A DNA stretch of 52,576 bases from a virus: positions 1 to 52,576 of the IMG/VR virus record IMGVR_UViG_3300025401_000039; one strand, written 5' to 3'. The position numbers and the translations under genes were made by a program. Numbering within the stretch: position 1 is the stretch's first letter; each line of letters opens with the position of its first letter. The notes under the pieces were generated by a model, which was not told the origin of the DNA, made no database searches, and was given only the letters and a program-made list of their open reading frames with translations. This document shows positions 1 to 52,576 of the stretch, piece by piece.

Positions 1-1
1 A

Positions 2-685
2 GGTGCAAAAATTAAAGCCGATGGTATCATGGGGCCAGCTACACAAGCGGCTATTAAACAATTTGGTGGTAGTGCACCAGCGGCTGCACCAGCTGGCACT
101 ACGGCACCTACGGCACCTACGGCACCTACGGCACCTACGGCACCTACGGCACCAGCAGCAACACCGGCACCAGCGGCTCCTACAGGAGATGCCGCTAAGA
201 ATCCAGTCGGTACTACTAACGCGGCAACCGCAATTCCGACAGGTGGTTTAGAAAATCCAGCTAATCAAGCAAAACCTACTCCTGCACCTGCGGCGGCACC
301 TGCTGGCGCACCTGCAAATGTTACAGCACAAGGTTCTGAATTTGGAACAGATGCTACATTTGCCAAGCCAGATGCTGCACCTGCGACAGGCCAAGCGGCA
401 CAAAAACGAGTTTATAATGGTCCGCGTGACACAGTTGGACATATGGCGACGGCACCTGCGGCAGCACCTGCGGCAGCACCTGCAGCTGCACCTGCAGCTG
501 CACCAGCAAAAAGCGAAGCTGAAAAAGCTGACGATGCACAATATGCGGCAGCCGACGCTCAAAATCAAGCGAATGCGGTAAAAACAACCCAAGAAATGCC
601 AGCCGGGCCAGCAGCAATGGGCGAAAGTACTAGCTTCCGTAATGACGAATTGACTAGAATTGTTAATTTGGTACACTATCGTTGA
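2..685 (+). CDS. Peptidoglycan-binding fragment with Ala/Pro-rich tail (5' partial)
   Basis: The reading frame is open from base 2, so the gene starts outside the window. The first residues (GAKIKADGIMGPATQAAIKQ) match the end of a PG_binding_1 repeat (DGxxGPxTxxAIxxF), which binds peptidoglycan. A low-complexity Ala/Pro/Thr region follows, built on tandem 9-base units (GGCACCTAC, about 104-150) and Ala-Ala-Pro units (about 451-507). It ends in a charged, ordinary-looking tail (NDELTRIVNLVHYR). A wall-binding or virion-associated lysin with a flexible linker is likely; the catalytic domain, if any, is upstream. An internal ATG at 29 is not the start, because the PG-binding motif continues upstream of it. 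Confidence 0.7.
   Translation, partial: GAKIKADGIMGPATQAAIKQFGGSAPAAAPAGTTAPTAPTAPTAPTAPTAPAATPAPAAPTGDAAKNPVGTTNAATAIPTGGLENPANQAKPTPAPAAAPAGAPANVTAQGSEFGTDATFAKPDAAPATGQAAQKRVYNGPRDTVGHMATAPAAAPAAAPAAAPAAAPAKSEAEKADDAQYAAADAQNQANAVKTTQEMPAGPAAMGESTSFRNDELTRIVNLVHYR
104..156 (+). repeat. Tandem 9-bp microsatellite inside the coding region
   Basis: About five to six copies of a 9-base unit (ACGGCACCT in rotation) encode repeated Thr-Ala-Pro. A second, 12-base unit (GCGGCAGCACCT-like) lies at 451-507. Copy number is prone to slippage. Confidence 0.85.
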
Positions 686-736
686 TTGAGTAAAATACTC
701 GTATTTTCAGCAAGATTTCTCTTGCAATGCTAAATA

Positions 737-772
737 AAAGCGTATACAATAACATGTATGCGCTTTTTGTTT
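737..772 (+). terminator. Intrinsic terminator after the PG-binding gene
   Basis: A 12-bp stem (AAAGCGTATACA with TGTATGCGCTTT, one G-T pair) with a 6-nt loop is followed by a T-rich run. It separates the upstream gene from gp32. Confidence 0.8.
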
Positions 773-838
773 ATGTAGATCATAAATGAATATTAGGCAA
801 ATAAAAAAGCACATAAAGGCTAACAATAGGAGAATATT

Positions 839-1822
839 ATGGCAACTTTAGCTGAAATTAGAGCAAAACTTAAGGCATCGGAATCAAAAGGTTCTGGAGA
901 AAGAACAGGCGGAGATAAATCAATTTATCCGTTTTGGAACTTAAAAGAAGGTAGCGAATCCGTTATGCGATTCTTACCAGACGGCAACACAGATAACACA
1001 TTTTTCTGGGTTGAACGTGCAATGATCAAACTTCCCTTTGCAGGTATCAAAGGCGAATCAGAAAGCAAAAACATCACAGTACAAGTACCATGCGTTGAAA
1101 TGTATGGCGACACTTGTCCTATTCTTTCAGAAGTACGTGGATGGTTTAAAGATCCAGCATTGGAAGATATGGGTCGTAAATACTGGAAAAAGCGTTCATA
1201 CATTTTCCAAGGATTTGTTGTTGAGGACGGTCTAGGCGAAAAGGCTGAAGAACAGCCAGAAAATCCAATACGTAGATTTATTATCGGCCCACAAATCTTT
1301 ACAAGCATCCGTGCTGCTTTGGTTGATCCAGAGTTGGAAGATTTGCCAACTGACTACGTGCATGGTCTAGACTATCGCATGAAGAAAGGTAGCAAAGGCG
1401 GTTATGCTGACTACTCAACATCTAGTTGGGCACGTCGTGAGCGTCCATTGAGCGATGCTGAACAGGCTGCTATTTCTCAATATGGTTTATATAACTTACA
1501 AGACTTTTTGCCTAAGAAACCTGGCGAAGTTGAGTTAAAGGTTATGAAAGAAATGTTTGAAGCATCAGTCGACGGCGAACCATATGATATGGAACGTTGG
1601 GGACAATATTTCAAACCAGCAGGGATGAGCCAAAATACTGGAGATCCTGTTAAGTCAACTCCTAAAGCATCTTCACCAGCAACAGATGACATCGACGAAG
1701 ACGATACACCAGTATCTAAGTCGACACCTGCACCAAAAGCAAGTGCTCCGACATCTACAGAGGGTGGCGATTCACGTGCTCAAGATATCTTGGCAATGAT
1801 TCGCAATCGTCAAAAACAATAA
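839..1822 (+). CDS. 32: T4 gp32-like single-stranded DNA-binding protein
   Basis: Coats ssDNA during phage replication, recombination and repair. The 327-residue protein has the gp32 layout: a basic N-terminus (KAKLKASESKGSG), a core with FWNLKEGSESVMRFLPDG and CVEMYGDTCP, and an acidic flexible C-terminus (DDIDEDDTP) of the kind that contacts partner proteins. Only two cysteines are seen in the core region, so the complete His-Cys3 zinc site of T4 gp32 is not obvious. The ATG has a ribosome site (TAGGAGAA). It heads the ssb-uvsX-uvsY-like block. Confidence 0.9.
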   Translation: MATLAEIRAKLKASESKGSGERTGGDKSIYPFWNLKEGSESVMRFLPDGNTDNTFFWVERAMIKLPFAGIKGESESKNITVQVPCVEMYGDTCPILSEVRGWFKDPALEDMGRKYWKKRSYIFQGFVVEDGLGEKAEEQPENPIRRFIIGPQIFTSIRAALVDPELEDLPTDYVHGLDYRMKKGSKGGYADYSTSSWARRERPLSDAEQAAISQYGLYNLQDFLPKKPGEVELKVMKEMFEASVDGEPYDMERWGQYFKPAGMSQNTGDPVKSTPKASSPATDDIDEDDTPVSKSTPAPKASAPTSTEGGDSRAQDILAMIRNRQKQ

Positions 1823-1827
1823 TCGGT

Positions 1828-1858
1828 TAGGGCCTCTACAACTTAGTTGTACGCCCTA
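1828..1858 (+). other. Two-part hairpin between gp32 and the next gene
   Basis: TAGGGC pairs with GCCCTA, and inside it TACAAC pairs with GTTGTA around a TTA loop. No T-run follows, so this is more likely an mRNA processing, stability or attenuation structure than a full terminator. Confidence 0.55.
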
Positions 1859-1884
1859 GTCATCTACAAAAACAGGAGAATTAA

Positions 1885-2076
1885 ATGGCTAAATTAAGCA
1901 AACTAAGCAAAGTAAATGAATCAATTACTATTAACCGTTATGATAATGGCTTTATGGTAGAAGTTGGTGGTCGTGATGACGAAAGCGAGTGGAAGACCGC
2001 AAAAGTTCTTTGTAGTACAGAAGAAGAAATGCTTGCTGTAGTACAAGAATGGAACACAATGGACTTGGATAACTAA
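1885..2076 (+). CDS. Small acidic protein between gp32 and UvsX
   Basis: 63 residues, basic at the N-terminus and acidic after it, with no recognised domain. A strong ribosome site (CAGGAGAA) precedes the ATG. The stop is one base from uvsX, so the two are probably co-translated. Position suggests a role beside recombination, but function is unknown. Confidence 0.7.
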   Translation: MAKLSKLSKVNESITINRYDNGFMVEVGGRDDESEWKTAKVLCSTEEEMLAVVQEWNTMDLDN

Positions 2077-2077
2077 T

Positions 2078-3133
2078 ATGGCAACTAAAGCGTTTGATTT
2101 ATCAAAGTTTAGAAAAACTTTGACCAAGTCAATTGACGGACTTGGAGTAGGATTCAATGATCCTACAGATTGGGTTAGTACAGGCAACTACACACTTAAT
2201 TATTTAATTAGTGGCGACTTCCATAAAGGAGTCCCACTAGGTAAAGTAACTGTGTTTGCCGGCGAAAGCGGTGCAGGTAAAAGTTTTATCTGTTCGGGTA
2301 ATCTAGTACGTAATGCACAAGCTCAAGGCATTTATGTTATCTTAGTTGATACAGAAAATGCGTTAGATGAAAAGTGGTTACACGATTTAGGTGTGGATAC
2401 TAGCGAAGATAAACTTCTTAAACTCAACATGGCCATGATCGATGATGTGGCTAAAACTATTCATGAGTTTATGAAAGAATATAAAGAAATGACTGAACGA
2501 CCAAAAGTCCTGTTTGTCATAGACAGCTTGGGTATGTTACTTACTCCTACTGACATTAATCAATTTGAAGCAGGTGACCTTAAAGGTGATATGGGTCGTA
2601 AACCTAAAGCACTTACAGCACTTGTTCGTAACTGTGTAAACATGTTTGGTAATTATAATGTTGGTATGGTATGTACTAATCATACATACGCAAGCCAAGA
2701 TATGTTTGATCCAGATGACAAAATTTCAGGCGGTCAAGGATTCGTTTATGCAAGTTCTATCGTGGTTGCTATGAAGAAGTTAAAGTTGAAAGAAGACGAA
2801 GACGGCAACAAAACTAGCGAGGTAAATGGTATTCGTGCAGCATGCAAAATTATGAAAACACGTTATGCTAAACCGTTCGAGTCAGTGCAAATTAAAATTC
2901 CATATGAAACTGGAATGAATCCTTATAGCGGTATGGTTGATATGCTTGAAAAGCAAGGACTTCTTGTACAACAAGGTAATCGTTTAAAATATGTTGATCC
3001 AACTACTGGAGAAGAAACCTTATTGTACCGAAAAGAATGGAAAGATGATAAATTAGATATGGTAATGGCAAATTATCATTTAAAAATTAAACCAACTACC
3101 ATTCCAGAGGAGATAGAAGAGAATGTTGAATGA
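2078..3133 (+). CDS. uvsX: UvsX RecA-like recombinase
   Basis: Strand-exchange ATPase that forms filaments on ssDNA and drives recombination-dependent replication. Walker A GESGAGKS lies at about residues 61-69 and Walker B VLFVIDS at about 144-150. The DNA-binding loop region follows (SGGQGFVYASS, near residues 218-228). The length of 351 residues is close to T4 UvsX. It follows the 63-residue gene by 1 base and overlaps the next gene by 11 bases. Confidence 0.92.
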   Translation: MATKAFDLSKFRKTLTKSIDGLGVGFNDPTDWVSTGNYTLNYLISGDFHKGVPLGKVTVFAGESGAGKSFICSGNLVRNAQAQGIYVILVDTENALDEKWLHDLGVDTSEDKLLKLNMAMIDDVAKTIHEFMKEYKEMTERPKVLFVIDSLGMLLTPTDINQFEAGDLKGDMGRKPKALTALVRNCVNMFGNYNVGMVCTNHTYASQDMFDPDDKISGGQGFVYASSIVVAMKKLKLKEDEDGNKTSEVNGIRAACKIMKTRYAKPFESVQIKIPYETGMNPYSGMVDMLEKQGLLVQQGNRLKYVDPTTGEETLLYRKEWKDDKLDMVMANYHLKIKPTTIPEEIEENVE

Positions 3134-3362
3134 AACACAAGTGGGCGATATTTGGCTAAACTTTGTTGAGTATATTGATAAAAAACAATTAGAAACAGTA
3201 GCAGAACGCTATGTTGATCTATTGGCAGATTTCGGTGTACCGGATAAAGTTTTTAAAGAAGCATTAGGTGTAGACGAAACACTTGATCAAGCAATCGGAT
3301 ATTATCTCAATGATGACGAAGATATCGAAGATGACGAAGATTACGGCGAATTGGAGTTTTAA
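3123..3362 (+). CDS. Small acidic protein of the recombination operon
   Basis: 79 residues with a highly acidic C-terminus (DDDEDIEDDEDYGELEF). It overlaps the 3' end of uvsX and abuts the uvsY-like gene through a TAATG junction, so it is translationally coupled on both sides. No domain recognised. Confidence 0.75.
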   Translation: MLNETQVGDIWLNFVEYIDKKQLETVAERYVDLLADFGVPDKVFKEALGVDETLDQAIGYYLNDDEDIEDDEDYGELEF

Positions 3363-3817
3363 TGGGTTGGTATTCTGAAGTTAGTAAAGATATTTCTAAA
3401 ATTCCAGATGCCGTTGATTACTTTAACGATCAGTTAATTGATGCAGCTAAAGAATGTAAGATTGTTGGAAATGTTGAACGTGCCGCGGCATCGATGCCAG
3501 GCATTGTCGAGCATAGATTCGGTCAATTACAAGAAATTGAAGCAATTTTAGAATACCTTAACATTGAATTAAGACGTCTTAAGAGTCAACATTTTCGTAA
3601 ATACTTGGAAAACTATCAACGTGCCTTAAGTAGTCAAGATTGCCATCGTTATGTAGAAGGTGAAGCAGATGTTGTTGACTTTGAAAAAATTATCAACGAA
3701 TTTGCTTTACTACGTAATAAGTGGTTAGGTATTACTAAAGCACTTGATCAGAAACAATGGCAAATCACAAATATTGTGAAGCTACGTGTTGCTGGTATGG
3801 AAGATGCAACTTTATAA
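3362..3817 (+). CDS. Probable UvsY-like recombination mediator
   Basis: 151 residues, mostly helical, with a basic central stretch (ELRRLKSQHFRKYL) followed by an acidic turn and two long helices. Size and architecture resemble T4 UvsY, which loads UvsX onto gp32-coated ssDNA. The position directly after uvsX supports this. Primary-sequence similarity to UvsY is weak by eye, so the call rests mainly on context. Confidence 0.55.
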   Translation: MGWYSEVSKDISKIPDAVDYFNDQLIDAAKECKIVGNVERAAASMPGIVEHRFGQLQEIEAILEYLNIELRRLKSQHFRKYLENYQRALSSQDCHRYVEGEADVVDFEKIINEFALLRNKWLGITKALDQKQWQITNIVKLRVAGMEDATL

Positions 3818-3839
3818 TCAATTTGCCCAAAAGGTACAC

Positions 3840-3875
3840 AATAGGCCTTAAATAATATTGAGGCCTATTTTTTTC
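3840..3875 (+). terminator. Intrinsic terminator after the uvsX operon
   Basis: A perfect 9-bp stem (AATAGGCCT with AGGCCTATT) is followed by a run of T. It ends the gp32-uvsX transcript. Confidence 0.9.
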
Positions 3876-3882
3876 TAATTGG

Positions 3883-3911
3883 TTGACCTTTAACAATCGT
3901 TAGTGTACACT
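3883..3911 (+). promoter_or_regulatory. Sigma70-type promoter, near-leaderless
   Basis: TTGACC, 17 bp, TACACT. The ATG of the next gene lies 9 nt after the -10 box, leaving only 2-3 nt of leader. Confidence 0.65.
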
Positions 3912-3920
3912 TACTTTATT

Positions 3921-5111
3921 ATGACTGTAGATAACTTATTAATTAAAATTTCTAATGCAACTAACCCTGCCATTGAAGACCAAATATCTGGTCGAGATTG
4001 CAAAGTGTTACGTAGCCTTGCATCTTCTGTAAATTCGCATATTTTTATCACAGAAAATCAAAGTCGATTGCTAGTCAAAATTCTTCGAGAAAATTCTGAA
4101 AAAATCAAGAATTTTTCAGAAGAAATTAAAACCACATTATCTGATATTTCTTGGTCTAAACCTTTTAGACACATAGAACAAATTAAAAAACTTTATATTA
4201 AAAAGAACGAAGAGCAAGAATCCATACTTTTTATAGAAATGTCATTTTCTCAAGAAATTCGTCAAATTTTGACAAATTTGACAAAAACTACAGATGGGCT
4301 TACTTCGCACGTAAACACTAAAAATTGGCAATGCGAGCTGACTGAAAAAAATATCGTTGCTCTATATGAAGCTCTCAGTCCGTTTGAGTTTGAAATTGAC
4401 GAAGCTATTACAGACTACTATAAAACCATAAAATCATGGTCGAAAACCGAAATTTTTGACCAATTTTTAATCACCGACATTGAACATAAAAATTTTCAAA
4501 AAGCTATTACCGATGACTTAGGGCTGTCAACATCGATTGATCAAAATATCATCAATGACCGAAGTATGCGATACCAGTACTTGGTCGAAAATGCAAAAAA
4601 TCCAGGTGAAAATTTAACAGAGTACATTGCTAACCGGTCAAAAACCAGAGTATATGTGGACAAAAAAACTCATTCAATTTCAGATACCATAGAGTCTTTG
4701 GTCAATTTACGTAGATTACCATTATTGGTTGTATTTGACACTTATGTGAATAACAAGTATTTTGAAAATTTACAAATTTTATCAGAAGCCCTGGAAAATA
4801 ATGGAATTTTTGATCGAATTGGTGTATATTTTAGATTACCCAATGACGAGACTGGAAAACATTTTAATCAGTTAATCAAAGAAAAAGAATATAATTACAG
4901 ACTAGATGACGACACACAAGTAGCTGTTGTAATGAGCGGGAAATTACCGAAATTTTTCTTAACTAATGCATGGAAGCCGATGAGCGTACTTGCTTTGGAT
5001 ACTAAAATGGGTTTACGTCACGGCAAAACTAGTGTATACTCTAACTGTTGCGATTTAATAGTCGAGTGGGCAGACGAGCCAGTTACTATGGATCTTAGAA
5101 TAAAAATATGA
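3921..5111 (+). CDS. Conserved-looking phage protein of unknown function
   Basis: 396 residues, rich in Lys, Asn and Ile, with no motif I recognise. An in-frame GTG at 3903 overlaps the -10 box, so the ATG at 3921 is taken as the start. The C-terminal third is beta-rich (LPLLVVFDTYVNNK, VAVVMSGKLPKFFLTN). It overlaps uvsW by 4 bases (ATGA) and sits in the recombination/replication operon, which hints at DNA metabolism. Confidence 0.75.
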   Translation: MTVDNLLIKISNATNPAIEDQISGRDCKVLRSLASSVNSHIFITENQSRLLVKILRENSEKIKNFSEEIKTTLSDISWSKPFRHIEQIKKLYIKKNEEQESILFIEMSFSQEIRQILTNLTKTTDGLTSHVNTKNWQCELTEKNIVALYEALSPFEFEIDEAITDYYKTIKSWSKTEIFDQFLITDIEHKNFQKAITDDLGLSTSIDQNIINDRSMRYQYLVENAKNPGENLTEYIANRSKTRVYVDKKTHSISDTIESLVNLRRLPLLVVFDTYVNNKYFENLQILSEALENNGIFDRIGVYFRLPNDETGKHFNQLIKEKEYNYRLDDDTQVAVVMSGKLPKFFLTNAWKPMSVLALDTKMGLRHGKTSVYSNCCDLIVEWADEPVTMDLRIKI

Positions 5112-6574
5112 CTGTAAAATTAGTAATTAGAGACGAAGTAAATATCAAACTTGAAGGCTTACCGTTGGAAGCTCGAAAGAAATTAGCAAATACATTCAAA
5201 TATGTAGATCCAACGGCACGCTATCGCCCAGCTTATAAATTAGGTCGTTGGGACGGCAAAGTTAGCATGTTTGGACTTGGGGGTAACGGTTACTTGAGTC
5301 AATTAGAAAGAGTACTTGCGGTATTATCCGACATGGATATAGACATCGATGAATTAGAAGATTTGCGTACTACTAAAAAAATATCGTTTGAACCAGTAAC
5401 AGAAACATACTGGGCCGATCAAGGTAAAGTATGGCCAAAAGGTCATCAACAAGAAGGCAAACCTATTATGTTGCGTGATTATCAAGTCGAAGCAATTAAT
5501 AGATTTTTCGAAAATACACAAAGTCTTCAAGAAATTGCAACAGGCGCAGGCAAAACAATTACTACAGCAACACTAAGTCATTGTGCTGAAAAATATGGAA
5601 GAACTATTACGATTGTTCCTAATAAAAGTCTTGTTGAACAAACAGAAGAAGATTTCATCAACGTAGGACTAGATGTAGGTGTATACTACGGGGACAGAAA
5701 AGATCTAAACAAAACACATACAATCTGCACTTGGCAAAGTCTTAATATTTTAGATAAAAAAAGTAAAAATCACGAGTATGATATTGTATCGTTAGCTGAA
5801 TTTTTAGATGGTGTTAGAACGGTGATAGTAGACGAAGTTCATATGGCAAAAGCAGATGTACTCAAAAATTTACTTACACAAAATCTATGTAATGCACCTA
5901 TACGTTGGGGATTAACTGGAACAGTTCCTAAAGGAGACTTTGAAGCAGAACCTATTTTTGCCAGTCTTGGGCCAGTTGTTGGTGGAATTAAAGCTCACGA
6001 ATTGCAAGAAATGGGTGTGCTATCAGCATGCCATGTTAATGTAGTACAGATGATAGATTTACCAGAGTTTAAGACATATCAAGAAGAATTAAAATATCTT
6101 GTTACTGAAGAAAACAGGATGATATATATCAGCAATTTAATTAAAAAAATATCACAATCAGGCAACACATTAGTTCTAGTTAATAGAATAGATTCAGGCA
6201 AATTTTTAGTAAATGAAATACCAGATTCAGTTTTTATATCAGGGGCGGTCAAAACTACTGATAGAAAAGAAGAATATGATGAAATTAAAACAAGCGATAA
6301 TAAAGTAATTGTTGCAACATTCGGTGTTGCTGCGGTTGGAATTAATATTCCCCGTATTTTTAATTTGATTTTATTAGAACCAGGAAAATCATTTGTTAGA
6401 GTTATACAAAGTATAGGCAGAGGCATCCGTAAGGCAGAAGATAAGGATTTTGTACAAATCTGGGATCTAACCAGTACTTGTAAGTGGGCAAAGCGCCATC
6501 TTACAGAAAGAAAGAAATTTTACAAGGAAGCCAAGTATCCATTTACTTTAGATAAAGTGGATTGGCAAAAATAA
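5108..6574 (+). CDS. uvsW: UvsW-like SF2 DNA helicase
   Basis: ATP-dependent branch-migration and R-loop helicase of T4-like recombination. Walker A (ATGAGKT) lies at about residue 144, the DEVH box at about 240, motif III LTGTVP follows, and motif VI QSIGRGIRK is at about 434. The N-terminal region (RDEVNIKLEG...YRPAYKLGRWDGKVSMF) is the usual UvsW DNA-binding domain. 488 residues is close to the family length. Coupled to the upstream gene by an ATGA overlap. Confidence 0.9.
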   Translation: MTVKLVIRDEVNIKLEGLPLEARKKLANTFKYVDPTARYRPAYKLGRWDGKVSMFGLGGNGYLSQLERVLAVLSDMDIDIDELEDLRTTKKISFEPVTETYWADQGKVWPKGHQQEGKPIMLRDYQVEAINRFFENTQSLQEIATGAGKTITTATLSHCAEKYGRTITIVPNKSLVEQTEEDFINVGLDVGVYYGDRKDLNKTHTICTWQSLNILDKKSKNHEYDIVSLAEFLDGVRTVIVDEVHMAKADVLKNLLTQNLCNAPIRWGLTGTVPKGDFEAEPIFASLGPVVGGIKAHELQEMGVLSACHVNVVQMIDLPEFKTYQEELKYLVTEENRMIYISNLIKKISQSGNTLVLVNRIDSGKFLVNEIPDSVFISGAVKTTDRKEEYDEIKTSDNKVIVATFGVAAVGINIPRIFNLILLEPGKSFVRVIQSIGRGIRKAEDKDFVQIWDLTSTCKWAKRHLTERKKFYKEAKYPFTLDKVDWQK

Positions 6575-6580
6575 GGAACT

Positions 6581-7087
6581 ATGCAGATACTAACATTAGA
6601 TAACGAAATGTTTTCGTTGAACAATTTACCCGAGGAGGTAGACGAAAATACACGTTTTGCGGTATTAGATAACAGTGATCCCAATTCGCCTGATTTCTTT
6701 TTTATGCCGTTAATATTTTTAGAAAGTTTTAATGCTCCAGCAATTGTATTGCAAATTGGAGATAATGAAGTTACTATGCCGATAGATTGGAGCATAGCGG
6801 TCGGAGATAGTTCAAGTAGTTGTGATATCGAAGTATTACCGTTAACTAGCTTAAATGATCGAGGATTTGAAGCACTATGTTTTAATCCATTAAGTAGTTT
6901 TAGAATCGAATTTAAACCTATTAAAATACTTAACTTTTATAACGATGTAAAATGGTATTTTCCTAAAATGAAGAATGGACAACTACTAGCTACTCCTACA
7001 AGTACCGGGTCAAAACCAGATTGTGTTTATTTTGTTAAAGAAATATCACGACAAAGCGAATTAATTCAATTGGATAAACTATTATGA
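6581..7087 (+). CDS. Hypothetical protein after UvsW
   Basis: 168 residues, acidic and probably beta-rich, with no motif recognised. It starts 6 bases after uvsW and ends in an ATGA overlap with the next gene, so it belongs to the same operon. Confidence 0.75.
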   Translation: MQILTLDNEMFSLNNLPEEVDENTRFAVLDNSDPNSPDFFFMPLIFLESFNAPAIVLQIGDNEVTMPIDWSIAVGDSSSSCDIEVLPLTSLNDRGFEALCFNPLSSFRIEFKPIKILNFYNDVKWYFPKMKNGQLLATPTSTGSKPDCVYFVKEISRQSELIQLDKLL

Positions 7088-7722
7088 CATTAAAGATAGC
7101 ATATTTTCAACCTACTATAATTTGTATAGATAATGTTCCTCCGCAGGAATATAGTAAAATGTATACACTAGTAGATGCAATGCACTTGCAAGATGGCGCC
7201 AATGATGCGGGAGATCCGACTATTAGTGTTAGAGGTGGACATCAGGTACAAATTTTCCCTAATGATAAAGATGTTGATGTGACATGGTTAATCAAATACA
7301 TTAAAGGTATTTGTCAAGGTTATATGGAAATTGTAACTCAACAATCCGGCGCAGAAGATCTTAAGTTGTGCGATATTGTTGTTACTAGTATTTGGACTAT
7401 TAGACAATATCCTGGAGATTACCAAGAAATGCATAGCCATCCTGCTGGAAATATCAGCGGGAATGTATACATCAGTGCACCAGAATTAGTAGATAACAGT
7501 CAACCGAGTGATGCACAAATTTTATTTAGATTACCTGTAACTAAAGATGTAAACAGGTTTGTCATGACTGATACATGGAAATACGATCCTACACCGGGCA
7601 CAGTTTTAGTATTCCCAAGCCATATTCCACATACTGTGTATCCTTGGAAAGGCAATGGTACTCGGACAGTGTTAGCGTTCGATGCTAGATTAATTCCAAA
7701 AGAGGAATTGTTCCGTGGGTAA
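7084..7722 (+). CDS. Putative 2OG-Fe(II) oxygenase-like protein
   Basis: 212 residues. A metal-binding-like HSHP motif at about residue 119, a distal PSHIPHTV segment and a closing TRTVLAFD strand follow the double-stranded beta-helix pattern of phage 2OG-Fe(II) oxygenases. Substrate unknown; phage members are proposed to hydroxylate proteins or nucleotides. Coupled to both neighbours. Two further oxygenase-like genes start at 9166 and 40184. Confidence 0.65.
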   Translation: MTLKIAYFQPTIICIDNVPPQEYSKMYTLVDAMHLQDGANDAGDPTISVRGGHQVQIFPNDKDVDVTWLIKYIKGICQGYMEIVTQQSGAEDLKLCDIVVTSIWTIRQYPGDYQEMHSHPAGNISGNVYISAPELVDNSQPSDAQILFRLPVTKDVNRFVMTDTWKYDPTPGTVLVFPSHIPHTVYPWKGNGTRTVLAFDARLIPKEELFRG

Positions 7723-8002
7723 TCTTAAACCAGGCGTAAACTACATTTATGAGCGCAACGGTACTGTTACGTATGCTCGCGAATTTGGTGCAGACCCTAG
7801 TACTAGAAAAGCAATTGGATGGGATTACGATCCCGAAGAATCGAAACGATTTGATGTGCGTAAGGAAATCGGCAATAAAGAATTAGCTGATCATAATGAA
7901 TGGATTAAAATTCGTCTAGCAGGAAAGAGCAATCCTGCCTTGCAAAAAGCTATAGATCGTGTTAAAATATTATATAAACTAAGTCAAGAAAAATATGAGT
8001 GA
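7715..8002 (+). CDS. Conserved small phage protein
   Basis: 95 residues; begins MGNLKPGVNYIYERNG and has a charged middle (YDPEESKRFDVRKE). The pattern is familiar from T4-like environmental phages but has no assigned function. Overlaps both neighbours by 8 bases. Confidence 0.75.
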   Translation: MGNLKPGVNYIYERNGTVTYAREFGADPSTRKAIGWDYDPEESKRFDVRKEIGNKELADHNEWIKIRLAGKSNPALQKAIDRVKILYKLSQEKYE

Positions 8003-8474
8003 TAAGATCGAATTAAAAGAAAAGATAGCATTTGTAGACATGAATGTTCGCGCGGCATGGGACGAAATGACTGTCGAACAACAAAAAAGTCTAAAAAGTG
8101 AATTCTTTATTTTAAACAGGTATCTTAGTAGTGCTCAAGATCAAAAAAGAGAAATACAGGAACATTTTGTATTAACTGTAAACGAATACTTTAATAAAAA
8201 TTGGAATGATTTACAAAAACATCCTAAATTATTATGGTTGTTATTGTGTATGTGTAGTTATAATGGCGAAAAAACATTTTACCATAATTGGATAGGGCCT
8301 AAGAAAAAAACAGGTACTGGCGGTAAGAGATATAAATTTTTAGAAGAAATTTATCCTAATCGTAAACGAGATGAGTTAGAGTTATTGGCTGAAATAACTA
8401 CAGACAAAGAAATGAAAGAGCTAGCAAGAAAATACGGAATGGACGAAGCAACCATAGCTAAAAAATTAAAATGA
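7995..8474 (+). CDS. Probable clamp-loader small subunit (gp62-like)
   Basis: 159 residues, helical. FFILNRYLSSA, an LQKHPKLLWLLL segment, FYHNWIGPKKK and a C-terminal KRYKFLEEIYPN...LARKYGMDE stretch follow the pattern of phage clamp-loader subunits of the gp62 type, which help load the sliding clamp. The partner gp44, clamp gp45 and polymerase are not in this window, so the call is tentative. Confidence 0.55.
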   Translation: MSDKIELKEKIAFVDMNVRAAWDEMTVEQQKSLKSEFFILNRYLSSAQDQKREIQEHFVLTVNEYFNKNWNDLQKHPKLLWLLLCMCSYNGEKTFYHNWIGPKKKTGTGGKRYKFLEEIYPNRKRDELELLAEITTDKEMKELARKYGMDEATIAKKLK

Positions 8475-9166
8475 TGGCATTAGTTAATCAACCATATTCC
8501 TGTGGACATTGTAGCAAAGGCTTTATGCAAGAAAAGACTTTGTTTGTACATGTGTGTGAGCAAAAACGCAGGCATCTAGCACAAAAAGAAAAACATGTAG
8601 TTCTTGCGTTTGATACATTTCAAAAATTCTATAAAATAGTTCAACCCAATAGTAAACAGGAAAAAACATATGAAGATTTTTGTAAAAGCAGTTACTATAA
8701 TGCTTTTGTTAAGTTTGGCAGTTTTGTCAGCAATGTTAATCCTCTCTACCCGGAAAAATTTATCGATTATGTTGTCCGCTCTGGAGTCAAGCTCGACCAC
8801 TGGTGTAGAGATGAACTCTACACCCAATACGTACTCGACCTTATCAGAAGAGAAACCGCCGAAACCGCAACACAAAGATCGATCCAAACGATGATGGATT
8901 GGGCAGATGATCATAACGCACAATGGAATCATTATTTTTTATATGCTAGTCTAAGTAGAGCATGCTATGATATCAAAGATGGAAAACTTAGTCCTTGGTT
9001 AATCTTAAACAGTTCTAATGGAAAAGCTATGCTACAAAAATTTAGCGATGATCAATTAGGACATATACAAAATATTATTGATCCACAATTTTGGGTTAGC
9101 AAATTTAAAAAATTACCAGAAGATGTAATGTTTGTAAAAGAAGTTATTAAAGAGAGTAATATATAA
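8471..9166 (+). CDS. Zinc-finger-like protein of the replication operon
   Basis: 231 residues. The N-terminus carries a C2H2-like finger (YSCGHCSKGF...LFVHVCEQKRR), followed by a helical domain with DHWCRDELY and SIQTMMDWADDHN. Related proteins appear in T4-like marine phages without assigned function. A DNA- or RNA-binding role beside the replication genes is an inference. Overlaps the upstream gene by 4 bases and the next by 1. Confidence 0.75.
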   Translation: MMALVNQPYSCGHCSKGFMQEKTLFVHVCEQKRRHLAQKEKHVVLAFDTFQKFYKIVQPNSKQEKTYEDFCKSSYYNAFVKFGSFVSNVNPLYPEKFIDYVVRSGVKLDHWCRDELYTQYVLDLIRRETAETATQRSIQTMMDWADDHNAQWNHYFLYASLSRACYDIKDGKLSPWLILNSSNGKAMLQKFSDDQLGHIQNIIDPQFWVSKFKKLPEDVMFVKEVIKESNI

Positions 9167-9750
9167 TGGGTGTTGAATTATTATTTCCTACAGCAATATA
9201 TACAGATAAAATAACTGAAATTGAAGAAACAAATGCCGATTTGTTATCTAAAATAAAAGCCATACAATCGACAACTAAATCAGGAAGCGAGATGTGGATT
9301 AGTCCTACATACAATACATTAGGCACACATGACATTTCTAAAGATATGGATTTTAAAATAATTGTAGAGACCATTACTGGACATGTAAACAATTTTGCCA
9401 AAATACTAGGTGTAGAACGCAACAAAAAGAAATATGTATGCACAGAAGCTTGGATTAATATTATGAAAAAATACGACTTCCAAGATTTTCATCATCACCA
9501 TAGTAGTACATTTTCGGCTGTTTATTATGTATCGGTGCCTGAAGGATCTTCTAATTTAGTTTTTGAAAGCCCGTTAGAGCCAGACATGTGTCCTGTTGCA
9601 GCTACTATACCTAACTACATGAATGTGATGACACACGATTTTATACCAAGTCCCGGTAGTCTTGTCATATTCAGAAGTTATGTTAGACATTGTGTTCCAA
9701 GACACTTAATCGATGATGAACGAATTTGTATTGCTTTTAATTTTAATTAA
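9166..9750 (+). CDS. Putative 2OG-Fe(II) oxygenase
   Basis: 194 residues matching the short phage 2OG-Fe(II) oxygenase pattern: an N-terminal LFPTAIYTDKI, a His-rich metal site (DFHHHHSSTFSAVYYV), a distal RHCVPRH and a final RICIAFNFN with the 2OG-binding Arg. It would couple 2-oxoglutarate decarboxylation to oxidation of an unknown substrate. Confidence 0.8.
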   Translation: MGVELLFPTAIYTDKITEIEETNADLLSKIKAIQSTTKSGSEMWISPTYNTLGTHDISKDMDFKIIVETITGHVNNFAKILGVERNKKKYVCTEAWINIMKKYDFQDFHHHHSSTFSAVYYVSVPEGSSNLVFESPLEPDMCPVAATIPNYMNVMTHDFIPSPGSLVIFRSYVRHCVPRHLIDDERICIAFNFN

Positions 9751-9752
9751 CT

Positions 9753-10325
9753 ATGCCAGATATCGACCTCGACTTTGCTGATAGAACTCAAGCACTAGCT
9801 GTATTAAAACATATAGATGCTAGTCTCGACGGTTCTTTTAAAAAGCACAACACTGGTATATATTGTACTAGCATTCCATACAACCCTGCAACTGGAATAA
9901 GTACTATTGATTATAAAACAGCCGAAGATCGCGGATATTTTAAAATAGATTTTTTAAATGTCAGCGTGTACGAAGGTGTTAAAAATAAAGAACACTTAAC
10001 ACAATTAATGGAGACAGAACCTTTATGGGATCTACTAGAGCAAGACGACTTCGTCGATTTACTCTTTCACGTGAATGGGCACGGGTCTATATTGAGACAG
10101 GTCAAGCCCACATCAATAGAACAATTGGCAGCAGTGCTAGCTATGATTCGGCCAGCCAAGCGTTATTTGATAGGAAAAGATTGGACAACGATACTGTCGG
10201 AAATTTGGATAAAACCAGAGAATGACGAATATTATTTTAAGAAAGCGCATGCTATTGCGTATGCACATGTAATTGTAGTGCAGATGAATTTAATCTGCGA
10301 AAGAATTAGCTACGAGTTTAATTAA
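9753..10325 (+). CDS. Miniature DNA polymerase III alpha-like protein
   Basis: 190 residues. The N-terminus PDIDLDFADR matches the catalytic-aspartate motif of bacterial DnaE (PDIDIDF), and the C-terminus YYFKKAHAIAYA (about residues 160-171) matches the DnaE FNKSHAxAYA motif. These normally lie several hundred residues apart in a protein of about 1150 residues. Here they are fused into one small ORF lacking the rest of palm, fingers and PHP. An accessory or decoy polymerase fragment is possible; activity cannot be inferred. Sits 2 bases after the oxygenase gene. Confidence 0.7.
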   Translation: MPDIDLDFADRTQALAVLKHIDASLDGSFKKHNTGIYCTSIPYNPATGISTIDYKTAEDRGYFKIDFLNVSVYEGVKNKEHLTQLMETEPLWDLLEQDDFVDLLFHVNGHGSILRQVKPTSIEQLAAVLAMIRPAKRYLIGKDWTTILSEIWIKPENDEYYFKKAHAIAYAHVIVVQMNLICERISYEFN

Positions 10326-10696
10326 CGAACTTTACGTACTAGCTGAACACTTTTTCGTTTAACACGTTTTAGTGTAAGATTCATTAAATTTACTACTGGG
10401 CCTAATATAATACGTGTGTCTTTGCTATTGAATGTTTTAATAGCATAATTAAAGGGTTGTATTTCATCTCTGCAGAATACAGTAATAGGAAATTGGCGAT
10501 TGCTTTCCCACCACCATACTTCGCCGATTTCTAAAAATACTTTTGTTTCCTCTGGTGTTTTTAAGGCGTTTAGATCGTAGAAACTAGTTACAAACTGATC
10601 TTGGTTTATTATAATTCCCACGTATTCGTTTTCACCATAGTTGATGACGCTAATAAATGGTAGATTTTGTTCAATGTTGTCTCTTAATTTTGCCAT
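10322..10696 (-). CDS. Conserved phage protein, convergent with the replication operon
   Basis: 124 residues from MAKLRDNIEQ. An upstream in-frame ATG at 10735 would extend into the next gene and is less likely. The centre has EIGEVWWWESNRQFPI and the C-terminus is strongly basic (LKRVKRKSVQLVRKVR), suggesting nucleic-acid contact. Function unknown. Its start overlaps the late promoter of the divergent virion gene. Confidence 0.7.
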   Translation of the reverse strand: MAKLRDNIEQNLPFISVINYGENEYVGIIINQDQFVTSFYDLNALKTPEETKVFLEIGEVWWWESNRQFPITVFCRDEIQPFNYAIKTFNSKDTRIILGPVVNLMNLTLKRVKRKSVQLVRKVR

Positions 10697-10701
10697 AAAT
10701 A
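10694..10701 (+). promoter_or_regulatory. T4-type late promoter (CATAAATA)
   Basis: CATAAATA followed by CT lies 20 bases before the virion gene at 10721, matching T4 late consensus TATAAATA at 7 of 8 positions. Confidence 0.65.
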
Positions 10702-10720
10702 CTATTAAAGGTCCTCGCCA

Positions 10721-11830
10721 ATGCAAAAAGTTCAAAGTTATTTATATCCTAATAGAGCTATACTATTAGCCAATTTGGCAGGATTCACTGTGGAGAATAA
10801 AGTCGTGTACGCAAGAACAATTAAAATTTATCAAGGCGTGGATAACGTCATAGAATTCGATATCCAGAACGCTGATCAAAAGCGTATAGACTTATCCGCA
10901 TTAACTAACATGGAAGTTAATGTAATGGATGCAAGCGGTAAGGCTTTAGAGAGTAGCCCGTACTCCTTAACATTGCTAGCATCAGCTACAGCAACTGGAG
11001 CTACAGTAGTTGCGCCGATTCCAGTTGCAAAAACTACATCAGCAACAATTACAATACCTACAGCAAATATTACAGGCAATTTTTTAAATTCCAATGTGTT
11101 AACGGGAACAAATATAGTAGGACCGGTTATAGTTTCAAGTGTATCAGTCGATGTCGATAGTGCAACAACATCATTAACAGTTACATTTCCCAGCCAAACT
11201 ATATCTGGGCATACAGGAGTAACACTAACTAGTGCTATCAAAGGGCTAGCAAAAATCATTATTCCAGCAGAAGACATTTCAGATATAGATAGTCAAAGTT
11301 TAACTTATAGTGTTATAGCCGTAGATAGTTCAGGAAATAACATAGTATTATATACAGATAGTTTTTTTAGCGCTGCTGGTAGAATTGATGTAATCGGTAA
11401 TGCTATGCCGAAAAGTCGAAAAACCATCATCTACGATAAATTTTCAGGTGAAATTAATTACATGGGTAATGTAATTAATCATACCAGTGCAATTCCTTGT
11501 AAATTTTATGAAGCGCAGGCTACAGAATACATGAATTTTAGAATCAATATGACAAATTTTATTGGAACAATTTATGTAGAGGCCACAGAAGATATGACTA
11601 TTTCTGTAGAATCATTCAAGGATGCCGTACAATTACAATCAATTACATATTCAGTTCAAACTTCTACAACGGTATCATTTAATAATATTCCAGTGATAAA
11701 TCCAGCAACTGGAAACAGTTATAACTATATGCGAGTTAGTTGGTTGTATCCAGATGTTTGGCAATACGGTGCTCAGCAAAATCCAGCATTAGTTTACGGA
11801 ATGGTTAATACAGTTACCGTTATCAGTTGA
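10721..11830 (+). CDS. Virion structural protein (baseplate/fibre-like)
   Basis: 369 residues, Thr/Ser/Val-rich and almost wholly beta. The N-terminal part (ARTIKIYQGVDNVIEFDIQN...NMEVNVMDASGK) resembles the BppU-type N-terminal domain of phage baseplate proteins. The rest looks like immunoglobulin-like or beta-sandwich repeats. A late promoter lies upstream, unlike the replication genes around it. Assignment to baseplate or fibre is inference from composition. Confidence 0.65.
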   Translation: MQKVQSYLYPNRAILLANLAGFTVENKVVYARTIKIYQGVDNVIEFDIQNADQKRIDLSALTNMEVNVMDASGKALESSPYSLTLLASATATGATVVAPIPVAKTTSATITIPTANITGNFLNSNVLTGTNIVGPVIVSSVSVDVDSATTSLTVTFPSQTISGHTGVTLTSAIKGLAKIIIPAEDISDIDSQSLTYSVIAVDSSGNNIVLYTDSFFSAAGRIDVIGNAMPKSRKTIIYDKFSGEINYMGNVINHTSAIPCKFYEAQATEYMNFRINMTNFIGTIYVEATEDMTISVESFKDAVQLQSITYSVQTSTTVSFNNIPVINPATGNSYNYMRVSWLYPDVWQYGAQQNPALVYGMVNTVTVIS

Positions 11831-11855
11831 TTTTAATCAAATAACGTGTTATACT
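11827..11855 (+). promoter_or_regulatory. Sigma70-type promoter of the primase gene, leaderless
   Basis: TTGATT, 17 bp, TATACT, then only five bases (TAGGC) before the ATG at 11861. The expected transcription start falls at the start codon. Confidence 0.75.
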
Positions 11856-11860
11856 TAGGC

Positions 11861-12832
11861 ATGAGCCTAATTGCAGACACTTTACTACAATACTTGCCTG
11901 GCAAGAGAAAAAATACTCCAAGCGGTTGGATTGGGTTTAATGCTGTCTGTTGTGATGACAAGAGACAGCGCGGTGGCTTTATTGTTAATGGTGGTGATGC
12001 TGTAAGCTATCACTGTTTCAATTGCGGATTCAAATGTAGCTGGCAACCAGGTAGACACATTAGCCAAAAAATGAATAAATTCATGCGGGATTTAAATATC
12101 CCCGATGATATCATTGCACAATTAAGGCTAGAAGCACTGAGATTAGACGAAAATAATACAACAGAAATCCGTAGTATTATTCCAAAATTTGATGTTCGTG
12201 CGTTACCTATGGATAGTCAACTAATTACAGACTTGTTAGTTGACCTTCCAGAAAAACTTATACCTGTGCTAGAGTACATGGTTAATAGAAAAATTTACCC
12301 TGAAGATTTTCCTTTCTATTGGACTCCTAAAGTTGGATTCAGCAATAGACTTATTATTCCATTTTTATTTAATAATGAAATTGTAGGATGGACTGCTAGA
12401 ACTATTGGAGATGCTAGTCCTAAGTATTTGAGCGAACAACAACCTGGCTATGTTTTTAATTTAGATAATCAGAAGGACAATCGTGAGTTCGTAATTGTCA
12501 GCGAAGGTCCGTTTGATGCGCTAAGTATTGATGGCTGTGCATTACTCGGAGCAGAGATTAAAGATAGTCAAAACTGGTTGTTAAAACAATTAGGTAAAGA
12601 AATAGTTTTAGTTCCGGATAGAGACCATGAAGGTCCTAAAACTGTTGAACGTGCAATCGAGTTAGGGTGGAGTGTTAGCATGCCTAACTGGCCCGATAGT
12701 GTTAAAGATATCAACGATGCTATAATCAAACTTGGTCGTCTAGCAACACTATGGCTAATTGTAAATAGTAAGGAATCTAACGGTTTGAAAATTCAATTAC
12801 GAGCAAAAAAATGGTTTAAGGATACAGTATAA
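11861..12832 (+). CDS. 61: T4 gp61-like DNA primase
   Basis: Makes RNA primers for lagging-strand synthesis with gp41. 323 residues. The N-terminal zinc-binding region has VCCDD (about 28-30) and YHCFNCGFKC (about 50-59). The TOPRIM catalytic site has VSEGPFDAL (about 211-219) and a VPDRDHEG motif (about 250-257). The ATG at 11861 is chosen over an in-frame GTG at 11846, because that GTG lies in the promoter and the ATG is the likely 5' end of the mRNA. Confidence 0.88.
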   Translation: MSLIADTLLQYLPGKRKNTPSGWIGFNAVCCDDKRQRGGFIVNGGDAVSYHCFNCGFKCSWQPGRHISQKMNKFMRDLNIPDDIIAQLRLEALRLDENNTTEIRSIIPKFDVRALPMDSQLITDLLVDLPEKLIPVLEYMVNRKIYPEDFPFYWTPKVGFSNRLIIPFLFNNEIVGWTARTIGDASPKYLSEQQPGYVFNLDNQKDNREFVIVSEGPFDALSIDGCALLGAEIKDSQNWLLKQLGKEIVLVPDRDHEGPKTVERAIELGWSVSMPNWPDSVKDINDAIIKLGRLATLWLIVNSKESNGLKIQLRAKKWFKDTV

Positions 12833-13245
12833 TGGAATCTGGTGCATTTATATTAGGTATTATAATATTTCTTATAATTTTATTTCCATGGCAGGCAGCA
12901 GGATTTTTTGCGGTTATAGGTATTGTATGGTACTTGTATAACGAACACGAAAAAGCAGAGTCAGCTAGACTTGCCGAAGAAGAACGAAAAAAACACGAAG
13001 CCTACGTGAATGATTTGATTAAACGTTTTGGTAAAAACATTGCAGACAGAATATTGTTAGGTGATATTTGGGTTGGGCAAACTCGAGAAATGTTGTTAGA
13101 GTCAAAAGGATATCCTGGATATATTCAGCAACAACAACTTAAAACCAAGTATAAAGAAACATGGAGTTATGATCGAGTAGGCAAAGGAAAATACAGTACT
13201 AGTGTTGTACTAGAAAATAACATAGTAACCGCATACAGAATTTAA
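12832..13245 (+). CDS. Membrane-anchored small protein with a bacterial OmlA/DUF2845-like tail
   Basis: 137 residues. Residues 1-36 form one or two hydrophobic segments, then a charged helix (EHEKAESARLAEEERKK). A globular C-terminus follows (LLGDIWVGQTREMLLESKGYP ... TSVVLENNIVTAYRI) typical of small bacterial envelope domains. TAATG coupling to primase. Function unknown. Confidence 0.7.
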   Translation: MESGAFILGIIIFLIILFPWQAAGFFAVIGIVWYLYNEHEKAESARLAEEERKKHEAYVNDLIKRFGKNIADRILLGDIWVGQTREMLLESKGYPGYIQQQQLKTKYKETWSYDRVGKGKYSTSVVLENNIVTAYRI

Positions 13246-13255
13246 AGGACATAAT

Positions 13256-13369
13256 ATGAAAAAATTAATTAATTGGCTGTTAACTCCTTATCGCAAGTAT
13301 AAAGAGAAAAAGGCATTTGAACAACGCCTAGAAGAATTACGTAAACGTGATCCATTTATATACAAATGA
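13256..13369 (+). CDS. Small basic phage protein (37 aa)
   Basis: Encodes 37 residues beginning MKKLINWLLTPYRKYK and ending RKRDPFIYK. This amphipathic basic pattern recurs in many phages as a short orphan protein. Ribosome site AAAGGAC. Stop and next start overlap (ATGA). Confidence 0.75.
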   Translation: MKKLINWLLTPYRKYKEKKAFEQRLEELRKRDPFIYK

Positions 13370-14307
13370 TACTCTGGGGGATAAACGCTCTTAATCATGG
13401 CAGTAGTTTAGCTGTATTCAAAGATAATAAATTATTTTCTTTGGATAATTCTTCAGAAGATTTACTAGATGGCACCATACTTAATCGAGCACTAGGGCAA
13501 GGCGCACCAGATCGAATCTTCTGGTATGAGCGTCCTTGGATTAAAAAAGCTAGACAACTATATGCTGGACAGTATAGAACAGCTATGGATATGTCTGTAT
13601 TACCAAAACGACATTTAACACAATTCAAATATGCACCTATCACATATACTCCTCACCATGCTAGTCATGCTGCCGCTGGGTACTATACTAGTCCGTTTAA
13701 TCATTGTGCAATTGTTGTTCTTGATGCAATCGGCGAATTTGAGTGCGCCACGATATGGGAAGCAAAACACGGCAAAATGACCAAAGTGTGGAGCAGAAGT
13801 TATCCACATAGTTTGGGATTGTTTTACAGTGCATTTACAAAACTATGCGGACTTACTCCAATCAAAGATGAATACTTGTTACAACAAATGTCCCAGCAAG
13901 GAGACAAGTGGCGCTATTTTAAAGAAGTTAATAGTTACATAACTGGCACAGTTGATTTGAATTATAATTTCCACAGAGGGGTATTAAATTGGCCTTATCC
14001 CATTAATAATTTACAAGATCAGTGTGATATAGCAGCCGCAGTACAAGATGCATTTGAAGTACAAATTGGCTCGGTAATGAGCTTGGCAAAAGAATTAACA
14101 GGTGCAGACTGTTTGGTCTACATGGGCGGGTGTGCTATGAATAGTCAGGCAAATAAACGGTATGTTGAACCTATGTTTAAGTATCGTTGGAGTCTTCCTA
14201 ACCCTGGAGATCCAAGTAGTAGTATTGGAGCCGTGCTATATCACACTAAACAGAGAGTATGGGATTATAACTGGAGTCCTGTCAAACACCTTGCAATTAA
14301 TATTTAA
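13366..14307 (+). CDS. Truncated NodU/CmcH-type carbamoyltransferase
   Basis: Family members use carbamoyl phosphate and ATP to carbamoylate a hydroxyl group. 313 residues cover the Kae1-like ATP/metal domain: WGINALNHGSSLAV at the N-terminus, metal-binding HHASHAA (97-103), DAIGE, and MGGCAMNSQANKR near the C-terminus. Complete family members are about 550-600 residues with a C-terminal acceptor domain, which is absent here. Phage homologues are suspected of modifying nucleotides or surface sugars. Coupled to the 37-aa gene. Confidence 0.8.
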   Translation: MILWGINALNHGSSLAVFKDNKLFSLDNSSEDLLDGTILNRALGQGAPDRIFWYERPWIKKARQLYAGQYRTAMDMSVLPKRHLTQFKYAPITYTPHHASHAAAGYYTSPFNHCAIVVLDAIGEFECATIWEAKHGKMTKVWSRSYPHSLGLFYSAFTKLCGLTPIKDEYLLQQMSQQGDKWRYFKEVNSYITGTVDLNYNFHRGVLNWPYPINNLQDQCDIAAAVQDAFEVQIGSVMSLAKELTGADCLVYMGGCAMNSQANKRYVEPMFKYRWSLPNPGDPSSSIGAVLYHTKQRVWDYNWSPVKHLAINI

Positions 14308-14319
14308 AGAAACTATAAT
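14291..14319 (+). promoter_or_regulatory. Sigma70-type promoter of gp41, leaderless
   Basis: TTGCAA, 17 bp, TATAAT, then six bases (ACACAC) before the ATG at 14326, so RNA should begin at the start codon. Confidence 0.75.
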
Positions 14320-14325
14320 ACACAC

Positions 14326-15771
14326 ATGAATGATAAAAAAGACCGCGCAAGACAAAACGTTGATTATGGATATGACATACAACGTGTATATCTAGAAATG
14401 ATGTTGGCAGATGCTGGCACGTTTGTACGCTGTCAAAGTATTTTTGACAGTAATCTATTTGACCGTAAACTACAACCAGCTGCAGAATTTCTAACCAAAT
14501 ATGTAACTGAAAATAATGTATTGCCCACGCCAGACATTATCAATGCAGCTACAGGATCAAATCTCAAGGCAGCAGAAGATCTACGTGACGAACACTATGA
14601 TTGGTTGATGAATGATTTTGAAACATTTATTAGACACAAAGGTCTTGAACGTGCTATCTTAGAGTCAGCTGACTTGCTGGAAAAAGGTGAATATGGTCCT
14701 GTAGAAGAAAAAATTAAACAGGCTGTACAAGTGGGCCTACAACGTGACATGGGCACTGATTACTTTGCTGATCCCCGTGCTAGATTGATGCGTATTAAGG
14801 ATAAAAATGGACAAATATCCACAGGTTGGAAAGCCATCGATGATAAACTATATGGTGGATTTAATCGAGGTGAGCTTAACATATGGGCTGGCGGTAGTGG
14901 TGCTGGTAAGAGTTTGTTTTTGGCTAATCTTGGAGTAAACTATAGCCTAGCTGGACACAATGTCTTGTATCTGACACTTGAATTGAGTGAAGAACTGGTT
15001 AGCTTGCGGGTAGATGCTATGGTAACTGGAATACCCACAAGAGAAATTTTCAAAAGCATTGACGACGTGGAAATGAAAGTCAAAATGATTGGAAAAAAAT
15101 CAGGACAATTCCAAGTCAAGTATATGCCAAGCGGCAAGACAGCCAATGATATTCGCGCTTATATGAAAGAGTATGAAATCAAAATGGGGCGCAAGATTGA
15201 TGTACTACTGGTAGACTATATGGACTTGTTGTTGCCCTTGAGCAAGCGTATCAGTGCTGAAAACTTGTTTGTCAAAGACAAATATGTCAGTGAGGAATTG
15301 CGTAATCTAGCTGTAGAAAAGAACTGTATATTTGTCACAGCGGCACAGCTAAATCGCGGTGCTGTTGAAGAAGTTGAGTTTGATCACAGCCACATCTCGG
15401 GCGGATTAAGTAAGATTCAAACAGCTGATAATGTGTTTGGTATCTTTACCAGTCGTGCAATGCGTGAACGTGGACGTTATCAAATCCAGCTAATGAAAAC
15501 ACGTAGTTCCAGCGGAGTTGGTCAAAAGATTGACCTAGAGTTTAATATTGACACACTGCGTATTTCAGATTTGGATGAAGAAGACGGCTATGGTCACGGA
15601 CAAGCCAGTGCAGGCAGTGTGTTGCTCAACAGTATCAAGCAGCGACAAACAGTTAACAGTACCACAGGTGAAATCGTAGACAACGGTACTCCGGCACCTA
15701 AAGTGCAGGCCGAAGTTGCCAGCAGTAAATTAAGGGAACTATTAAACAATTTGCCTAGCGATGATTTGTAA
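14326..15771 (+). CDS. 41: T4 gp41-like replicative DNA helicase (DnaB family)
   Basis: Hexameric 5'-3' helicase that unwinds the fork and pairs with the gp61 primase encoded just upstream. 481 residues. An N-terminal helical domain is followed by a RecA-like domain with Walker A AGGSGAGKS (about 188-196), a DVLLVDYMDLL Walker B, a glutamine (FVTAAQLNRG) and KTRSSSGVGQK near the C-terminal end of the fold. The tail is polar. There is no ribosome site; translation is probably leaderless. Confidence 0.92.
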   Translation: MNDKKDRARQNVDYGYDIQRVYLEMMLADAGTFVRCQSIFDSNLFDRKLQPAAEFLTKYVTENNVLPTPDIINAATGSNLKAAEDLRDEHYDWLMNDFETFIRHKGLERAILESADLLEKGEYGPVEEKIKQAVQVGLQRDMGTDYFADPRARLMRIKDKNGQISTGWKAIDDKLYGGFNRGELNIWAGGSGAGKSLFLANLGVNYSLAGHNVLYLTLELSEELVSLRVDAMVTGIPTREIFKSIDDVEMKVKMIGKKSGQFQVKYMPSGKTANDIRAYMKEYEIKMGRKIDVLLVDYMDLLLPLSKRISAENLFVKDKYVSEELRNLAVEKNCIFVTAAQLNRGAVEEVEFDHSHISGGLSKIQTADNVFGIFTSRAMRERGRYQIQLMKTRSSSGVGQKIDLEFNIDTLRISDLDEEDGYGHGQASAGSVLLNSIKQRQTVNSTTGEIVDNGTPAPKVQAEVASSKLRELLNNLPSDDL

Positions 15772-15774
15772 TTT

Positions 15775-15803
15775 TTGGTCAGAAAGATAAGTACACATAT
15801 AAT
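15775..15803 (+). promoter_or_regulatory. Sigma70-type promoter upstream of the GNAT gene
   Basis: TTGGTC, 17 bp, TATAAT, 16 bases before the next start codon. Confidence 0.65.
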
Positions 15804-15819
15804 AACCAGGTAGCGAAAC

Positions 15820-16269
15820 ATGGAACTTCATCACATTAGAGACATCACTGATCCCCTAGTCAGATTAATCAAGGACGACCCTGTTCGTCCACACATTCCC
15901 CTTGAGCAACGCATTAACGAAGCAGCAGAAATACTCATACTCAAAGCAGGAGAAGAAGTGCTGGCAGCCACTTGTATGCAATGGCTCAAAGGTGTTCCCG
16001 AAACTGAGGAAGACCTAGTTAACATGAGCAAGGACAAGGAAATTGCTGTATTTTACACCATATGGAGTTATGCTCCAGGAGCCGGTGCTACGCTGCTGCA
16101 ACAGGCCGCCGAGTGGTTGAAAAAAGACTATGCTGATCTTAAAGGCATAGTTACACTAAGTCCTCAAACGCCCATGGCACGTAGATTCCATTTAAAAAAT
16201 GGTGCTAGAATTCGTAAAGAAAATGCCACTACAGTCAACTACGAATACTACTATAAAGAAGTTGAATGA
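15820..16269 (+). CDS. GNAT-like acetyltransferase fold protein
   Basis: 149 residues. The middle FYTIWSYAPGAGATLLQQAAEWL resembles the GNAT beta4-alpha3 region with a loose acetyl-CoA loop (APGAGATLL). The end IVTLSPQTPMARRFHLKNGA matches the usual NP-AxxFYxKxGF segment of acetyltransferases. Substrate unknown; similar proteins occur in T4-like marine phages. Coupled to the next gene by ATGA. Confidence 0.65.
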   Translation: MELHHIRDITDPLVRLIKDDPVRPHIPLEQRINEAAEILILKAGEEVLAATCMQWLKGVPETEEDLVNMSKDKEIAVFYTIWSYAPGAGATLLQQAAEWLKKDYADLKGIVTLSPQTPMARRFHLKNGARIRKENATTVNYEYYYKEVE

Positions 16270-16955
16270 TTTGGATTTTTGGCGACAGCTTTTTCAACGA
16301 TGCCACACACGATGACACCACTTGGCATCGTCAGTTAAAGGCTCTAGGTCCTGTAGAAAACCGTGCGTTAGAAGCTACCAGTTTAGATTGGATGTACGCT
16401 GAATACAGTCGGCACGAGGGCACGTTCAAAGCCAAGGATACAGTTATCGTGGGCTTGACCACACTGGATCGCACTTGGTTTTTCATAGACAATCCACAGG
16501 CCAGTCAGGTATTCAGGGGACATGCACCCAACACCATTAGTCAACAGCAGGTAGAAGCTGTTATGCTGTACACACAGTTTCTAATGAATCCCGTTAGTCG
16601 CATGATACAGTTGGAAAACTTTCTAGCTAGATTGGATCATTCAGCCCAGGCTTTGGATATACAAATACTGGTCATAGCCAGTTTTCCCGACAGTGAGCAG
16701 GTGATCAAGGATCTAAATCTTGCCCAACGCTACAAGCATATGACTTTTGCACAGGGCAATCTAGTTGAAATCAGCATGGACGAATGGACCGAGCACACGG
16801 CCAGTATGCAGGATCCTAGACTCAATCATCTAAGTTCAGTTAATCACAACAGACTAGCTCTACTAACAGCCACTTGGATCCTACACAATACGCCAGTAAT
16901 TTTGGATCAGTTTGAAACCGGTATAATATCGCGAGAAAAAGCCTTGACTAGTTAA
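16266..16955 (+). CDS. SGNH-hydrolase-like protein
   Basis: 229 residues. The N-terminal WIFGDSFF matches block I (GDS) of SGNH/GDSL hydrolases, and the late DPRLNHLSSVNHNRLA carries candidate catalytic Asp/His residues of block V. Possible esterase or deacylase for surface polysaccharide, by family only. The stop lies at the late promoter of the next gene. Confidence 0.6.
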   Translation: MIWIFGDSFFNDATHDDTTWHRQLKALGPVENRALEATSLDWMYAEYSRHEGTFKAKDTVIVGLTTLDRTWFFIDNPQASQVFRGHAPNTISQQQVEAVMLYTQFLMNPVSRMIQLENFLARLDHSAQALDIQILVIASFPDSEQVIKDLNLAQRYKHMTFAQGNLVEISMDEWTEHTASMQDPRLNHLSSVNHNRLALLTATWILHNTPVILDQFETGIISREKALTS

Positions 16956-16958
16956 ATA
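16951..16958 (+). promoter_or_regulatory. T4-type late promoter (GTTAAATA), leaderless
   Basis: GTTAAATA followed by CTAGC and the ATG at 16964, only five bases away. Confidence 0.6.
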
Positions 16959-16963
16959 CTAGC

Positions 16964-17221
16964 ATGTCCACTTATACTAACTGGGATTACGTCCCAGTAA
17001 TTCATGGCTTTGAGTACACTGCAGATATAGCATGGCCCGGACGTGCATATGAGCAGTTGGATTGGATTGTGGGTATTACAAGTGTAGAAGCTTGGTTACT
17101 CAAGTACACAGGGCCCAAGTATCAGCGTTGGGCTTGGAACATGGCCACAGAGTGTTATCAAATCAGCGTGGCTTTCAAGTACGACAAACATCGCACATTA
17201 TTTTTACTCAATTACAGTTGA
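16964..17221 (+). CDS. Small protein with the phage 'FLLxWS' C-terminal motif
   Basis: 85 residues; the C-terminus (VAFKYDKHRTLFLLNYS) resembles the tail shared by at least eight small proteins encoded at 31.9-39.6 kb. Function unknown. Convergent with the next gene, overlapping by 10 bases. Confidence 0.7.
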   Translation: MSTYTNWDYVPVIHGFEYTADIAWPGRAYEQLDWIVGITSVEAWLLKYTGPKYQRWAWNMATECYQISVAFKYDKHRTLFLLNYS

Positions 17222-17505
17222 GGATCCCGACGGGCTAGTCGTTCAGTATGCAGGGCAATTTTCTCTGCAGCAGCCTTGGCTTCGATTTCCAATTCAACAG
17301 CGGCAGCATGTGCACGAGCCGCGGCTGCTTCTGCGTGTTGTCTAGCTTCAGTGGCTGTGTCAATGACTTTTTGATGTGCTTCCGACAGCTGACGTTCTAA
17401 TTGCTCTACGTCATTGACAGCTTTGACGCTGGCTCGCTTGCTTGCGGCAAACAGTTCGGCTAGGTCTGCTGAAATGATATTGTGTAGTTTTGATAGTATG
17501 CTCAT
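17212..17505 (-). CDS. Alanine-rich coiled-coil protein
   Basis: 97 residues from MSILSKLHNI, chosen because GGAGAATCCC precedes that ATG; an in-frame ATG at 17523 lacks a ribosome site. Residues about 30-90 are Ala/Glu-rich with heptad character (EARQHAEAAAARAHAAAVEL), predicting a long coiled coil. A perfect late promoter lies upstream, so a virion or late role is likely. Confidence 0.75.
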   Translation of the reverse strand: MSILSKLHNIISADLAELFAASKRASVKAVNDVEQLERQLSEAHQKVIDTATEARQHAEAAAARAHAAAVELEIEAKAAAEKIALHTERLARRDPQL

Positions 17506-17524
17506 GGGATTCTCCAGGGTCAAC

Positions 17525-17532
17525 TATTTATA
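17525..17532 (-). promoter_or_regulatory. Perfect T4-type late promoter TATAAATA
   Basis: Exact TATAAATA on the minus strand, 20 bases before the ATG of the coiled-coil gene. Confidence 0.8.
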
Positions 17533-17639
17533 GGCCCAAGCGGGGCGCAAAAAAATTTTTAATCGGCGAAGCTGCAAGCAAAATTTTTAGTGCGAAGCAC
17601 AGCGGAAAAACGCGAACAAGCGTTCAGCTGTCAGTTGCC

Positions 17640-17647
17640 GCTAAATA
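17640..17647 (+). promoter_or_regulatory. Late-promoter-like GCTAAATA
   Basis: GCTAAATA, six bases before the ATG at 17654. Confidence 0.5.
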
Positions 17648-17653
17648 TCACAT

Positions 17654-17959
17654 ATGCTAATAAGAGAATTAACTAACAGTCTAAAAGAAAACTGGGTGCA
17701 GAATCATCACATGGGTGCAGGCACGGAACGAGCAAGTGATCAACAGTTGTTGGAATTGGGTGCAGAACCACATGTGCTGGGCAAGCTAGAATCCACGGGC
17801 CGTGTAGTACGTATAGTTAAACGTGAACAACGGGTCAAATTCAGTGAGAAACCCGATTGGATTCTAGTAGACATGGATCTATCTGAAAAGGGCAAAGAGT
17901 TAAAATGGTTGCCCGGTAATACTAGATTCACATGGGTTAGAGAGTTCAATCGCGACTAG
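17654..17959 (+). CDS. Hypothetical 101-aa protein
   Basis: Basic and polar, with RVVRIVKREQRVKF in the middle and LPGNTRFTWVREF at the end. No domain recognised. The late-promoter-like box lies just before the ATG and there is no ribosome site. Convergent overlap with the next gene of 14 bases. Confidence 0.65.
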   Translation: MLIRELTNSLKENWVQNHHMGAGTERASDQQLLELGAEPHVLGKLESTGRVVRIVKREQRVKFSEKPDWILVDMDLSEKGKELKWLPGNTRFTWVREFNRD

Positions 17960-18152
17960 TGTGCTGACATATATTGGCTATAAGTCGATTGGGCTGATCA
18001 CTGTGCGCATTTATACGTTCAATATCTTCTATGGCTAGTTCTAAGGACTGTATACGCTGAGCTTGCGTATAGACACAATCACGTAGTCGACTGGCTTGAA
18101 ATATACTGAGTAATCCAGTAAGTATACGGGGAATAATCAAGTGTGTGTCCAT
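17946..18152 (-). CDS. Hypothetical 68-aa protein
   Basis: 68 residues, amphipathic helical, with no recognised domain. It starts close to the divergent 18175 gene and has no ribosome site. A TATACT box lies three bases before its ATG but with a poor -35. Confidence 0.5.
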   Translation of the reverse strand: MDTHLIIPRILTGLLSIFQASRLRDCVYTQAQRIQSLELAIEDIERINAHSDQPNRLIANICQHTSRD

Positions 18153-18162
18153 ACTAGTATAT

Positions 18163-18170
18163 AGTAAATA
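18163..18170 (+). promoter_or_regulatory. Late-promoter-like AGTAAATA, leaderless
   Basis: AGTAAATA, four bases before the ATG at 18175. Confidence 0.5.
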
Positions 18171-18174
18171 TACA

Positions 18175-18288
18175 ATGCTAGAAACACTAATGCGATTAAG
18201 TGATAATACATGGATCTATATACTTACTGTGACGCTGTTGGGCCTAGCAGCTTTTGTAGTGGGGTTTCTTATTGGTTGGCTAGTCTAG
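18175..18288 (+). CDS. Small single-span membrane protein (37 aa)
   Basis: 37 residues; about residues 14-37 form a single hydrophobic helix ending LIGWLV at the C-terminus. A C-tail-anchored or holin-like peptide is possible but unproven. Confidence 0.6.
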   Translation: MLETLMRLSDNTWIYILTVTLLGLAAFVVGFLIGWLV

Positions 18289-18310
18289 CCAAAAAGGGTC
18301 CTGCAGGATT

Positions 18311-18360
18311 GAAAAATTTCTGCGCAAAAAAAATTTGAGAAGTACTTAGCGTTTTTACTG
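18311..18360 (+). repeat. Imperfect intergenic repeat, copy A
   Basis: A GAAAAATTT-N-GCGC-A-tract, then GAAGTACTTA, then GTTTTTACT. Copy B at 18957-19020 has the same blocks in the same order. A-tracts near here and at 17546-17560 suggest bent DNA. Confidence 0.55.
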
Positions 18361-18402
18361 AGAGTAGAATCGGCCTGTTTGACCCGTAATCTTATTGTAA
18401 TC

Positions 18403-18410
18403 TATAAATA
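18403..18410 (+). promoter_or_regulatory. Perfect T4-type late promoter TATAAATA
   Basis: Exact TATAAATA, 36 bases before the ATG of the 24-residue gene. Confidence 0.75.
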
Positions 18411-18446
18411 ATTATACACAGAACTTATACTGTGACAGGAGGTTTT

Positions 18447-18521
18447 ATGCAGATGATTTCAGAATACTTAGATCACAAGCCTCAAGCAAAATTAATGCAC
18501 AGTGAGAATCCACCAAACTAA
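18447..18521 (+). CDS. 24-residue peptide gene with a strong ribosome site
   Basis: A 24-codon ORF beginning MQMISEYLDHK, preceded by a full AGGAGG at spacing 4 and by a perfect late promoter. Function unknown. The regulatory signals, not the length, support it. Confidence 0.6.
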   Translation: MQMISEYLDHKPQAKLMHSENPPN

Positions 18522-18570
18522 GAGTGTTTGATTACTGTTGAACAACTATACGGGACATGCCCGAATCCTT

Positions 18571-18593
18571 AAGCTCTATTCGTAGGGCTTTTT
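18571..18593 (+). terminator. Intrinsic terminator
   Basis: AAGCTC pairs with GGGCTT (one T-G pair) around an 8-nt loop and is followed by TTT. It ends the 24-aa gene transcript. Confidence 0.6.
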
Positions 18594-18664
18594 CACGGGT
18601 GTAATAACAGTAAAAAATAGTAACATGTATAGCATGAGAAGTGGGAGTGTGTTATACTATGAGT

Positions 18665-18952
18665 ATGAAAACACTAATAACAACTGCTTCTATAGTGCTG
18701 TCAGCATGCGGTGCTGGCGCTCCTACAACTTCTGTAAACTCAAAAACATATCCATGTGATAGTCAAATAGTGGCTATAATGGCTACAATGCCAACTCCAA
18801 ACTTATTGGGCTTGGGGGAACCTGATACTACCACTTATACTAACATGGGACAGAACCATATTATGATATATGAGTTTCACTTACAGCATGAACGTATTAC
18901 TTTTGAGTACAATACAAACTACTGTAGTGAACAGGTAGAAATGGGTATTTAG
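18665..18952 (+). CDS. Small secreted lipoprotein
   Basis: 95 residues. MKTLITTASIVLSAC is a lipoprotein signal with lipobox LSAC, followed by a Ser/Thr/Pro-rich stretch and two cysteines. The ATG at 18665 is chosen: an extended -10 (TGTTATACT) ends 6 nt before it, giving a leaderless mRNA, while the ATG at 18659 would lie upstream of the expected RNA start. Envelope function unknown. Confidence 0.65.
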   Translation: MKTLITTASIVLSACGAGAPTTSVNSKTYPCDSQIVAIMATMPTPNLLGLGEPDTTTYTNMGQNHIMIYEFHLQHERITFEYNTNYCSEQVEMGI

Positions 18953-18956
18953 GAAT

Positions 18957-19020
18957 GAAAAAATTGCCCGCGTAAAAAATTATAAAGAAGTACTTAAACT
19001 TTTAGAGGGGTGTTTTTACT
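18957..19020 (+). repeat. Imperfect intergenic repeat, copy B
   Basis: Shares GAAAAA-TT, an A-rich run, GAAGTACTTA and GTTTTTACT with copy A at 18311-18360, with a short insertion before the last block. The two copies flank 18.4-18.95 kb. Confidence 0.55.
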
Positions 19021-19131
19021 TCGGTACCCATGCGCTGTTGCTGTAATACAACAGTTTATAAATGTATATGCCTCCCACCCCTCTCGAAGAAATCTTTTTT
19101 ATTATTATCTCCTCCCGACCTTTTCGAAATC

Positions 19132-19166
19132 AAAAAAAAATCCCCGACCGTCACCGATCGAGGATT
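19132..19166 (-). terminator. Terminator of the AAA+ ATPase transcript
   Basis: On the minus strand an 11-bp stem (AATCCTCGATC with GGTCGGGGATT, wobble pairs allowed) is followed by nine T. It closes the minus-strand early region at its distal end. The 334 bases between 18953 and 19286 hold this, repeat copy B and a direct repeat, and no gene. Confidence 0.8.
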
Positions 19167-19179
19167 AAAAAAGGTCTTG

Positions 19180-19237
19180 CCGGGAGCGAATCGGGCTTAT
19201 GGACCTTTTCTGTGACAGCGTTACCGGGAGCGAATCG
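19180..19237 (+). repeat. 14-bp direct repeat CCGGGAGCGAATCG, two copies
   Basis: Identical copies at 19180-19193 and 19224-19237, 44 bp apart, in the noncoding gap downstream of the AAA+ gene. Possible protein-binding sites. Confidence 0.5.
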
Positions 19238-19286
19238 TTGGCGCTGTCTGGGTGGGTTACTATATGCTGTACCCTACCCTAAGCTG

Positions 19287-20177
19287 TTATGCGTGGCGCA
19301 TACATGTCATGTCCGCTACAGCTTGCCACTTGTTAGGAAAGCTAACAGCCAAGTCAGCTATCTTAAGTACTGTACGCAAGCTGAGCTCACGTAGACGTGC
19401 TGTGTTGTCTGCTACGAAGTTAACCACATCCAGCTTCTGCTGATCCGTTAAGTCATAGTCATCAAGCATACCACAGTCAGTAACCACTTGTCTAATGCGC
19501 AGGACCTTCTCACGCTCTGTGTCAATAGTTAGATCCAAGTAGTGGCAACGGCTTTCCAATGCTTCCAAGTGATCACGCAGCTTCTTGCTCTTGACGTGAT
19601 CGAACTTGATGTTGGTAATAAAGATAGCGCCGCCTTTGAACTCGAATGAATCAGGCACACCTTCTCTACGCAACAAGCTAGAGTCTGTGTTCCAGTTAAT
19701 GGTACGCTTCTTTGATGTATCCAATGCTGCTTTGAGAATGTTCAAGCTCAAGTCATCAAGTAAGATGCTGTCACAGTCATCAAACACTAAGACGTTCTTC
19801 CGGTCGCTAAAGTGATATAGCTTGCTGTACAAGCCAATGGCACTCATTGCGCCCTTGACCACTTCGTACTTCTTCAGCTTCTCGTCCTGTGCTACATTGG
19901 CGAACACATCATGCTTGGCCAGAACCTTTTCAACACCAAAGCTCTTGCCAACACCTGGAGGGCCTGTGACAATCATTGCTTTGACTTTGCCGCTCTTAAC
20001 AGCACGAGTCATGTCGTCTAGAATCTCAAAGCGATCACGCAAGCGATCCAGGATCTGCTCGTCTGTTTCGCCTTTCAATTTAAGCTCTTTAGCCTTGATC
20101 GCAGCTGTGTCTACTTCCAGTGATTTTGTTTCAGATTGCAGTGCCATAAGCATTTTACTTGTAACTACCTTTGCCAT
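19287..20177 (-). CDS. AAA+ ATPase
   Basis: 296 residues. Walker A GPPGVGKS at 72-79, Walker B VLVFDDCDS at 129-137, a sensor-1-like FITNIKF and a C-terminal helical lid. The fold resembles MoxR/BCS1-type or phage clamp-loader-like ATPases that remodel proteins or DNA complexes. Starts after an AAGGAGCGA ribosome site with its own sigma70 promoter. It is the largest and last gene of the minus-strand early block. Partner unknown. Confidence 0.8.
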   Translation of the reverse strand: MAKVVTSKMLMALQSETKSLEVDTAAIKAKELKLKGETDEQILDRLRDRFEILDDMTRAVKSGKVKAMIVTGPPGVGKSFGVEKVLAKHDVFANVAQDEKLKKYEVVKGAMSAIGLYSKLYHFSDRKNVLVFDDCDSILLDDLSLNILKAALDTSKKRTINWNTDSSLLRREGVPDSFEFKGGAIFITNIKFDHVKSKKLRDHLEALESRCHYLDLTIDTEREKVLRIRQVVTDCGMLDDYDLTDQQKLDVVNFVADNTARLRELSLRTVLKIADLAVSFPNKWQAVADMTCMRHA

Positions 20178-20210
20178 AAGTCTCGCTCCTTAATGTTAGT
20201 TGATAACGTA

Positions 20211-20239
20211 ATTATACTATCTCTTGCTTCTGCTCGCAA
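20211..20239 (-). promoter_or_regulatory. Sigma70 promoter of the AAA+ ATPase
   Basis: TTGCGA, 17 bp, TATAAT, with the region's standard short leader ending AAGGAGCGA. Confidence 0.75.
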
Positions 20240-20284
20240 GAATTATGAGCAGAAACATGAGACAGAAATGAATAGCAGTAGCCA

Positions 20285-20605
20285 TTAGTCTAGTCTACTG
20301 CCTGCATAAGCCTTCAAACCTAATGCTGTTAGGTAGTTGGCCAGTGCCTCAGCGCCTGCTTCCTTAACACTCACTGACTGAGTTGGAATCTTTGCTGGAT
20401 CCCAATAGCTCAAGCATTTGGGTTTGTAGTCCTTGCGGAAGCCTGCGGCAATCAATTCCTTGGCTTGCTTGGAGTTAGTACGATCCACGTACACATCCAC
20501 CCAACCAAAACCGCAAGCATCACGCTCGCCAATCTTTTGATACATCTCAACACCTGCGAGATGTGCTAGTACAAAACCTGCTTTGATTTGATCTGCTGTT
20601 ACCAT
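20285..20605 (-). CDS. Conserved phage protein, 106 aa
   Basis: Begins MVTADQIKAGFVLAHLAGVE and has DACGFGWVDVYVDRTNSKQAKELIAAGFR, a compact alpha/beta pattern familiar from other phages. Function unknown. Ribosome site AAGGAGCGA and its own promoter. Confidence 0.75.
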   Translation of the reverse strand: MVTADQIKAGFVLAHLAGVEMYQKIGERDACGFGWVDVYVDRTNSKQAKELIAAGFRKDYKPKCLSYWDPAKIPTQSVSVKEAGAEALANYLTALGLKAYAGSRLD

Positions 20606-20637
20606 AGTGTCGCTCCTTATTTGCTGTTGAAGTGTTA

Positions 20638-20666
20638 ATTATACTGTCTTACTTACGGGTTGTCAA
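20638..20666 (-). promoter_or_regulatory. Perfect sigma70 promoter
   Basis: TTGACA, 17 bp, TATAAT, serving the 106-aa gene at 20605. Confidence 0.9.
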
Positions 20667-20834
20667 GCCGTTGATGCCTGCGAAGAACAAGCCCAAGCCT
20701 GCTAAGGCCATAAGGGCTAATGTGAACAATTGACTGTCTGGGGCAGTGTCAATTGTGCCTGACACTCCATAGACTAGAAAGAATCCTACGAATGCTACGA
20801 CTGCGTCGCAGAATGCATATAGTTTATCTGACAT
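20649..20834 (-). CDS. Two-span membrane protein, 61 aa
   Basis: Hydrophobic segments at about residues 8-27 and 36-53 with a short acidic loop; ends GLTTRK. Holin-like size, but the early-type promoter argues for a host-envelope role rather than lysis. Confidence 0.7.
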   Translation of the reverse strand: MSDKLYAFCDAVVAFVGFFLVYGVSGTIDTAPDSQLFTLALMALAGLGLFFAGINGLTTRK

Positions 20835-20867
20835 AAGTTTCGCTCCTTATTTGCTGTTGATGTTAGT

Positions 20868-20896
20868 ATTATAGCCTCTTAAGCCACTTCTGTCAA
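20868..20896 (-). promoter_or_regulatory. Perfect sigma70 promoter
   Basis: TTGACA, 17 bp, TATAAT, serving the 61-aa membrane protein. The -35 lies inside the 3' end of the upstream gene. Confidence 0.9.
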
Positions 20897-21580
20897 GCGG
20901 ATTACGAAGCCTGAATAGTCTTTTTTGGCAGGCCCTTTTGCCTTCAATCCTAACATAATGCCCTTAGGGTCTAAGAAGCGCAGGTCAGTTTCGTCTGCTG
21001 ACGGCACACCCTCTGGGATTTTGTCGTAGACAGCAACCACTGACATGCCTTGCAAGAGTGCTTCTGCTACATCTGCGTCATTGCCGTCTGCCTTGCTGAA
21101 TGTAAGGTGGTAGTTAGGATACATTTTAGTCTTACGACCGAGCACCTTAGTGTAGTCATAGAACTGTACATTAGGGAACATTTCAAAGATGTTCTGCCCT
21201 GGGATAGCATCGTACTTCTCCCAGCTCAAGTCACTAGTACCATTGAGGCGGAACACGGGGATTAATCCTTTGCGCTCTGCGAACTTGATAGCCTTGCGAA
21301 TGTCTGAGACAAGATCCAGCATGAAGTCTGCGCGATTGTTGAAGAAGTATTGGGTCTTACGAATGCGAGCCTTTTGGATCATATTGGTGTTCTCGCCTTT
21401 GCGGAACATGCCACCGCGTCCTGCTTTATTAAGGCAAGCGTCTGTACAACCTTTAGTTCGCTTGGGGCATACTTCGCGTCCGCTAAGATCAGCAGGTGCA
21501 AGGTGTAGGATGAAGCTGAGATAGCCCATCTTTGTACCTTTTTGGATTTTGGGATTCGCTGTAGATAATAGTTTGAACAT
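20879..21580 (-). CDS. GP88-domain protein
   Basis: 233 residues with the pattern of the phage GP88 family: MFKLLSTANPKIQKG, HLAPADLSGREVCP, CTDACL, FRLNGTSDLSWE, FYDYTKV and NYHLTFS. The CP...GC...AC cysteines could bind metal. The family is common in actinobacterial phages and others; its function is unknown. Confidence 0.8.
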   Translation of the reverse strand: MFKLLSTANPKIQKGTKMGYLSFILHLAPADLSGREVCPKRTKGCTDACLNKAGRGGMFRKGENTNMIQKARIRKTQYFFNNRADFMLDLVSDIRKAIKFAERKGLIPVFRLNGTSDLSWEKYDAIPGQNIFEMFPNVQFYDYTKVLGRKTKMYPNYHLTFSKADGNDADVAEALLQGMSVVAVYDKIPEGVPSADETDLRFLDPKGIMLGLKAKGPAKKDYSGFVIRLTEVA

Positions 21581-21613
21581 AGTTTTCGCTCCAAGTTCGT
21601 TGTTGATGTAAGT

Positions 21614-21642
21614 ATTATACCCTCTTTTGGAGGGTATGTCAA
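21614..21642 (-). promoter_or_regulatory. Perfect sigma70 promoter
   Basis: TTGACA, 17 bp, TATAAT, serving the GP88 gene. Confidence 0.9.
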
Positions 21643-21644
21643 CC

Positions 21645-21854
21645 TTAGAGTTTAATTAACTCTGTTGAGCCAATGCTGGCTACTTGAGGGACGATGTTAG
21701 TGAAGGAGGCCTTTACAGGGCGAACTTGAGCACGAACAGTACCTAACTTCTCAACTACCCCAATAACAAGACTACCAGCATTGTGATAGCTGACCATTGC
21801 TACACGATCGCCTACTTTGATCTCTTTACCTTGCATGTCTTTTAATTGTGTCAT
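21645..21854 (-). CDS. Small beta-barrel (KOW/SH3-like) protein
   Basis: 69 residues from MTQLKDMQG, chosen for its AAGGAGCGA ribosome site. KEIKVGDRVAMVSYHN...VIGVVEKL fits a KOW/SH3-like fold, which often binds nucleic acid or RNA polymerase factors. Function inferred only from fold. Confidence 0.75.
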   Translation of the reverse strand: MTQLKDMQGKEIKVGDRVAMVSYHNAGSLVIGVVEKLGTVRAQVRPVKASFTNIVPQVASIGSTELIKL

Positions 21855-21885
21855 TTTTCGCTCCTTATTTGCTGTTGATGTTAGT

Positions 21886-21914
21886 ATTATAACGCCTGAG
21901 CGCCATAATGTCAA
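21886..21914 (-). promoter_or_regulatory. Perfect sigma70 promoter
   Basis: TTGACA, 17 bp, TATAAT, serving the gene at 21854. Confidence 0.9.
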
Positions 21915-22093
21915 GCACCTGGACAGTCGTTAATATACAACATAGTAACACCATCAAAGGTATCTACTTCTAGCATATCAGCACTCACAGGGCTAGAGTA
22001 CTCCATGTTCATGCCCATATGCACGGGCATGTTGGGATCCATTGTACTCAGGATACGGATCATGTCTGCTACGGTTAGTGTATCGTTTCTCAT
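21911..22093 (-). CDS. Hypothetical 60-aa protein
   Basis: Starts MRNDTLTVADMIRILS after AAAGGAGCA; an in-frame ATG at 22144 lies upstream of the promoter and is rejected. Pattern common in phages (LxxMDPNMPVxMGxxxE). Function unknown. Confidence 0.7.
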   Translation of the reverse strand: MRNDTLTVADMIRILSTMDPNMPVHMGMNMEYSSPVSADMLEVDTFDGVTMLYINDCPGA

Positions 22094-22123
22094 TGTCTGC
22101 TCCTTTTGTTTCTGTATGTGTCT

Positions 22124-22152
22124 ATTATACTGTATTTTGGACACTCAGTCAA
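22124..22152 (-). promoter_or_regulatory. Sigma70 promoter
   Basis: TTGACT, 17 bp, TATAAT, serving the 60-aa gene. Confidence 0.85.
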
Positions 22153-22172
22153 ATCCCATTCACTTTGGAGGG

Positions 22173-22403
22173 TTAATCCCAATCTTTCTTACCGCCAAAC
22201 TGCTCGTTCCATTGATAGCCTGCTAGGTAGGCTTGGACTTCTTGTGGGCTCATTTGAGCTTCGTTGATACGCTCGCTAGAGCCGGTGTCGCCGATGTAGA
22301 AGTGAGGGCTACGGGGACGATGATACCAACTGTCTGCACTGCCTCTATCAAAAGGCCCGCCGTGTCGTTGATCATAGTTCTTACGGGTTTCTAATGTAAT
22401 CAT
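22173..22403 (-). CDS. Conserved phage protein, 76 aa
   Basis: Arg/Tyr/His-rich N-terminus (RHGGPFDRGSADSWYHRP) and MSPQEVQAYLAGYQWNEQFGGKKDW. This pattern recurs across unrelated phages without assigned function. Coupled (ATGA) to the upstream 124-aa gene and lacks its own promoter. Confidence 0.8.
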   Translation of the reverse strand: MITLETRKNYDQRHGGPFDRGSADSWYHRPRSPHFYIGDTGSSERINEAQMSPQEVQAYLAGYQWNEQFGGKKDWD

Positions 22404-22774
22404 ACTGTCTCCTTATTGAAGTAACCATAGGGCAAGCCCTGAGTGAAACAGAAATACTCGTAGTCGCCATTGGCGCCTTCAGCATCCATCAACCAAGCAA
22501 TCACTCGCTGACGGTTGGTGCTGGTGTGCATGAGGTTCTCTACACGATCTTCAAATGCCTCAATAGCACGAGCCTCACTGGCCAATTGCTCTTTGTAGTT
22601 GGCTTCGATAGTCCGGCTCAACTGAACGAACTCAGCCTCAAACTCTACTTCTGTCCAATTGGTAGTATCGATACCGCGTGGGCGAACGCCATAGGCATCC
22701 TTATACATATCCCAGTATTGGCAGGCATATTGCTCTAGCACGGACATCTCTTCCCAGCTTTTGAATTCGCTCAT
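22400..22774 (-). CDS. Conserved phage protein, 124 aa
   Basis: Acidic helical protein beginning MSEFKSWEEMSVLEQYACQ and ending YFCFTQGLPYGYFNKETV, familiar from many phages and not functionally assigned. Forms a two-gene unit with the 76-aa gene. Confidence 0.8.
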   Translation of the reverse strand: MSEFKSWEEMSVLEQYACQYWDMYKDAYGVRPRGIDTTNWTEVEFEAEFVQLSRTIEANYKEQLASEARAIEAFEDRVENLMHTSTNRQRVIAWLMDAEGANGDYEYFCFTQGLPYGYFNKETV

Positions 22775-22804
22775 TTAGTGCTCCTTTTGTGTCTGTATGT
22801 AAGT

Positions 22805-22833
22805 ATTATAGCAAAGTCTAGCCAAATTGTCAA
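22805..22833 (-). promoter_or_regulatory. Perfect sigma70 promoter
   Basis: TTGACA, 17 bp, TATAAT, serving the 22774-22173 pair. Confidence 0.9.
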
Positions 22834-22905
22834 CAACCTTACAGGATGAAAGGGTATTATAGACACGCCCAGCCTTGCCGTCCATCCCGTTGCCTTCGAA
22901 TCATA

Positions 22906-22934
22906 ATTATACTGGATTGGGCGGGGATTGTCAA
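22906..22934 (-). promoter_or_regulatory. Perfect sigma70 promoter without an obvious gene
   Basis: TTGACA, 17 bp, TATAAT. It lies downstream of the tRNA terminator and 73 bases before the next promoter. Its initial transcribed sequence resembles that of the plus-strand promoter at 29129 (TTCGAA then GGGATGGACGGC). It may be a tandem promoter for 22774 or drive a small RNA. Confidence 0.75.
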
Positions 22935-22946
22935 GTCGTCAAAACC

Positions 22947-22979
22947 AAAAAAAAACGACACATCTTTGGGACGTGTCGT
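22947..22979 (-). terminator. Terminator after tRNA-Ile
   Basis: On the minus strand ACGACAC pairs with GTGTCGT, followed by eight or more T. It lies 9 bases past the tRNA CCA end. Confidence 0.9.
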
Positions 22980-22987
22980 CTGTGTAA

Positions 22988-23062
22988 TGGTGGGCCCACC
23001 TGGGTTCGAACCAGGGACCAAGGGATTATGAGTCCCCTGCTCTTCCGCTGAGCTATAGGCCC
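22988..23062 (-). tRNA. tRNA-Ile2(CAU), CCA encoded
   Basis: 75 nt with a canonical cloverleaf: acceptor GGGCCTA/TGGGCCC, D-arm GCTC/GAGC, anticodon loop CTCATAA, T-arm CCTGG-TTCGAAC-CCAGG, discriminator A, CCA. The anticodon CAU could mean Met. However, the anticodon-arm to variable-loop stretch GACTCATAATCCCTTGGTC closely follows bacterial tRNA-Ile2, whose C34 becomes lysidine to read AUA. It would supply AUA decoding for an AT-rich genome. Co-transcribed with the 23629-23069 genes. Confidence 0.85.
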
Positions 23063-23068
23063 TTGTTC

Positions 23069-23263
23069 TTATCCTATTGGATTGGTATTTCGATAACGTC
23101 TAACTTCTTGTAAGTCATCATCCGTATCTTCTAAGATCCAAATCTCTTCGTTGAACTCTAGCAGATCTTCTGCTACTCGTTCTGCTTCCTTTAGGGTTGG
23201 AACACATTCGAGGAGCTCTTCATGCCCCTCGAATAGTCCCCAAACTTCAAACTGAATGAACAT
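23069..23263 (-). CDS. Small acidic protein, 64 aa
   Basis: Begins MFIQFEVWGLFEGHEELLEC and is rich in Glu/Asp; similar short alpha/beta proteins occur in phages. It lies 3 bases after the SSB-tail gene and 6 bases before tRNA-Ile, so one transcript serves all three. Confidence 0.75.
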   Translation of the reverse strand: MFIQFEVWGLFEGHEELLECVPTLKEAERVAEDLLEFNEEIWILEDTDDDLQEVRRYRNTNPIG

Positions 23264-23266
23264 AGA

Positions 23267-23629
23267 TTAGAAAGGGATGTTTTCGTCCATGTCAGCTGTA
23301 GGAGCCTTAACAGCCTTAGGTGCTGTAGCCTTAGCTGGCTTCATAACACCCTTTGCGGCAGGCTTAGATGTCTTAGCCTTAGGAGTGTTCTCAGCAATAT
23401 ATTCGGTGATAGTTGCCTGAGCAATTGAATCAGCGAACTCGTCCAACCCCAATAGGATCTTAGCGGCATCCATCTTTGAAACTGAAGCTTCAAGATCAGC
23501 CAAGCGAATGTCAGTATGTCCTGACTTGGCAAGAACCTTAATACGCATCATGTCATTGGCAAAGCGAACTTTGTATGTACCATTCAAATTAGAAATACCT
23601 GCAACCTTAAACAATTTATCTGTAGCCAT
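23267..23629 (-). CDS. Conserved phage protein with an SSB-like C-terminal tip
   Basis: 120 residues. An N-terminal domain (FKVAGISNLNGTYKVRFANDMMRIKVLAKSG) common in phages is followed by a Lys/Ala/Pro linker (about 83-111). The final DMDENIPF closely resembles the DxDDDIPF tip of bacterial SSB, which docks SSB partners. Mimicry of that tip is an inference. Has its own promoter and a longer leader. Confidence 0.75.
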   Translation of the reverse strand: MATDKLFKVAGISNLNGTYKVRFANDMMRIKVLAKSGHTDIRLADLEASVSKMDAAKILLGLDEFADSIAQATITEYIAENTPKAKTSKPAAKGVMKPAKATAPKAVKAPTADMDENIPF

Positions 23630-23690
23630 TTTGTTACCTCTGTGTGTGTTAAAAAATATGTTATTGAGCCAATCTCTCTAACATGTTCAA

Positions 23691-23719
23691 ATTATACAAC
23701 TCTTTTGGCGAGTTGTCAA
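23691..23719 (-). promoter_or_regulatory. Perfect sigma70 promoter
   Basis: TTGACA, 17 bp, TATAAT; leader of about 55 bases before 23629, longer than others in the region. Confidence 0.9.
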
Positions 23720-23976
23720 CCGTTTCTTTTGCGTTTTGGGCGAATATTTGACTGTTGTTCTTTTACAACAGGTCCAAACTCCTTGTTCGTGTAGTAGATA
23801 ATCAAGCTACGCTGAATCATTGTAACCAAATCACCATGATCATCATCCACTACGAACCTAACAGGGCATTGCCCCCATGAGCCTGTAATGGCAAAGTTAT
23901 GATAGTATGACCTATGATCCTTATTCTTAGCATCAAAAACTACGAACGGACGTCCAAATAGTGCGAGTCTACTCAT
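23716..23976 (-). CDS. Hypothetical basic-tailed protein, 86 aa
   Basis: Beta-rich (VRFVVDDDHGDLVTMIQRS) with a basic tail NIRPKRKRNG. Starts within the ATGAGTAG junction of the upstream 43-aa gene, so it is coupled to it. Function unknown. Confidence 0.7.
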   Translation of the reverse strand: MSRLALFGRPFVVFDAKNKDHRSYYHNFAITGSWGQCPVRFVVDDDHGDLVTMIQRSLIIYYTNKEFGPVVKEQQSNIRPKRKRNG

Positions 23977-24100
23977 CGTTTTTCACCCATTGACGGATCA
24001 CAGCCTCCAGCTCTTTGAATTGGTATTCGGGCTGTTTGGGTCTAACCTTGTCTTGTTGCTTGGCATCGTGTGCTGTGTTGAGTTCTTTATTAGTCTTCAT
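23969..24100 (-). CDS. Small protein, 43 aa
   Basis: Begins MKTNKELNTAHDAKQQDK and ends AVIRQWVKNDE. Overlaps the upstream gene (start inside its last codons) and the downstream start, making a three-gene coupled chain 24665-23716. Function unknown. Confidence 0.65.
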   Translation of the reverse strand: MKTNKELNTAHDAKQQDKVRPKQPEYQFKELEAVIRQWVKNDE

Positions 24101-24665
24101 TTTCTTCTTCTTCGTATTCTGCAATCGTTTCTGATATCCCAAACATTTCGTCTAGGGCCTCTGGGATAGCCTCTTTGACAGTCTCTGAAGTGTAACCGCC
24201 AATGTCATAGCAGTCATCTTGGCCGTCTTCCCAAATACCAGCAAATGCCATGCCGGGCTCATAGTAGTAGAGCCTGACTGTGAACCCTTGTTCTATCAAA
24301 TACTCCATAGCACCTGTAGGTGGGCTCCATGCTGAGTCAAAGCCAAAGGTAACATGATCTACATCGCCTTCTAGTTCAATGGTTTCAATGGCATCCACAT
24401 CCCATTTGGTGCCCCACTCATTCACACACCAGTCGTACCAATTGGCATAACCATAGGTGCTGAGATTGTGCATGGTCTGCTCTTGCAGAGCAATCTGTTT
24501 AGGATCGTTGTCATCGCCTACGCGACCCGCTACAATCTGTAGGGCTTCTGGCACTGGCTTGCAGTAGTTCAAGAACTTGCCTTCATTAACCGCCGCAACC
24601 AACTCACGAATCTTGGCTGGGTCGCTGTGTGTGATCTCTACTGTGTTATTGCACCAATTTGGCAT
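24090..24665 (-). CDS. Api92/YubB-type ferredoxin-fold protein
   Basis: 191 residues starting MPNWCNNTVEITHSDPAKI, the hallmark N-terminus of the DUF1281/Api92-like family with a ferredoxin-like fold found on phages and plasmids. Later parts (YDWCVNEWGTKWDVD, SAWSPPTGAMEYL, YYYEPGMAFAGIW) also match. Acidic tail. Molecular role unknown. Confidence 0.85.
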   Translation of the reverse strand: MPNWCNNTVEITHSDPAKIRELVAAVNEGKFLNYCKPVPEALQIVAGRVGDDNDPKQIALQEQTMHNLSTYGYANWYDWCVNEWGTKWDVDAIETIELEGDVDHVTFGFDSAWSPPTGAMEYLIEQGFTVRLYYYEPGMAFAGIWEDGQDDCYDIGGYTSETVKEAIPEALDEMFGISETIAEYEEEENED

Positions 24666-24666
24666 A

Positions 24667-24933
24667 TTAAACTCCCATTTCAGAAAATGTTACTTTAGGA
24701 TCAATGCTGAGCAACTCGCTAGCACAACGAGTAAGATTACGCATCTTTGCACGAACCACTGACGCAGGCAGTTCGCCATCGCAGGTAAGGTTCTCTGGGC
24801 TCATTTCGCTGTCAATGCTGTCAGCGATGGCCTGACGATCTGCACCGTTCAACAGGCTCAAAGGCTTTTGATTGAATACGGCTCGCCACTTGTTCTTGTT
24901 CTCCACATATTGCTCTAATGTTGCTATGTTCAT
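24667..24933 (-). CDS. Hypothetical protein, 88 aa
   Basis: Helical, begins MNIATLEQYVENKNKWRAVF. Ribosome site AAAGGAGCGA. It abuts the Api92-like gene by one base, so the promoter at 24963 probably drives the whole chain. Function unknown. Confidence 0.7.
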   Translation of the reverse strand: MNIATLEQYVENKNKWRAVFNQKPLSLLNGADRQAIADSIDSEMSPENLTCDGELPASVVRAKMRNLTRCASELLSIDPKVTFSEMGV

Positions 24934-24962
24934 CTTCGCTCCTTTTTGCTGTGTAAGTAGTT

Positions 24963-24991
24963 ATTATACTAGAGTTTCCTAATCCTGTCAA
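24963..24991 (-). promoter_or_regulatory. Perfect sigma70 promoter
   Basis: TTGACA, 17 bp, TATAAT, inside the 3' end of the upstream gene, serving 24933-23716. Confidence 0.9.
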
Positions 24992-25205
24992 TAACCATGT
25001 TCGCTTCATGGTAATTGTCGGACAAGGACATTTCAGCTTCGATCTTCAATGCTTGAGCCTGCTCACGCAACTCCTGGCTAAAAGCGTTTAAAAGCTCGTG
25101 TGCGTAGTCGATATCATCTGCTGATACCTTACTATGCCAATCTTTAATCGTTGCTTCGTCGGCGTTTAAAAGGAACTCCAAATTAGCCCGATCATGCTCA
25201 TTCAT
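24969..25205 (-). CDS. Helical protein, 78 aa
   Basis: Begins MNEHDRANLEFLLNADEATIK. The ATG at 25205 overlaps the stop of the 47-aa gene (ATGAATGA), so the longer in-frame extension to 25298 is rejected. Mostly amphipathic helix; function unknown. Confidence 0.7.
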   Translation of the reverse strand: MNEHDRANLEFLLNADEATIKDWHSKVSADDIDYAHELLNAFSQELREQAQALKIEAEMSLSDNYHEANMVIDRIRKL

Positions 25206-25341
25206 AGTCGCGTCCTTTGTGCTTTTTGTTGCGTTTATACAACACCTTGCTCTCCACCCGTTTGGGTTTGAAGGGCGTGTTCTCCGCAAAGAGAACAAAG
25301 TGTGCTCTTGTCTTTTGTGGTACTTTGATTACAATCTTCAT
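25198..25341 (-). CDS. Small basic protein, 47 aa
   Basis: Begins MKIVIKVPQKTRAHFVLF and ends KRNKKHKGRDYE, strongly basic. Ribosome site AAGGAGAGCGAG, with a perfect promoter 24 bases upstream of the ATG. Similar short phage proteins exist; function unknown. Confidence 0.75.
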   Translation of the reverse strand: MKIVIKVPQKTRAHFVLFAENTPFKPKRVESKVLYKRNKKHKGRDYE

Positions 25342-25364
25342 CTCGCTCTCCTTACTATGTCATT

Positions 25365-25393
25365 ATTATAGCAAATTGAGCAGAAGTTGTCAA
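25365..25393 (-). promoter_or_regulatory. Perfect sigma70 promoter
   Basis: TTGACA, 17 bp, TATAAT, serving 25341 and 25205. Confidence 0.9.
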
Positions 25394-25572
25394 CTGTTGA
25401 TGGTCTGATAAGGACTGTGCTCTTCCTCGTCAGCGGCTACATTCACAGCCTCTAACCAATCGTACACCATGCTCAAAGGGATGTCCAATTGAGCCGCGAT
25501 GGATGTGGGCCTGTAGCCCTCAATGTACAGTTGCTCAATATCGTATGCTACTTCTGCTAATTTACTCATCAA
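25390..25572 (-). CDS. Small helix-turn-helix-like protein, 60 aa
   Basis: LYIEGYRPTSIAAQLDIPLSMVYDWLEA fits a helix-turn-helix of the kind in small regulators and terminase-like proteins. Overlaps the upstream gene by 11 bases. A DNA-binding role is plausible. Confidence 0.7.
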   Translation of the reverse strand: MMSKLAEVAYDIEQLYIEGYRPTSIAAQLDIPLSMVYDWLEAVNVAADEEEHSPYQTINS

Positions 25573-25828
25573 AGGCCTCCTCGCCCATTTCAGTTACTCT
25601 TTCTTCCACAACGCCAAGGTCGACGATGCGGGCTGTTTGATCTTCGTTGCTCACGCCCTGAAAGGCTGTACGGAATGACTGATACTCAGCTAGGAAGTCT
25701 AATACATCCTCACGCTCCCAAGTATCAGGAACTTCAAGTTCTTGTGTTAGTAGTGTTTCAACTCGTACTATTTTCATACCTGCTCCTTTAGAGTTAGCCA
25801 TTGCTCGTTTACTTTGAAAGCCTGTCAT
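25562..25828 (-). CDS. Hypothetical protein, 88 aa (start uncertain)
   Basis: Acidic. The ATG at 25828 overlaps the upstream stop (ATGA) and gives an N-terminus MTGFQSKRAMA, a pattern seen in phage proteins. A second ATG at 25777 has a good AAAGGAGCAGGT site and gives 71 residues. Function unknown. Confidence 0.65.
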   Translation of the reverse strand: MTGFQSKRAMANSKGAGMKIVRVETLLTQELEVPDTWEREDVLDFLAEYQSFRTAFQGVSNEDQTARIVDLGVVEERVTEMGEEAFDE

Positions 25829-25995
25829 TCTGCCTCCGCTGGTTCAAACATACGAGCACCCATATCCATAAAGACGTCGAAGGTCTTAAGGAAGTCCTCA
25901 TCATACTTGTGACGGTTAACTTTAATGGCAAACAGGCCTACTAGGAGGTCTCCATTGCCTACTTCTTTCGCTACTTTTACTAGATGATCAAACAT
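25825..25995 (-). CDS. Small protein, 56 aa
   Basis: Begins MFDHLVKVAKEVGNGD and ends MFEPAEAE. Ribosome site AAGGAGCGA. First gene of the 25995-25390 unit. Function unknown. Confidence 0.7.
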   Translation of the reverse strand: MFDHLVKVAKEVGNGDLLVGLFAIKVNRHKYDEDFLKTFDVFMDMGARMFEPAEAE

Positions 25996-26028
25996 AAGTT
26001 TCGCTCCTTATTGTGTTAATATGTCTAT

Positions 26029-26057
26029 ATTATAACGCAGAACTGCTACTACGTCAA
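26029..26057 (-). promoter_or_regulatory. Sigma70 promoter
   Basis: TTGACG, 17 bp, TATAAT, serving 25995-25390. Confidence 0.85.
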
Positions 26058-26104
26058 CCGAATTAGATTGGACTTACATCAGCTTTCGCATGAATGCCTT
26101 AACT

Positions 26105-26179
26105 TGGCGCCGCAGATGGGAATCGAACCCACCTAAGTCTCGCAGACAACGAGTTACCCTCCCAGAGAGCTACTACGGC
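26105..26179 (-). tRNA. tRNA-Asp(GTC), CCA encoded
   Basis: Acceptor GCCGTAG/CTGCGGC, discriminator G as expected for Asp, encoded CCA, T-arm GTGGG-TTCGATT-CCCAT, anticodon loop TTGTCTG giving GTC. The D-stem needs G-T pairs, the anticodon stem has an A-A mismatch, and position 37 is T, so it is somewhat divergent. Confidence 0.7.
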
Positions 26180-26183
26180 AAAT

Positions 26184-26251
26184 TGGCGTCCCTACAGGAG
26201 TCTCACCTGCTCACTGCCCTGAGTTGCGAACTCAGCGTGGATTCCCGGGAC
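26184..26251 (-). ncRNA. Aberrant tRNA-like element (no D-arm)
   Basis: Ends in an encoded CCA four bases upstream of tRNA-Asp. It has a GTCCC/GGGAC acceptor, a perfect anticodon-type hairpin (CTGAG-TTCGCAA-CTCAG) and a T-like arm (GCAGG-TGAGACT-CCTGT) whose loop lacks TTCGA. Only 9 bases separate acceptor and anticodon stems, so there is no D-arm. Could be a decayed tRNA or a tRNA mimic. Confidence 0.5.
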
Positions 26252-26260
26252 ATAAACTTC

Positions 26261-26469
26261 AGTTAGAAAAGAACTAAAGGAACCATTGTAGATCTATCTC
26301 TACCACAGGGCAACGTCTGCCTCTGGGCCTCTACGGTCATTACTGCCTACATACTCCGCCGCTACTCCGGATTGCTCCTGTTTCATGCCCCAGCGTCAAG
26401 CGTATCCGTCGATACTGTCCTCTATCTGGGCGCCTAGCAGTGTAGGTAACCTTTAATACTTTTCTAACT
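26261..26469 (-). ncRNA. Structured RNA domain closed by a long terminal helix
   Basis: The two ends pair as AGTTAGAAAAG with CTTTTCTAACT plus AAAGG with CCTTT. Inside are hairpins GTATC-GACG-GATAC, CCCAG/CTGGG, CCTACA/TGTAGG and GTAGA/TCTAC, and no ORF. A strong promoter is 13 bases upstream and the tRNA-like element follows. I do not recognise an RNase P, tmRNA or intron signature. Confidence 0.6.
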
Positions 26470-26497
26470 GTTCATGTGCTTATTATAGCACATGAAC
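26470..26497 (-). promoter_or_regulatory. Perfect 10-bp palindrome over the -10 box (operator candidate)
   Basis: GTTCATGTGC and GCACATGAAC flank an 8-bp centre containing the -10 element of the structured-RNA promoter. A repressor bound here would block that promoter. Confidence 0.6.
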
Positions 26498-26510
26498 TAG
26501 TCTCTGTCAA
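26482..26510 (-). promoter_or_regulatory. Perfect sigma70 promoter of the tRNA/structured RNA unit
   Basis: TTGACA, 17 bp, TATAAT, overlapping the palindrome. Confidence 0.9.
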
Positions 26511-26515
26511 TAACC

Positions 26516-26608
26516 TTACTGTTTGTGTGGTATCTCTTTTGGAGCACCAGGAGCATTACAGCTCTTCAAACCCGCAAAGTGCCATTTTCTACAATAAGTA
26601 CATTCCAT
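26516..26608 (-). CDS. 30-residue zinc-knuckle-like peptide
   Basis: Begins MECTYCRKWHF; CxxC, His and a later Cys could form a small metal site. Good AAAGGAGCA ribosome site and its own promoter. Function unknown. Confidence 0.6.
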   Translation of the reverse strand: MECTYCRKWHFAGLKSCNAPGAPKEIPHKQ

Positions 26609-26635
26609 TGACTGCTCCTTTGTTGCTAAGTGTTT

Positions 26636-26664
26636 ATTATACTACTCTTCTACTTCTTCGTCAA
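26636..26664 (-). promoter_or_regulatory. Sigma70 promoter
   Basis: TTGACG, 17 bp, TATAAT, serving the 30-aa peptide. The -35 and most of the spacer lie inside the upstream gene's last codons. Confidence 0.8.
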
Positions 26665-26980
26665 CCACTTCGTTCAAGTGATCAAAACAATCTTGTACAC
26701 GACTTGATTCTGTGTTGAAGAAAGTATAGCTACCACAAGTAACCCTACCTTCGCCCTCATTGATGTACTCAAACCCACCATAGTAGTCGATGGCGCTAGA
26801 GTGTGTAACAGCAATAACCTCTTCATTCCTGTCAATGTACACAGGACCACAGCGCACATCCAAACCCAGTTCAATGGGCGTACAGCGTTCCATCTTGCGT
26901 ACATGACGCTCCACAACCTCATTAACACAATCAATCATGTCCAGGGTTGAATCAAAATCACAATCTGTAAAGTATCCCAC
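26642..26980 (-). CDS. Hypothetical acidic protein, 112 aa (GTG start)
   Basis: The start codon is GTG after AAGGAGCGA. The protein is acidic with four or five Cys residues (DCDFDS, DCVNE, RCTPIE, VRCGP). Function unknown. Has its own promoter. Confidence 0.7.
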   Translation of the reverse strand: MGYFTDCDFDSTLDMIDCVNEVVERHVRKMERCTPIELGLDVRCGPVYIDRNEEVIAVTHSSAIDYYGGFEYINEGEGRVTCGSYTFFNTESSRVQDCFDHLNEVVDEEVEE

Positions 26981-27008
26981 GGTTCGCTCCTTAGTAACTT
27001 AAAAACAT

Positions 27009-27037
27009 AGTATACAACAGAACGGGTACCTTGTCAA
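27009..27037 (-). promoter_or_regulatory. Sigma70 promoter
   Basis: TTGACA, 17 bp, TATACT, serving the 112-aa gene. Confidence 0.85.
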
Positions 27038-27057
27038 TACCCGTTCAAGTTGCAGGG

Positions 27058-27549
27058 TTATTCTGCGCACTCCTTTGGGTTGAGTTTACGAATAGCTGGG
27101 GCTAGCTTCTTCCAACGCCCGCCCATCTTTTTGTAGTGCCACTCGCCCGACTGATAGTCGTCTGATGCTTTGTATTTGTAAACATACAAGTACTCGCACC
27201 AGCTACCCTCAAAGTAGTCTTCTGCTTTTTTAAGCGAGGGGAACACTTTAAACGGAGCTGTCTCGCCTCTGTCGCGTGTGTAAAATGTACACTGATTGCC
27301 GTAGAGCTTGTCCCATTCCTCGTCTGTCAACTTAGTATCCAAACGACTAAACGGATGCTCTGCGCCAATCTCAGGGCGCAGGGAGCTAATATCGCCCAGT
27401 GCAATCAAGTTGTTGACTTTGGGACTAGCTGAATAATGCTTTTGAAGAATAGCGCCGTTGTGTTCCAAATACCCGTCCCAGTGACAATAAACTGCGCGAA
27501 CAGTTTTGTTGTAAGGGTTTTGGATAGCAATCATTGAACGTGTACCCAT
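27058..27549 (-). CDS. Conserved phage protein MGTRS-type, 163 aa
   Basis: MGTRSMIAIQNP...VRAVYCHWDGYLEHNGAIL and LIALGDISSLRPE form a signature seen in many phage and plasmid proteins of unknown function. Later region RDRGETAPFKVF and WCEYLYVYK. Ribosome site AAGGAGCGA. Confidence 0.8.
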   Translation of the reverse strand: MGTRSMIAIQNPYNKTVRAVYCHWDGYLEHNGAILQKHYSASPKVNNLIALGDISSLRPEIGAEHPFSRLDTKLTDEEWDKLYGNQCTFYTRDRGETAPFKVFPSLKKAEDYFEGSWCEYLYVYKYKASDDYQSGEWHYKKMGGRWKKLAPAIRKLNPKECAE

Positions 27550-27578
27550 TTATCGCTCCTTAATGTGTTTAAGTGTTA

Positions 27579-27607
27579 ATTATAGCAACTTCTAGCCAAA
27601 CTGTCAA
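27579..27607 (-). promoter_or_regulatory. Perfect sigma70 promoter
   Basis: TTGACA, 17 bp, TATAAT, serving 27549. Confidence 0.9.
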
Positions 27608-27813
27608 CCGCAAAACACTTCTTTAGACAAGATCCGGTCCTCAACCAGCTCGTGTGCCAAGTTAAGGGCCATAGTGGCGCAAGTGATAGCAATAATGCGC
27701 TCTTGCCCATTAAAGCGTTGACAGTACTCCATCAGCTGGTCCAAGCTCTCTGGGGTTGCAAACAATCCGGTCTTTGGGATTGGGTTTTGAACAACGTCGT
27801 AAATGCCTGACAT
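27604..27813 (-). CDS. Hypothetical protein, 69 aa
   Basis: Begins MSGIYDVVQNPIPKTGLF; C-terminal half helical. Ribosome site AAAGGAGCGA. Function unknown. Confidence 0.7.
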   Translation of the reverse strand: MSGIYDVVQNPIPKTGLFATPESLDQLMEYCQRFNGQERIIAITCATMALNLAHELVEDRILSKEVFCG

Positions 27814-27845
27814 AAGTATCGCTCCTTTTGTTAGTTGATGTTAGT

Positions 27846-27874
27846 ATTATAGTTGAAACCTGGTTAGTTGTCAA
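27846..27874 (-). promoter_or_regulatory. Perfect sigma70 promoter
   Basis: TTGACA, 17 bp, TATAAT, serving 27813. Confidence 0.9.
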
Positions 27875-28095
27875 CCAAAGTACTTGTATAACCCTATTGC
27901 GCAAATGGTTATTGACACGCAATTTGTCAACGTTTGTGGCCAGTTGCGCACACGTAAGCTCCATATCATGTACAGCGTTCCCCCACAGAACCCTGCCAGT
28001 ACGCTGTAGCTGTTGTACTCAGGGAAGAACGACATTAATGTATACATGCACATGAAGCAGGCCGTGCCGGCCCACTGCACTGCGTTATTAAACAT
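27871..28095 (-). CDS. Small membrane protein, 74 aa
   Basis: Two to three hydrophobic helices (about 8-23, 29-46, 55-71). Its ATG lies within the last codons of the upstream gene, so it is translationally coupled. Function unknown. Confidence 0.7.
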   Translation of the reverse strand: MFNNAVQWAGTACFMCMYTLMSFFPEYNSYSVLAGFCGGTLYMIWSLRVRNWPQTLTNCVSITICAIGLYKYFG

Positions 28096-28312
28096 CTAAG
28101 TCAAACTCCGCATCCTCTACTACTGTCTCTAACTGTACAGCTAGCGTCTCTAGCATCTCTTTGCTTAATGTGTCAAGTGTCTCGTCATAAAAGTGTTGCA
28201 TTAAAGCCGCATCTAGTGCTACATGCCCGTCTAAATAGTCAAGCCCGCTATCGCCCATGTCGTAAATTTTCCCAAATGCTTTATTAATGCGTTTTACTAG
28301 TGCTTTTGACAT
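28088..28312 (-). CDS. Hypothetical protein, 74 aa
   Basis: Basic start (MSKALVKRINKAFGK) and acidic helical tail (VEDAEFDLDV). Ribosome site AAAGGAGCGA. Forms a pair with the membrane protein. Confidence 0.7.
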   Translation of the reverse strand: MSKALVKRINKAFGKIYDMGDSGLDYLDGHVALDAALMQHFYDETLDTLSKEMLETLAVQLETVVEDAEFDLDV

Positions 28313-28340
28313 TGTGTCGCTCCTTTGTTGCTATGTGTGT

Positions 28341-28369
28341 ATTATACTGTCGTTATCTCAAATTGTCAA
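28341..28369 (-). promoter_or_regulatory. Perfect sigma70 promoter
   Basis: TTGACA, 17 bp, TATAAT, serving 28312-27871. Confidence 0.9.
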
Positions 28370-28402
28370 TAACCCTACGCACTGTAGGGCTATTTGTTGT
28401 TA

Positions 28403-28663
28403 TTAGTCTACAAAGACTATGTTGTTACTGCGTATAGTATTGACAGCGTGGGGTAGTACTTTAGCTAACTCTTCTTGTAAGTTTTCTGCAAGTAAGTCCC
28501 CACTAACATACGCACATTTTGCTTGTGTTGGGAACGCATATTTTACTACTTCTGTATTACCAATTTTTTTAATTTGCTTGTGTGCGTTAAACGCGACTAC
28601 GAGCTTGTATGCTTGTACTTTTTTGTTATAAACTAGTTTAGCGTGTGCAAGTGTGTTAAACAT
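28403..28663 (-). CDS. Hypothetical protein, 86 aa
   Basis: Lys- and Val-rich alpha/beta protein beginning MFNTLAHAKLVYNKK. Ribosome site AAAGGAGC. Function unknown. Confidence 0.7.
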   Translation of the reverse strand: MFNTLAHAKLVYNKKVQAYKLVVAFNAHKQIKKIGNTEVVKYAFPTQAKCAYVSGDLLAENLQEELAKVLPHAVNTIRSNNIVFVD

Positions 28664-28692
28664 AAGAGCTCCTTTTTGCTGTGTATGTGTGT

Positions 28693-28721
28693 ATTATACG
28701 GCATTTTGGGCGGGCTGTCAA
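28693..28721 (-). promoter_or_regulatory. Perfect sigma70 promoter
   Basis: TTGACA, 17 bp, TATAAT, serving 28663. Confidence 0.9.
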
Positions 28722-28741
28722 TAACCCGCCACACAGTAGGG

Positions 28742-29056
28742 TTATATGCAACAAAAAGCATTACTGGGAATTAAATTATTACTTTCTATGTACTGTAGCA
28801 CCTCTATGTAGTACTCCCGTACAAAAGTGTCCTGTTGCATAATACTATCGTGTAACTTTTGCACATTATTGTCCGTATTAAATGCCGCTAGCGCATTAAT
28901 ATTATACTGTATGTCTAGCGTGTGGAACTGTAAATTGTCCACTGTAATGGGCCTGTTAACACCGTGTTGTGTAGTACTAAAGTCTATGTAATCCTGTGTA
29001 GTTTTAAGTACTAGCATGTTAATTTGTAGTTTATGGGCGGGTGTTAGTTTACGCAT
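28742..29056 (-). CDS. Hypothetical protein, 104 aa
   Basis: Asn/Gln-rich helical protein beginning MRKLTPAHKLQINML. First gene of the minus-strand early block, next to the putative origin. Ribosome site AAAGGAA. Function unknown. Confidence 0.7.
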   Translation of the reverse strand: MRKLTPAHKLQINMLVLKTTQDYIDFSTTQHGVNRPITVDNLQFHTLDIQYNINALAAFNTDNNVQKLHDSIMQQDTFVREYYIEVLQYIESNNLIPSNAFCCI

Positions 29057-29076
29057 TGTATTTCCTTTAAAATTGT

Positions 29077-29105
29077 ATTATACAACATTTTGGGCCGACT
29101 GTCAA
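29077..29105 (-). promoter_or_regulatory. Perfect sigma70 promoter
   Basis: TTGACA, 17 bp, TATAAT, serving 29056. Divergent from the plus-strand promoter 24 bp away. Confidence 0.9.
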
Positions 29106-29128
29106 AGACCCTGCCGACCTCATGGGAT

Positions 29129-29157
29129 TTGACAGTTTGGGATTTTGGTGCTATAAT
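29129..29157 (+). promoter_or_regulatory. Perfect plus-strand sigma70 promoter
   Basis: TTGACA, 17 bp, TATAAT. It points into the DnaA-box cluster and could act as an origin-activating or primer promoter, as well as serve the 24-codon ORF. Confidence 0.9.
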
Positions 29158-29163
29158 AGTGGT

Positions 29164-29238
29164 ATGGTTCGAACAGCAGACACTGGGGATGGACGGCGAG
29201 GGCGGGCAACGATTTTTAAGTTAGTAAGCGCCAACTAA
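29164..29238 (+). CDS. Possible leaderless 24-residue peptide
   Basis: ATG six bases after the -10 box, the spacing of other leaderless genes here. The basic peptide starts MVRTADTGDGRRGRA. It ends 4 bases before the first DnaA box. It may instead be only the 5' part of an untranslated RNA. Confidence 0.35.
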   Translation: MVRTADTGDGRRGRATIFKLVSAN

Positions 29239-29241
29239 CTA

Positions 29242-29352
29242 TGTGGATAACGTGTGGATAACTTTTGAGACGGGTTTTGGTTGCGCGCCCCTGTAACGCT
29301 AGATTGACAGTGGATAAACTTGTGGATAAAGTTATTAACAAAGTTATCCACA
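29242..29352 (+). other. DnaA-box cluster, putative replication origin
   Basis: Five DnaA boxes in 111 bp: TGTGGATAA at 29242-29250, 29253-29261 and 29321-29329, AGTGGATAA at 29309-29317, and TTATCCACA at 29344-29352. Four are perfect 9-mers. They sit at the minus/plus gene switch, downstream of a perfect promoter and beside repeat arrays. Binding of host DnaA is inferred from sequence. Confidence 0.7.
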
Positions 29353-29412
29353 TAAACCTGGTTGACAAAACGGGTTTGGACTGGGCAAGGTCCCGGGCCC
29401 GAACTGTGGCTA

Positions 29413-29628
29413 TTATTCTTCCGAATCCCCGTGTATTGTTACCTTATAGTAGTAACGAGGCAATGGAGTACTGATAAAGTCACTGGCTTCATACTGTTGA
29501 TCAAAGGTAAATGTGTCCATGTCACACGAGGAATCATTATGTTTGAATACAGTAATAACACCACCCGCATCTACCTTTACATGCGCTTGATGTGTGGTTA
29601 GCTGTATAACTACTCTAGTAGTGATCAT
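29413..29628 (-). CDS. Hypothetical protein, 71 aa
   Basis: Beta-rich (VVIQLTTHQAHVKVDAGGVITVF) with a clear AAGGAG site before the ATG. A frame ending in a 22-residue ORF (29625-29693, MLTTLNGSFSS) overlaps its start by ATGA and may be a partner or leader. A GTAAATAC late-like box lies at the ribosome site. Function unknown. Confidence 0.65.
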   Translation of the reverse strand: MITTRVVIQLTTHQAHVKVDAGGVITVFKHNDSSCDMDTFTFDQQYEASDFISTPLPRYYYKVTIHGDSEE

Positions 29629-29752
29629 ATAGTGTTCTCCTTAAAGTATTTACACAGTTCGCTACTAAACGAGCCATTAAGAGTGGTTAGCATAGCAACA
29701 CTGCCACTTAGTGGTTCTGCACTAGTGCGAGGTCTAAAAGTATAGTGTACAT

Positions 29753-29867
29753 TAAGTGTGATAAAGTGTGAAATAGATCTCCCCACCCTGCGTATAGAGT
29801 CATTGACAGGGATCTAGTGGGGAGAAAAGTGTTGAAAAGTGTGACAAAGTGCAATAAAGTGTGACAG
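29753..29867 (+). repeat. 10-bp-phased AAAGTG(TGA) repeats
   Basis: AAAGTG-type units begin at 29826, 29836, 29846 and 29856, exactly 10 bp apart, and a second pair at 29753 and 29763. A CTCCCCAC/GTGGGGAG inverted repeat (29779-29786, 29817-29824) lies between. The helical phasing suggests cooperative protein binding, iteron-like. Confidence 0.6.
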
Positions 29868-29965
29868 ATTTGGGATTCTGCGTCACAATAGCGGCCAGGG
29901 TGGGCTAGGTTAGAGTCTACGTTTGAGAACGGGTGTGGTGACGAGAGGCTATGCTGCAATGGTTA

Positions 29966-30043
29966 CTCCCACATTTCCCACATTTCCCACATTTCTCACC
30001 ATTCTCACCATTCTCCCATCTTTCTCACATTCTTCCCCTACTG
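29966..30043 (+). repeat. G-free 9-bp tandem repeat tract
   Basis: Three CCCACATTT units (29968-29994), two CTCACCATT units (29995-30012) and diverged copies follow one another. The plus strand contains no G from 29964 to 30042. Such strand-asymmetric tracts can be unwinding or primosome sites. The 516 bases from 29629 to 30144 hold this, the phased repeats and 32-bp repeats, and no convincing gene. Confidence 0.7.
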
Positions 30044-30134
30044 CACACGCATAGCAGCGGGGCCTTTTGCTAGTTGTCCGGTCCCGTTATTGTTCCCTCA
30101 ACACTGCACACGCATAGCAGCGGGGTCTTTTGCT
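30040..30134 (+). repeat. 32-bp direct repeat, two copies plus a partial third
   Basis: Copies at 30040-30071 and 30103-30134 differ at one base. The core TAGCAGCGGGGCC then TTTT recurs at 30331-30347. Each full copy has a TAGCA/TGCTA inverted repeat. Function unknown. Confidence 0.75.
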
Positions 30135-30144
30135 ATATACATAC

Positions 30145-30333
30145 ATGTTAATACTGTGTCTTCAAAGCCTAGCTGACTCACACGTTAAAGAGCAGTTATG
30201 GCTGTCAGCAGATTGGGTTTCTTATGTACCTGGCTCAGCCACACGGTTCTATATACGTGAGGATCGTCTAGCATGGGCAAAGTTAATTGATCCCCATATT
30301 CAACACATAGCCAGACATGATCACATACTATAG
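30145..30333 (+). CDS. Small protein of the 'RFYxRExRLxW' type, 62 aa
   Basis: Begins MLILCLQSLADSHVK and has RFYIREDRLAWAKLI, similar to the C-terminal motif of the FLLxWS family. An in-frame ATG at 30130 also exists. It sits between copies of the TAGCAGCGGGGCC repeat. Function unknown. Confidence 0.55.
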   Translation: MLILCLQSLADSHVKEQLWLSADWVSYVPGSATRFYIREDRLAWAKLIDPHIQHIARHDHIL

Positions 30334-30358
30334 CAGCGGGGCCTTTTCTATTGTTTTA

Positions 30359-30490
30359 TTAGTGTGTTACCCAAAGTGCCAATAGTATTATTACAGCTAC
30401 TAGCCAGATCCAAAACACTATTCGTGTACACATGCCCTGTTTGCTCAACCATTGAGTGATTTCTTTATACACATATATTAGACTTGTCAT
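30359..30490 (-). CDS. Small single-span membrane protein, 43 aa
   Basis: An N-terminal amphipathic part (YKEITQWLSKQGMC) is followed by one transmembrane helix (IVFWIWLVAVIILLALWV). TAATG overlap with the lipoprotein gene. Could be part of an envelope or lysis complex. Confidence 0.65.
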   Translation of the reverse strand: MTSLIYVYKEITQWLSKQGMCTRIVFWIWLVAVIILLALWVTH

Positions 30491-30720
30491 TAGAATCCAT
30501 TCCTATTGTATGTATATGCTGGGTTCTTGTTCAACTCACAATAATAAGCCAAATCAACGACACTATTCCACATGTTACAGTCAGCATCAGTAGTTAGACT
30601 TAATGCATGATCTGTAGGGCTTTTACCTGTTATCACAGTTGTAGTCAAACTCACGGGTGTATAAACTGCGCAACCACTTAGGGCTAGCACTAGATATATA
30701 GTTATGAGCAGGGCTTTCAT
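30490..30720 (-). CDS. Small lipoprotein, 76 aa
   Basis: Signal MKALLITIYLVLALSGC with lipobox LSGC, then a mature part with two cysteines (DADCNMW, YYCELN). Lies between two single-span membrane genes with overlapping start/stop codons. A spanin-like or other envelope role is possible but unproven. Confidence 0.75.
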   Translation of the reverse strand: MKALLITIYLVLALSGCAVYTPVSLTTTVITGKSPTDHALSLTTDADCNMWNSVVDLAYYCELNKNPAYTYNRNGF

Positions 30721-30833
30721 TTAGTAACGACCAAGTAAATGACTATTGCTATAATACACACAATGGGCAACCAATCTCGTATAGTCATGGGCCTTGTATC
30801 GGGTGTTTTGGGAGGTGTTGGGCGTAGTATCAT
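30717..30833 (-). CDS. Small single-span membrane protein, 38 aa, leaderless
   Basis: Begins MILRPTPPKTPDTRPM with a C-terminal helix (LPIVCIIAIVIYLVVTK). The ATG at 30833 is chosen because a TACAAT -10 box ends six bases before it. In-frame codons upstream cross the promoter. First gene of a three-gene membrane operon. Confidence 0.6.
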   Translation of the reverse strand: MILRPTPPKTPDTRPMTIRDWLPIVCIIAIVIYLVVTK

Positions 30834-30839
30834 ACCAGT

Positions 30840-30868
30840 ATTGTATATGATTTGTAGCCGCGAGTCAA
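30840..30868 (-). promoter_or_regulatory. Sigma70-type promoter, leaderless
   Basis: TTGACT, 17 bp, TACAAT. The -35 overlaps an 11-bp inverted repeat. Confidence 0.7.
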
Positions 30869-30894
30869 TGGCAAAGGCGCTCATTTGCCATTGA
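30865..30894. promoter_or_regulatory. Perfect 11-bp inverted repeat at the divergent promoters
   Basis: TCAATGGCAAA and TTTGCCATTGA around an 8-bp loop, overlapping the -35 of the membrane operon. Operator candidate. The 30834-31054 gap holds this, promoter 31006 and an A-tract. Confidence 0.6.
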
Positions 30895-31005
30895 TGAAGT
30901 CGTAGCACGAAGGTTCTGAGTGCGTTGACTACTGAATGCTCAAAAAAATTTCGCGCTACCGCTTTGCGGCTTGGGCCTAGCATGCTCGAAATCCTTTGAC
31001 AATCA

Positions 31006-31033
31006 CACAATATCCTGTATAATTAAGTTTTTG
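31006..31033 (+). promoter_or_regulatory. Sigma70 promoter of the rightward small-gene operon
   Basis: TTGACA, 16 bp, TATAAT, with a ribosome site (AGGAGC) before 31055. Confidence 0.85.
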
Positions 31034-31054
31034 TTAAACTAGGAGCAACTAGCA

Positions 31055-31417
31055 ATGGCACAAGCATACAGAGAAACTACTCAGTGGGAAGATGGTAACG
31101 CTGCCATCAATCACACTTACTTGTTGGAAGGTGACATGATGATTGCCTACATGCGTGTGGGGTCAAACGTGCCCTACTACTTTAAGAACCCTATACGTAT
31201 ATCCAAAAGCGGACGTAAGTTTGAACCCTTGGAGCTCAACCCATTTGATAGCATTTTCAGTGTGATCATTCCCCAAACAGTAGAGGGTAGGGTTAGAGAA
31301 ATTGACGGCAGTAAGGGTGCCAAATATATCTTAGACATAGACGCTAAGACTTGTACTTGCCCTGGATATACCTATCGCGGCGCTTGCAGACACGTAAAAG
31401 AATTGGAGACAGTATGA
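31055..31417 (+). CDS. SWIM zinc-finger protein, 120 aa
   Basis: The C-terminus CTCPGYTYRGACRHVKEL is a SWIM motif (CxCx(n)CxH) that can bind DNA or proteins. The N-terminal domain (WEDGNAAINHTYLLEGDMMIAYM ... SGRKFEPL) recurs in phage proteins. Heads the long rightward operon. Function unknown. Confidence 0.75.
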   Translation: MAQAYRETTQWEDGNAAINHTYLLEGDMMIAYMRVGSNVPYYFKNPIRISKSGRKFEPLELNPFDSIFSVIIPQTVEGRVREIDGSKGAKYILDIDAKTCTCPGYTYRGACRHVKELETV

Positions 31418-31605
31418 ATATCTGGTTATTTAGAACTATGATGACAATTTTGGCCGTTTGCGTGATCAGCCAAATTGTAATACTGGCCCTGACACCTCAA
31501 CCCATTGTGGGCTGTGTCAATGGCTTGATCATGGAACAACACGGGGATGTGTGGTTGCAAAAAGGACTTTTGCCCCAGCATTGCCTACTTATAGACAAGG
31601 ACTAA
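31414..31605 (+). CDS. Small membrane protein, 63 aa
   Basis: N-terminal hydrophobic helix (about 5-27) then a Cys-containing periplasm-like tail. Starts in the ATGA of the SWIM gene. Confidence 0.65.
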   Translation: MNIWLFRTMMTILAVCVISQIVILALTPQPIVGCVNGLIMEQHGDVWLQKGLLPQHCLLIDKD

Positions 31606-31608
31606 CAT

Positions 31609-31824
31609 ATGACTACAGTAACAGACGAAATTGTAAACGTACTAGCAACTATTCAAGAACTCAATATCAATCAGTGTGCGGCCACTACCTATGACATGAG
31701 CATGCAGGAATGTGTGCGCAAGGAAATTACCCTGGCCCTGGCTCGCCACTATGGCGTTGACTATACTGTGCCCTACAGACCCAGCCCCAGTGCTTTTCCA
31801 GTTAAGACTGTTCGCCGTGCGTAA
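31609..31824 (+). CDS. Hypothetical protein, 71 aa
   Basis: Helical, begins MTTVTDEIVNVLATIQEL and has a basic end (FPVKTVRRA). Function unknown. Confidence 0.65.
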   Translation: MTTVTDEIVNVLATIQELNINQCAATTYDMSMQECVRKEITLALARHYGVDYTVPYRPSPSAFPVKTVRRA

Positions 31825-31942
31825 AATCTTTACACGAGAGTTTTTTATTGGCTTTATTCTAGCCACTTGTTTTTGGCTATGGATTGCCAGCACGATTGAC
31901 ATACCCGAATATACAGTAACACATCGTACACTCTGCACATGA
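31817..31942 (+). CDS. Small membrane protein, 41 aa (GTG start)
   Basis: MRKIFTREFFIGFILATCFWLWIAS has one transmembrane helix. The GTG at 31817 overlaps the end of the previous gene by 8 bases; the stop is in an ATGA junction. Confidence 0.55.
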   Translation: MRKIFTREFFIGFILATCFWLWIASTIDIPEYTVTHRTLCT

Positions 31943-32235
31943 AACAGTTTACAGTCACTCGATTGGATCGCCGACACAAAGGGCATGTGTTGTTCAGCCA
32001 TTATATTGTGCCCGTGTGGAGCAGTCGGCTTGAGGACAAGATCAAGTTCTTTGAGTGGCGCAAGTGGTGCTGGGCTACTTGGGGCCCGGGTATGGAACGA
32101 GAAATAGCCATAGAGTTTGGCTCTAACTACTACCCTGTGGGTCGTTGGGCTTGGCATACTAGAGATGGTGCCAAACGCTTGTACTTTCAAACAGAACAAG
32201 AATTAAATTGGTTCATATTAACATGGAGTGAATAA
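31939..32235 (+). CDS. FLLxWS-family small protein, 98 aa
   Basis: Trp- and Arg-rich, ending RLYFQTEQELNWFILTWSE, the fullest form of a C-terminal motif shared by many genes downstream. Function unknown. Confidence 0.7.
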   Translation: MKQFTVTRLDRRHKGHVLFSHYIVPVWSSRLEDKIKFFEWRKWCWATWGPGMEREIAIEFGSNYYPVGRWAWHTRDGAKRLYFQTEQELNWFILTWSE

Positions 32236-32477
32236 TGGGTAACCTAACTGAATATTTTGAACGGACTATTCCTAAACCCCGATACCAATTTGGTGATAGG
32301 GTAGAGGGCATGTACCAGGGTATACCCTTTGTGGGTACCGTGGGTACAGACAATGTGCGTAGCCTAGAGGAAGGCCCCAGGGTAATGATAAGTTTGGACC
32401 TGCCTATCAAAGTCCAGGGTGCTTACTGTGATTTCATAAGGGTAGAATATAAAATGATTAAAGGACTGAGAAAATGA
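32235..32477 (+). CDS. SH3-like small protein, 80 aa
   Basis: YQFGDRVEGMYQGIPFVGTVG suggests a small beta-barrel. Common phage orphan; coupled on both sides. Confidence 0.7.
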   Translation: MGNLTEYFERTIPKPRYQFGDRVEGMYQGIPFVGTVGTDNVRSLEEGPRVMISLDLPIKVQGAYCDFIRVEYKMIKGLRK

Positions 32478-32911
32478 TAACATCAATTACAGGGTCAGAT
32501 GGATTATTTGTAGAAAATGGGCAGGTCACGTTGCCCTATCACTCACCCAATGTAGGAGACACATTCAGCGGTGTACTAAGACTTAATAATGGTAGCATAC
32601 AGTACTATTCAAACGGGTCTTGGCTCAGCTTACCCACTAACTATACTACAATTAGAATGGATGCCAACATTACTAGTTGGGTTCGTGAAAAGCAAACCAA
32701 AGAGAAAGAACAGCAAAAAGAGCTAGAGTATTTGAAGCGCCGTAGTGAAGAACATCCTAGCCTAAAGAAAGCCTATGAAGCTATCATACGTGCCGAAGAA
32801 CGATTGAACGCAGACATAGATCGGGCTGTAGAGGATTTCAAGCTACTAGACAAACTGGTTGGTCAAGAAGAGGTTCACGACGGTATGGCTACTGCGAGCA
32901 TGAGCCCATGA
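32474..32911 (+). CDS. Conserved phage protein, 145 aa
   Basis: An N-terminal beta region (GSIQYYSNGSWLSLP) precedes a long charged coiled-coil helix (REKQTKEKEQQKELEYLKR). Recurs in phages; function unknown. Confidence 0.7.
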   Translation: MITSITGSDGLFVENGQVTLPYHSPNVGDTFSGVLRLNNGSIQYYSNGSWLSLPTNYTTIRMDANITSWVREKQTKEKEQQKELEYLKRRSEEHPSLKKAYEAIIRAEERLNADIDRAVEDFKLLDKLVGQEEVHDGMATASMSP

Positions 32912-33222
32912 ACATCCTAAACTTACGCTTTGAGTTTACTAATCCGTTTGATCGCTGGGATTACTTTAAGAATCTAGGATGCCTGCAGGGCGACATGGGC
33001 ATGTACAAAGCGTGGGAGTTAGAGCACACATACTACAGTCCATTGTTGTTAGACTGTGAACTCAGCTTAATACATCGTTGTGATCATCCAGGCTTTGAGA
33101 TTGGTATTGGCATTCTAGGTTATGGTATCCATTTTAGAATCTATGACACACGACACTGGAACTATGACCTTAACTGTTACGAAGAACGGGACTACAGTGA
33201 GTACTTTGAAATTAACCACTAG
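32908..33222 (+). CDS. Conserved phage protein, 104 aa
   Basis: Aromatic and acidic; KAWELEHTYYSPLLLDCEL ... GFEIGIGILGYGIHFRIYD is a recurring phage motif. Function unknown. Confidence 0.75.
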   Translation: MNILNLRFEFTNPFDRWDYFKNLGCLQGDMGMYKAWELEHTYYSPLLLDCELSLIHRCDHPGFEIGIGILGYGIHFRIYDTRHWNYDLNCYEERDYSEYFEINH

Positions 33223-33541
33223 ACAGTGGAAAGTGATTCGAGAAGAGCTACACAAAGAACATCCAATGAGTGTGTTCATGCTCAAAAACAAAATGAAGCA
33301 AGTTTTGGGATTCACTGTTAGAGAACACTCAGGTTACAGGCCCAGAACAGCCCGAGAACTAGATGACTACGACCGTAGTGATAACATTTGGCATGAAACT
33401 GAACGGGATCGAAAGTTTCATAGGGAAAACATCAACGAGCATGTCATTTGTCTTGACTTCTACAACGAACGACGTTATACTATGTTTTTGTTAAAGTATT
33501 CGGAGTTAATCAATGCGAGAACTAGTGCTAAATTACATTGA
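33164..33541 (+). CDS. FLLxWS-family related protein, 125 aa
   Basis: Begins MTLTVTKNGTTVSTLKL and ends with ERRYTMFLLKYSE. The start at 33164 overlaps the previous gene by 59 bases; an ATG at 33122 would overlap more. Function unknown. Confidence 0.65.
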   Translation: MTLTVTKNGTTVSTLKLTTRQWKVIREELHKEHPMSVFMLKNKMKQVLGFTVREHSGYRPRTARELDDYDRSDNIWHETERDRKFHRENINEHVICLDFYNERRYTMFLLKYSELINARTSAKLH

Positions 33542-33659
33542 TCAAATGTGGCAAATAGGTTTTGAATTAGAATTTGCCATAGATCAAATTGATGTCCACT
33601 TGATGACTGACGACGAATTGTTTAATCTTTTTATTGATATTGTAAGAAAGTACAAATGA
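33513..33659 (+). CDS. Small acidic protein, 48 aa
   Basis: Begins MRELVLNYIDQMWQIGFEL and ends LFIDIVRKYK; recurring phage helical peptide. CGGAGTTAATCA precedes the ATG. Overlaps the previous gene by 29 bases. Confidence 0.65.
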   Translation: MRELVLNYIDQMWQIGFELEFAIDQIDVHLMTDDELFNLFIDIVRKYK

Positions 33660-33892
33660 GCAAAGAAAAACACATGCCAAAGTTATGGATCGATGGCGAA
33701 ACCGCTGATCGCATTACTCTGGCTACGCTTACAGATTATCGTAAATATCTCAAGTCAGAGCTTAAGAAATGGAAAGACAATCCAAAGACTGACACCAATA
33801 CAGATGGTTATTGGCTACACCCTGACGATGTTTCAGGGAATATTAGACGTATCGAAGCATTGAATTTAATTATAAAGGATTATACTATATGA
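33656..33892 (+). CDS. Conserved small phage protein, 78 aa
   Basis: KLWIDGETADRITLATLTDYRK...NIRRIEALNLIIKDY, a helical protein seen in many phages. Function unknown. Confidence 0.7.
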   Translation: MSKEKHMPKLWIDGETADRITLATLTDYRKYLKSELKKWKDNPKTDTNTDGYWLHPDDVSGNIRRIEALNLIIKDYTI

Positions 33893-34128
33893 CACTAACT
33901 GAAATTCAAGATATTTTTGCACAAGCTGAAGTCATGTTTGTTGACCGAACAGCACCCTTGTATCAATACTATTTGTTTACTGACACACATCGTAGTGGCG
34001 GCGTAGTTGATCCAAAGAATTTAGTCAGCCTAATATCAGTGCTGGAAAACTACGAATTTAAAGAATATGCACCAGGACAAGTACCAGTGTTTGTAGAAAA
34101 GAAAACTACAATTATTCAAGGAAACTGA
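33889..34128 (+). CDS. Paralogue pair member 1, 79 aa
   Basis: MTLTEIQDIFAQAEV with NYEFKEYAPGQVPVFV; shares its start and end pattern with the next gene, so the two are probably a tandem duplication. Confidence 0.65.
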   Translation: MTLTEIQDIFAQAEVMFVDRTAPLYQYYLFTDTHRSGGVVDPKNLVSLISVLENYEFKEYAPGQVPVFVEKKTTIIQGN

Positions 34129-34129
34129 C

Positions 34130-34360
34130 ATGACACTAGATGAACTCAAACACCTATTTCGTTTTCAAACAACTGCCGACGACAACTATACTCCTTCGGG
34201 AAAACTGGAGTATTTGTTGTATGAAGGTAGAACTCGAAAAGTATTAACCACAGAAGAATCTAAACTGGCAGAAGTTTTGCCCACCTTGGCTAGTTTTGAA
34301 TTTGAAGGTTTCAAAGACCGTACACCTTACTTTGTCAAACCAGATCCTAACTTAGGATAA
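34130..34360 (+). CDS. Paralogue pair member 2, 76 aa
   Basis: MTLDELKHLFRFQTT with SFEFEGFKDRTPYFV, diverged from the 33889 gene. Function unknown. Confidence 0.65.
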   Translation: MTLDELKHLFRFQTTADDNYTPSGKLEYLLYEGRTRKVLTTEESKLAEVLPTLASFEFEGFKDRTPYFVKPDPNLG

Positions 34361-34362
34361 GG

Positions 34363-34596
34363 ATGTTTGAATTGAAACAAGTTAAAGTTGGCATGTTTAA
34401 ATTGCCAGGTATACTATTTGATAAGGATCCTTCACCAGAAATTATAGAAGAAATGACAGCTTGGTGCAAGGAAAATCATTGTGGCTTTTGCTCGGGCCCA
34501 AAACTATGGAGTTTTAAAAACGAAGCACAGCGTGATTGGTTCATCTTACGATGGAGTGATCATATTCCTAAAGAAGAAAAGAAAGAAGAAGTATAA
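34363..34596 (+). CDS. FLLxWS-family small protein, 77 aa
   Basis: C-terminal KLWSFKNEAQRDWFILRWSD followed by a charged tail. Function unknown. Confidence 0.7.
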   Translation: MFELKQVKVGMFKLPGILFDKDPSPEIIEEMTAWCKENHCGFCSGPKLWSFKNEAQRDWFILRWSDHIPKEEKKEEV

Positions 34597-34829
34597 TGGA
34601 TGTAGATGTAGCAGCCGAAATATTGGCAGGAAGTATTTTAACCATGTTGTCGTTAACAGTAGTTGTTATTGGTATTGTTATCATTAACAATATCCTTAGC
34701 AAGTATTGGAAGCCTGTTACATGGATGCGGATGTTAGATCATCCTATGTACGTAACCAAAGAGGAACCGGGATATGTTGGATCAACTCAAACAAGCCCTG
34801 AAGTCAAGGCAACGCAGGAAAAAGTTTGA
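34596..34829 (+). CDS. Membrane-anchored small protein, 77 aa
   Basis: Transmembrane helix at about residues 10-33 (ILTMLSLTVVVIGIVIINNI) then a polar tail. TAATG coupling to the previous gene. Confidence 0.65.
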   Translation: MDVDVAAEILAGSILTMLSLTVVVIGIVIINNILSKYWKPVTWMRMLDHPMYVTKEEPGYVGSTQTSPEVKATQEKV

Positions 34830-34896
34830 ACGAATGAAAGAACAGTTGGATCCTAAGCCCAGACCAAGACCAACTAAAAAGACTATACCAAAATGA
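34774..34896 (+). CDS. Small very basic protein, 40 aa
   Basis: MLDQLKQALKSRQRRKKFER and a Pro/Arg/Lys tail, probably nucleic-acid or protein binding. Overlaps both neighbours (56 and 4 bases). Confidence 0.6.
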   Translation: MLDQLKQALKSRQRRKKFERMKEQLDPKPRPRPTKKTIPK

Positions 34897-35396
34897 TTAT
34901 ATATTTAGATGTAGATGATGTTGTGGCTGACTGGATGGGCGAGGCTCGTCGATTAGTTAATCGTAATTGGAATTATGGCGAACGTATTCCAGATGAAGAT
35001 TGGGATAAGGTTCGAGCCAAAGAAAGATTCTATAAGGACTTGCCAGTTAAGAAAGGTGCTTACGAATTAGTATTTTACTGTAAACATCTTGTGTCTCAAG
35101 GACTTGCAGATAACTTGTTCTTTCTAACAGCACTACCACATGGTAATGATGTGCCTTATGCTGTTTACGATAAGGTGCATTGGTGCGATCTACATTTCCC
35201 AGACATTCCTATGTTCATAGGACCGTATAGTCACGATAAATGGCAACACTGCAAAAAAGGTGATATTTTAATTGATGATCGTGTGAGCAACTGTGAAGAA
35301 TGGATTCGCCAAGGCGGTCATGCTCATATCTATAGAACTTGGGAGGAATGTCAGCCATGGCTGGAACAGATTTTAAATACAAAGGTCGCGGAGTAG
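34893..35396 (+). CDS. 5'(3')-deoxyribonucleotidase-like HAD phosphatase
   Basis: 167 residues. Motif I YLDVDDVVADW has the DxD pair, motif II is LTALP, motif III Lys lies in SHDKWQHC and motif IV is LIDDRVSNCEEW. This matches NT5C-type nucleotidases that dephosphorylate dNMPs, suggesting nucleotide-pool control. All catalytic positions appear intact. Confidence 0.75.
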   Translation: MIIYLDVDDVVADWMGEARRLVNRNWNYGERIPDEDWDKVRAKERFYKDLPVKKGAYELVFYCKHLVSQGLADNLFFLTALPHGNDVPYAVYDKVHWCDLHFPDIPMFIGPYSHDKWQHCKKGDILIDDRVSNCEEWIRQGGHAHIYRTWEECQPWLEQILNTKVAE

Positions 35397-35695
35397 TCCA
35401 ACTAACAGGCCGAGGAACTGGCAAAAGTTGGAACATGGATTATGTCAATCATTGGTTACGATCTATGATACCTGCACCTAAAATTAAATGGCAACGTTTG
35501 CCAGGACTTAAACTACAAGCCTATATTGATGAAATTGGAGCACGTGGGTTTGAACGCGGGTTGCGTGAAGACGATATGGATCCTATACAGGCCTGGAGTA
35601 CTGAATGCAACTGTGGTATACGCACAAGTTTTAATGTTTGGAAGTTTAAGAGTGAAAAACAAATCACTATGTTTCTATTGAAGTGGTCGTCATGA
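35357..35695 (+). CDS. FLLxWS-family protein, 112 aa
   Basis: Begins MAGTDFKYKGRGVVQLTG and ends VWKFKSEKQITMFLLKWSS. Of several start options (35339, 35348, 35357), the last has a well-spaced GGGAGG. Overlaps the nucleotidase gene by 40 bases. Confidence 0.65.
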   Translation: MAGTDFKYKGRGVVQLTGRGTGKSWNMDYVNHWLRSMIPAPKIKWQRLPGLKLQAYIDEIGARGFERGLREDDMDPIQAWSTECNCGIRTSFNVWKFKSEKQITMFLLKWSS

Positions 35696-35955
35696 ACATA
35701 GAAGATGATATAGCTGACAAACTAGGTAACGACCTTGCCCGCGAAGTAGATAGAGAAATACTTTGGGGCATGTTACAAGGCCTGGGCTGGACCCGTGTTA
35801 TGATTCCGAAATTTATAGACAATCATCATGCTATTGATATTACATATTGGTTAGAAGCTAACTGCAAAAAGGCGTATGAGCGTAGCGGTAGAGACTTCTT
35901 ATTTGAAGATGTCAAAGATGCCAATTGGTTCAAGTTACGTTGGAGTACAGAATAA
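35692..35955 (+). CDS. FLLxWS-family protein, 87 aa
   Basis: Helical start (MNIEDDIADKLGNDLAREVDREILW) and C-terminal FLFEDVKDANWFKLRWSTE. Coupled by ATGA. Confidence 0.7.
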   Translation: MNIEDDIADKLGNDLAREVDREILWGMLQGLGWTRVMIPKFIDNHHAIDITYWLEANCKKAYERSGRDFLFEDVKDANWFKLRWSTE

Positions 35956-36143
35956 TGTCACAAGCATATTTTAGAGGACCACAAGGTGCATGGGAAAAGA
36001 TGTTTGCATGGCTACCTATTAAGGTTAACAAACGCTGGTATTGGTTAAAAGAAGTATACCGTAGAGAACGCAACAAATATGTATATCCACACCAAGGATA
36101 CGAATATGGAACATTGTTTGATGTAATTAGGGATTCAAAATGA
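35955..36143 (+). CDS. Conserved small phage protein, 62 aa
   Basis: Aromatic and basic (WLPIKVNKRWYWLKEVYRR), a recurring phage orphan. TAATG start; ends in ATGA with the tandem family. Confidence 0.7.
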   Translation: MSQAYFRGPQGAWEKMFAWLPIKVNKRWYWLKEVYRRERNKYVYPHQGYEYGTLFDVIRDSK

Positions 36144-36340
36144 ACGAACAGATTTATAAAATAGCCCGCCAAGCTGATGCATTGGCTCGTGAGATTGAAC
36201 CCGACCTTAGAGAGATTGTGCTTTACGATCGCATCCGTGATGAAAAGTTCGCCGAGTTGATTGTTCGGGAATGTATTGCTCAATGTAATGATGGTGATAG
36301 TCGGTGGTTTATCGCACAACATTTTGGAGTTGAAGAATGA
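36140..36340 (+). CDS. Tandem 'FAELIVREC' family copy 1, 66 aa
   Basis: MNEQIYKIARQADALA ... KFAELIVRECIAQ ... IAQHFGVEE, the pattern of a widespread phage orphan family of unknown function. Confidence 0.75.
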   Translation: MNEQIYKIARQADALAREIEPDLREIVLYDRIRDEKFAELIVRECIAQCNDGDSRWFIAQHFGVEE

Positions 36341-36486
36341 ACGAGTTAGAGTTAAACTATCGTGCTACTATCATCTGGGATGATATGACCACCGTAGTAG
36401 AGAACGGTGTTGAAGTATCTCGTGTGTATAAAGATAACAGTATCCGGCTCGACCTGTTTAAAGAACACTTTGGAGTTGAAGAATGA
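36337..36486 (+). CDS. Tandem family copy 2, shortened (49 aa)
   Basis: Keeps only MNE and the KEHFGVEE tail of the family; the middle is replaced. Same start/stop overlap as its neighbours. Probably a recombined copy. Confidence 0.6.
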   Translation: MNELELNYRATIIWDDMTTVVENGVEVSRVYKDNSIRLDLFKEHFGVEE

Positions 36487-36740
36487 ACGAACGAATTAAA
36501 CAACTTGCCCTTGATGCTGGTATAGGATTTACCTTATGGGACGATAGTGGCAGAGAAATGATAGACAATTACACTCCTGAAGAATACTTGGAGAAGTTCG
36601 CCGAGTTATTGTTTAATGAAATTGCTAATACGGCTGTAGTTAGCGACGGAATGTTTAACGGAAACGAGCGTCGTTTATCTGTGGAACTACGGTTAGGTGA
36701 TATGGTTAAGAAAATTTCAGTTTTCGGAGTTGAAGAATGA
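36483..36740 (+). CDS. Tandem family copy 3, 85 aa
   Basis: MNERIKQLALDAGIGF ... EKFAELLFNEIA ... VFGVEE. Confidence 0.75.
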   Translation: MNERIKQLALDAGIGFTLWDDSGREMIDNYTPEEYLEKFAELLFNEIANTAVVSDGMFNGNERRLSVELRLGDMVKKISVFGVEE

Positions 36741-36967
36741 AAACAGTATGGGTAATTTGTAATAGCCTAAGCCTGGGCTATCACATGGTCAAGGGCTACG
36801 ACTCGTATGACCCAGCAAAGGCCGAGTTTGACCGGATCAACGCCGAAGCCGTTGCTGAAAAAGTAGAGTTCTTGATGAGACAGTGTAATTATACACTAGA
36901 GCAAGCCAACGTTTGGTGTACAGATGCCACTTTCTATGAATTGAAAAGTTTGGAGATTGAAGAATGA
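36737..36967 (+). CDS. Unrelated protein inserted in the tandem array, 76 aa
   Basis: MKTVWVICNSLSLGYHMVKGYDS has no FAELI motif but ends LEIEE, and it uses the same junction sequence as the family. Function unknown. Confidence 0.7.
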   Translation: MKTVWVICNSLSLGYHMVKGYDSYDPAKAEFDRINAEAVAEKVEFLMRQCNYTLEQANVWCTDATFYELKSLEIEE

Positions 36968-37146
36968 ACGAACGAATCCAAGAACTTGCTGAAAAGGCTG
37001 GATTCTTAAACAAAGATGAAGAATCTATTGGATATTTCGCCGAGTTGATTGTGAGAGAATGTGCCAAAATTGCCGACATCGCAGATAAAAACAAATGCGA
37101 ATGGATTGGTGGAAATATATTAACACATTTCGGAGTTGAAGAATGA
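36964..37146 (+). CDS. Tandem family copy 4, 60 aa
   Basis: MNERIQELAEKAGF ... YFAELIVRECAKIA ... HFGVEE. Confidence 0.75.
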   Translation: MNERIQELAEKAGFLNKDEESIGYFAELIVRECAKIADIADKNKCEWIGGNILTHFGVEE

Positions 37147-37397
37147 ACGAACGAATTAAACAACTTGCTGAACAGGCTGGACTACGATTTACTCAACTAA
37201 TGAGCAATCCAATGGTTCCTATTGTGGATGGTAAAGAAACAGACTTGGAAAAGTTCGCCGAGTTGATTGTGGCAGAATGTGCGACCATTATAAATGATAT
37301 TCCTTCATCACCTCAAGGTAGTTGGAGTGATGGTTATTATGAAGGTTGTAGAGATTCGTCAAAACAGATTAAACAACATTTCGGAGTTGAAGAATGA
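37143..37397 (+). CDS. Tandem family copy 5, 84 aa
   Basis: MNERIKQLAEQAGLRF ... EKFAELIVAECATII ... IKQHFGVEE. Confidence 0.75.
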   Translation: MNERIKQLAEQAGLRFTQLMSNPMVPIVDGKETDLEKFAELIVAECATIINDIPSSPQGSWSDGYYEGCRDSSKQIKQHFGVEE

Positions 37398-37633
37398 ACG
37401 AACGAATTCGAGAACTTGTTAAGCAAGCCACTACTATCGAAGAACATAAGTGGGGAGTAAGTTATGATAATTTCAATAAAGAAAAGTTCGCCGAGTTGCT
37501 TGTATTAGAATGTATCAATACTGCCTTAGAGGTTAGAGGGGAACCAGCAACTGATACACATTATGTTATTGGGTATGACCGTGCTTGTGAAAAGATGATT
37601 AGTGGAATTAGAGAACATTTCGGAGTTGAATAA
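37394..37633 (+). CDS. Tandem family copy 6, 79 aa
   Basis: MNERIRELVKQATT ... EKFAELLVLECINTA ... IREHFGVE. Last member, ending in TAATG with the next gene. Confidence 0.75.
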   Translation: MNERIRELVKQATTIEEHKWGVSYDNFNKEKFAELLVLECINTALEVRGEPATDTHYVIGYDRACEKMISGIREHFGVE

Positions 37634-38004
37634 TGCAAGATTCTAATCAACACTTTTACAATCAAATGGAAATGCATGTTAGAGACAGCAATCGCACATT
37701 GCGTAGGCTACGACGACCGCCATTGCCGCAGATAAATGCATGGGATGTTACCATGTCCGACGACGTGCTATATCAACAAGTATACGCAGAGGAAGTTCCC
37801 TGTGTAGAAATATTCATGCCCAAAGATAGATTAGAAACTATTATCAACTATATCAAATACGCAGAAGACGAAATAGATAAACATGACACTGATAAGAAAC
37901 TAATAGCTCGTTATGAGCATGATCGTGTAGTTAGACTAAACAATCCTGCTGTGGAAAAAGCCTATCAGCATTACTGCACCTTATTGGAACTGTGTCGCAC
38001 ATGA
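37633..38004 (+). CDS. Hypothetical protein, 123 aa
   Basis: Basic N-terminal third (NRTLRRLRRPPLPQ) and helical C-terminus. Coupled on both sides. Function unknown. Confidence 0.7.
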   Translation: MQDSNQHFYNQMEMHVRDSNRTLRRLRRPPLPQINAWDVTMSDDVLYQQVYAEEVPCVEIFMPKDRLETIINYIKYAEDEIDKHDTDKKLIARYEHDRVVRLNNPAVEKAYQHYCTLLELCRT

Positions 38005-38189
38005 TGCCACTACATGCAAATCTATTACTTGATCACGAATACACTATAGTAGAAATTAATGATCGTACGCTTGTACATGATTGGCTAGTAGAGTCATTTG
38101 GAAATCCAGGTACTCGTTGGTTCTATAACGGTAATAAGATATACTTCAGAGATGAGCGAGATTGGATGTGGTTTGAATTGAGAACATAG
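38001..38189 (+). CDS. FLLxWS-family protein, 62 aa
   Basis: Ends NKIYFRDERDWMWFELRT. The ATG at 38001 overlaps the previous stop. Confidence 0.7.
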   Translation: MMPLHANLLLDHEYTIVEINDRTLVHDWLVESFGNPGTRWFYNGNKIYFRDERDWMWFELRT

Positions 38190-38190
38190 T

Positions 38191-38472
38191 ATGGCAAGTC
38201 TAATCCAATCGGAAATGCGTGTTGCAATGGAACTCAAACGAGATGGGTGGGTATATGATATGACTGGGTTATCAGTTACAGAATGCCAAGATCGTGCCAA
38301 TTGGTGTAGAGAAGCATTTGGTCCTATGTTTGACGACATAACTTGGGCGGGCAAATGGTATGGAGCACAGTTACCTTTTCAAACAGGTGGAGTTAATGTT
38401 AATAGACAATTTGTCTTTATGTTTCGTGATGAAAAACTATATACAATATATCGAATGATGTGGCCAGAATGA
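38191..38472 (+). CDS. FLLxWS-family protein, 93 aa
   Basis: Ends RQFVFMFRDEKLYTIYRMMWPE, a diverged version of the motif. Ends in the ATGA start of the peptidase gene. Confidence 0.7.
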   Translation: MASLIQSEMRVAMELKRDGWVYDMTGLSVTECQDRANWCREAFGPMFDDITWAGKWYGAQLPFQTGGVNVNRQFVFMFRDEKLYTIYRMMWPE

Positions 38473-39281
38473 AAAAACTATTATTACTCTTATTATTTTG
38501 TGCTACTGCACATGCTGAACAAGGTAGCTTTGCCTTATACGATTATGAACGTAACGAATACCAAGTTGTGTTTAACACAGACGAACAACGTCCAATTGCC
38601 AGTATAAGCAAACTGTTCACCGCCAATACAATCTTGCGCAGTGGTGCAGACTTAGATGAACGAGTCCGTGTACAAGGCCGGAGCTCAGGACACTTTCCAA
38701 ACGGCATGATGGTTACTAGACATAATCTTATGCAGGCCATGCTGATATCTAGCGACAATCGTGCGGCCGAAACACTGGCCAATACCTACCCAGGAGGATT
38801 CGACAAGTTCATAGAAGATACAAATGATTATATTCGTGGTCGGGGATTGCTGCACACTTATATCGAAGAACCTACAGGGCTAAGTCGCAACAATGTAAGC
38901 ACAGCTACAGAACTAGTCAGCTTCTTAGGAGCCATTAGAGGCAATCAAGCATTGAGAAACTATGCAGATGATAAGACAGCAGAGATTCTAGTGCCCAAAG
39001 GTAAAAAGTATATTCATATTAGATTGCACAATACCAATCCTAGTATCTTTAAGTTTGATAATATCTTGATCAGCAAGACAGGCTTTACAAATCCTGCCGG
39101 TCGCTGTGTTGTCATGTTAGTTGATAAAGAACATAGAGAGTATGGTATCATTGTTCTAGGACAGAAGAATGTCAAACAACGCAGCGAAATAGCCAACGAA
39201 TTGATTACAGCACAACCTTTACCACCAAAGCCAGTACAGGTAGAGCGTAATGACCCAATTATATTTGACTTGCCTTTATGA
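38469..39281 (+). CDS. Secreted D-Ala-D-Ala peptidase (S11, PBP7-like)
   Basis: Serine peptidase of the penicillin-binding type, acting on peptidoglycan cross-links or D-Ala termini in the periplasm. 270 residues. Sec signal peptide MKKLLLLLLFCATAHA (1-16); SISK (Ser45, Lys48) is the active-site motif, SDN at 95-97 and KTG at 203-205. All three catalytic motifs are present, so it should be active. The ATG at 38469 is in an ATGA overlap; a GTG at 38460 would spoil the signal peptide. A phage-encoded S11 peptidase outside a lysin gene is unusual. It could weaken or remodel the wall, or affect superinfection. Confidence 0.85.
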   Translation: MKKLLLLLLFCATAHAEQGSFALYDYERNEYQVVFNTDEQRPIASISKLFTANTILRSGADLDERVRVQGRSSGHFPNGMMVTRHNLMQAMLISSDNRAAETLANTYPGGFDKFIEDTNDYIRGRGLLHTYIEEPTGLSRNNVSTATELVSFLGAIRGNQALRNYADDKTAEILVPKGKKYIHIRLHNTNPSIFKFDNILISKTGFTNPAGRCVVMLVDKEHREYGIIVLGQKNVKQRSEIANELITAQPLPPKPVQVERNDPIIFDLPL

Positions 39282-39604
39282 CTGTATTGCCATTACCCAA
39301 CGGCGACTTTACTACTGTAGAGCATATTAAAAAGCACGGCCCATTGACTGTAGTAGTTCATAGATTTAGAATGGGCGACGTAGAAGATCCAGACTTATAT
39401 GCAGGTGAACCGCTTTGGCAATGGCAAACGAGTGAAATGGGCAAGTGGGTTATGGATAACGCTGTTCAAACTCCTAGCTGGTACAGAGCTCCTGACCCTA
39501 ATACTTTTGGGTATGCTTATTCAATTCGAGCAGAGCTCACACCAAAAAACTATACCTATTGGTGGATGAAATGGGGCCACGAACTTGACGCAAAGAGCAA
39601 GTGA
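39278..39604 (+). CDS. FLLxWS-like protein, 108 aa
   Basis: Trp-rich; ends YAYSIRAELTPKNYTYWWMKWG and a short tail, related to the motif family. Coupled to the peptidase by ATGA. Confidence 0.65.
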   Translation: MTVLPLPNGDFTTVEHIKKHGPLTVVVHRFRMGDVEDPDLYAGEPLWQWQTSEMGKWVMDNAVQTPSWYRAPDPNTFGYAYSIRAELTPKNYTYWWMKWGHELDAKSK

Positions 39605-39613
39605 TAGTATAAT
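39585..39613 (+). promoter_or_regulatory. Sigma70 promoter
   Basis: TTGACG, 17 bp, TATAAT, inside the end of the previous gene, serving 39644 onward. Confidence 0.75.
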
Positions 39614-39643
39614 AACTACATCTTAAACAACAAGAGATGTGTA

Positions 39644-40006
39644 ATGTCAGGTTGGAACACAATTGAACGAGTTCGTCGTCTTGAACAAGAAATTGACAAG
39701 CTAGGCTTTAAGTTTGCCAAGAGCAAACATTCGGAGTGGAATAATGATCACGGTTCACTATGCTTGAAACCAAAAGATCCAGATGCTCTTCCAATCTACA
39801 ATCGCGATGCTGAACTATATGTAGGTAGTGTTGAAGGACTAGAAACTTGGCTACATGGTGTACGTTGGGCACGTGAATACGATATGATATTGAAGTTAAG
39901 TGACGAAAAGAAACGCACAGCCGCAGAGCAAAAGGAACGCAATCGTCAATTGATGCAGACACTTAAAGAAGGCAAGCGAGTAGAAGGAATTAAAAAAAAT
40001 GGATGA
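39644..40006 (+). CDS. Conserved phage protein, 120 aa
   Basis: NTIERVRRLEQEIDKLGFKFA and LCLKPKDPDALPIYNRDAELYVGSVE, a widely recurring phage protein with a coiled C-terminal helix. Function unknown. Overlaps the next gene by 8 bases. Confidence 0.75.
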   Translation: MSGWNTIERVRRLEQEIDKLGFKFAKSKHSEWNNDHGSLCLKPKDPDALPIYNRDAELYVGSVEGLETWLHGVRWAREYDMILKLSDEKKRTAAEQKERNRQLMQTLKEGKRVEGIKKNG

Positions 40007-40187
40007 ACCAATTATACCACGTAAATATCTTTACACAATCAAGTGGACACAACCGTATGCTACTGAGTATCAGCGCCCATATTTAAGAGATATGCAAGCA
40101 GCCGTTGAACGTGCAATTGAACTTCAACTTGAACGCAAGGAATGGCCTCAAGCTAAAGAAGTAATTGAAAGGATAATGAAGTTATGA
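39999..40187 (+). CDS. Small protein, 62 aa
   Basis: Begins MDEPIIPRKYLYTIKW; a helical, charged C-terminal half. Function unknown; coupled by ATGA to the oxygenase-like gene. Confidence 0.65.
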   Translation: MDEPIIPRKYLYTIKWTQPYATEYQRPYLRDMQAAVERAIELQLERKEWPQAKEVIERIMKL

Positions 40188-40795
40188 TAACATACTACCC
40201 AGACTATCTCTATGGGTTTCAACTAGACTCTATCGACAATGCTGAACTGTATCGTCGATGTTTTGATATGGAATCTTTTATTGAAAAAGCAATTCCAGGA
40301 CCTGCAGAAATTGGATGGTATGGCAATCTAACCAGTAGCCGCCATCAAGGCTACAACTTGTTTACATTTCCTGTTCCTGAGATCAATCAGTTGTATAAAG
40401 AAATGGTTGATAATATTGTACCATTACTAGATGCTGACCGTCCATATGTAATGAAAGGTTGGATGAATGTTTATCGTAAGGATCAAAATGTAGCATGGCA
40501 TTGGCACTATCCAGCAGAGTCACAAGCATGGCATGGGTTCTATTGCGTACATGTAGGCGAATCACATACAGAATATAAAATTCCAGGAGCACCTGATACT
40601 ATAACTGTTCCTAGCAGTGAAGGTTTATTGGTAATTGGTAAATCAGACGGCGATGAACACAGAAGTTCTCCTTGGACTAATGGTAAGACTCCGAGGATTA
40701 CACTAGCGTTTGACATAGTACCAATAGACAAATTAGTTAAAACAAATGATTTTAGAGATGTTCCAATTAATCATTTTATTCCATTTATTAAGTAG
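40184..40795 (+). CDS. 2OG-Fe(II) oxygenase-like protein, 203 aa
   Basis: Metal site WHWHYPAESQAWHGFYCVHV, later GDEHRSSPW and closing PRITLAFDIVP with the expected Arg. Third oxygenase-like gene in the window. Substrate unknown. Confidence 0.7.
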   Translation: MITYYPDYLYGFQLDSIDNAELYRRCFDMESFIEKAIPGPAEIGWYGNLTSSRHQGYNLFTFPVPEINQLYKEMVDNIVPLLDADRPYVMKGWMNVYRKDQNVAWHWHYPAESQAWHGFYCVHVGESHTEYKIPGAPDTITVPSSEGLLVIGKSDGDEHRSSPWTNGKTPRITLAFDIVPIDKLVKTNDFRDVPINHFIPFIK

Positions 40796-40804
40796 GAGAT
40801 AACA

Positions 40805-40972
40805 ATGCAAGTTAGAGTACAAGAAGATAAAACAAAGTTTGGATCGTGCGGTTGCGGCCGTAGTCCAACCGGACAATGTTGCGGCTGGCACGGACTTACT
40901 GAAGATCAATATAAAGAAGCACTTGAAAAATACATGACTAATCAACAAGATAAATCAGGTAAACAAGTATGA
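40805..40972 (+). CDS. CDGSH-like metal-binding protein, 55 aa
   Basis: CGCGRSPTGQCCGWHGL resembles the CDGSH-type iron-sulfur/zinc motif (CxCxxSPT..CxGxH) with the Asp replaced by Cys. Ribosome site AGGAG. Coupled to the next gene. Metal identity unknown. Confidence 0.65.
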   Translation: MQVRVQEDKTKFGSCGCGRSPTGQCCGWHGLTEDQYKEALEKYMTNQQDKSGKQV

Positions 40973-41214
40973 CTGAAGAATCAAAGCCAGTAAAAGTTAT
41001 TTTTGAGCCAGGGTGTTTTGATGACTTTGAAGGTACACAGGAAGAGTTAGACGAACTAGTTGCTGAAATACACACAATGTTCGAAGGAAAGACTCGAGAA
41101 GAAATTGAAGCAGAAAGTAGTGAAATCGATATTGGTGAACTAATCGAAGAAGATCCAGAATTAGCAATAAAGTTATTTGATAAAATTAATAAAAATGAAA
41201 GGCCCTTACAATGA
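40969..41214 (+). CDS. Acidic protein, 81 aa
   Basis: Highly acidic (FDDFEGTQEELDELV...ESSEIDIGELIEEDPE). Common small phage protein; could be a DNA mimic, but that is speculation. Confidence 0.7.
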   Translation: MTEESKPVKVIFEPGCFDDFEGTQEELDELVAEIHTMFEGKTREEIEAESSEIDIGELIEEDPELAIKLFDKINKNERPLQ

Positions 41215-41513
41215 GTTGGTTTAAAGACAAATTAAGAAATTGGTTAATGAGTGATGACAGCTCTATAAAGAAAGCATCTAGACTGCGAGCTGGCAATGCT
41301 ATTCCCACTATAGAAGAAGACCATGAGAGCATGAGCAGTGATCCTACCATGCGTTTCAAAGTATACAATGCCCGAGGCGGCAAGATTGTAGAGTTTACCC
41401 GTTATGATCGTCAAAAGGATCGCAACGAACATGATCTGTATATTATACGTAATGATGAAGATTTTGGCGAAAGAATAGCCAAAATTGCTATGTTCGAAGG
41501 TATGAAAGATTAA
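41211..41513 (+). CDS. Hypothetical protein, 100 aa
   Basis: MSWFKDKLRNWLMSDD with MRFKVYNARGGKIVEFTRYD, recurring in T4-like phages. Function unknown. Confidence 0.7.
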   Translation: MSWFKDKLRNWLMSDDSSIKKASRLRAGNAIPTIEEDHESMSSDPTMRFKVYNARGGKIVEFTRYDRQKDRNEHDLYIIRNDEDFGERIAKIAMFEGMKD

Positions 41514-41517
41514 TTTT

Positions 41518-41525
41518 TGTAAATA
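41518..41525 (+). promoter_or_regulatory. Late-promoter-like TGTAAATA
   Basis: TGTAAATA upstream of 41548. TTTTTG before it can pair weakly with CAAAAG at the ribosome site. Confidence 0.45.
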
Positions 41526-41547
41526 ACTTATCCAAAAGGAGAACCTC

Positions 41548-41910
41548 ATGGAGACATTTTTCACATATATGCCTTACTTTTGTGTAGCCTATATTGCATT
41601 TTATCTAGGCAAACACTGGGCATTGTTTCAATTCAGTCAAAATCTTAGTAAAAATCCAGATGAGATGATAAGAATTTTGAATAAGATAAAAGAAATTAAT
41701 TCAGAAGTTGACCAGAACGACATGCCTGAAGATGCACATCTATTAGAGCTAGAAGAAGTTAATGGGCAAGTGTATGCTTATGATAAAACTAGTGGAGAGT
41801 TTTTAGCACAAGGACCAAACAAGTATTTGGCTGCTTTGGCTGCATCGTCTCGCTATCCTAATAAGAAATTTTGGCATCCTGATTTTAAGCGAGATAGCCA
41901 AACAGCTTGA
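41548..41910 (+). CDS. Membrane-anchored protein, 120 aa
   Basis: N-terminal transmembrane segment (YMPYFCVAYIAFYLG) then an acidic cytoplasmic-like domain with VNGQVYAYDKTSGEFLAQG. Ribosome site AAAGGAGAA. Function unknown. Confidence 0.7.
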   Translation: METFFTYMPYFCVAYIAFYLGKHWALFQFSQNLSKNPDEMIRILNKIKEINSEVDQNDMPEDAHLLELEEVNGQVYAYDKTSGEFLAQGPNKYLAALAASSRYPNKKFWHPDFKRDSQTA

Positions 41911-41935
41911 GTTTAGATTACAAATAAGTTATACT
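41907..41935 (+). promoter_or_regulatory. Sigma70 promoter of the winged-helix-like gene
   Basis: TTGAGT, 17 bp, TATACT. Confidence 0.7.
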
Positions 41936-41978
41936 GTATCTAGCTGTTGAATTACAGCATAATCTAAAGGAAAACAAG

Positions 41979-42248
41979 ATGAAATTTTTTAATCCAGAAA
42001 CTAAGACCTACAAGCTGTTCAACGCACTCTACAATGGTGAAGCTGTTACAGCTAGCCAAGCTGAAAAGCGTTTTGGCATCAAGAACATCAGTGCTGAAGT
42101 AAGCCGCATCCGTCAAAACGGTTACGCAGTTTATGCCAACACTCGTGTTGCTGGAAACAACGTTAAGGTAACCGAATACGTTATCGGAACACCAAGCCGC
42201 AAGTTAGTTGCAGCAGGATACAAGGCATTGGCTTTGGGTCTAGTTTAA
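41979..42248 (+). CDS. Helix-turn-helix phage protein, 89 aa
   Basis: FNPETKTYKLFNALYNGEAVTASQAEKRFGIKNISAEVSRIRQNGYAVYANTR fits a winged helix-turn-helix family widespread in large phages. Single gene between its own promoter and terminator, so an independently expressed DNA-binding regulator is likely. Confidence 0.75.
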   Translation: MKFFNPETKTYKLFNALYNGEAVTASQAEKRFGIKNISAEVSRIRQNGYAVYANTRVAGNNVKVTEYVIGTPSRKLVAAGYKALALGLV

Positions 42249-42250
42249 TA

Positions 42251-42269
42251 TTAAACTAAATTAGTTTAA
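42251..42269. promoter_or_regulatory. Perfect 19-bp palindrome
   Basis: TTAAACTAA-A-TTAGTTTAA directly after the HTH gene stop; possible binding site or part of the terminator. Confidence 0.5.
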
Positions 42270-42292
42270 AGGCTGCTTCGGTAGCCTTTTTT
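42268..42292 (+). terminator. Intrinsic terminator
   Basis: AAAGGCT pairs with AGCCTTT around a GCTTCGG-type loop, then T-run. Confidence 0.85.
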
Positions 42293-42327
42293 AATGATCT
42301 TTATATCTAGATATGCTAAAATACTAT

Positions 42328-42624
42328 ATGATTGATAATATATTAAAACCCACATTTGACTGGATCCGTGATGACTATAGTTCAAATAGATTTCGTTTTG
42401 GCATTGAGTTGCTGGCTTGGGCTATTAGCATTGGCTGTAGCATTACAATGGCGGTCACTGTACCCAACCCTCCGCTTCCTATCCTGTATCCCATTTGGAT
42501 TACTGGTTGCAGTTTGTACGCTTGGGCTAGTTGGACCAGACGAAGTTTCGGAATGTTGGCTAACTATCTACTGCTTGTGTCTATCGATAGTATTGGCCTT
42601 ATAAGGATGATAGTCAATGGATGA
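42328..42624 (+). CDS. Three-span membrane protein, 98 aa
   Basis: Hydrophobic helices at about residues 27-44, 50-66 and 77-96. The ATG at 42328 lies 5 bases after an extended -10 (TGCTAAAAT); an in-frame ATG at 42313 would be upstream of the RNA start. Recurring phage membrane protein of unknown role. Confidence 0.6.
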   Translation: MIDNILKPTFDWIRDDYSSNRFRFGIELLAWAISIGCSITMAVTVPNPPLPILYPIWITGCSLYAWASWTRRSFGMLANYLLLVSIDSIGLIRMIVNG

Positions 42625-42832
42625 TAATAAATTAGAAGAATTTGTATCAAAATTAGATTTAGTAATACAACAATATCCAGAAATGGAGCCGCATAATATT
42701 AGTGCATTATTGTTAAGTCGTGTTACCTTACTAATGACAATGGACCCAGGTACAGGTAAAGAGCTACTTAAATACGTATGGACTCAATTAGATGAGATAG
42801 AACAAGCAAACCCTGGGAGTATGATACCATGA
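42617..42832 (+). CDS. Small helical protein, 71 aa
   Basis: MDDNKLEEFVSKLDLVIQQYP with a helical core; overlaps the membrane gene by 8 bases. Function unknown. Confidence 0.7.
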   Translation: MDDNKLEEFVSKLDLVIQQYPEMEPHNISALLLSRVTLLMTMDPGTGKELLKYVWTQLDEIEQANPGSMIP

Positions 42833-43041
42833 CAACATTTACATCAGAAGATAGAATTAAAGCCTACGAAGGATCTAAGTGGGTAGGATCCACCAGCAGA
42901 GAAGAATTTACGGTACTGGCAGTTTGGAATCCTAATGAAGAAAACGACCCTTGGATTCGTTATCGCAATCAAGACGATAGTGAATTTACTTGTAGGCTTG
43001 AAGCATTTTTAACTAGATTTACACCCTTACCACAACAATAA
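42829..43041 (+). CDS. Small protein, 70 aa
   Basis: Beta-rich (REEFTVLAVWNPNEENDPWIRYRNQ); recurring phage type. Coupled (ATGA) to the previous gene and 1 base from the epimerase. Confidence 0.7.
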   Translation: MTTFTSEDRIKAYEGSKWVGSTSREEFTVLAVWNPNEENDPWIRYRNQDDSEFTCRLEAFLTRFTPLPQQ

Positions 43042-43042
43042 T

Positions 43043-43861
43043 ATGCGTATTCTAGTTACGGGCCACGAAGGCTTTATTGGTCGTAACATGTTAGCCTATT
43101 TAAATGCAGAAGATGGTTGGCAAGTAGACGGCTGGGAATGGGATTCAAAACAATTTCCTGAAGTATCTTCTTATGACTGGGTAATTCATCTAGGTGCAAT
43201 AGCTGACATGTCTTGTACTGATGTAGAAGCAATAATGAAACAAAACTTAGAGTTTAGTCAAAGATTGTTTAACGAGTGTAACTTGCATGGTGTACATTTA
43301 CAATATGCAAGTTCTAGTAGTGTGTATGGTAATACAAAAGACTTTAGTGAACTTGCTCCATGCAATCCGCAAACAGCCTATGCATGGAGCAAGTATCTAT
43401 TTGATCGATGGGTATTTCAACAAGAACATCATATCATGGTGCAAGGATTTCGTTATTTTAATGTCTATGGCAAATGGATGCATCTTCGCGGACGCCGAGC
43501 TAATGTAATTTATAAATGGCAGCAACAGGCACGTAGGGAAGGTAAGATCACTGTGTGGGAAACAGCTGAACATATTAAACGAGATTGGACATGGGTCGGT
43601 GATGTGTGCAGACTACATATAGACTTTATTAAAGAAGTACGAGGTTCAGGTATTTGGAATTGTGGTAGTGGATTGTCACATAGCTTCTTAGATATAGCAG
43701 AAGAAATTGCCGAACTAGAAGGTGTAGAAATAGAATTAGAACCTGTTCCGCTTGAAGAACAAACTAGAATGAGAAATAAAACTTGCGCTAATCTTACCCA
43801 TTTAAAAGAAACAGTAGGTAAGCGTAAATGGCTCAATGTATACGAATGGTTAAGACAATGA
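43043..43861 (+). CDS. NAD-dependent epimerase/dehydratase, HldD-like
   Basis: Short-chain dehydrogenase fold acting on a nucleotide sugar. NAD motif GHEGFIG at 7-13, catalytic Tyr113/Lys117 (YAWSK) and Ser near 90-93. FRYFNVYGKW ... DWTWVGDVCRLHIDF ... GIWNCGSG strongly resemble ADP-L-glycero-D-manno-heptose 6-epimerase. 272 residues, slightly short. Followed by a GmhB-like gene, so a heptose route to host surface sugar is suggested. Confidence 0.8.
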   Translation: MRILVTGHEGFIGRNMLAYLNAEDGWQVDGWEWDSKQFPEVSSYDWVIHLGAIADMSCTDVEAIMKQNLEFSQRLFNECNLHGVHLQYASSSSVYGNTKDFSELAPCNPQTAYAWSKYLFDRWVFQQEHHIMVQGFRYFNVYGKWMHLRGRRANVIYKWQQQARREGKITVWETAEHIKRDWTWVGDVCRLHIDFIKEVRGSGIWNCGSGLSHSFLDIAEEIAELEGVEIELEPVPLEEQTRMRNKTCANLTHLKETVGKRKWLNVYEWLRQ

Positions 43862-44448
43862 CAAATATTGCGTGGTCAGGTGGAGAAGAATATCGCTCCA
43901 AATGTGTAGTAGGATTAGAAAGAGACGGAGTTCTAAACGAATATTTAGACTACTGTGCCAAACCAGATGATTTCAAAGAGATACCTAATAGCATACAGGC
44001 GGTAGTTACTCTTAGAAACAAAGGCTACAAAATTGTTATCATTACAGATCAACGGGGTGTTGATCAAGGTCATATGACCAAGGAAGATGTTGAAGCTGTT
44101 AATGATGTTCTAATGCAATCATTAGGCAAAGCAGGATGCTTTGATATAGATGGACTTTATTACAGCATTGGAACAACTAAACCAGATCCTTGGGTTAAAC
44201 CAAATACAGGTATGTTCAAACGTTGTGAAAAAGAACATCCAGATATTAAATTTAAAACAGGATACTATGTTGGACATACAATCAGAGATCTCAAAGCCGC
44301 TGTCGCTGTTGGTGCTAAACCTGTATTAGTTCGTACTGGCAAAGGTGTTGAAACAGAGCAAGAATTAACCAAATGGACTTATAGAGAACTTAAAAAACGC
44401 ACTATTATATTTGATAACTTAGATGAATTCGCCAAGTATATGAAATAG
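43858..44448 (+). CDS. GmhB-like HAD protein with degenerate active site
   Basis: 196 residues resembling heptose-1,7-bisphosphate phosphatase GmhB (ERDGVLNEYLDYC, VVTLRNKGYKIVIITDQRGV, KPNTGMF). The motif I nucleophile Asp is Glu (ERDG, position 21), the GD of motif IV reads GH (GHTIRD, 139-144), and the GmhB zinc cysteines are absent. Motif II Thr63 and motif III Lys114 remain. Probably inactive as a classical phosphatase. ATGA-coupled to the epimerase. Confidence 0.75.
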   Translation: MTNIAWSGGEEYRSKCVVGLERDGVLNEYLDYCAKPDDFKEIPNSIQAVVTLRNKGYKIVIITDQRGVDQGHMTKEDVEAVNDVLMQSLGKAGCFDIDGLYYSIGTTKPDPWVKPNTGMFKRCEKEHPDIKFKTGYYVGHTIRDLKAAVAVGAKPVLVRTGKGVETEQELTKWTYRELKKRTIIFDNLDEFAKYMK

Positions 44449-44456
44449 TATAAATA
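44449..44456 (+). promoter_or_regulatory. Perfect T4-type late promoter TATAAATA, leaderless
   Basis: TATAAATA, seven bases before the ATG at 44464. Confidence 0.8.
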
Positions 44457-44463
44457 TTGTACT

Positions 44464-44715
44464 ATGAGAGCAAACGAATTTATCAGTGAAAAAGCCAGCA
44501 GAGCACTGTGTGTAAGCGGCCGTCCAGATAGCGACTTAGGAGCAAGTAATCTAGCCAGTTGCAAAAGTCAAGGATTACGTGCCAGAGATGGCGAAAAAAG
44601 CCATTTAATTACTGCAGGTAAACGTAAGGTAAGAGTTACAGTAGGCGGCAAAAAAATCAAAGGTCGTAAGTATGGTGGGCCACTTCCTGATTACGGAACA
44701 AGGAAAGGTCAGTAA
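44464..44715 (+). CDS. Basic protein with capsid-targeting-like N-terminus
   Basis: 83 residues. The start MRANEFISEKA resembles the T4 capsid-targeting sequence MKTYQEFIAE, which the prohead protease cuts after (I/L)xE. The rest is basic (GKRKVRVTVGGKKIKGRKYGG) with a DUF5872-like pattern (CKSQGLRARDGEKSH). A packaged DNA-associated internal protein is suggested by inference. Confidence 0.7.
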   Translation: MRANEFISEKASRALCVSGRPDSDLGASNLASCKSQGLRARDGEKSHLITAGKRKVRVTVGGKKIKGRKYGGPLPDYGTRKGQ

Positions 44716-45377
44716 TGAAAGTTTTAGAAATACTGGATGCAAGTAATATATTTGGAGGATTCAATTTGGCAGGAATTGAAATGCCAGATGCTCCTAAATC
44801 TCCAGATGCTCCAAGTAATCCGACAGACATGTTTAAGCCAGCAACGGATTCTAAAAATGATGCATCTGATGCATCTTCAACAAATAAAACGGCGCCAGTC
44901 TCGAATGGCGGACCGATACCAGTGTCATCATTAAAGCCTAGTGATAAAACAAAACTAAACCCAAAAACAGTTGCATCTTATCTAAAATCGCAAGGGTTTG
45001 ATAGTAATCAAACTGCTGGACTAATTGTAAACATGAAATGGGAAAGCGCACTTATGCCAGGGCGTTGGGTAGCAAGTGATGCTGGCCAAGGACCCAGCGG
45101 CGGATTGTTTATGTTTCACAATGGTAAAAAAGATGGAACAGGCTTGTTTACAAAAATGGTGTATGCTTGCGGTGGTATTGACAAATGGCAATCTAATTGG
45201 CAAGGCCAAATAGACTTTGCAATGTCTTCAGGTGTAGGCAACAAATATAAACAAACAAAATTTAAGTCACCAGGCGATGCTGCCAGTTGGTGGGTCATTA
45301 ACTACGAAAAACCTGCTGATACGCATGGCCAGGCTATTGCTAGGGCCAAAGACGCCGCACAATACGCATACGCTTAA
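44715..45377 (+). CDS. Tail lysozyme-like protein
   Basis: 220 residues. The C-terminal domain (SYLKSQGFDSNQTAGLIVNM, WESAL, GGLFMFHN, QIDFAMS, SWWVINYEKP) matches the phage tail lysozyme family that cuts peptidoglycan during entry. The N-terminal 75 residues are a Ser/Pro/Asp linker preceded by MKVLEILDASN, faintly like the capsid-targeting start. Virion lysin is likely. Confidence 0.8.
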   Translation: MKVLEILDASNIFGGFNLAGIEMPDAPKSPDAPSNPTDMFKPATDSKNDASDASSTNKTAPVSNGGPIPVSSLKPSDKTKLNPKTVASYLKSQGFDSNQTAGLIVNMKWESALMPGRWVASDAGQGPSGGLFMFHNGKKDGTGLFTKMVYACGGIDKWQSNWQGQIDFAMSSGVGNKYKQTKFKSPGDAASWWVINYEKPADTHGQAIARAKDAAQYAYA

Positions 45378-45383
45378 TAAATA
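45376..45383 (+). promoter_or_regulatory. Late promoter AATAAATA, leaderless
   Basis: AATAAATA, four bases before the ATG at 45388, overlapping the previous stop. Confidence 0.7.
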
Positions 45384-45387
45384 CCTG

Positions 45388-45936
45388 ATGGAAATATTAG
45401 GTAAATTTTTAATCGCACCCCCCGCCGTCAAAGCAAGTTTTTGGCACAAGACTGTGATAATGATCACTGAACATCATTCTGGTGGAAGTCTTGGGCTTGT
45501 TCTAAACAAACCCAGTGACTTGACTATTGAAGACTTTGGTCACCAACTTGATATGGTCTTAGATGTTCCAGGTAAAGTTTATATTGGCGGGCCAATTAAC
45601 AAAAATAGTCTGAGCATGTTGCATTCTAATGAATGGTCGTGTAAAAATACTTTAATGATAAATGATAAATTTAGTTTAAGTAGTGCAGATGATGTATTAC
45701 CTAGATTAGGTGCAGGTGATCGTCCAAAACAATGGAGATTGTTTCTAGGAATGTGTGGTTGGGGTCAAGGACAGTTGATGTCTGAAATTGAAGGGCGTGC
45801 TCCATGGAAGCACGAACACTCCTGGTGTATTGCAGAACCAGACACAGAATTAGTATTTGAAACAGATGGCATTAATCAATGGGCTAATTCTTTAGATAAA
45901 AGTGCGCTTGATTTTGCTCAAAGTATCTTAGCATAA
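45388..45936 (+). CDS. YqgE/AlgH family protein (UPF0301)
   Basis: 182 residues. MEILGKFLIAPPAVKASFWHKTVIMITEHH, GSLGLVLNKPS, GGP and FLGMCGWGQGQLMSEI match the YqgE/AlgH family of proteobacteria, whose function is unsettled (a regulatory role was proposed in Pseudomonas). The late promoter defines the ATG at 45388; longer in-frame options lie inside the previous gene. Confidence 0.85.
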   Translation: MEILGKFLIAPPAVKASFWHKTVIMITEHHSGGSLGLVLNKPSDLTIEDFGHQLDMVLDVPGKVYIGGPINKNSLSMLHSNEWSCKNTLMINDKFSLSSADDVLPRLGAGDRPKQWRLFLGMCGWGQGQLMSEIEGRAPWKHEHSWCIAEPDTELVFETDGINQWANSLDKSALDFAQSILA

Positions 45937-45948
45937 CTGTAATCTTAT

Positions 45949-45977
45949 TTGACATAAGTACAAGATGAGCGTATAAT
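45949..45977 (+). promoter_or_regulatory. Perfect sigma70 promoter
   Basis: TTGACA, 17 bp, TATAAT, serving the HNH gene 50 bases downstream. Confidence 0.9.
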
Positions 45978-46026
45978 ATATACTTCATAGGTTGGGTCTG
46001 TAAACACAACAAAAGAGGTAATTAAA

Positions 46027-46542
46027 ATGGCAGATACTCTGCTACTAAATGCTGACGGTAATCCAGTTTCATACATGCCGTTGAGCACCTTAATTTGGGA
46101 AGATGCGATCAGATACATGGTCTTGGATAAGGCCGATGTAATATTATTTCACGAAAATTGGATCGTACACTCTGCTACTTGGGAAACACCTGTACCTAGT
46201 GTTATGATACTTCGCGAATATATGAAACCAAAAGTTACAGTCCGTTTCAGTCGTAGCAATGTCTACTTACGGGATAACGGCCAATGCCAATATTGTGGAG
46301 ACTTTATTGGCCGCAGTGAAGCAACCCTTGATCACGTTATGCCTGTTAGCAAGGGTGGTAAATCAGTTTGGGATAATTGTGTTACAGCCTGTGCTCCATG
46401 CAACTCAAATAAGAGCGATAAGACCAAAGGATGGAGGCCAAAGATCAAGCCTTACAAGCCAGACTTCTACGAATTAGTAAATAAGCGTAAGAAGCAAGAA
46501 TTTAATGTAAGGTATCAAGAATGGCTCCAATTTCTAAATTAA
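46027..46542 (+). CDS. HNH endonuclease
   Basis: 171 residues. CQYCGDF ... ATLDHVMPVSKGGKSVWDNCVTACAPCNSNKSDK is a complete HNH site with two CxxC zinc pairs. The N-terminal domain (MADTLLLNADGNPVSYMPLST) is typical of standalone bacterial/phage HNH proteins. Role in phage: DNA cleavage, possibly host degradation or packaging. Overlaps ybaN-like gene by 22 bases. Confidence 0.85.
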   Translation: MADTLLLNADGNPVSYMPLSTLIWEDAIRYMVLDKADVILFHENWIVHSATWETPVPSVMILREYMKPKVTVRFSRSNVYLRDNGQCQYCGDFIGRSEATLDHVMPVSKGGKSVWDNCVTACAPCNSNKSDKTKGWRPKIKPYKPDFYELVNKRKKQEFNVRYQEWLQFLN

Positions 46543-46949
46543 AAAAAGCAATGTGGTTAACTTTAGGATTTTTATTCCTAGGGTTAGCCTACATCGGAGT
46601 TGTTACTCCGGGTATTCCTTTTAGCACTCCTACAGTGGCGGCTGCTTATTGTTTTAGCAAAGGATCTGAACGTATGCACAACTGGATCATGAATCATAAG
46701 ATTTTTGGTCCATTTTTGCGCGGCTGGGCAGAAAAACGTGTATTTCCTACAAAGGCACGTTGGTTAATGATTATTATGATGGATTCTAGTCTAGTTATTA
46801 TGTGGTTCACTACACATAATATCAAGGCTGTAATTGGCACAGGTATATTCATGTTGCTATGTGCAATTTGGGCACTACGATATCCTAAATCTGTAGAGGA
46901 TCACGATGCTCGTATTGCAGAAGGTAAAAAAGTAGGGTGGTTTAAGTAA
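46521..46949 (+). CDS. YbaN/DUF454 inner-membrane protein
   Basis: 142 residues. TLGFLFLGLAYIGVVTPGIPFSTPTVAAAYCFSKGSERMHNWIMNHKIFGPFL matches DUF454 (YbaN), with three to four transmembrane helices. Family function unknown. Rare in phages, so probably host-acquired. Confidence 0.8.
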   Translation: MAPISKLKKAMWLTLGFLFLGLAYIGVVTPGIPFSTPTVAAAYCFSKGSERMHNWIMNHKIFGPFLRGWAEKRVFPTKARWLMIIMMDSSLVIMWFTTHNIKAVIGTGIFMLLCAIWALRYPKSVEDHDARIAEGKKVGWFK

Positions 46950-46952
46950 AAG

Positions 46953-46960
46953 AGTAAATA
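46953..46960 (+). promoter_or_regulatory. Late promoter AGTAAATA inside a translation-blocking hairpin
   Basis: AGTAAATA. The expected RNA start about 6 bases on lies inside the left arm of the adjacent hairpin. Confidence 0.55.
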
Positions 46961-46985
46961 GTAGTACTTAACTAGGAGTACTACT
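46960..46985 (+). promoter_or_regulatory. Ribosome-site hairpin before the nuclease gene
   Basis: AGTAGTACT (46960-46968) pairs perfectly with AGTACTACT (46977-46985); the AGGAG ribosome site lies in loop and stem. Read-through RNA can fold it, but late-promoter RNA starting near 46966 lacks most of the left arm. This matches T4 gene e logic. Confidence 0.65.
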
Positions 46986-46986
46986 C

Positions 46987-47811
46987 ATGAAGAAGATTAT
47001 TCTAGGCTTGGTTTTAGCCTTAGTTGCTGTCAGCAGTTTCGCATGGACACAACGTCAACCATTTCCACCTGCACAATGTCAAGCACATGCACCGTACGGG
47101 TTTCCACAAACACAACGTCAACTACAACCACTATGCCAACAAGCATACTTGGTAGGCTACGATGCGGCCGCTAAACTACCTAACTATGTAATGTATGAAT
47201 TACTACCACAGAACGCATTAGGGTGTGTAGCACGTACCAACGCATTTGCTGCTAATCAGTTTGTACCTAATGGTGCTACTCCAGCTGACTATGCTGCAAC
47301 AGGGTACGACAAAGGACATATGGCTCCAGATGGAGACTTGAGTTGGGATCCGCAAGTTGAATATGAAAGTTTTTTGATGACAAACATGTCACCACAAGCA
47401 GGTTCTTTAAATCGCGGAATTTGGAAATTGTTGGAGACTTCTGTCCGAGGATGGTCAGTCCAGAGAAATCAGAGCTACACAGTTATTGCGGGCGGCTTAT
47501 ATGGGCCTGGCGATAAGACAATCGGTAAAGGTGTAGTTGTTCCACATGGTTTTTACAAGATTGTTATCAACAATGCTACTAAAGAAATTGCAGGATGGGG
47601 ATTCCCACACGTAGCACCATATCCAAACTTAGGTAACGACTTAACTAAATTCCGTGTACCAGTTGCTACAATTGAACAAGATGCAGGTATTAAGTTTGCT
47701 TTCCCAGCTGGCGCAATAGAACTACAACCAGGCAAAGAATGGCCTGTAGATTTTGGAGCACTAACCAATGCTAAACGTGCTAAATGTGGTGCTAACGCTT
47801 CAGCCGACTGA
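46987..47811 (+). CDS. Secreted NucA-type DNA/RNA non-specific nuclease
   Basis: 274 residues. Sec signal MKKIILGLVLALVAVSSFA at 1-19, then a beta-beta-alpha nuclease domain with catalytic DKGHMAP (His111), TNMSPQ and LNRGIWKLLE (Asn142, metal). All key residues are present. Exported sugar-nonspecific nucleases degrade external nucleic acid. For a phage this could remove competitor or debris DNA, or add nucleotides. Six Cys suggest disulphides. Confidence 0.88.
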   Translation: MKKIILGLVLALVAVSSFAWTQRQPFPPAQCQAHAPYGFPQTQRQLQPLCQQAYLVGYDAAAKLPNYVMYELLPQNALGCVARTNAFAANQFVPNGATPADYAATGYDKGHMAPDGDLSWDPQVEYESFLMTNMSPQAGSLNRGIWKLLETSVRGWSVQRNQSYTVIAGGLYGPGDKTIGKGVVVPHGFYKIVINNATKEIAGWGFPHVAPYPNLGNDLTKFRVPVATIEQDAGIKFAFPAGAIELQPGKEWPVDFGALTNAKRAKCGANASAD

Positions 47812-47884
47812 TCCGGATAAATATCCAGTATACCCAGAAGATGATGGCACAGATCGTCCGAGAAATCCTTATAGCCCTGTGTAA
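47789..47884 (+). CDS. Possible short ORF, 31 aa (GTG)
   Basis: Pro- and Asp-rich peptide (DPDKYPVYPEDDGTDRPRNP), overlapping the nuclease end. The composition looks protein-like, but there is no strong start signal. Confidence 0.3.
   Translation: MLTLQPTDPDKYPVYPEDDGTDRPRNPYSPV
47816..47823 (+). promoter_or_regulatory. Late promoter GATAAATA
   Basis: GATAAATA, 18 bases before the ATG at 47841 and upstream of 47938. Confidence 0.5.
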
Positions 47885-47954
47885 AGACATTTATCTAGGG
47901 CTAGCAAGATTAGGATGCGGGTTAGCTGGAATTTATTATGAAGAAGACACTTGA
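47841..47954 (+). CDS. Possible small hydrophobic peptide, 37 aa
   Basis: MMAQIVREILIALCKDIYLGLARLGCGLAG..., amphipathic and hydrophobic. It overlaps the next gene start by 17 bases and follows a late promoter. Start-site evidence is weak. Confidence 0.35.
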   Translation: MMAQIVREILIALCKDIYLGLARLGCGLAGIYYEEDT

Positions 47955-48717
47955 TCAAACATTATTAGAAAATCTTGCTTCCAATCTAACCAACATATGG
48001 GAAGATTGGAACAAGGTCAATCATCATGACAAGACCAACGGTCTTAGTCAAAAAGCTGTTAATGCTTATCGCAGAGAACATCCAGGCAGTAAACTACAGA
48101 CTGCTGTAACAACCAAACCAAGCAAATTAAAATCAGGCTCTAAGGCTGCTAAACGCCGTAAGAGTTTCTGTGCTCGTATGAGTGGCAATAAAGGCCCAAT
48201 GAAAAAGCCTAATGGTAAGCCTACTCCTAAGGCACTAGCACTACGTCGTTGGAATTGTGAAAGCATTGAAGAAATGGCACAGATGATCTTAGAAGGCGAA
48301 CAAATGATTGCTGAGATTAAGAAAGGTGCCAAGGACTCCAACGGCTTCACCAAGTGTTGGCCAGGACATCATGCGGCTGGTACTAAGAAAGGTAAGAACG
48401 GTGGCCAGGTACGCAACTGTGTACCTAACGAGAGCATGTCAGAGACCACTGGTGACAAGCCGTTTGACACTATGATGAAGTCAATCAAGAAAGGCACTAA
48501 AAAACAAGCCACCGCAGATAGACGCGAACAAAAAAGGCAAGACCAAGAAAGAACACGAGACGCAATTGCCAATATGTTTGGTGGAGGTAATCCTGCTGAC
48601 AAACTCAGCATTAGAAAGAAAGATGTGGCGGAAGGTGGCGGAGCTCAACAAGCAGCCATAGCTATAGCCAAGAAAGAATCAGGCAAGTATACCAAACTCG
48701 GCAAGCGTAAAAAATGA
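47938..48717 (+). CDS. Basic late protein (DUF6321-like), 259 aa
   Basis: Motifs GLSQKAVNAYRREHPGSKLQ, SKAAKRRKSFCARMSG and ALALRRWNC form a basic module seen in virion/DNA-associated proteins of large phages. A second module (SNGFTKCWPGHHAAGTKKGKNGGQVRNC) and a Lys-rich tail follow. Probably DNA-binding and packaged; inference. Confidence 0.7.
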   Translation: MKKTLDQTLLENLASNLTNIWEDWNKVNHHDKTNGLSQKAVNAYRREHPGSKLQTAVTTKPSKLKSGSKAAKRRKSFCARMSGNKGPMKKPNGKPTPKALALRRWNCESIEEMAQMILEGEQMIAEIKKGAKDSNGFTKCWPGHHAAGTKKGKNGGQVRNCVPNESMSETTGDKPFDTMMKSIKKGTKKQATADRREQKRQDQERTRDAIANMFGGGNPADKLSIRKKDVAEGGGAQQAAIAIAKKESGKYTKLGKRKK

Positions 48718-49427
48718 GATTCGTAGAATTTGATCGCAGTCATGATACACCAGATAGTAGCATATCGATGGACCCGCATCGCGGAGACTATGAATTACGC
48801 AACTATCATAAGTTAGACAAGTATTTGGCAGAACTATGCGATCTAGTAGAGCGAGGACAACAGTCTGACAAAGACTTTGGCATGGTAGCCGCTGGTATAC
48901 TACCACTTAGAGGTGAATACATGGCTCGTCTTAATCGTCCAGGCAAAGATGGCCGCATACATGCAGAACATGCAGTGATTGAAGACTTTATTAAGAAGTA
49001 TGGAAGCATACCAGAAGGTAGTGTTATCATAACAACACTTAGTCCATGTAACACTCCAATGGATGAACGTGATGGCCCTAGTTGTGCTGACTTATTAAAT
49101 GAGCACGGTATACAAAAAGTCTATTGTGGATACATTGATCCTACACAGCACGATGGTGCTGAAGACAATCGTGAATACAATCTAGTCGAAACACAAAACA
49201 AAGAGCTACGCACACGATGCGAAGAGTTTGCCGATACATTCTTAGATAAAGTACACGAGAACTTTGCCGATGGTCGTCATCCAGAAGACAAAGGCGACAG
49301 TAAAAGATATCATGTTCCAACTAAAGGTAGTGTAAGTAGCTTACGTAAGTTTGCCAAAGGGCATAGTGGTCGTGCGGCACAACTAGCGCACTGGATGGCT
49401 AATATGAAATCAGGACATAAAAAATGA
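48714..49427 (+). CDS. Cytidine/dCMP-deaminase-like fusion protein
   Basis: 237 residues. Zinc-deaminase motifs HAEHAVIEDF (HAE) and SPCNTP...GPSCADLL (PCxxxxxxxxxC, spaced wide). C-terminal module KGDSKRYHVPTKGSVSSLRKFAKGHSG...LAHWMANMKSG is basic and shared by other phage late proteins. N-terminus MRFVEFDRS is again like a capsid-targeting start. Possible packaged deaminase. Coupled (ATGA) to the previous gene. Confidence 0.7.
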   Translation: MRFVEFDRSHDTPDSSISMDPHRGDYELRNYHKLDKYLAELCDLVERGQQSDKDFGMVAAGILPLRGEYMARLNRPGKDGRIHAEHAVIEDFIKKYGSIPEGSVIITTLSPCNTPMDERDGPSCADLLNEHGIQKVYCGYIDPTQHDGAEDNREYNLVETQNKELRTRCEEFADTFLDKVHENFADGRHPEDKGDSKRYHVPTKGSVSSLRKFAKGHSGRAAQLAHWMANMKSGHKK

Positions 49428-49813
49428 AAAGATTATTATTGATAGCAGTATTGACATTAAGTGGCTGTAGTACATTAAGTGATCTTAAAGATCAAATTCC
49501 TAGCTTCTGGGACGGCAATCAAAGTGTAGTAGTTACTGATATGCAACAGATAGCACGTCACATAGATTGTACTGGAGACGTTAAGCCACAGCTACATGAT
49601 TTGTTTATGAAAGTAGAATGGTATGACTTGTACGCTAATACCAAAGGTACCAAAGACATGGCCAAACTAGATGTTGTTATGCTTAACACAATTAAAGAGT
49701 TTCAAGACAGAGTAGCACAAGGACCAGTAAGCCCATTGTATTGTGACATGAAGAAAAAAGTGTTAATACAGCAAGCTGATATAATTGCAACAACCGTACA
49801 AGGGAGATTCTAA
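49424..49813 (+). CDS. Lipoprotein, 129 aa
   Basis: Signal MKRLLLIAVLTLSGC with lipobox LSGC, then a helical mature domain (DMQQIARHIDCTGD ... DRVAQGPVSPLYCDM) with two further cysteines. Late cluster position is consistent with envelope disruption or superinfection exclusion; no family recognised. Confidence 0.75.
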   Translation: MKRLLLIAVLTLSGCSTLSDLKDQIPSFWDGNQSVVVTDMQQIARHIDCTGDVKPQLHDLFMKVEWYDLYANTKGTKDMAKLDVVMLNTIKEFQDRVAQGPVSPLYCDMKKKVLIQQADIIATTVQGRF

Positions 49814-50049
49814 TGAGCGATCAATTACAACAAGTAGCACAAAGCGGTGACCAATGGGCGGCTGAACGTGCCAATTATGCTATACAAGTCCACGGTGCTG
49901 TAGGTGCTGGACAACTAAGTGCCAGTGAAGCTAAAGAGATTCTACAAGATATGATTAACACACAGCAATTACAAGAGCAGGCTAATGCTGATCATGTAAA
50001 AGCTGCCTTGTTCTTTGGTATTATGGAATTGATTAGTTTATACGGCTAA
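49813..50049 (+). CDS. Helical small protein, 78 aa
   Basis: [21 protein letters not shown] with Gln/Ala-rich helices. TAATG coupling to the lipoprotein; converges with hemA, overlapping by 17 bases. Function unknown. Confidence 0.7.
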
Positions 50050-51235
50050 ACACATCTTTAAGGCCTATTACTAGGTCTTCAATCATTCCATCATCATGAA
50101 ACGGAGTAGGTGCGAAACGCAACCGCTCCGTTCCCACATCAACTGTAGGATAATTGATTGCTTGTACATAAATGCTGTGGTCGTTCAATAAAGCGTCGCT
50201 CATAGCTTTAGCACGTTTAGCATCGCCAACTAGTACAGGTACAATATGGCTAGTACTACATTCCATTACGGGTATACCCGCTACCGTTAATCTATGTTTT
50301 AATTTACGTGCTCGCTCTTGATGCTTTTCACGCACTTCGTTATGATCCTTTAACCATTTGATAGCGGCTAATGCTCCGCTACAAGTAACAGGACTCATTG
50401 ATGTTGTAAAAATGAATCCAGCGGCTACGCTTCGAATAGCGTCGGCTACAATCTTATCGCAAGCAATGTAACCGCCCTGGACTCCAAAGGCCTTTCCCAA
50501 GGTTCCGTTGACTATGTCAATCTTGTCTTCAAGCCCAAGTTCTTCTATTTTGCCACCACCATGCGGTCCATACAGGCCAACGGCGTGTACTTCGTCAATG
50601 TAGGTAATAGCTTTGTATTTCTCAGCTAATTTACATATCTCTTCGATGTGTCCAAAATCGCCATCCATGCTATAGACACTTTCAAACACTACACAAGGAG
50701 TTTTACCTTGTGCAAAACTAATTTTTAATTTTTGTTCTAGATCATCTAAGTCGTTGTGATTGAAGACAACTTTGTCTGCTCGACTATGTTGTATGCCTAC
50801 AATAATACTGTTATGATTGTTAGCATCGCTGATAAATTCAATGTTTGGAATAATCTTAGCTAGGGCAATTAGTGTCCATTCGTTGGCCACATAAGCTGAA
50901 CTGAACAATACAGCCTTTTCTTTTTTGTGTAAGGTAGCAAGCTCGTGCTCTAGAGCTACGTGATAATGACTAGTACCGCCAATGTTACGTGTACCACCTG
51001 ACCCTGATCCTGTATGGTCCAGGGCTGTGTGCATGGCTTCTAAGACTATTTTGTTTTGACCCATGCCCAAATAGTCATTTGAGCACCAATTAACAATAGT
51101 TTTAATGTTATATGGCCCGTACCAAATGGCTTGTGGAAACTTGCCGGTTTCGCGAACAATATCGTTAAACACACGATATTTTCCGTTTTCTTTCAAATCT
51201 GCAATTAGTTTTTCAAAAGGTTGTTTATTAATCAT
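50033..51235 (-). CDS. hemA: 5-aminolevulinate synthase (Shemin pathway)
   Basis: PLP enzyme condensing glycine and succinyl-CoA to 5-aminolevulinate, first step of tetrapyrrole synthesis. 400 residues, complete. [27 protein letters not shown], the PLP Lys248 in [25 protein letters not shown] and [23 protein letters not shown] fit ALAS rather than its KBL or BioF relatives. The ATG at 51235 is seven bases after a late-type box, with no ribosome site, so translation may be leaderless. A longer in-frame start at 51262 lies before the promoter. Sits against the transcription of its late-gene neighbours. Confidence 0.9.
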
Positions 51236-51242
51236 AGTAACG

Positions 51243-51250
51243 TATTTAAC
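51243..51250 (-). promoter_or_regulatory. Late-promoter-like GTTAAATA of hemA
   Basis: GTTAAATA on the minus strand, seven bases before the hemA ATG. It abuts the plus-strand late promoter at 51251. Confidence 0.6.
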
Positions 51251-51258
51251 GATAAATA
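51251..51258 (+). promoter_or_regulatory. Late promoter GATAAATA
   Basis: GATAAATA, 37 bases before 51296, back-to-back with the hemA box. Confidence 0.65.
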
Positions 51259-51295
51259 ACACTAAGAATCCACAAATACGGACAAGGACAACACT

Positions 51296-51613
51296 ATGTT
51301 AACAGTAAGAAAAGGTGCCTACAATCCAGGCGTAACACAAAGTTTCACAACAACTACATCATGCGCAGTATCGTCAACAGTTGGCGCAACAACTAGCATT
51401 ATACGTGTAGCAGTAAACCAAGATACTTGGGTGCTAGTGGGCACAGGGCTAACAACTAGTAGCTTCACAGTTACCAGTAACGTTGCTAATAACAATGCGT
51501 TTTTAATTCCAGCGGGCGGTGTTGAGTTCTTCGTAGCAACGTCAGGCAAAACAATGGTAGCATTTGCGGCCAACAGTTCAACTGGCCCAATCACAATTAC
51601 TGAGCTAGCCTAA
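51296..51613 (+). CDS. Virion structural protein, 105 aa
   Basis: Thr/Ser/Val-rich beta-protein ([17 protein letters not shown]...ITITELA), typical of head-decoration or fibre-associated proteins. Follows a late promoter. Ribosome site AAGGAC. Confidence 0.65.
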
Positions 51614-51614
51614 C

Positions 51615-52175
51615 ATGCCAGGATTTGGTTGGCGATCATTGGGTGCTTTGCACGAAAAAGCTGTTACAACTCCGGCTAAAGTTACTGCCAACACTAGCAA
51701 ATATACAGCTGGCATTTATAGAACAGCCTACAGTGGATGGCCTAGCCAAAACACAGCTAGTACTACATTCTTTGCAACAGGAACAGTTACTGGACACTCT
51801 GTAGTAAACAACTTTGATGTGTCGTTAACTGCCGCACAAGTTAATATAGCTTATCAATGGTTAGGATACATTAAGCCAAACTATTCAGGTAACTGGTCTA
51901 TCTACGCAAGCCCTGATGATACTGTTACTGTTTGGATTGGATCAAATGCCGTAAGTGGATTTACAACTGGCAACGCTGTTCTTAACTTATCAGATACAGG
52001 CGGTTCTAGTGGTAATATTAATTTAAATGCAGGAACATATTATCCAATTCGTGTTCAGTATGCTAACAATCAAGGCCCAGGTAGCCTGTCAATACTTTAC
52101 ACCAACAGTCATGCAACTAACTCAGATACATGGACTAACTTATTATATTATAACCCAGCGACTAACGGCTTCTAA
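51615..52175 (+). CDS. Fibre-like protein with PA14/GLEYA-type domain
   Basis: 186 residues. YSGNWSIYASPDDTVTVWIGSNAVSGFTTGNAV ... YYPIRVQYANNQGPGSLSI matches PA14/GLEYA-type carbohydrate-binding domains. A receptor-binding or adhesin tip role is likely. One base after the previous gene. Confidence 0.75.
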   Translation: MPGFGWRSLGALHEKAVTTPAKVTANTSKYTAGIYRTAYSGWPSQNTASTTFFATGTVTGHSVVNNFDVSLTAAQVNIAYQWLGYIKPNYSGNWSIYASPDDTVTVWIGSNAVSGFTTGNAVLNLSDTGGSSGNINLNAGTYYPIRVQYANNQGPGSLSILYTNSHATNSDTWTNLLYYNPATNGF

Positions 52176-52181
52176 TAAATA
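52174..52181 (+). promoter_or_regulatory. Late promoter AATAAATA, leaderless
   Basis: AATAAATA, five bases before the ATG at 52187. Confidence 0.7.
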
Positions 52182-52186
52182 CTACC

Positions 52187-52456
52187 ATGAGAGCAAAAGA
52201 ATTCACTATTAATATTCCTATCAACATTAAGATTAATGGTGATGGCGAGCCTGAAGTTTCAGCAGGTCAAGACCACGAAGAACCTGAACTTCAAAGTAAC
52301 CCTATAATGGTTCCTCCGCTACAACAGCATTTAGAACTAGCTAAAGCCGCACAAGGTAAAGAAAGCCCAGTTATTGATAAACTTACATCTGACGACACTA
52401 TAGGCTCTGAAGATGGCGATTTGCTAGATAAAATCAAACAACTCATACGCCGATAA
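52187..52456 (+). CDS. Acidic late protein with MRAKEF N-terminus
   Basis: 89 residues. MRAKEFTINIPINIKING then an acidic flexible region and DLLDKIKQLIRR end. The start resembles that of 44464. Probably virion or prohead-core associated; no family recognised. Confidence 0.65.
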   Translation: MRAKEFTINIPINIKINGDGEPEVSAGQDHEEPELQSNPIMVPPLQQHLELAKAAQGKESPVIDKLTSDDTIGSEDGDLLDKIKQLIRR

Positions 52457-52459
52457 ATA
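52452..52459 (+). promoter_or_regulatory. Late promoter GATAAATA inside a ribosome-site hairpin
   Basis: GATAAATA. AATACTC (52456-52462) pairs with GGGTATT (52469-52475) across the TAGGG ribosome site of the next gene, so only late-initiated RNA would lack the hairpin. Confidence 0.55.
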
Positions 52460-52478
52460 CTCTATCTAGGGTATTCTA

Positions 52479-52576
52479 ATGGCATTCGTACAAAAATTAT
52501 TCACAAGTTATCACGGTTATGACGACGGCGATTCACGTATCGGCGAAATTAACCGTATTTGGTACGACTCTGGTTC
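52479..52576 (+). CDS. Virion/fibre protein, 3' partial
   Basis: Begins MAFVQKLFTSYHGY and contains RIGEINRIWYDSG, the N-terminal pattern of phage tail or neck structural proteins. Runs off the end of the window. Confidence 0.6.
   Translation, partial: MAFVQKLFTSYHGYDDGDSRIGEINRIWYDSG

Follow-up and report, generated by a model that had tools for sequence, protein, structure and literature searches.

A candidate replication-origin-like control locus with optional host DnaA boxes in uncultured jumbo phages of the T4 superfamily

Introduction

How replication starts in T4-type phages other than T4 is poorly known. In T4 itself, oriE combines iterons, an early promoter, small genes and a divergence of transcription, and oriF works through promoter-made R-loops; the oriE iterons have no proven role and have been called ill defined (PMC3016281). 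Iterons joined to DnaA boxes make up the plan of several plasmids, e.g. RK2, P1, F and pSC101 (PMC4980987), and a title cited in that source reports the RK2 boxes as a helicase-delivery site.

Here we describe a locus from a 52.6-kb fragment, an IMG/VR virus record (IMGVR_UViG_3300025401_000039) of which all 52,576 nucleotides were analysed (the window). A preliminary description had proposed a DnaA-dependent origin at this place. The locus provides a conserved, compact and testable candidate for a replication start, one in which iterons, a protein family and an RNA are joined by an optional host-initiator module that was gained or lost several times. The DnaA boxes are the part that makes the locus visible; its conserved core is the more interesting one.

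Results

The window codes for a gp32-like single-strand binding protein, a UvsX-like recombinase, a UvsW-type helicase, a primase and a DnaB-like helicase. Its UvsX is nearest (~67%) to those of the jumbo phages Atu_ph07, CBB, GAP32 and their kin, and the phage groups with the 350-490-kb jumbo phages of the T4 superfamily. The earlier label of a T4-like phage is thus right for the superfamily, although the phage is not a close relative of T4. Its nearest relatives are uncultured contigs.

Two promoters stand back to back at the left of the locus:

29077-29105, minus strand: perfect sigma70 promoter from which the early genes run leftward, beginning with 28742-29056; the back-to-back partner of the promoter at 29129
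29129-29157, plus strand: perfect sigma70 promoter TTGACA-N17-TATAAT ahead of the G-rich leader; transcript expected to begin near 29164; kept in the relatives' alignment

The divergent pair recurs with matching spacing in the relatives L206, L286, L289, L298, L305 and L319, and the distance between early promoter and leader promoter is nearly constant in the relatives. A perfect sigma70 promoter had been reported ahead of the boxes, and it is real. It is not exceptional for its perfection, since 19-38 kb contains 17 perfect hexamer pairs, of which two are on the plus strand and most precede tiny genes. Its oddity is that it points away from the early genes, with no credible plus-strand gene after it. 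Between 20638 and 29105 (minus strand), some fifteen perfect TTGACA-N17-TATAAT promoters precede almost every tiny early gene, one each; some share flanking words such as GCCCAAAATG, and relatives are alike in this.

The boxes had also been placed at the minus/plus gene switch, which proved wrong: the coding switch is at ~31,030 (~31.03 kb), ~1.7 kb right of the boxes, because three small genes in between (29413-29628, 30359-30490 and 30490-30720) still read on the minus strand. The first rightward gene (31055-31417, plus strand) encodes a small SWIM zinc-finger protein. No homologue was confirmed for the 104-aa neighbour protein (28742-29056). A 163-aa protein farther left (27058-27549, minus strand; PHROG 1987) is present in cyanophages (T4-GC 66) and Caulobacter jumbo phages. 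The early region also holds genes for tRNA-Met (22988-23062) and tRNA-Asp (26105-26179), both on the minus strand; the latter overlaps an antisense 58-aa ORF and received no call by the Rfam model.

The plus-strand promoter leads into a G-rich leader, with these elements in and beyond it:

29167-29174, plus strand: GTTCGAAC palindrome at the expected transcript 5' end, conserved in the relatives' alignment
29185-29207, plus strand: G-rich element GGGGATGGACGGCGAGGGCGGGC, the window's best predicted RNA:DNA-hybrid stretch
29220-29239, unstranded: palindrome GTTAGT-N8-ACTAAC, present in about ten relatives
29353-29376, unstranded: putative hairpin around TTGACAAAA, from sequence comparison and folding; the relatives' equivalents resemble a terminator of the upstream small gene

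The leader follows the pattern TTCGAA-N-GGGGnTGGACG, of which GGGGnTGGACG is the strictest part. A search recovered this pattern in 35 viral stretches but gave no match across 84,980 prokaryote genomes. The leader matched no Rfam covariance model even at E ≤ 1. By RNA:DNA over DNA:DNA energy, calculated with nearest-neighbour values, it is the most favourable 23-nt and 40-nt stretch in the window on both strands; the hybrid stability of the relatives is partly selected by the G-rich search pattern itself. The leader is apparently noncoding, because it has no ribosome site and its internal spacing varies by one base. A coding reading was accordingly rejected: the ATG at 29164, at the expected transcript start, is without a ribosome site, and the one-base length change, in L267, disrupts the reading frame. 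Beyond the palindrome, no covarying RNA structure of the leader's own was detected. Some phages carry two leader copies (G020 at 119653 and 133506, G033 at 61204 and 64208, G008 at 8368 and 17021), some of them away from iterons, and because of these doubled or iteron-free leaders the element may have a use apart from the iterons.

Just beyond the leader lies the DnaA box cluster:

29242-29250, minus strand: perfect DnaA box TTATCCACA
29253-29261, minus strand: perfect box TTATCCACA, 11 bp from the first
29309-29317, minus strand: variant box TTATCCACT (8/9), conserved in L206
29321-29329, minus strand: perfect box TTATCCACA, which is TTATTCACA in L206
29344-29352, plus strand: perfect box TTATCCACA, conserved in L206

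The sequence TTATCCACA is the bacterial consensus DnaA box, and also that of E. coli. The claim of five boxes, four of them perfect, in 111 bp is borne out for 29242-29352, the maximum per 111 bp being four. Such clustering is far beyond chance: in 1000 dinucleotide-shuffled versions of the window no 111-bp stretch held more than one box, and shuffling the surrounding 1.3 kb 20,000 times produced two boxes in a single case. The alignment with L206 extends over the whole region, and L206 holds four homologous boxes. Identity between window and L206 is 91% inside the boxes and 66% between them, and the two bases that differ in the retained boxes are both at the free N of TTATNCACA, which together indicate that the cluster is selectively kept. 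Host DnaA would very likely bind these consensus boxes. No AT-rich unwinding element was conspicuous near them; 60-bp duplex stability is unremarkable, and no sampled position falls in the window's least stable 1%.

To the right of the boxes come a small gene and a series of repeats:

29413-29628, minus strand: gene of a 71-aa protein belonging to a small new family, ribosome-binding site AAGGAG
29754-29776, plus strand: outlying AAAGTG-type repeat (AAAGTG at 29763) beside GAAATAGATC
29824-29866, plus strand: iteron array of four AAAGTG units (29826, 29836, 29846, 29856), exactly 10 bp apart
29867-29960, plus strand: conserved noncoding stretch past the iterons
29963-30042, plus strand: 80-bp G-free tract of 9-bp TTTCCCACA-like repeats, missing in L206
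30040-30072, plus strand: 33-bp repeat with CAGCGGGGCCTTTT core, copy 1
30103-30135, plus strand: 33-bp repeat, copy 2

Homologues of the 71-aa protein (60-86 aa, one family) occupy the same place in ~20 relatives. The gene adjoins the iterons and sits between iterons and leader where those are ~0.5-0.7 kb apart. No Pfam or PHROGs family scored above cut-off. The predicted fold is beta-beta-beta-beta-alpha (pLDDT 88.6) and had no significant structural match; a weak likeness to the PUR-type repeat 5fgo (TM about 0.5, E 0.2) serves as a lead only. The repeats noted earlier are likewise real. Five AAAGTG copies were found, the last four of them phased at exactly 10 bp; the G-free tandem tract runs for 80 bp, about twice the next longest G-free run in the window (38 bp); and the supposed 32-bp repeats, 97% alike, are in fact 33 bp long. 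The AAAGTG array is conserved in relatives by alignment and in syntenic place. A reading of its repeats as weak DnaA boxes was rejected, as most units are at least two mismatches from TTATNCACA. Past the iterons, CAGCGGGGYCTTTT / TACAGCGGGR elements are scattered in the window (30055, 30118, 30334), in L206 (4374, 4562, 4752) and in L390 (5612-5876), and are thus retained even in L390, whose iterons differ. That box-bearing locus (L390 5251-5914, in G021) has AGTATGAGTAT-type repeats instead of AAAGTG iterons, a possible iteron swap.

Loci of relatives were fetched with the 163-aa neighbour protein. They share a core that comprises the outward sigma70 promoter with its TTCGAA/G-rich leader, the back-to-back early promoter, the AAAGTG array, the small-protein gene and outer repeats, the CAGCGGGG-type repeats outside the iteron array being part of it. 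Noncoding DNA is conserved both at the iterons and at the leader. This pattern indicates that an uncultured branch of T4-superfamily jumbo phages has conserved the core as a module. Iterons and leader lie within 0.2-2.7 kb of each other in 22/23 records holding both, window included (13/13 records in one set and 8/9 further ones, the exception being G006), although several of these records represent one phage population (e.g. G015, G016, G023, G024), so that independent lineages are fewer, roughly fifteen to twenty. Both elements are usually single-copy in records of up to 364 kb. Isolate phages showed no direct DNA similarity to the region, with chance matches only for the leader alone, and tandem DnaA-box pairs, leader and iterons were found in none of 11 isolate genomes (T4, P-SSM2, PA5oct, CcrPW, Atu_ph07, CBB, GAP32 and others; 3.76 Mb).

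The DnaA boxes are distributed otherwise than the core. They occur near the leader in seven lineages, patchily on the tree, and are absent from most relatives. L267 has seven boxes, mostly at 11-bp spacing, L297 six, L298 two, L395/L398 at least four and the record of L392 two; the L206 cluster is of mixed orientation. Because arrays of relatives differ from that of the window in order and orientation, their distribution points to repeated gain or replacement, and on the small-protein tree (a weak one, 79 columns) the boxes need four changes for four box-bearing rows. No box cluster stands at the locus in L202, L203, L204, L205, L208, L210, L225, L249, L286, L289, L293, L305, L319 and others, which keep the rest. 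Conservation of the boxes, one of the checks proposed, therefore holds for L206 and some lineages and fails for most, and the patchy distribution marks the boxes as accessory to the core. Tandem pairs of the form TGTGNATAA-N1-30-TGTGNATAA were found at seven sites, in 6/34 environmental records (~4.1 Mb). All but one of these sites (6/7) lie within ~0.3 kb of a leader, the seventh being a second site in G014; the fraction is 5/6 when the window, which prompted the search, is left out. Selection of the other records rested on protein, leader or iteron and not on DnaA boxes, so the association does not follow from the sampling. A broad scan of viral contigs for tandem DnaA boxes was kept out of the evidence, the matches listed being mostly unrelated.

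GC skew was run as a check on the proposed origin. In the window it follows gene direction and gives no independent strand signal; when split by gene strand, in the window and in sampled pieces of the three large relatives G015, G018 and G026, it shows coding direction only. In T4, oriA and oriC also lie outside skew switches (PMC3016281).

Discussion

The proposal of an origin survives in part: the boxes lie in a conserved module whose iterons and divergent promoter resemble an origin, but the skew reports only gene direction. Dependence on DnaA finds no support as a general rule. The module persists in most relatives without a single DnaA box, so DnaA is not the essential initiator of this type of locus, and the natural presence or absence of boxes separates its core part from its accessory part. 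Nor is the contrast drawn earlier with primer-promoter origins a sharp one, since the boxes lie downstream of a promoter of the primer-promoter type and T4 oriE itself has iterons (PMC3016281). We judge the prospects about even that the 29.1-30.1 kb region serves an uncultured T4-superfamily jumbo branch as a control locus of replication-origin type. The uninformative skew, the missing AT-rich unwinding element and the iteron-free leaders hold the estimate there and make control of early transcription the main rival.

If the locus is an origin, the transcription, R-loop formation, protein binding and origin activity that we infer might proceed as follows. Host RNA polymerase would start at the 29129 promoter early in infection and make a short RNA, whose G-rich 5' part would tend to remain paired with its template as an R-loop; the processed leader RNA could then prime leading-strand synthesis, as at T4 oriF and oriG. 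A phage protein, perhaps the 71-aa one encoded by the neighbouring gene, would bind to the phased AAAGTG iterons, as happens at plasmid iterons and is suspected at T4 oriE. In some lineages, that of the window included, host DnaA would bind the cluster just downstream of the leader. Bound DnaA might help to open DNA or hold it open, bring in a helicase, or act as a roadblock that fixes where the leader RNA ends at its 3' side; the boxes might also titrate DnaA. The boldest form of this proposal is a hybrid initiation in T4-superfamily jumbo phages, in which a virus-specific G-rich RNA, transcribed from one early promoter of a back-to-back pair, primes replication at iterons that a dedicated 70-aa protein binds, and lineages have repeatedly added docking sites for host DnaA at the same spot. 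We advance it tentatively, as something short of probable. If true, it would be a kind of initiation not described before and would tie phage initiation to the host initiator.

The same parts could serve transcription. Divergent promoters, iterons and leader would then form a master switch of the early genes, with the G-rich RNA as a regulator, the iterons as the small protein's operator and DnaA, an ordinary transcription factor in the host, modulating or blocking the leader. Back-to-back early promoters at fixed spacing would be expected of such a switch, as would the array of 17 perfect early promoters that begins here, and the second leader copies without iterons (G020, G033, G008) and a skew devoid of replication signal fit it too. 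But an operator would be expected closer to the promoter pair than the iterons are, at ~0.6 kb (up to 2.7 kb); the leader has no covarying structure of its own beyond the palindrome; and co-location in single copy with plasmid-type iterons and DnaA boxes is what origins typically show. We regard this account as a serious possibility, though a doubtful one. Under titration the boxes would act as a decoy: with amplification of the phage DNA they would sequester host DnaA and so halt new rounds of host chromosome replication. T4-type phages, however, normally take over by degrading host DNA, a decoy could sit anywhere whereas 6/7 tandem-pair sites are beside a leader, and box numbers can be modest (two in L298). 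Four perfect boxes and a near-perfect one per genome (up to seven boxes in L267), in many genome copies late in infection, do speak for it, as does the titration of DnaA by strong boxes reported for E. coli (PMC12371093); on balance we find titration unlikely.

Less probable still is a site of packaging, recombination or segregation, with terminase or partition-like proteins bound to the direct repeats. The noncoding 1 kb is repeat-rich and contigs of several relatives end nearby (e.g. L207, L213, L267), but contig ends near repeats are also an effect of assembly, the proteins scanned around the locus gave no sign of a terminase, parA or parB gene, and the promoter-led leader and the DnaA boxes would go unexplained; we rate this as highly improbable. 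That a piece of bacterial oriC or plasmid origin entered by chance pickup or misassembly is suggested by the bacterial consensus TTATCCACA, and is for practical purposes refuted. Homologous flanks and conserved boxes are present in an independent contig, L206 (91% against 66% identity), different clusters occupy the same slot in L267, L297, L298 and L395, and shuffles never reach the observed cluster.

Set beside known systems, the locus shares with bacterial oriC and datA a cluster of several consensus boxes, some of them 11 bp apart as in phased arrays. It differs in lying on a phage contig, with no dnaA/oriC gene neighbourhood and no clear unwinding element seen, and in that most relatives which keep the locus lack the boxes. 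Like the origins of RK2, P1, F and pSC101, it unites iterons and a DnaA-box cluster within <1 kb (PMC4980987); unlike them, it has no recognised Rep-like initiator, just the 71-aa protein of a new family, its boxes are dispensable across phage relatives, and the phage carries its own helicase, primase and recombinase. The likeness to T4 oriF and oriG is in a promoter that points into a noncoding stretch whose RNA is computed to hybridise well, but those origins have middle (MotA) promoters and an AT-rich unwinding element (PMC3016281), whereas here the promoter is a consensus sigma70 one, the element is G-rich and no unwinding element is marked. With T4 oriE (repEA/repEB), differences are in the repeat, 10 bp here against 12 nt in T4, and in the G-rich leader, AAAGTG array and tandem DnaA boxes, all absent from NC_000866. 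Features of the oriE type are nevertheless found at this locus: evenly spaced direct repeats, conserved and syntenic, small genes within the region, an early-type promoter, a nearby change in the direction of transcription, and the replication genes of the T4 superfamily (PMC3016281).
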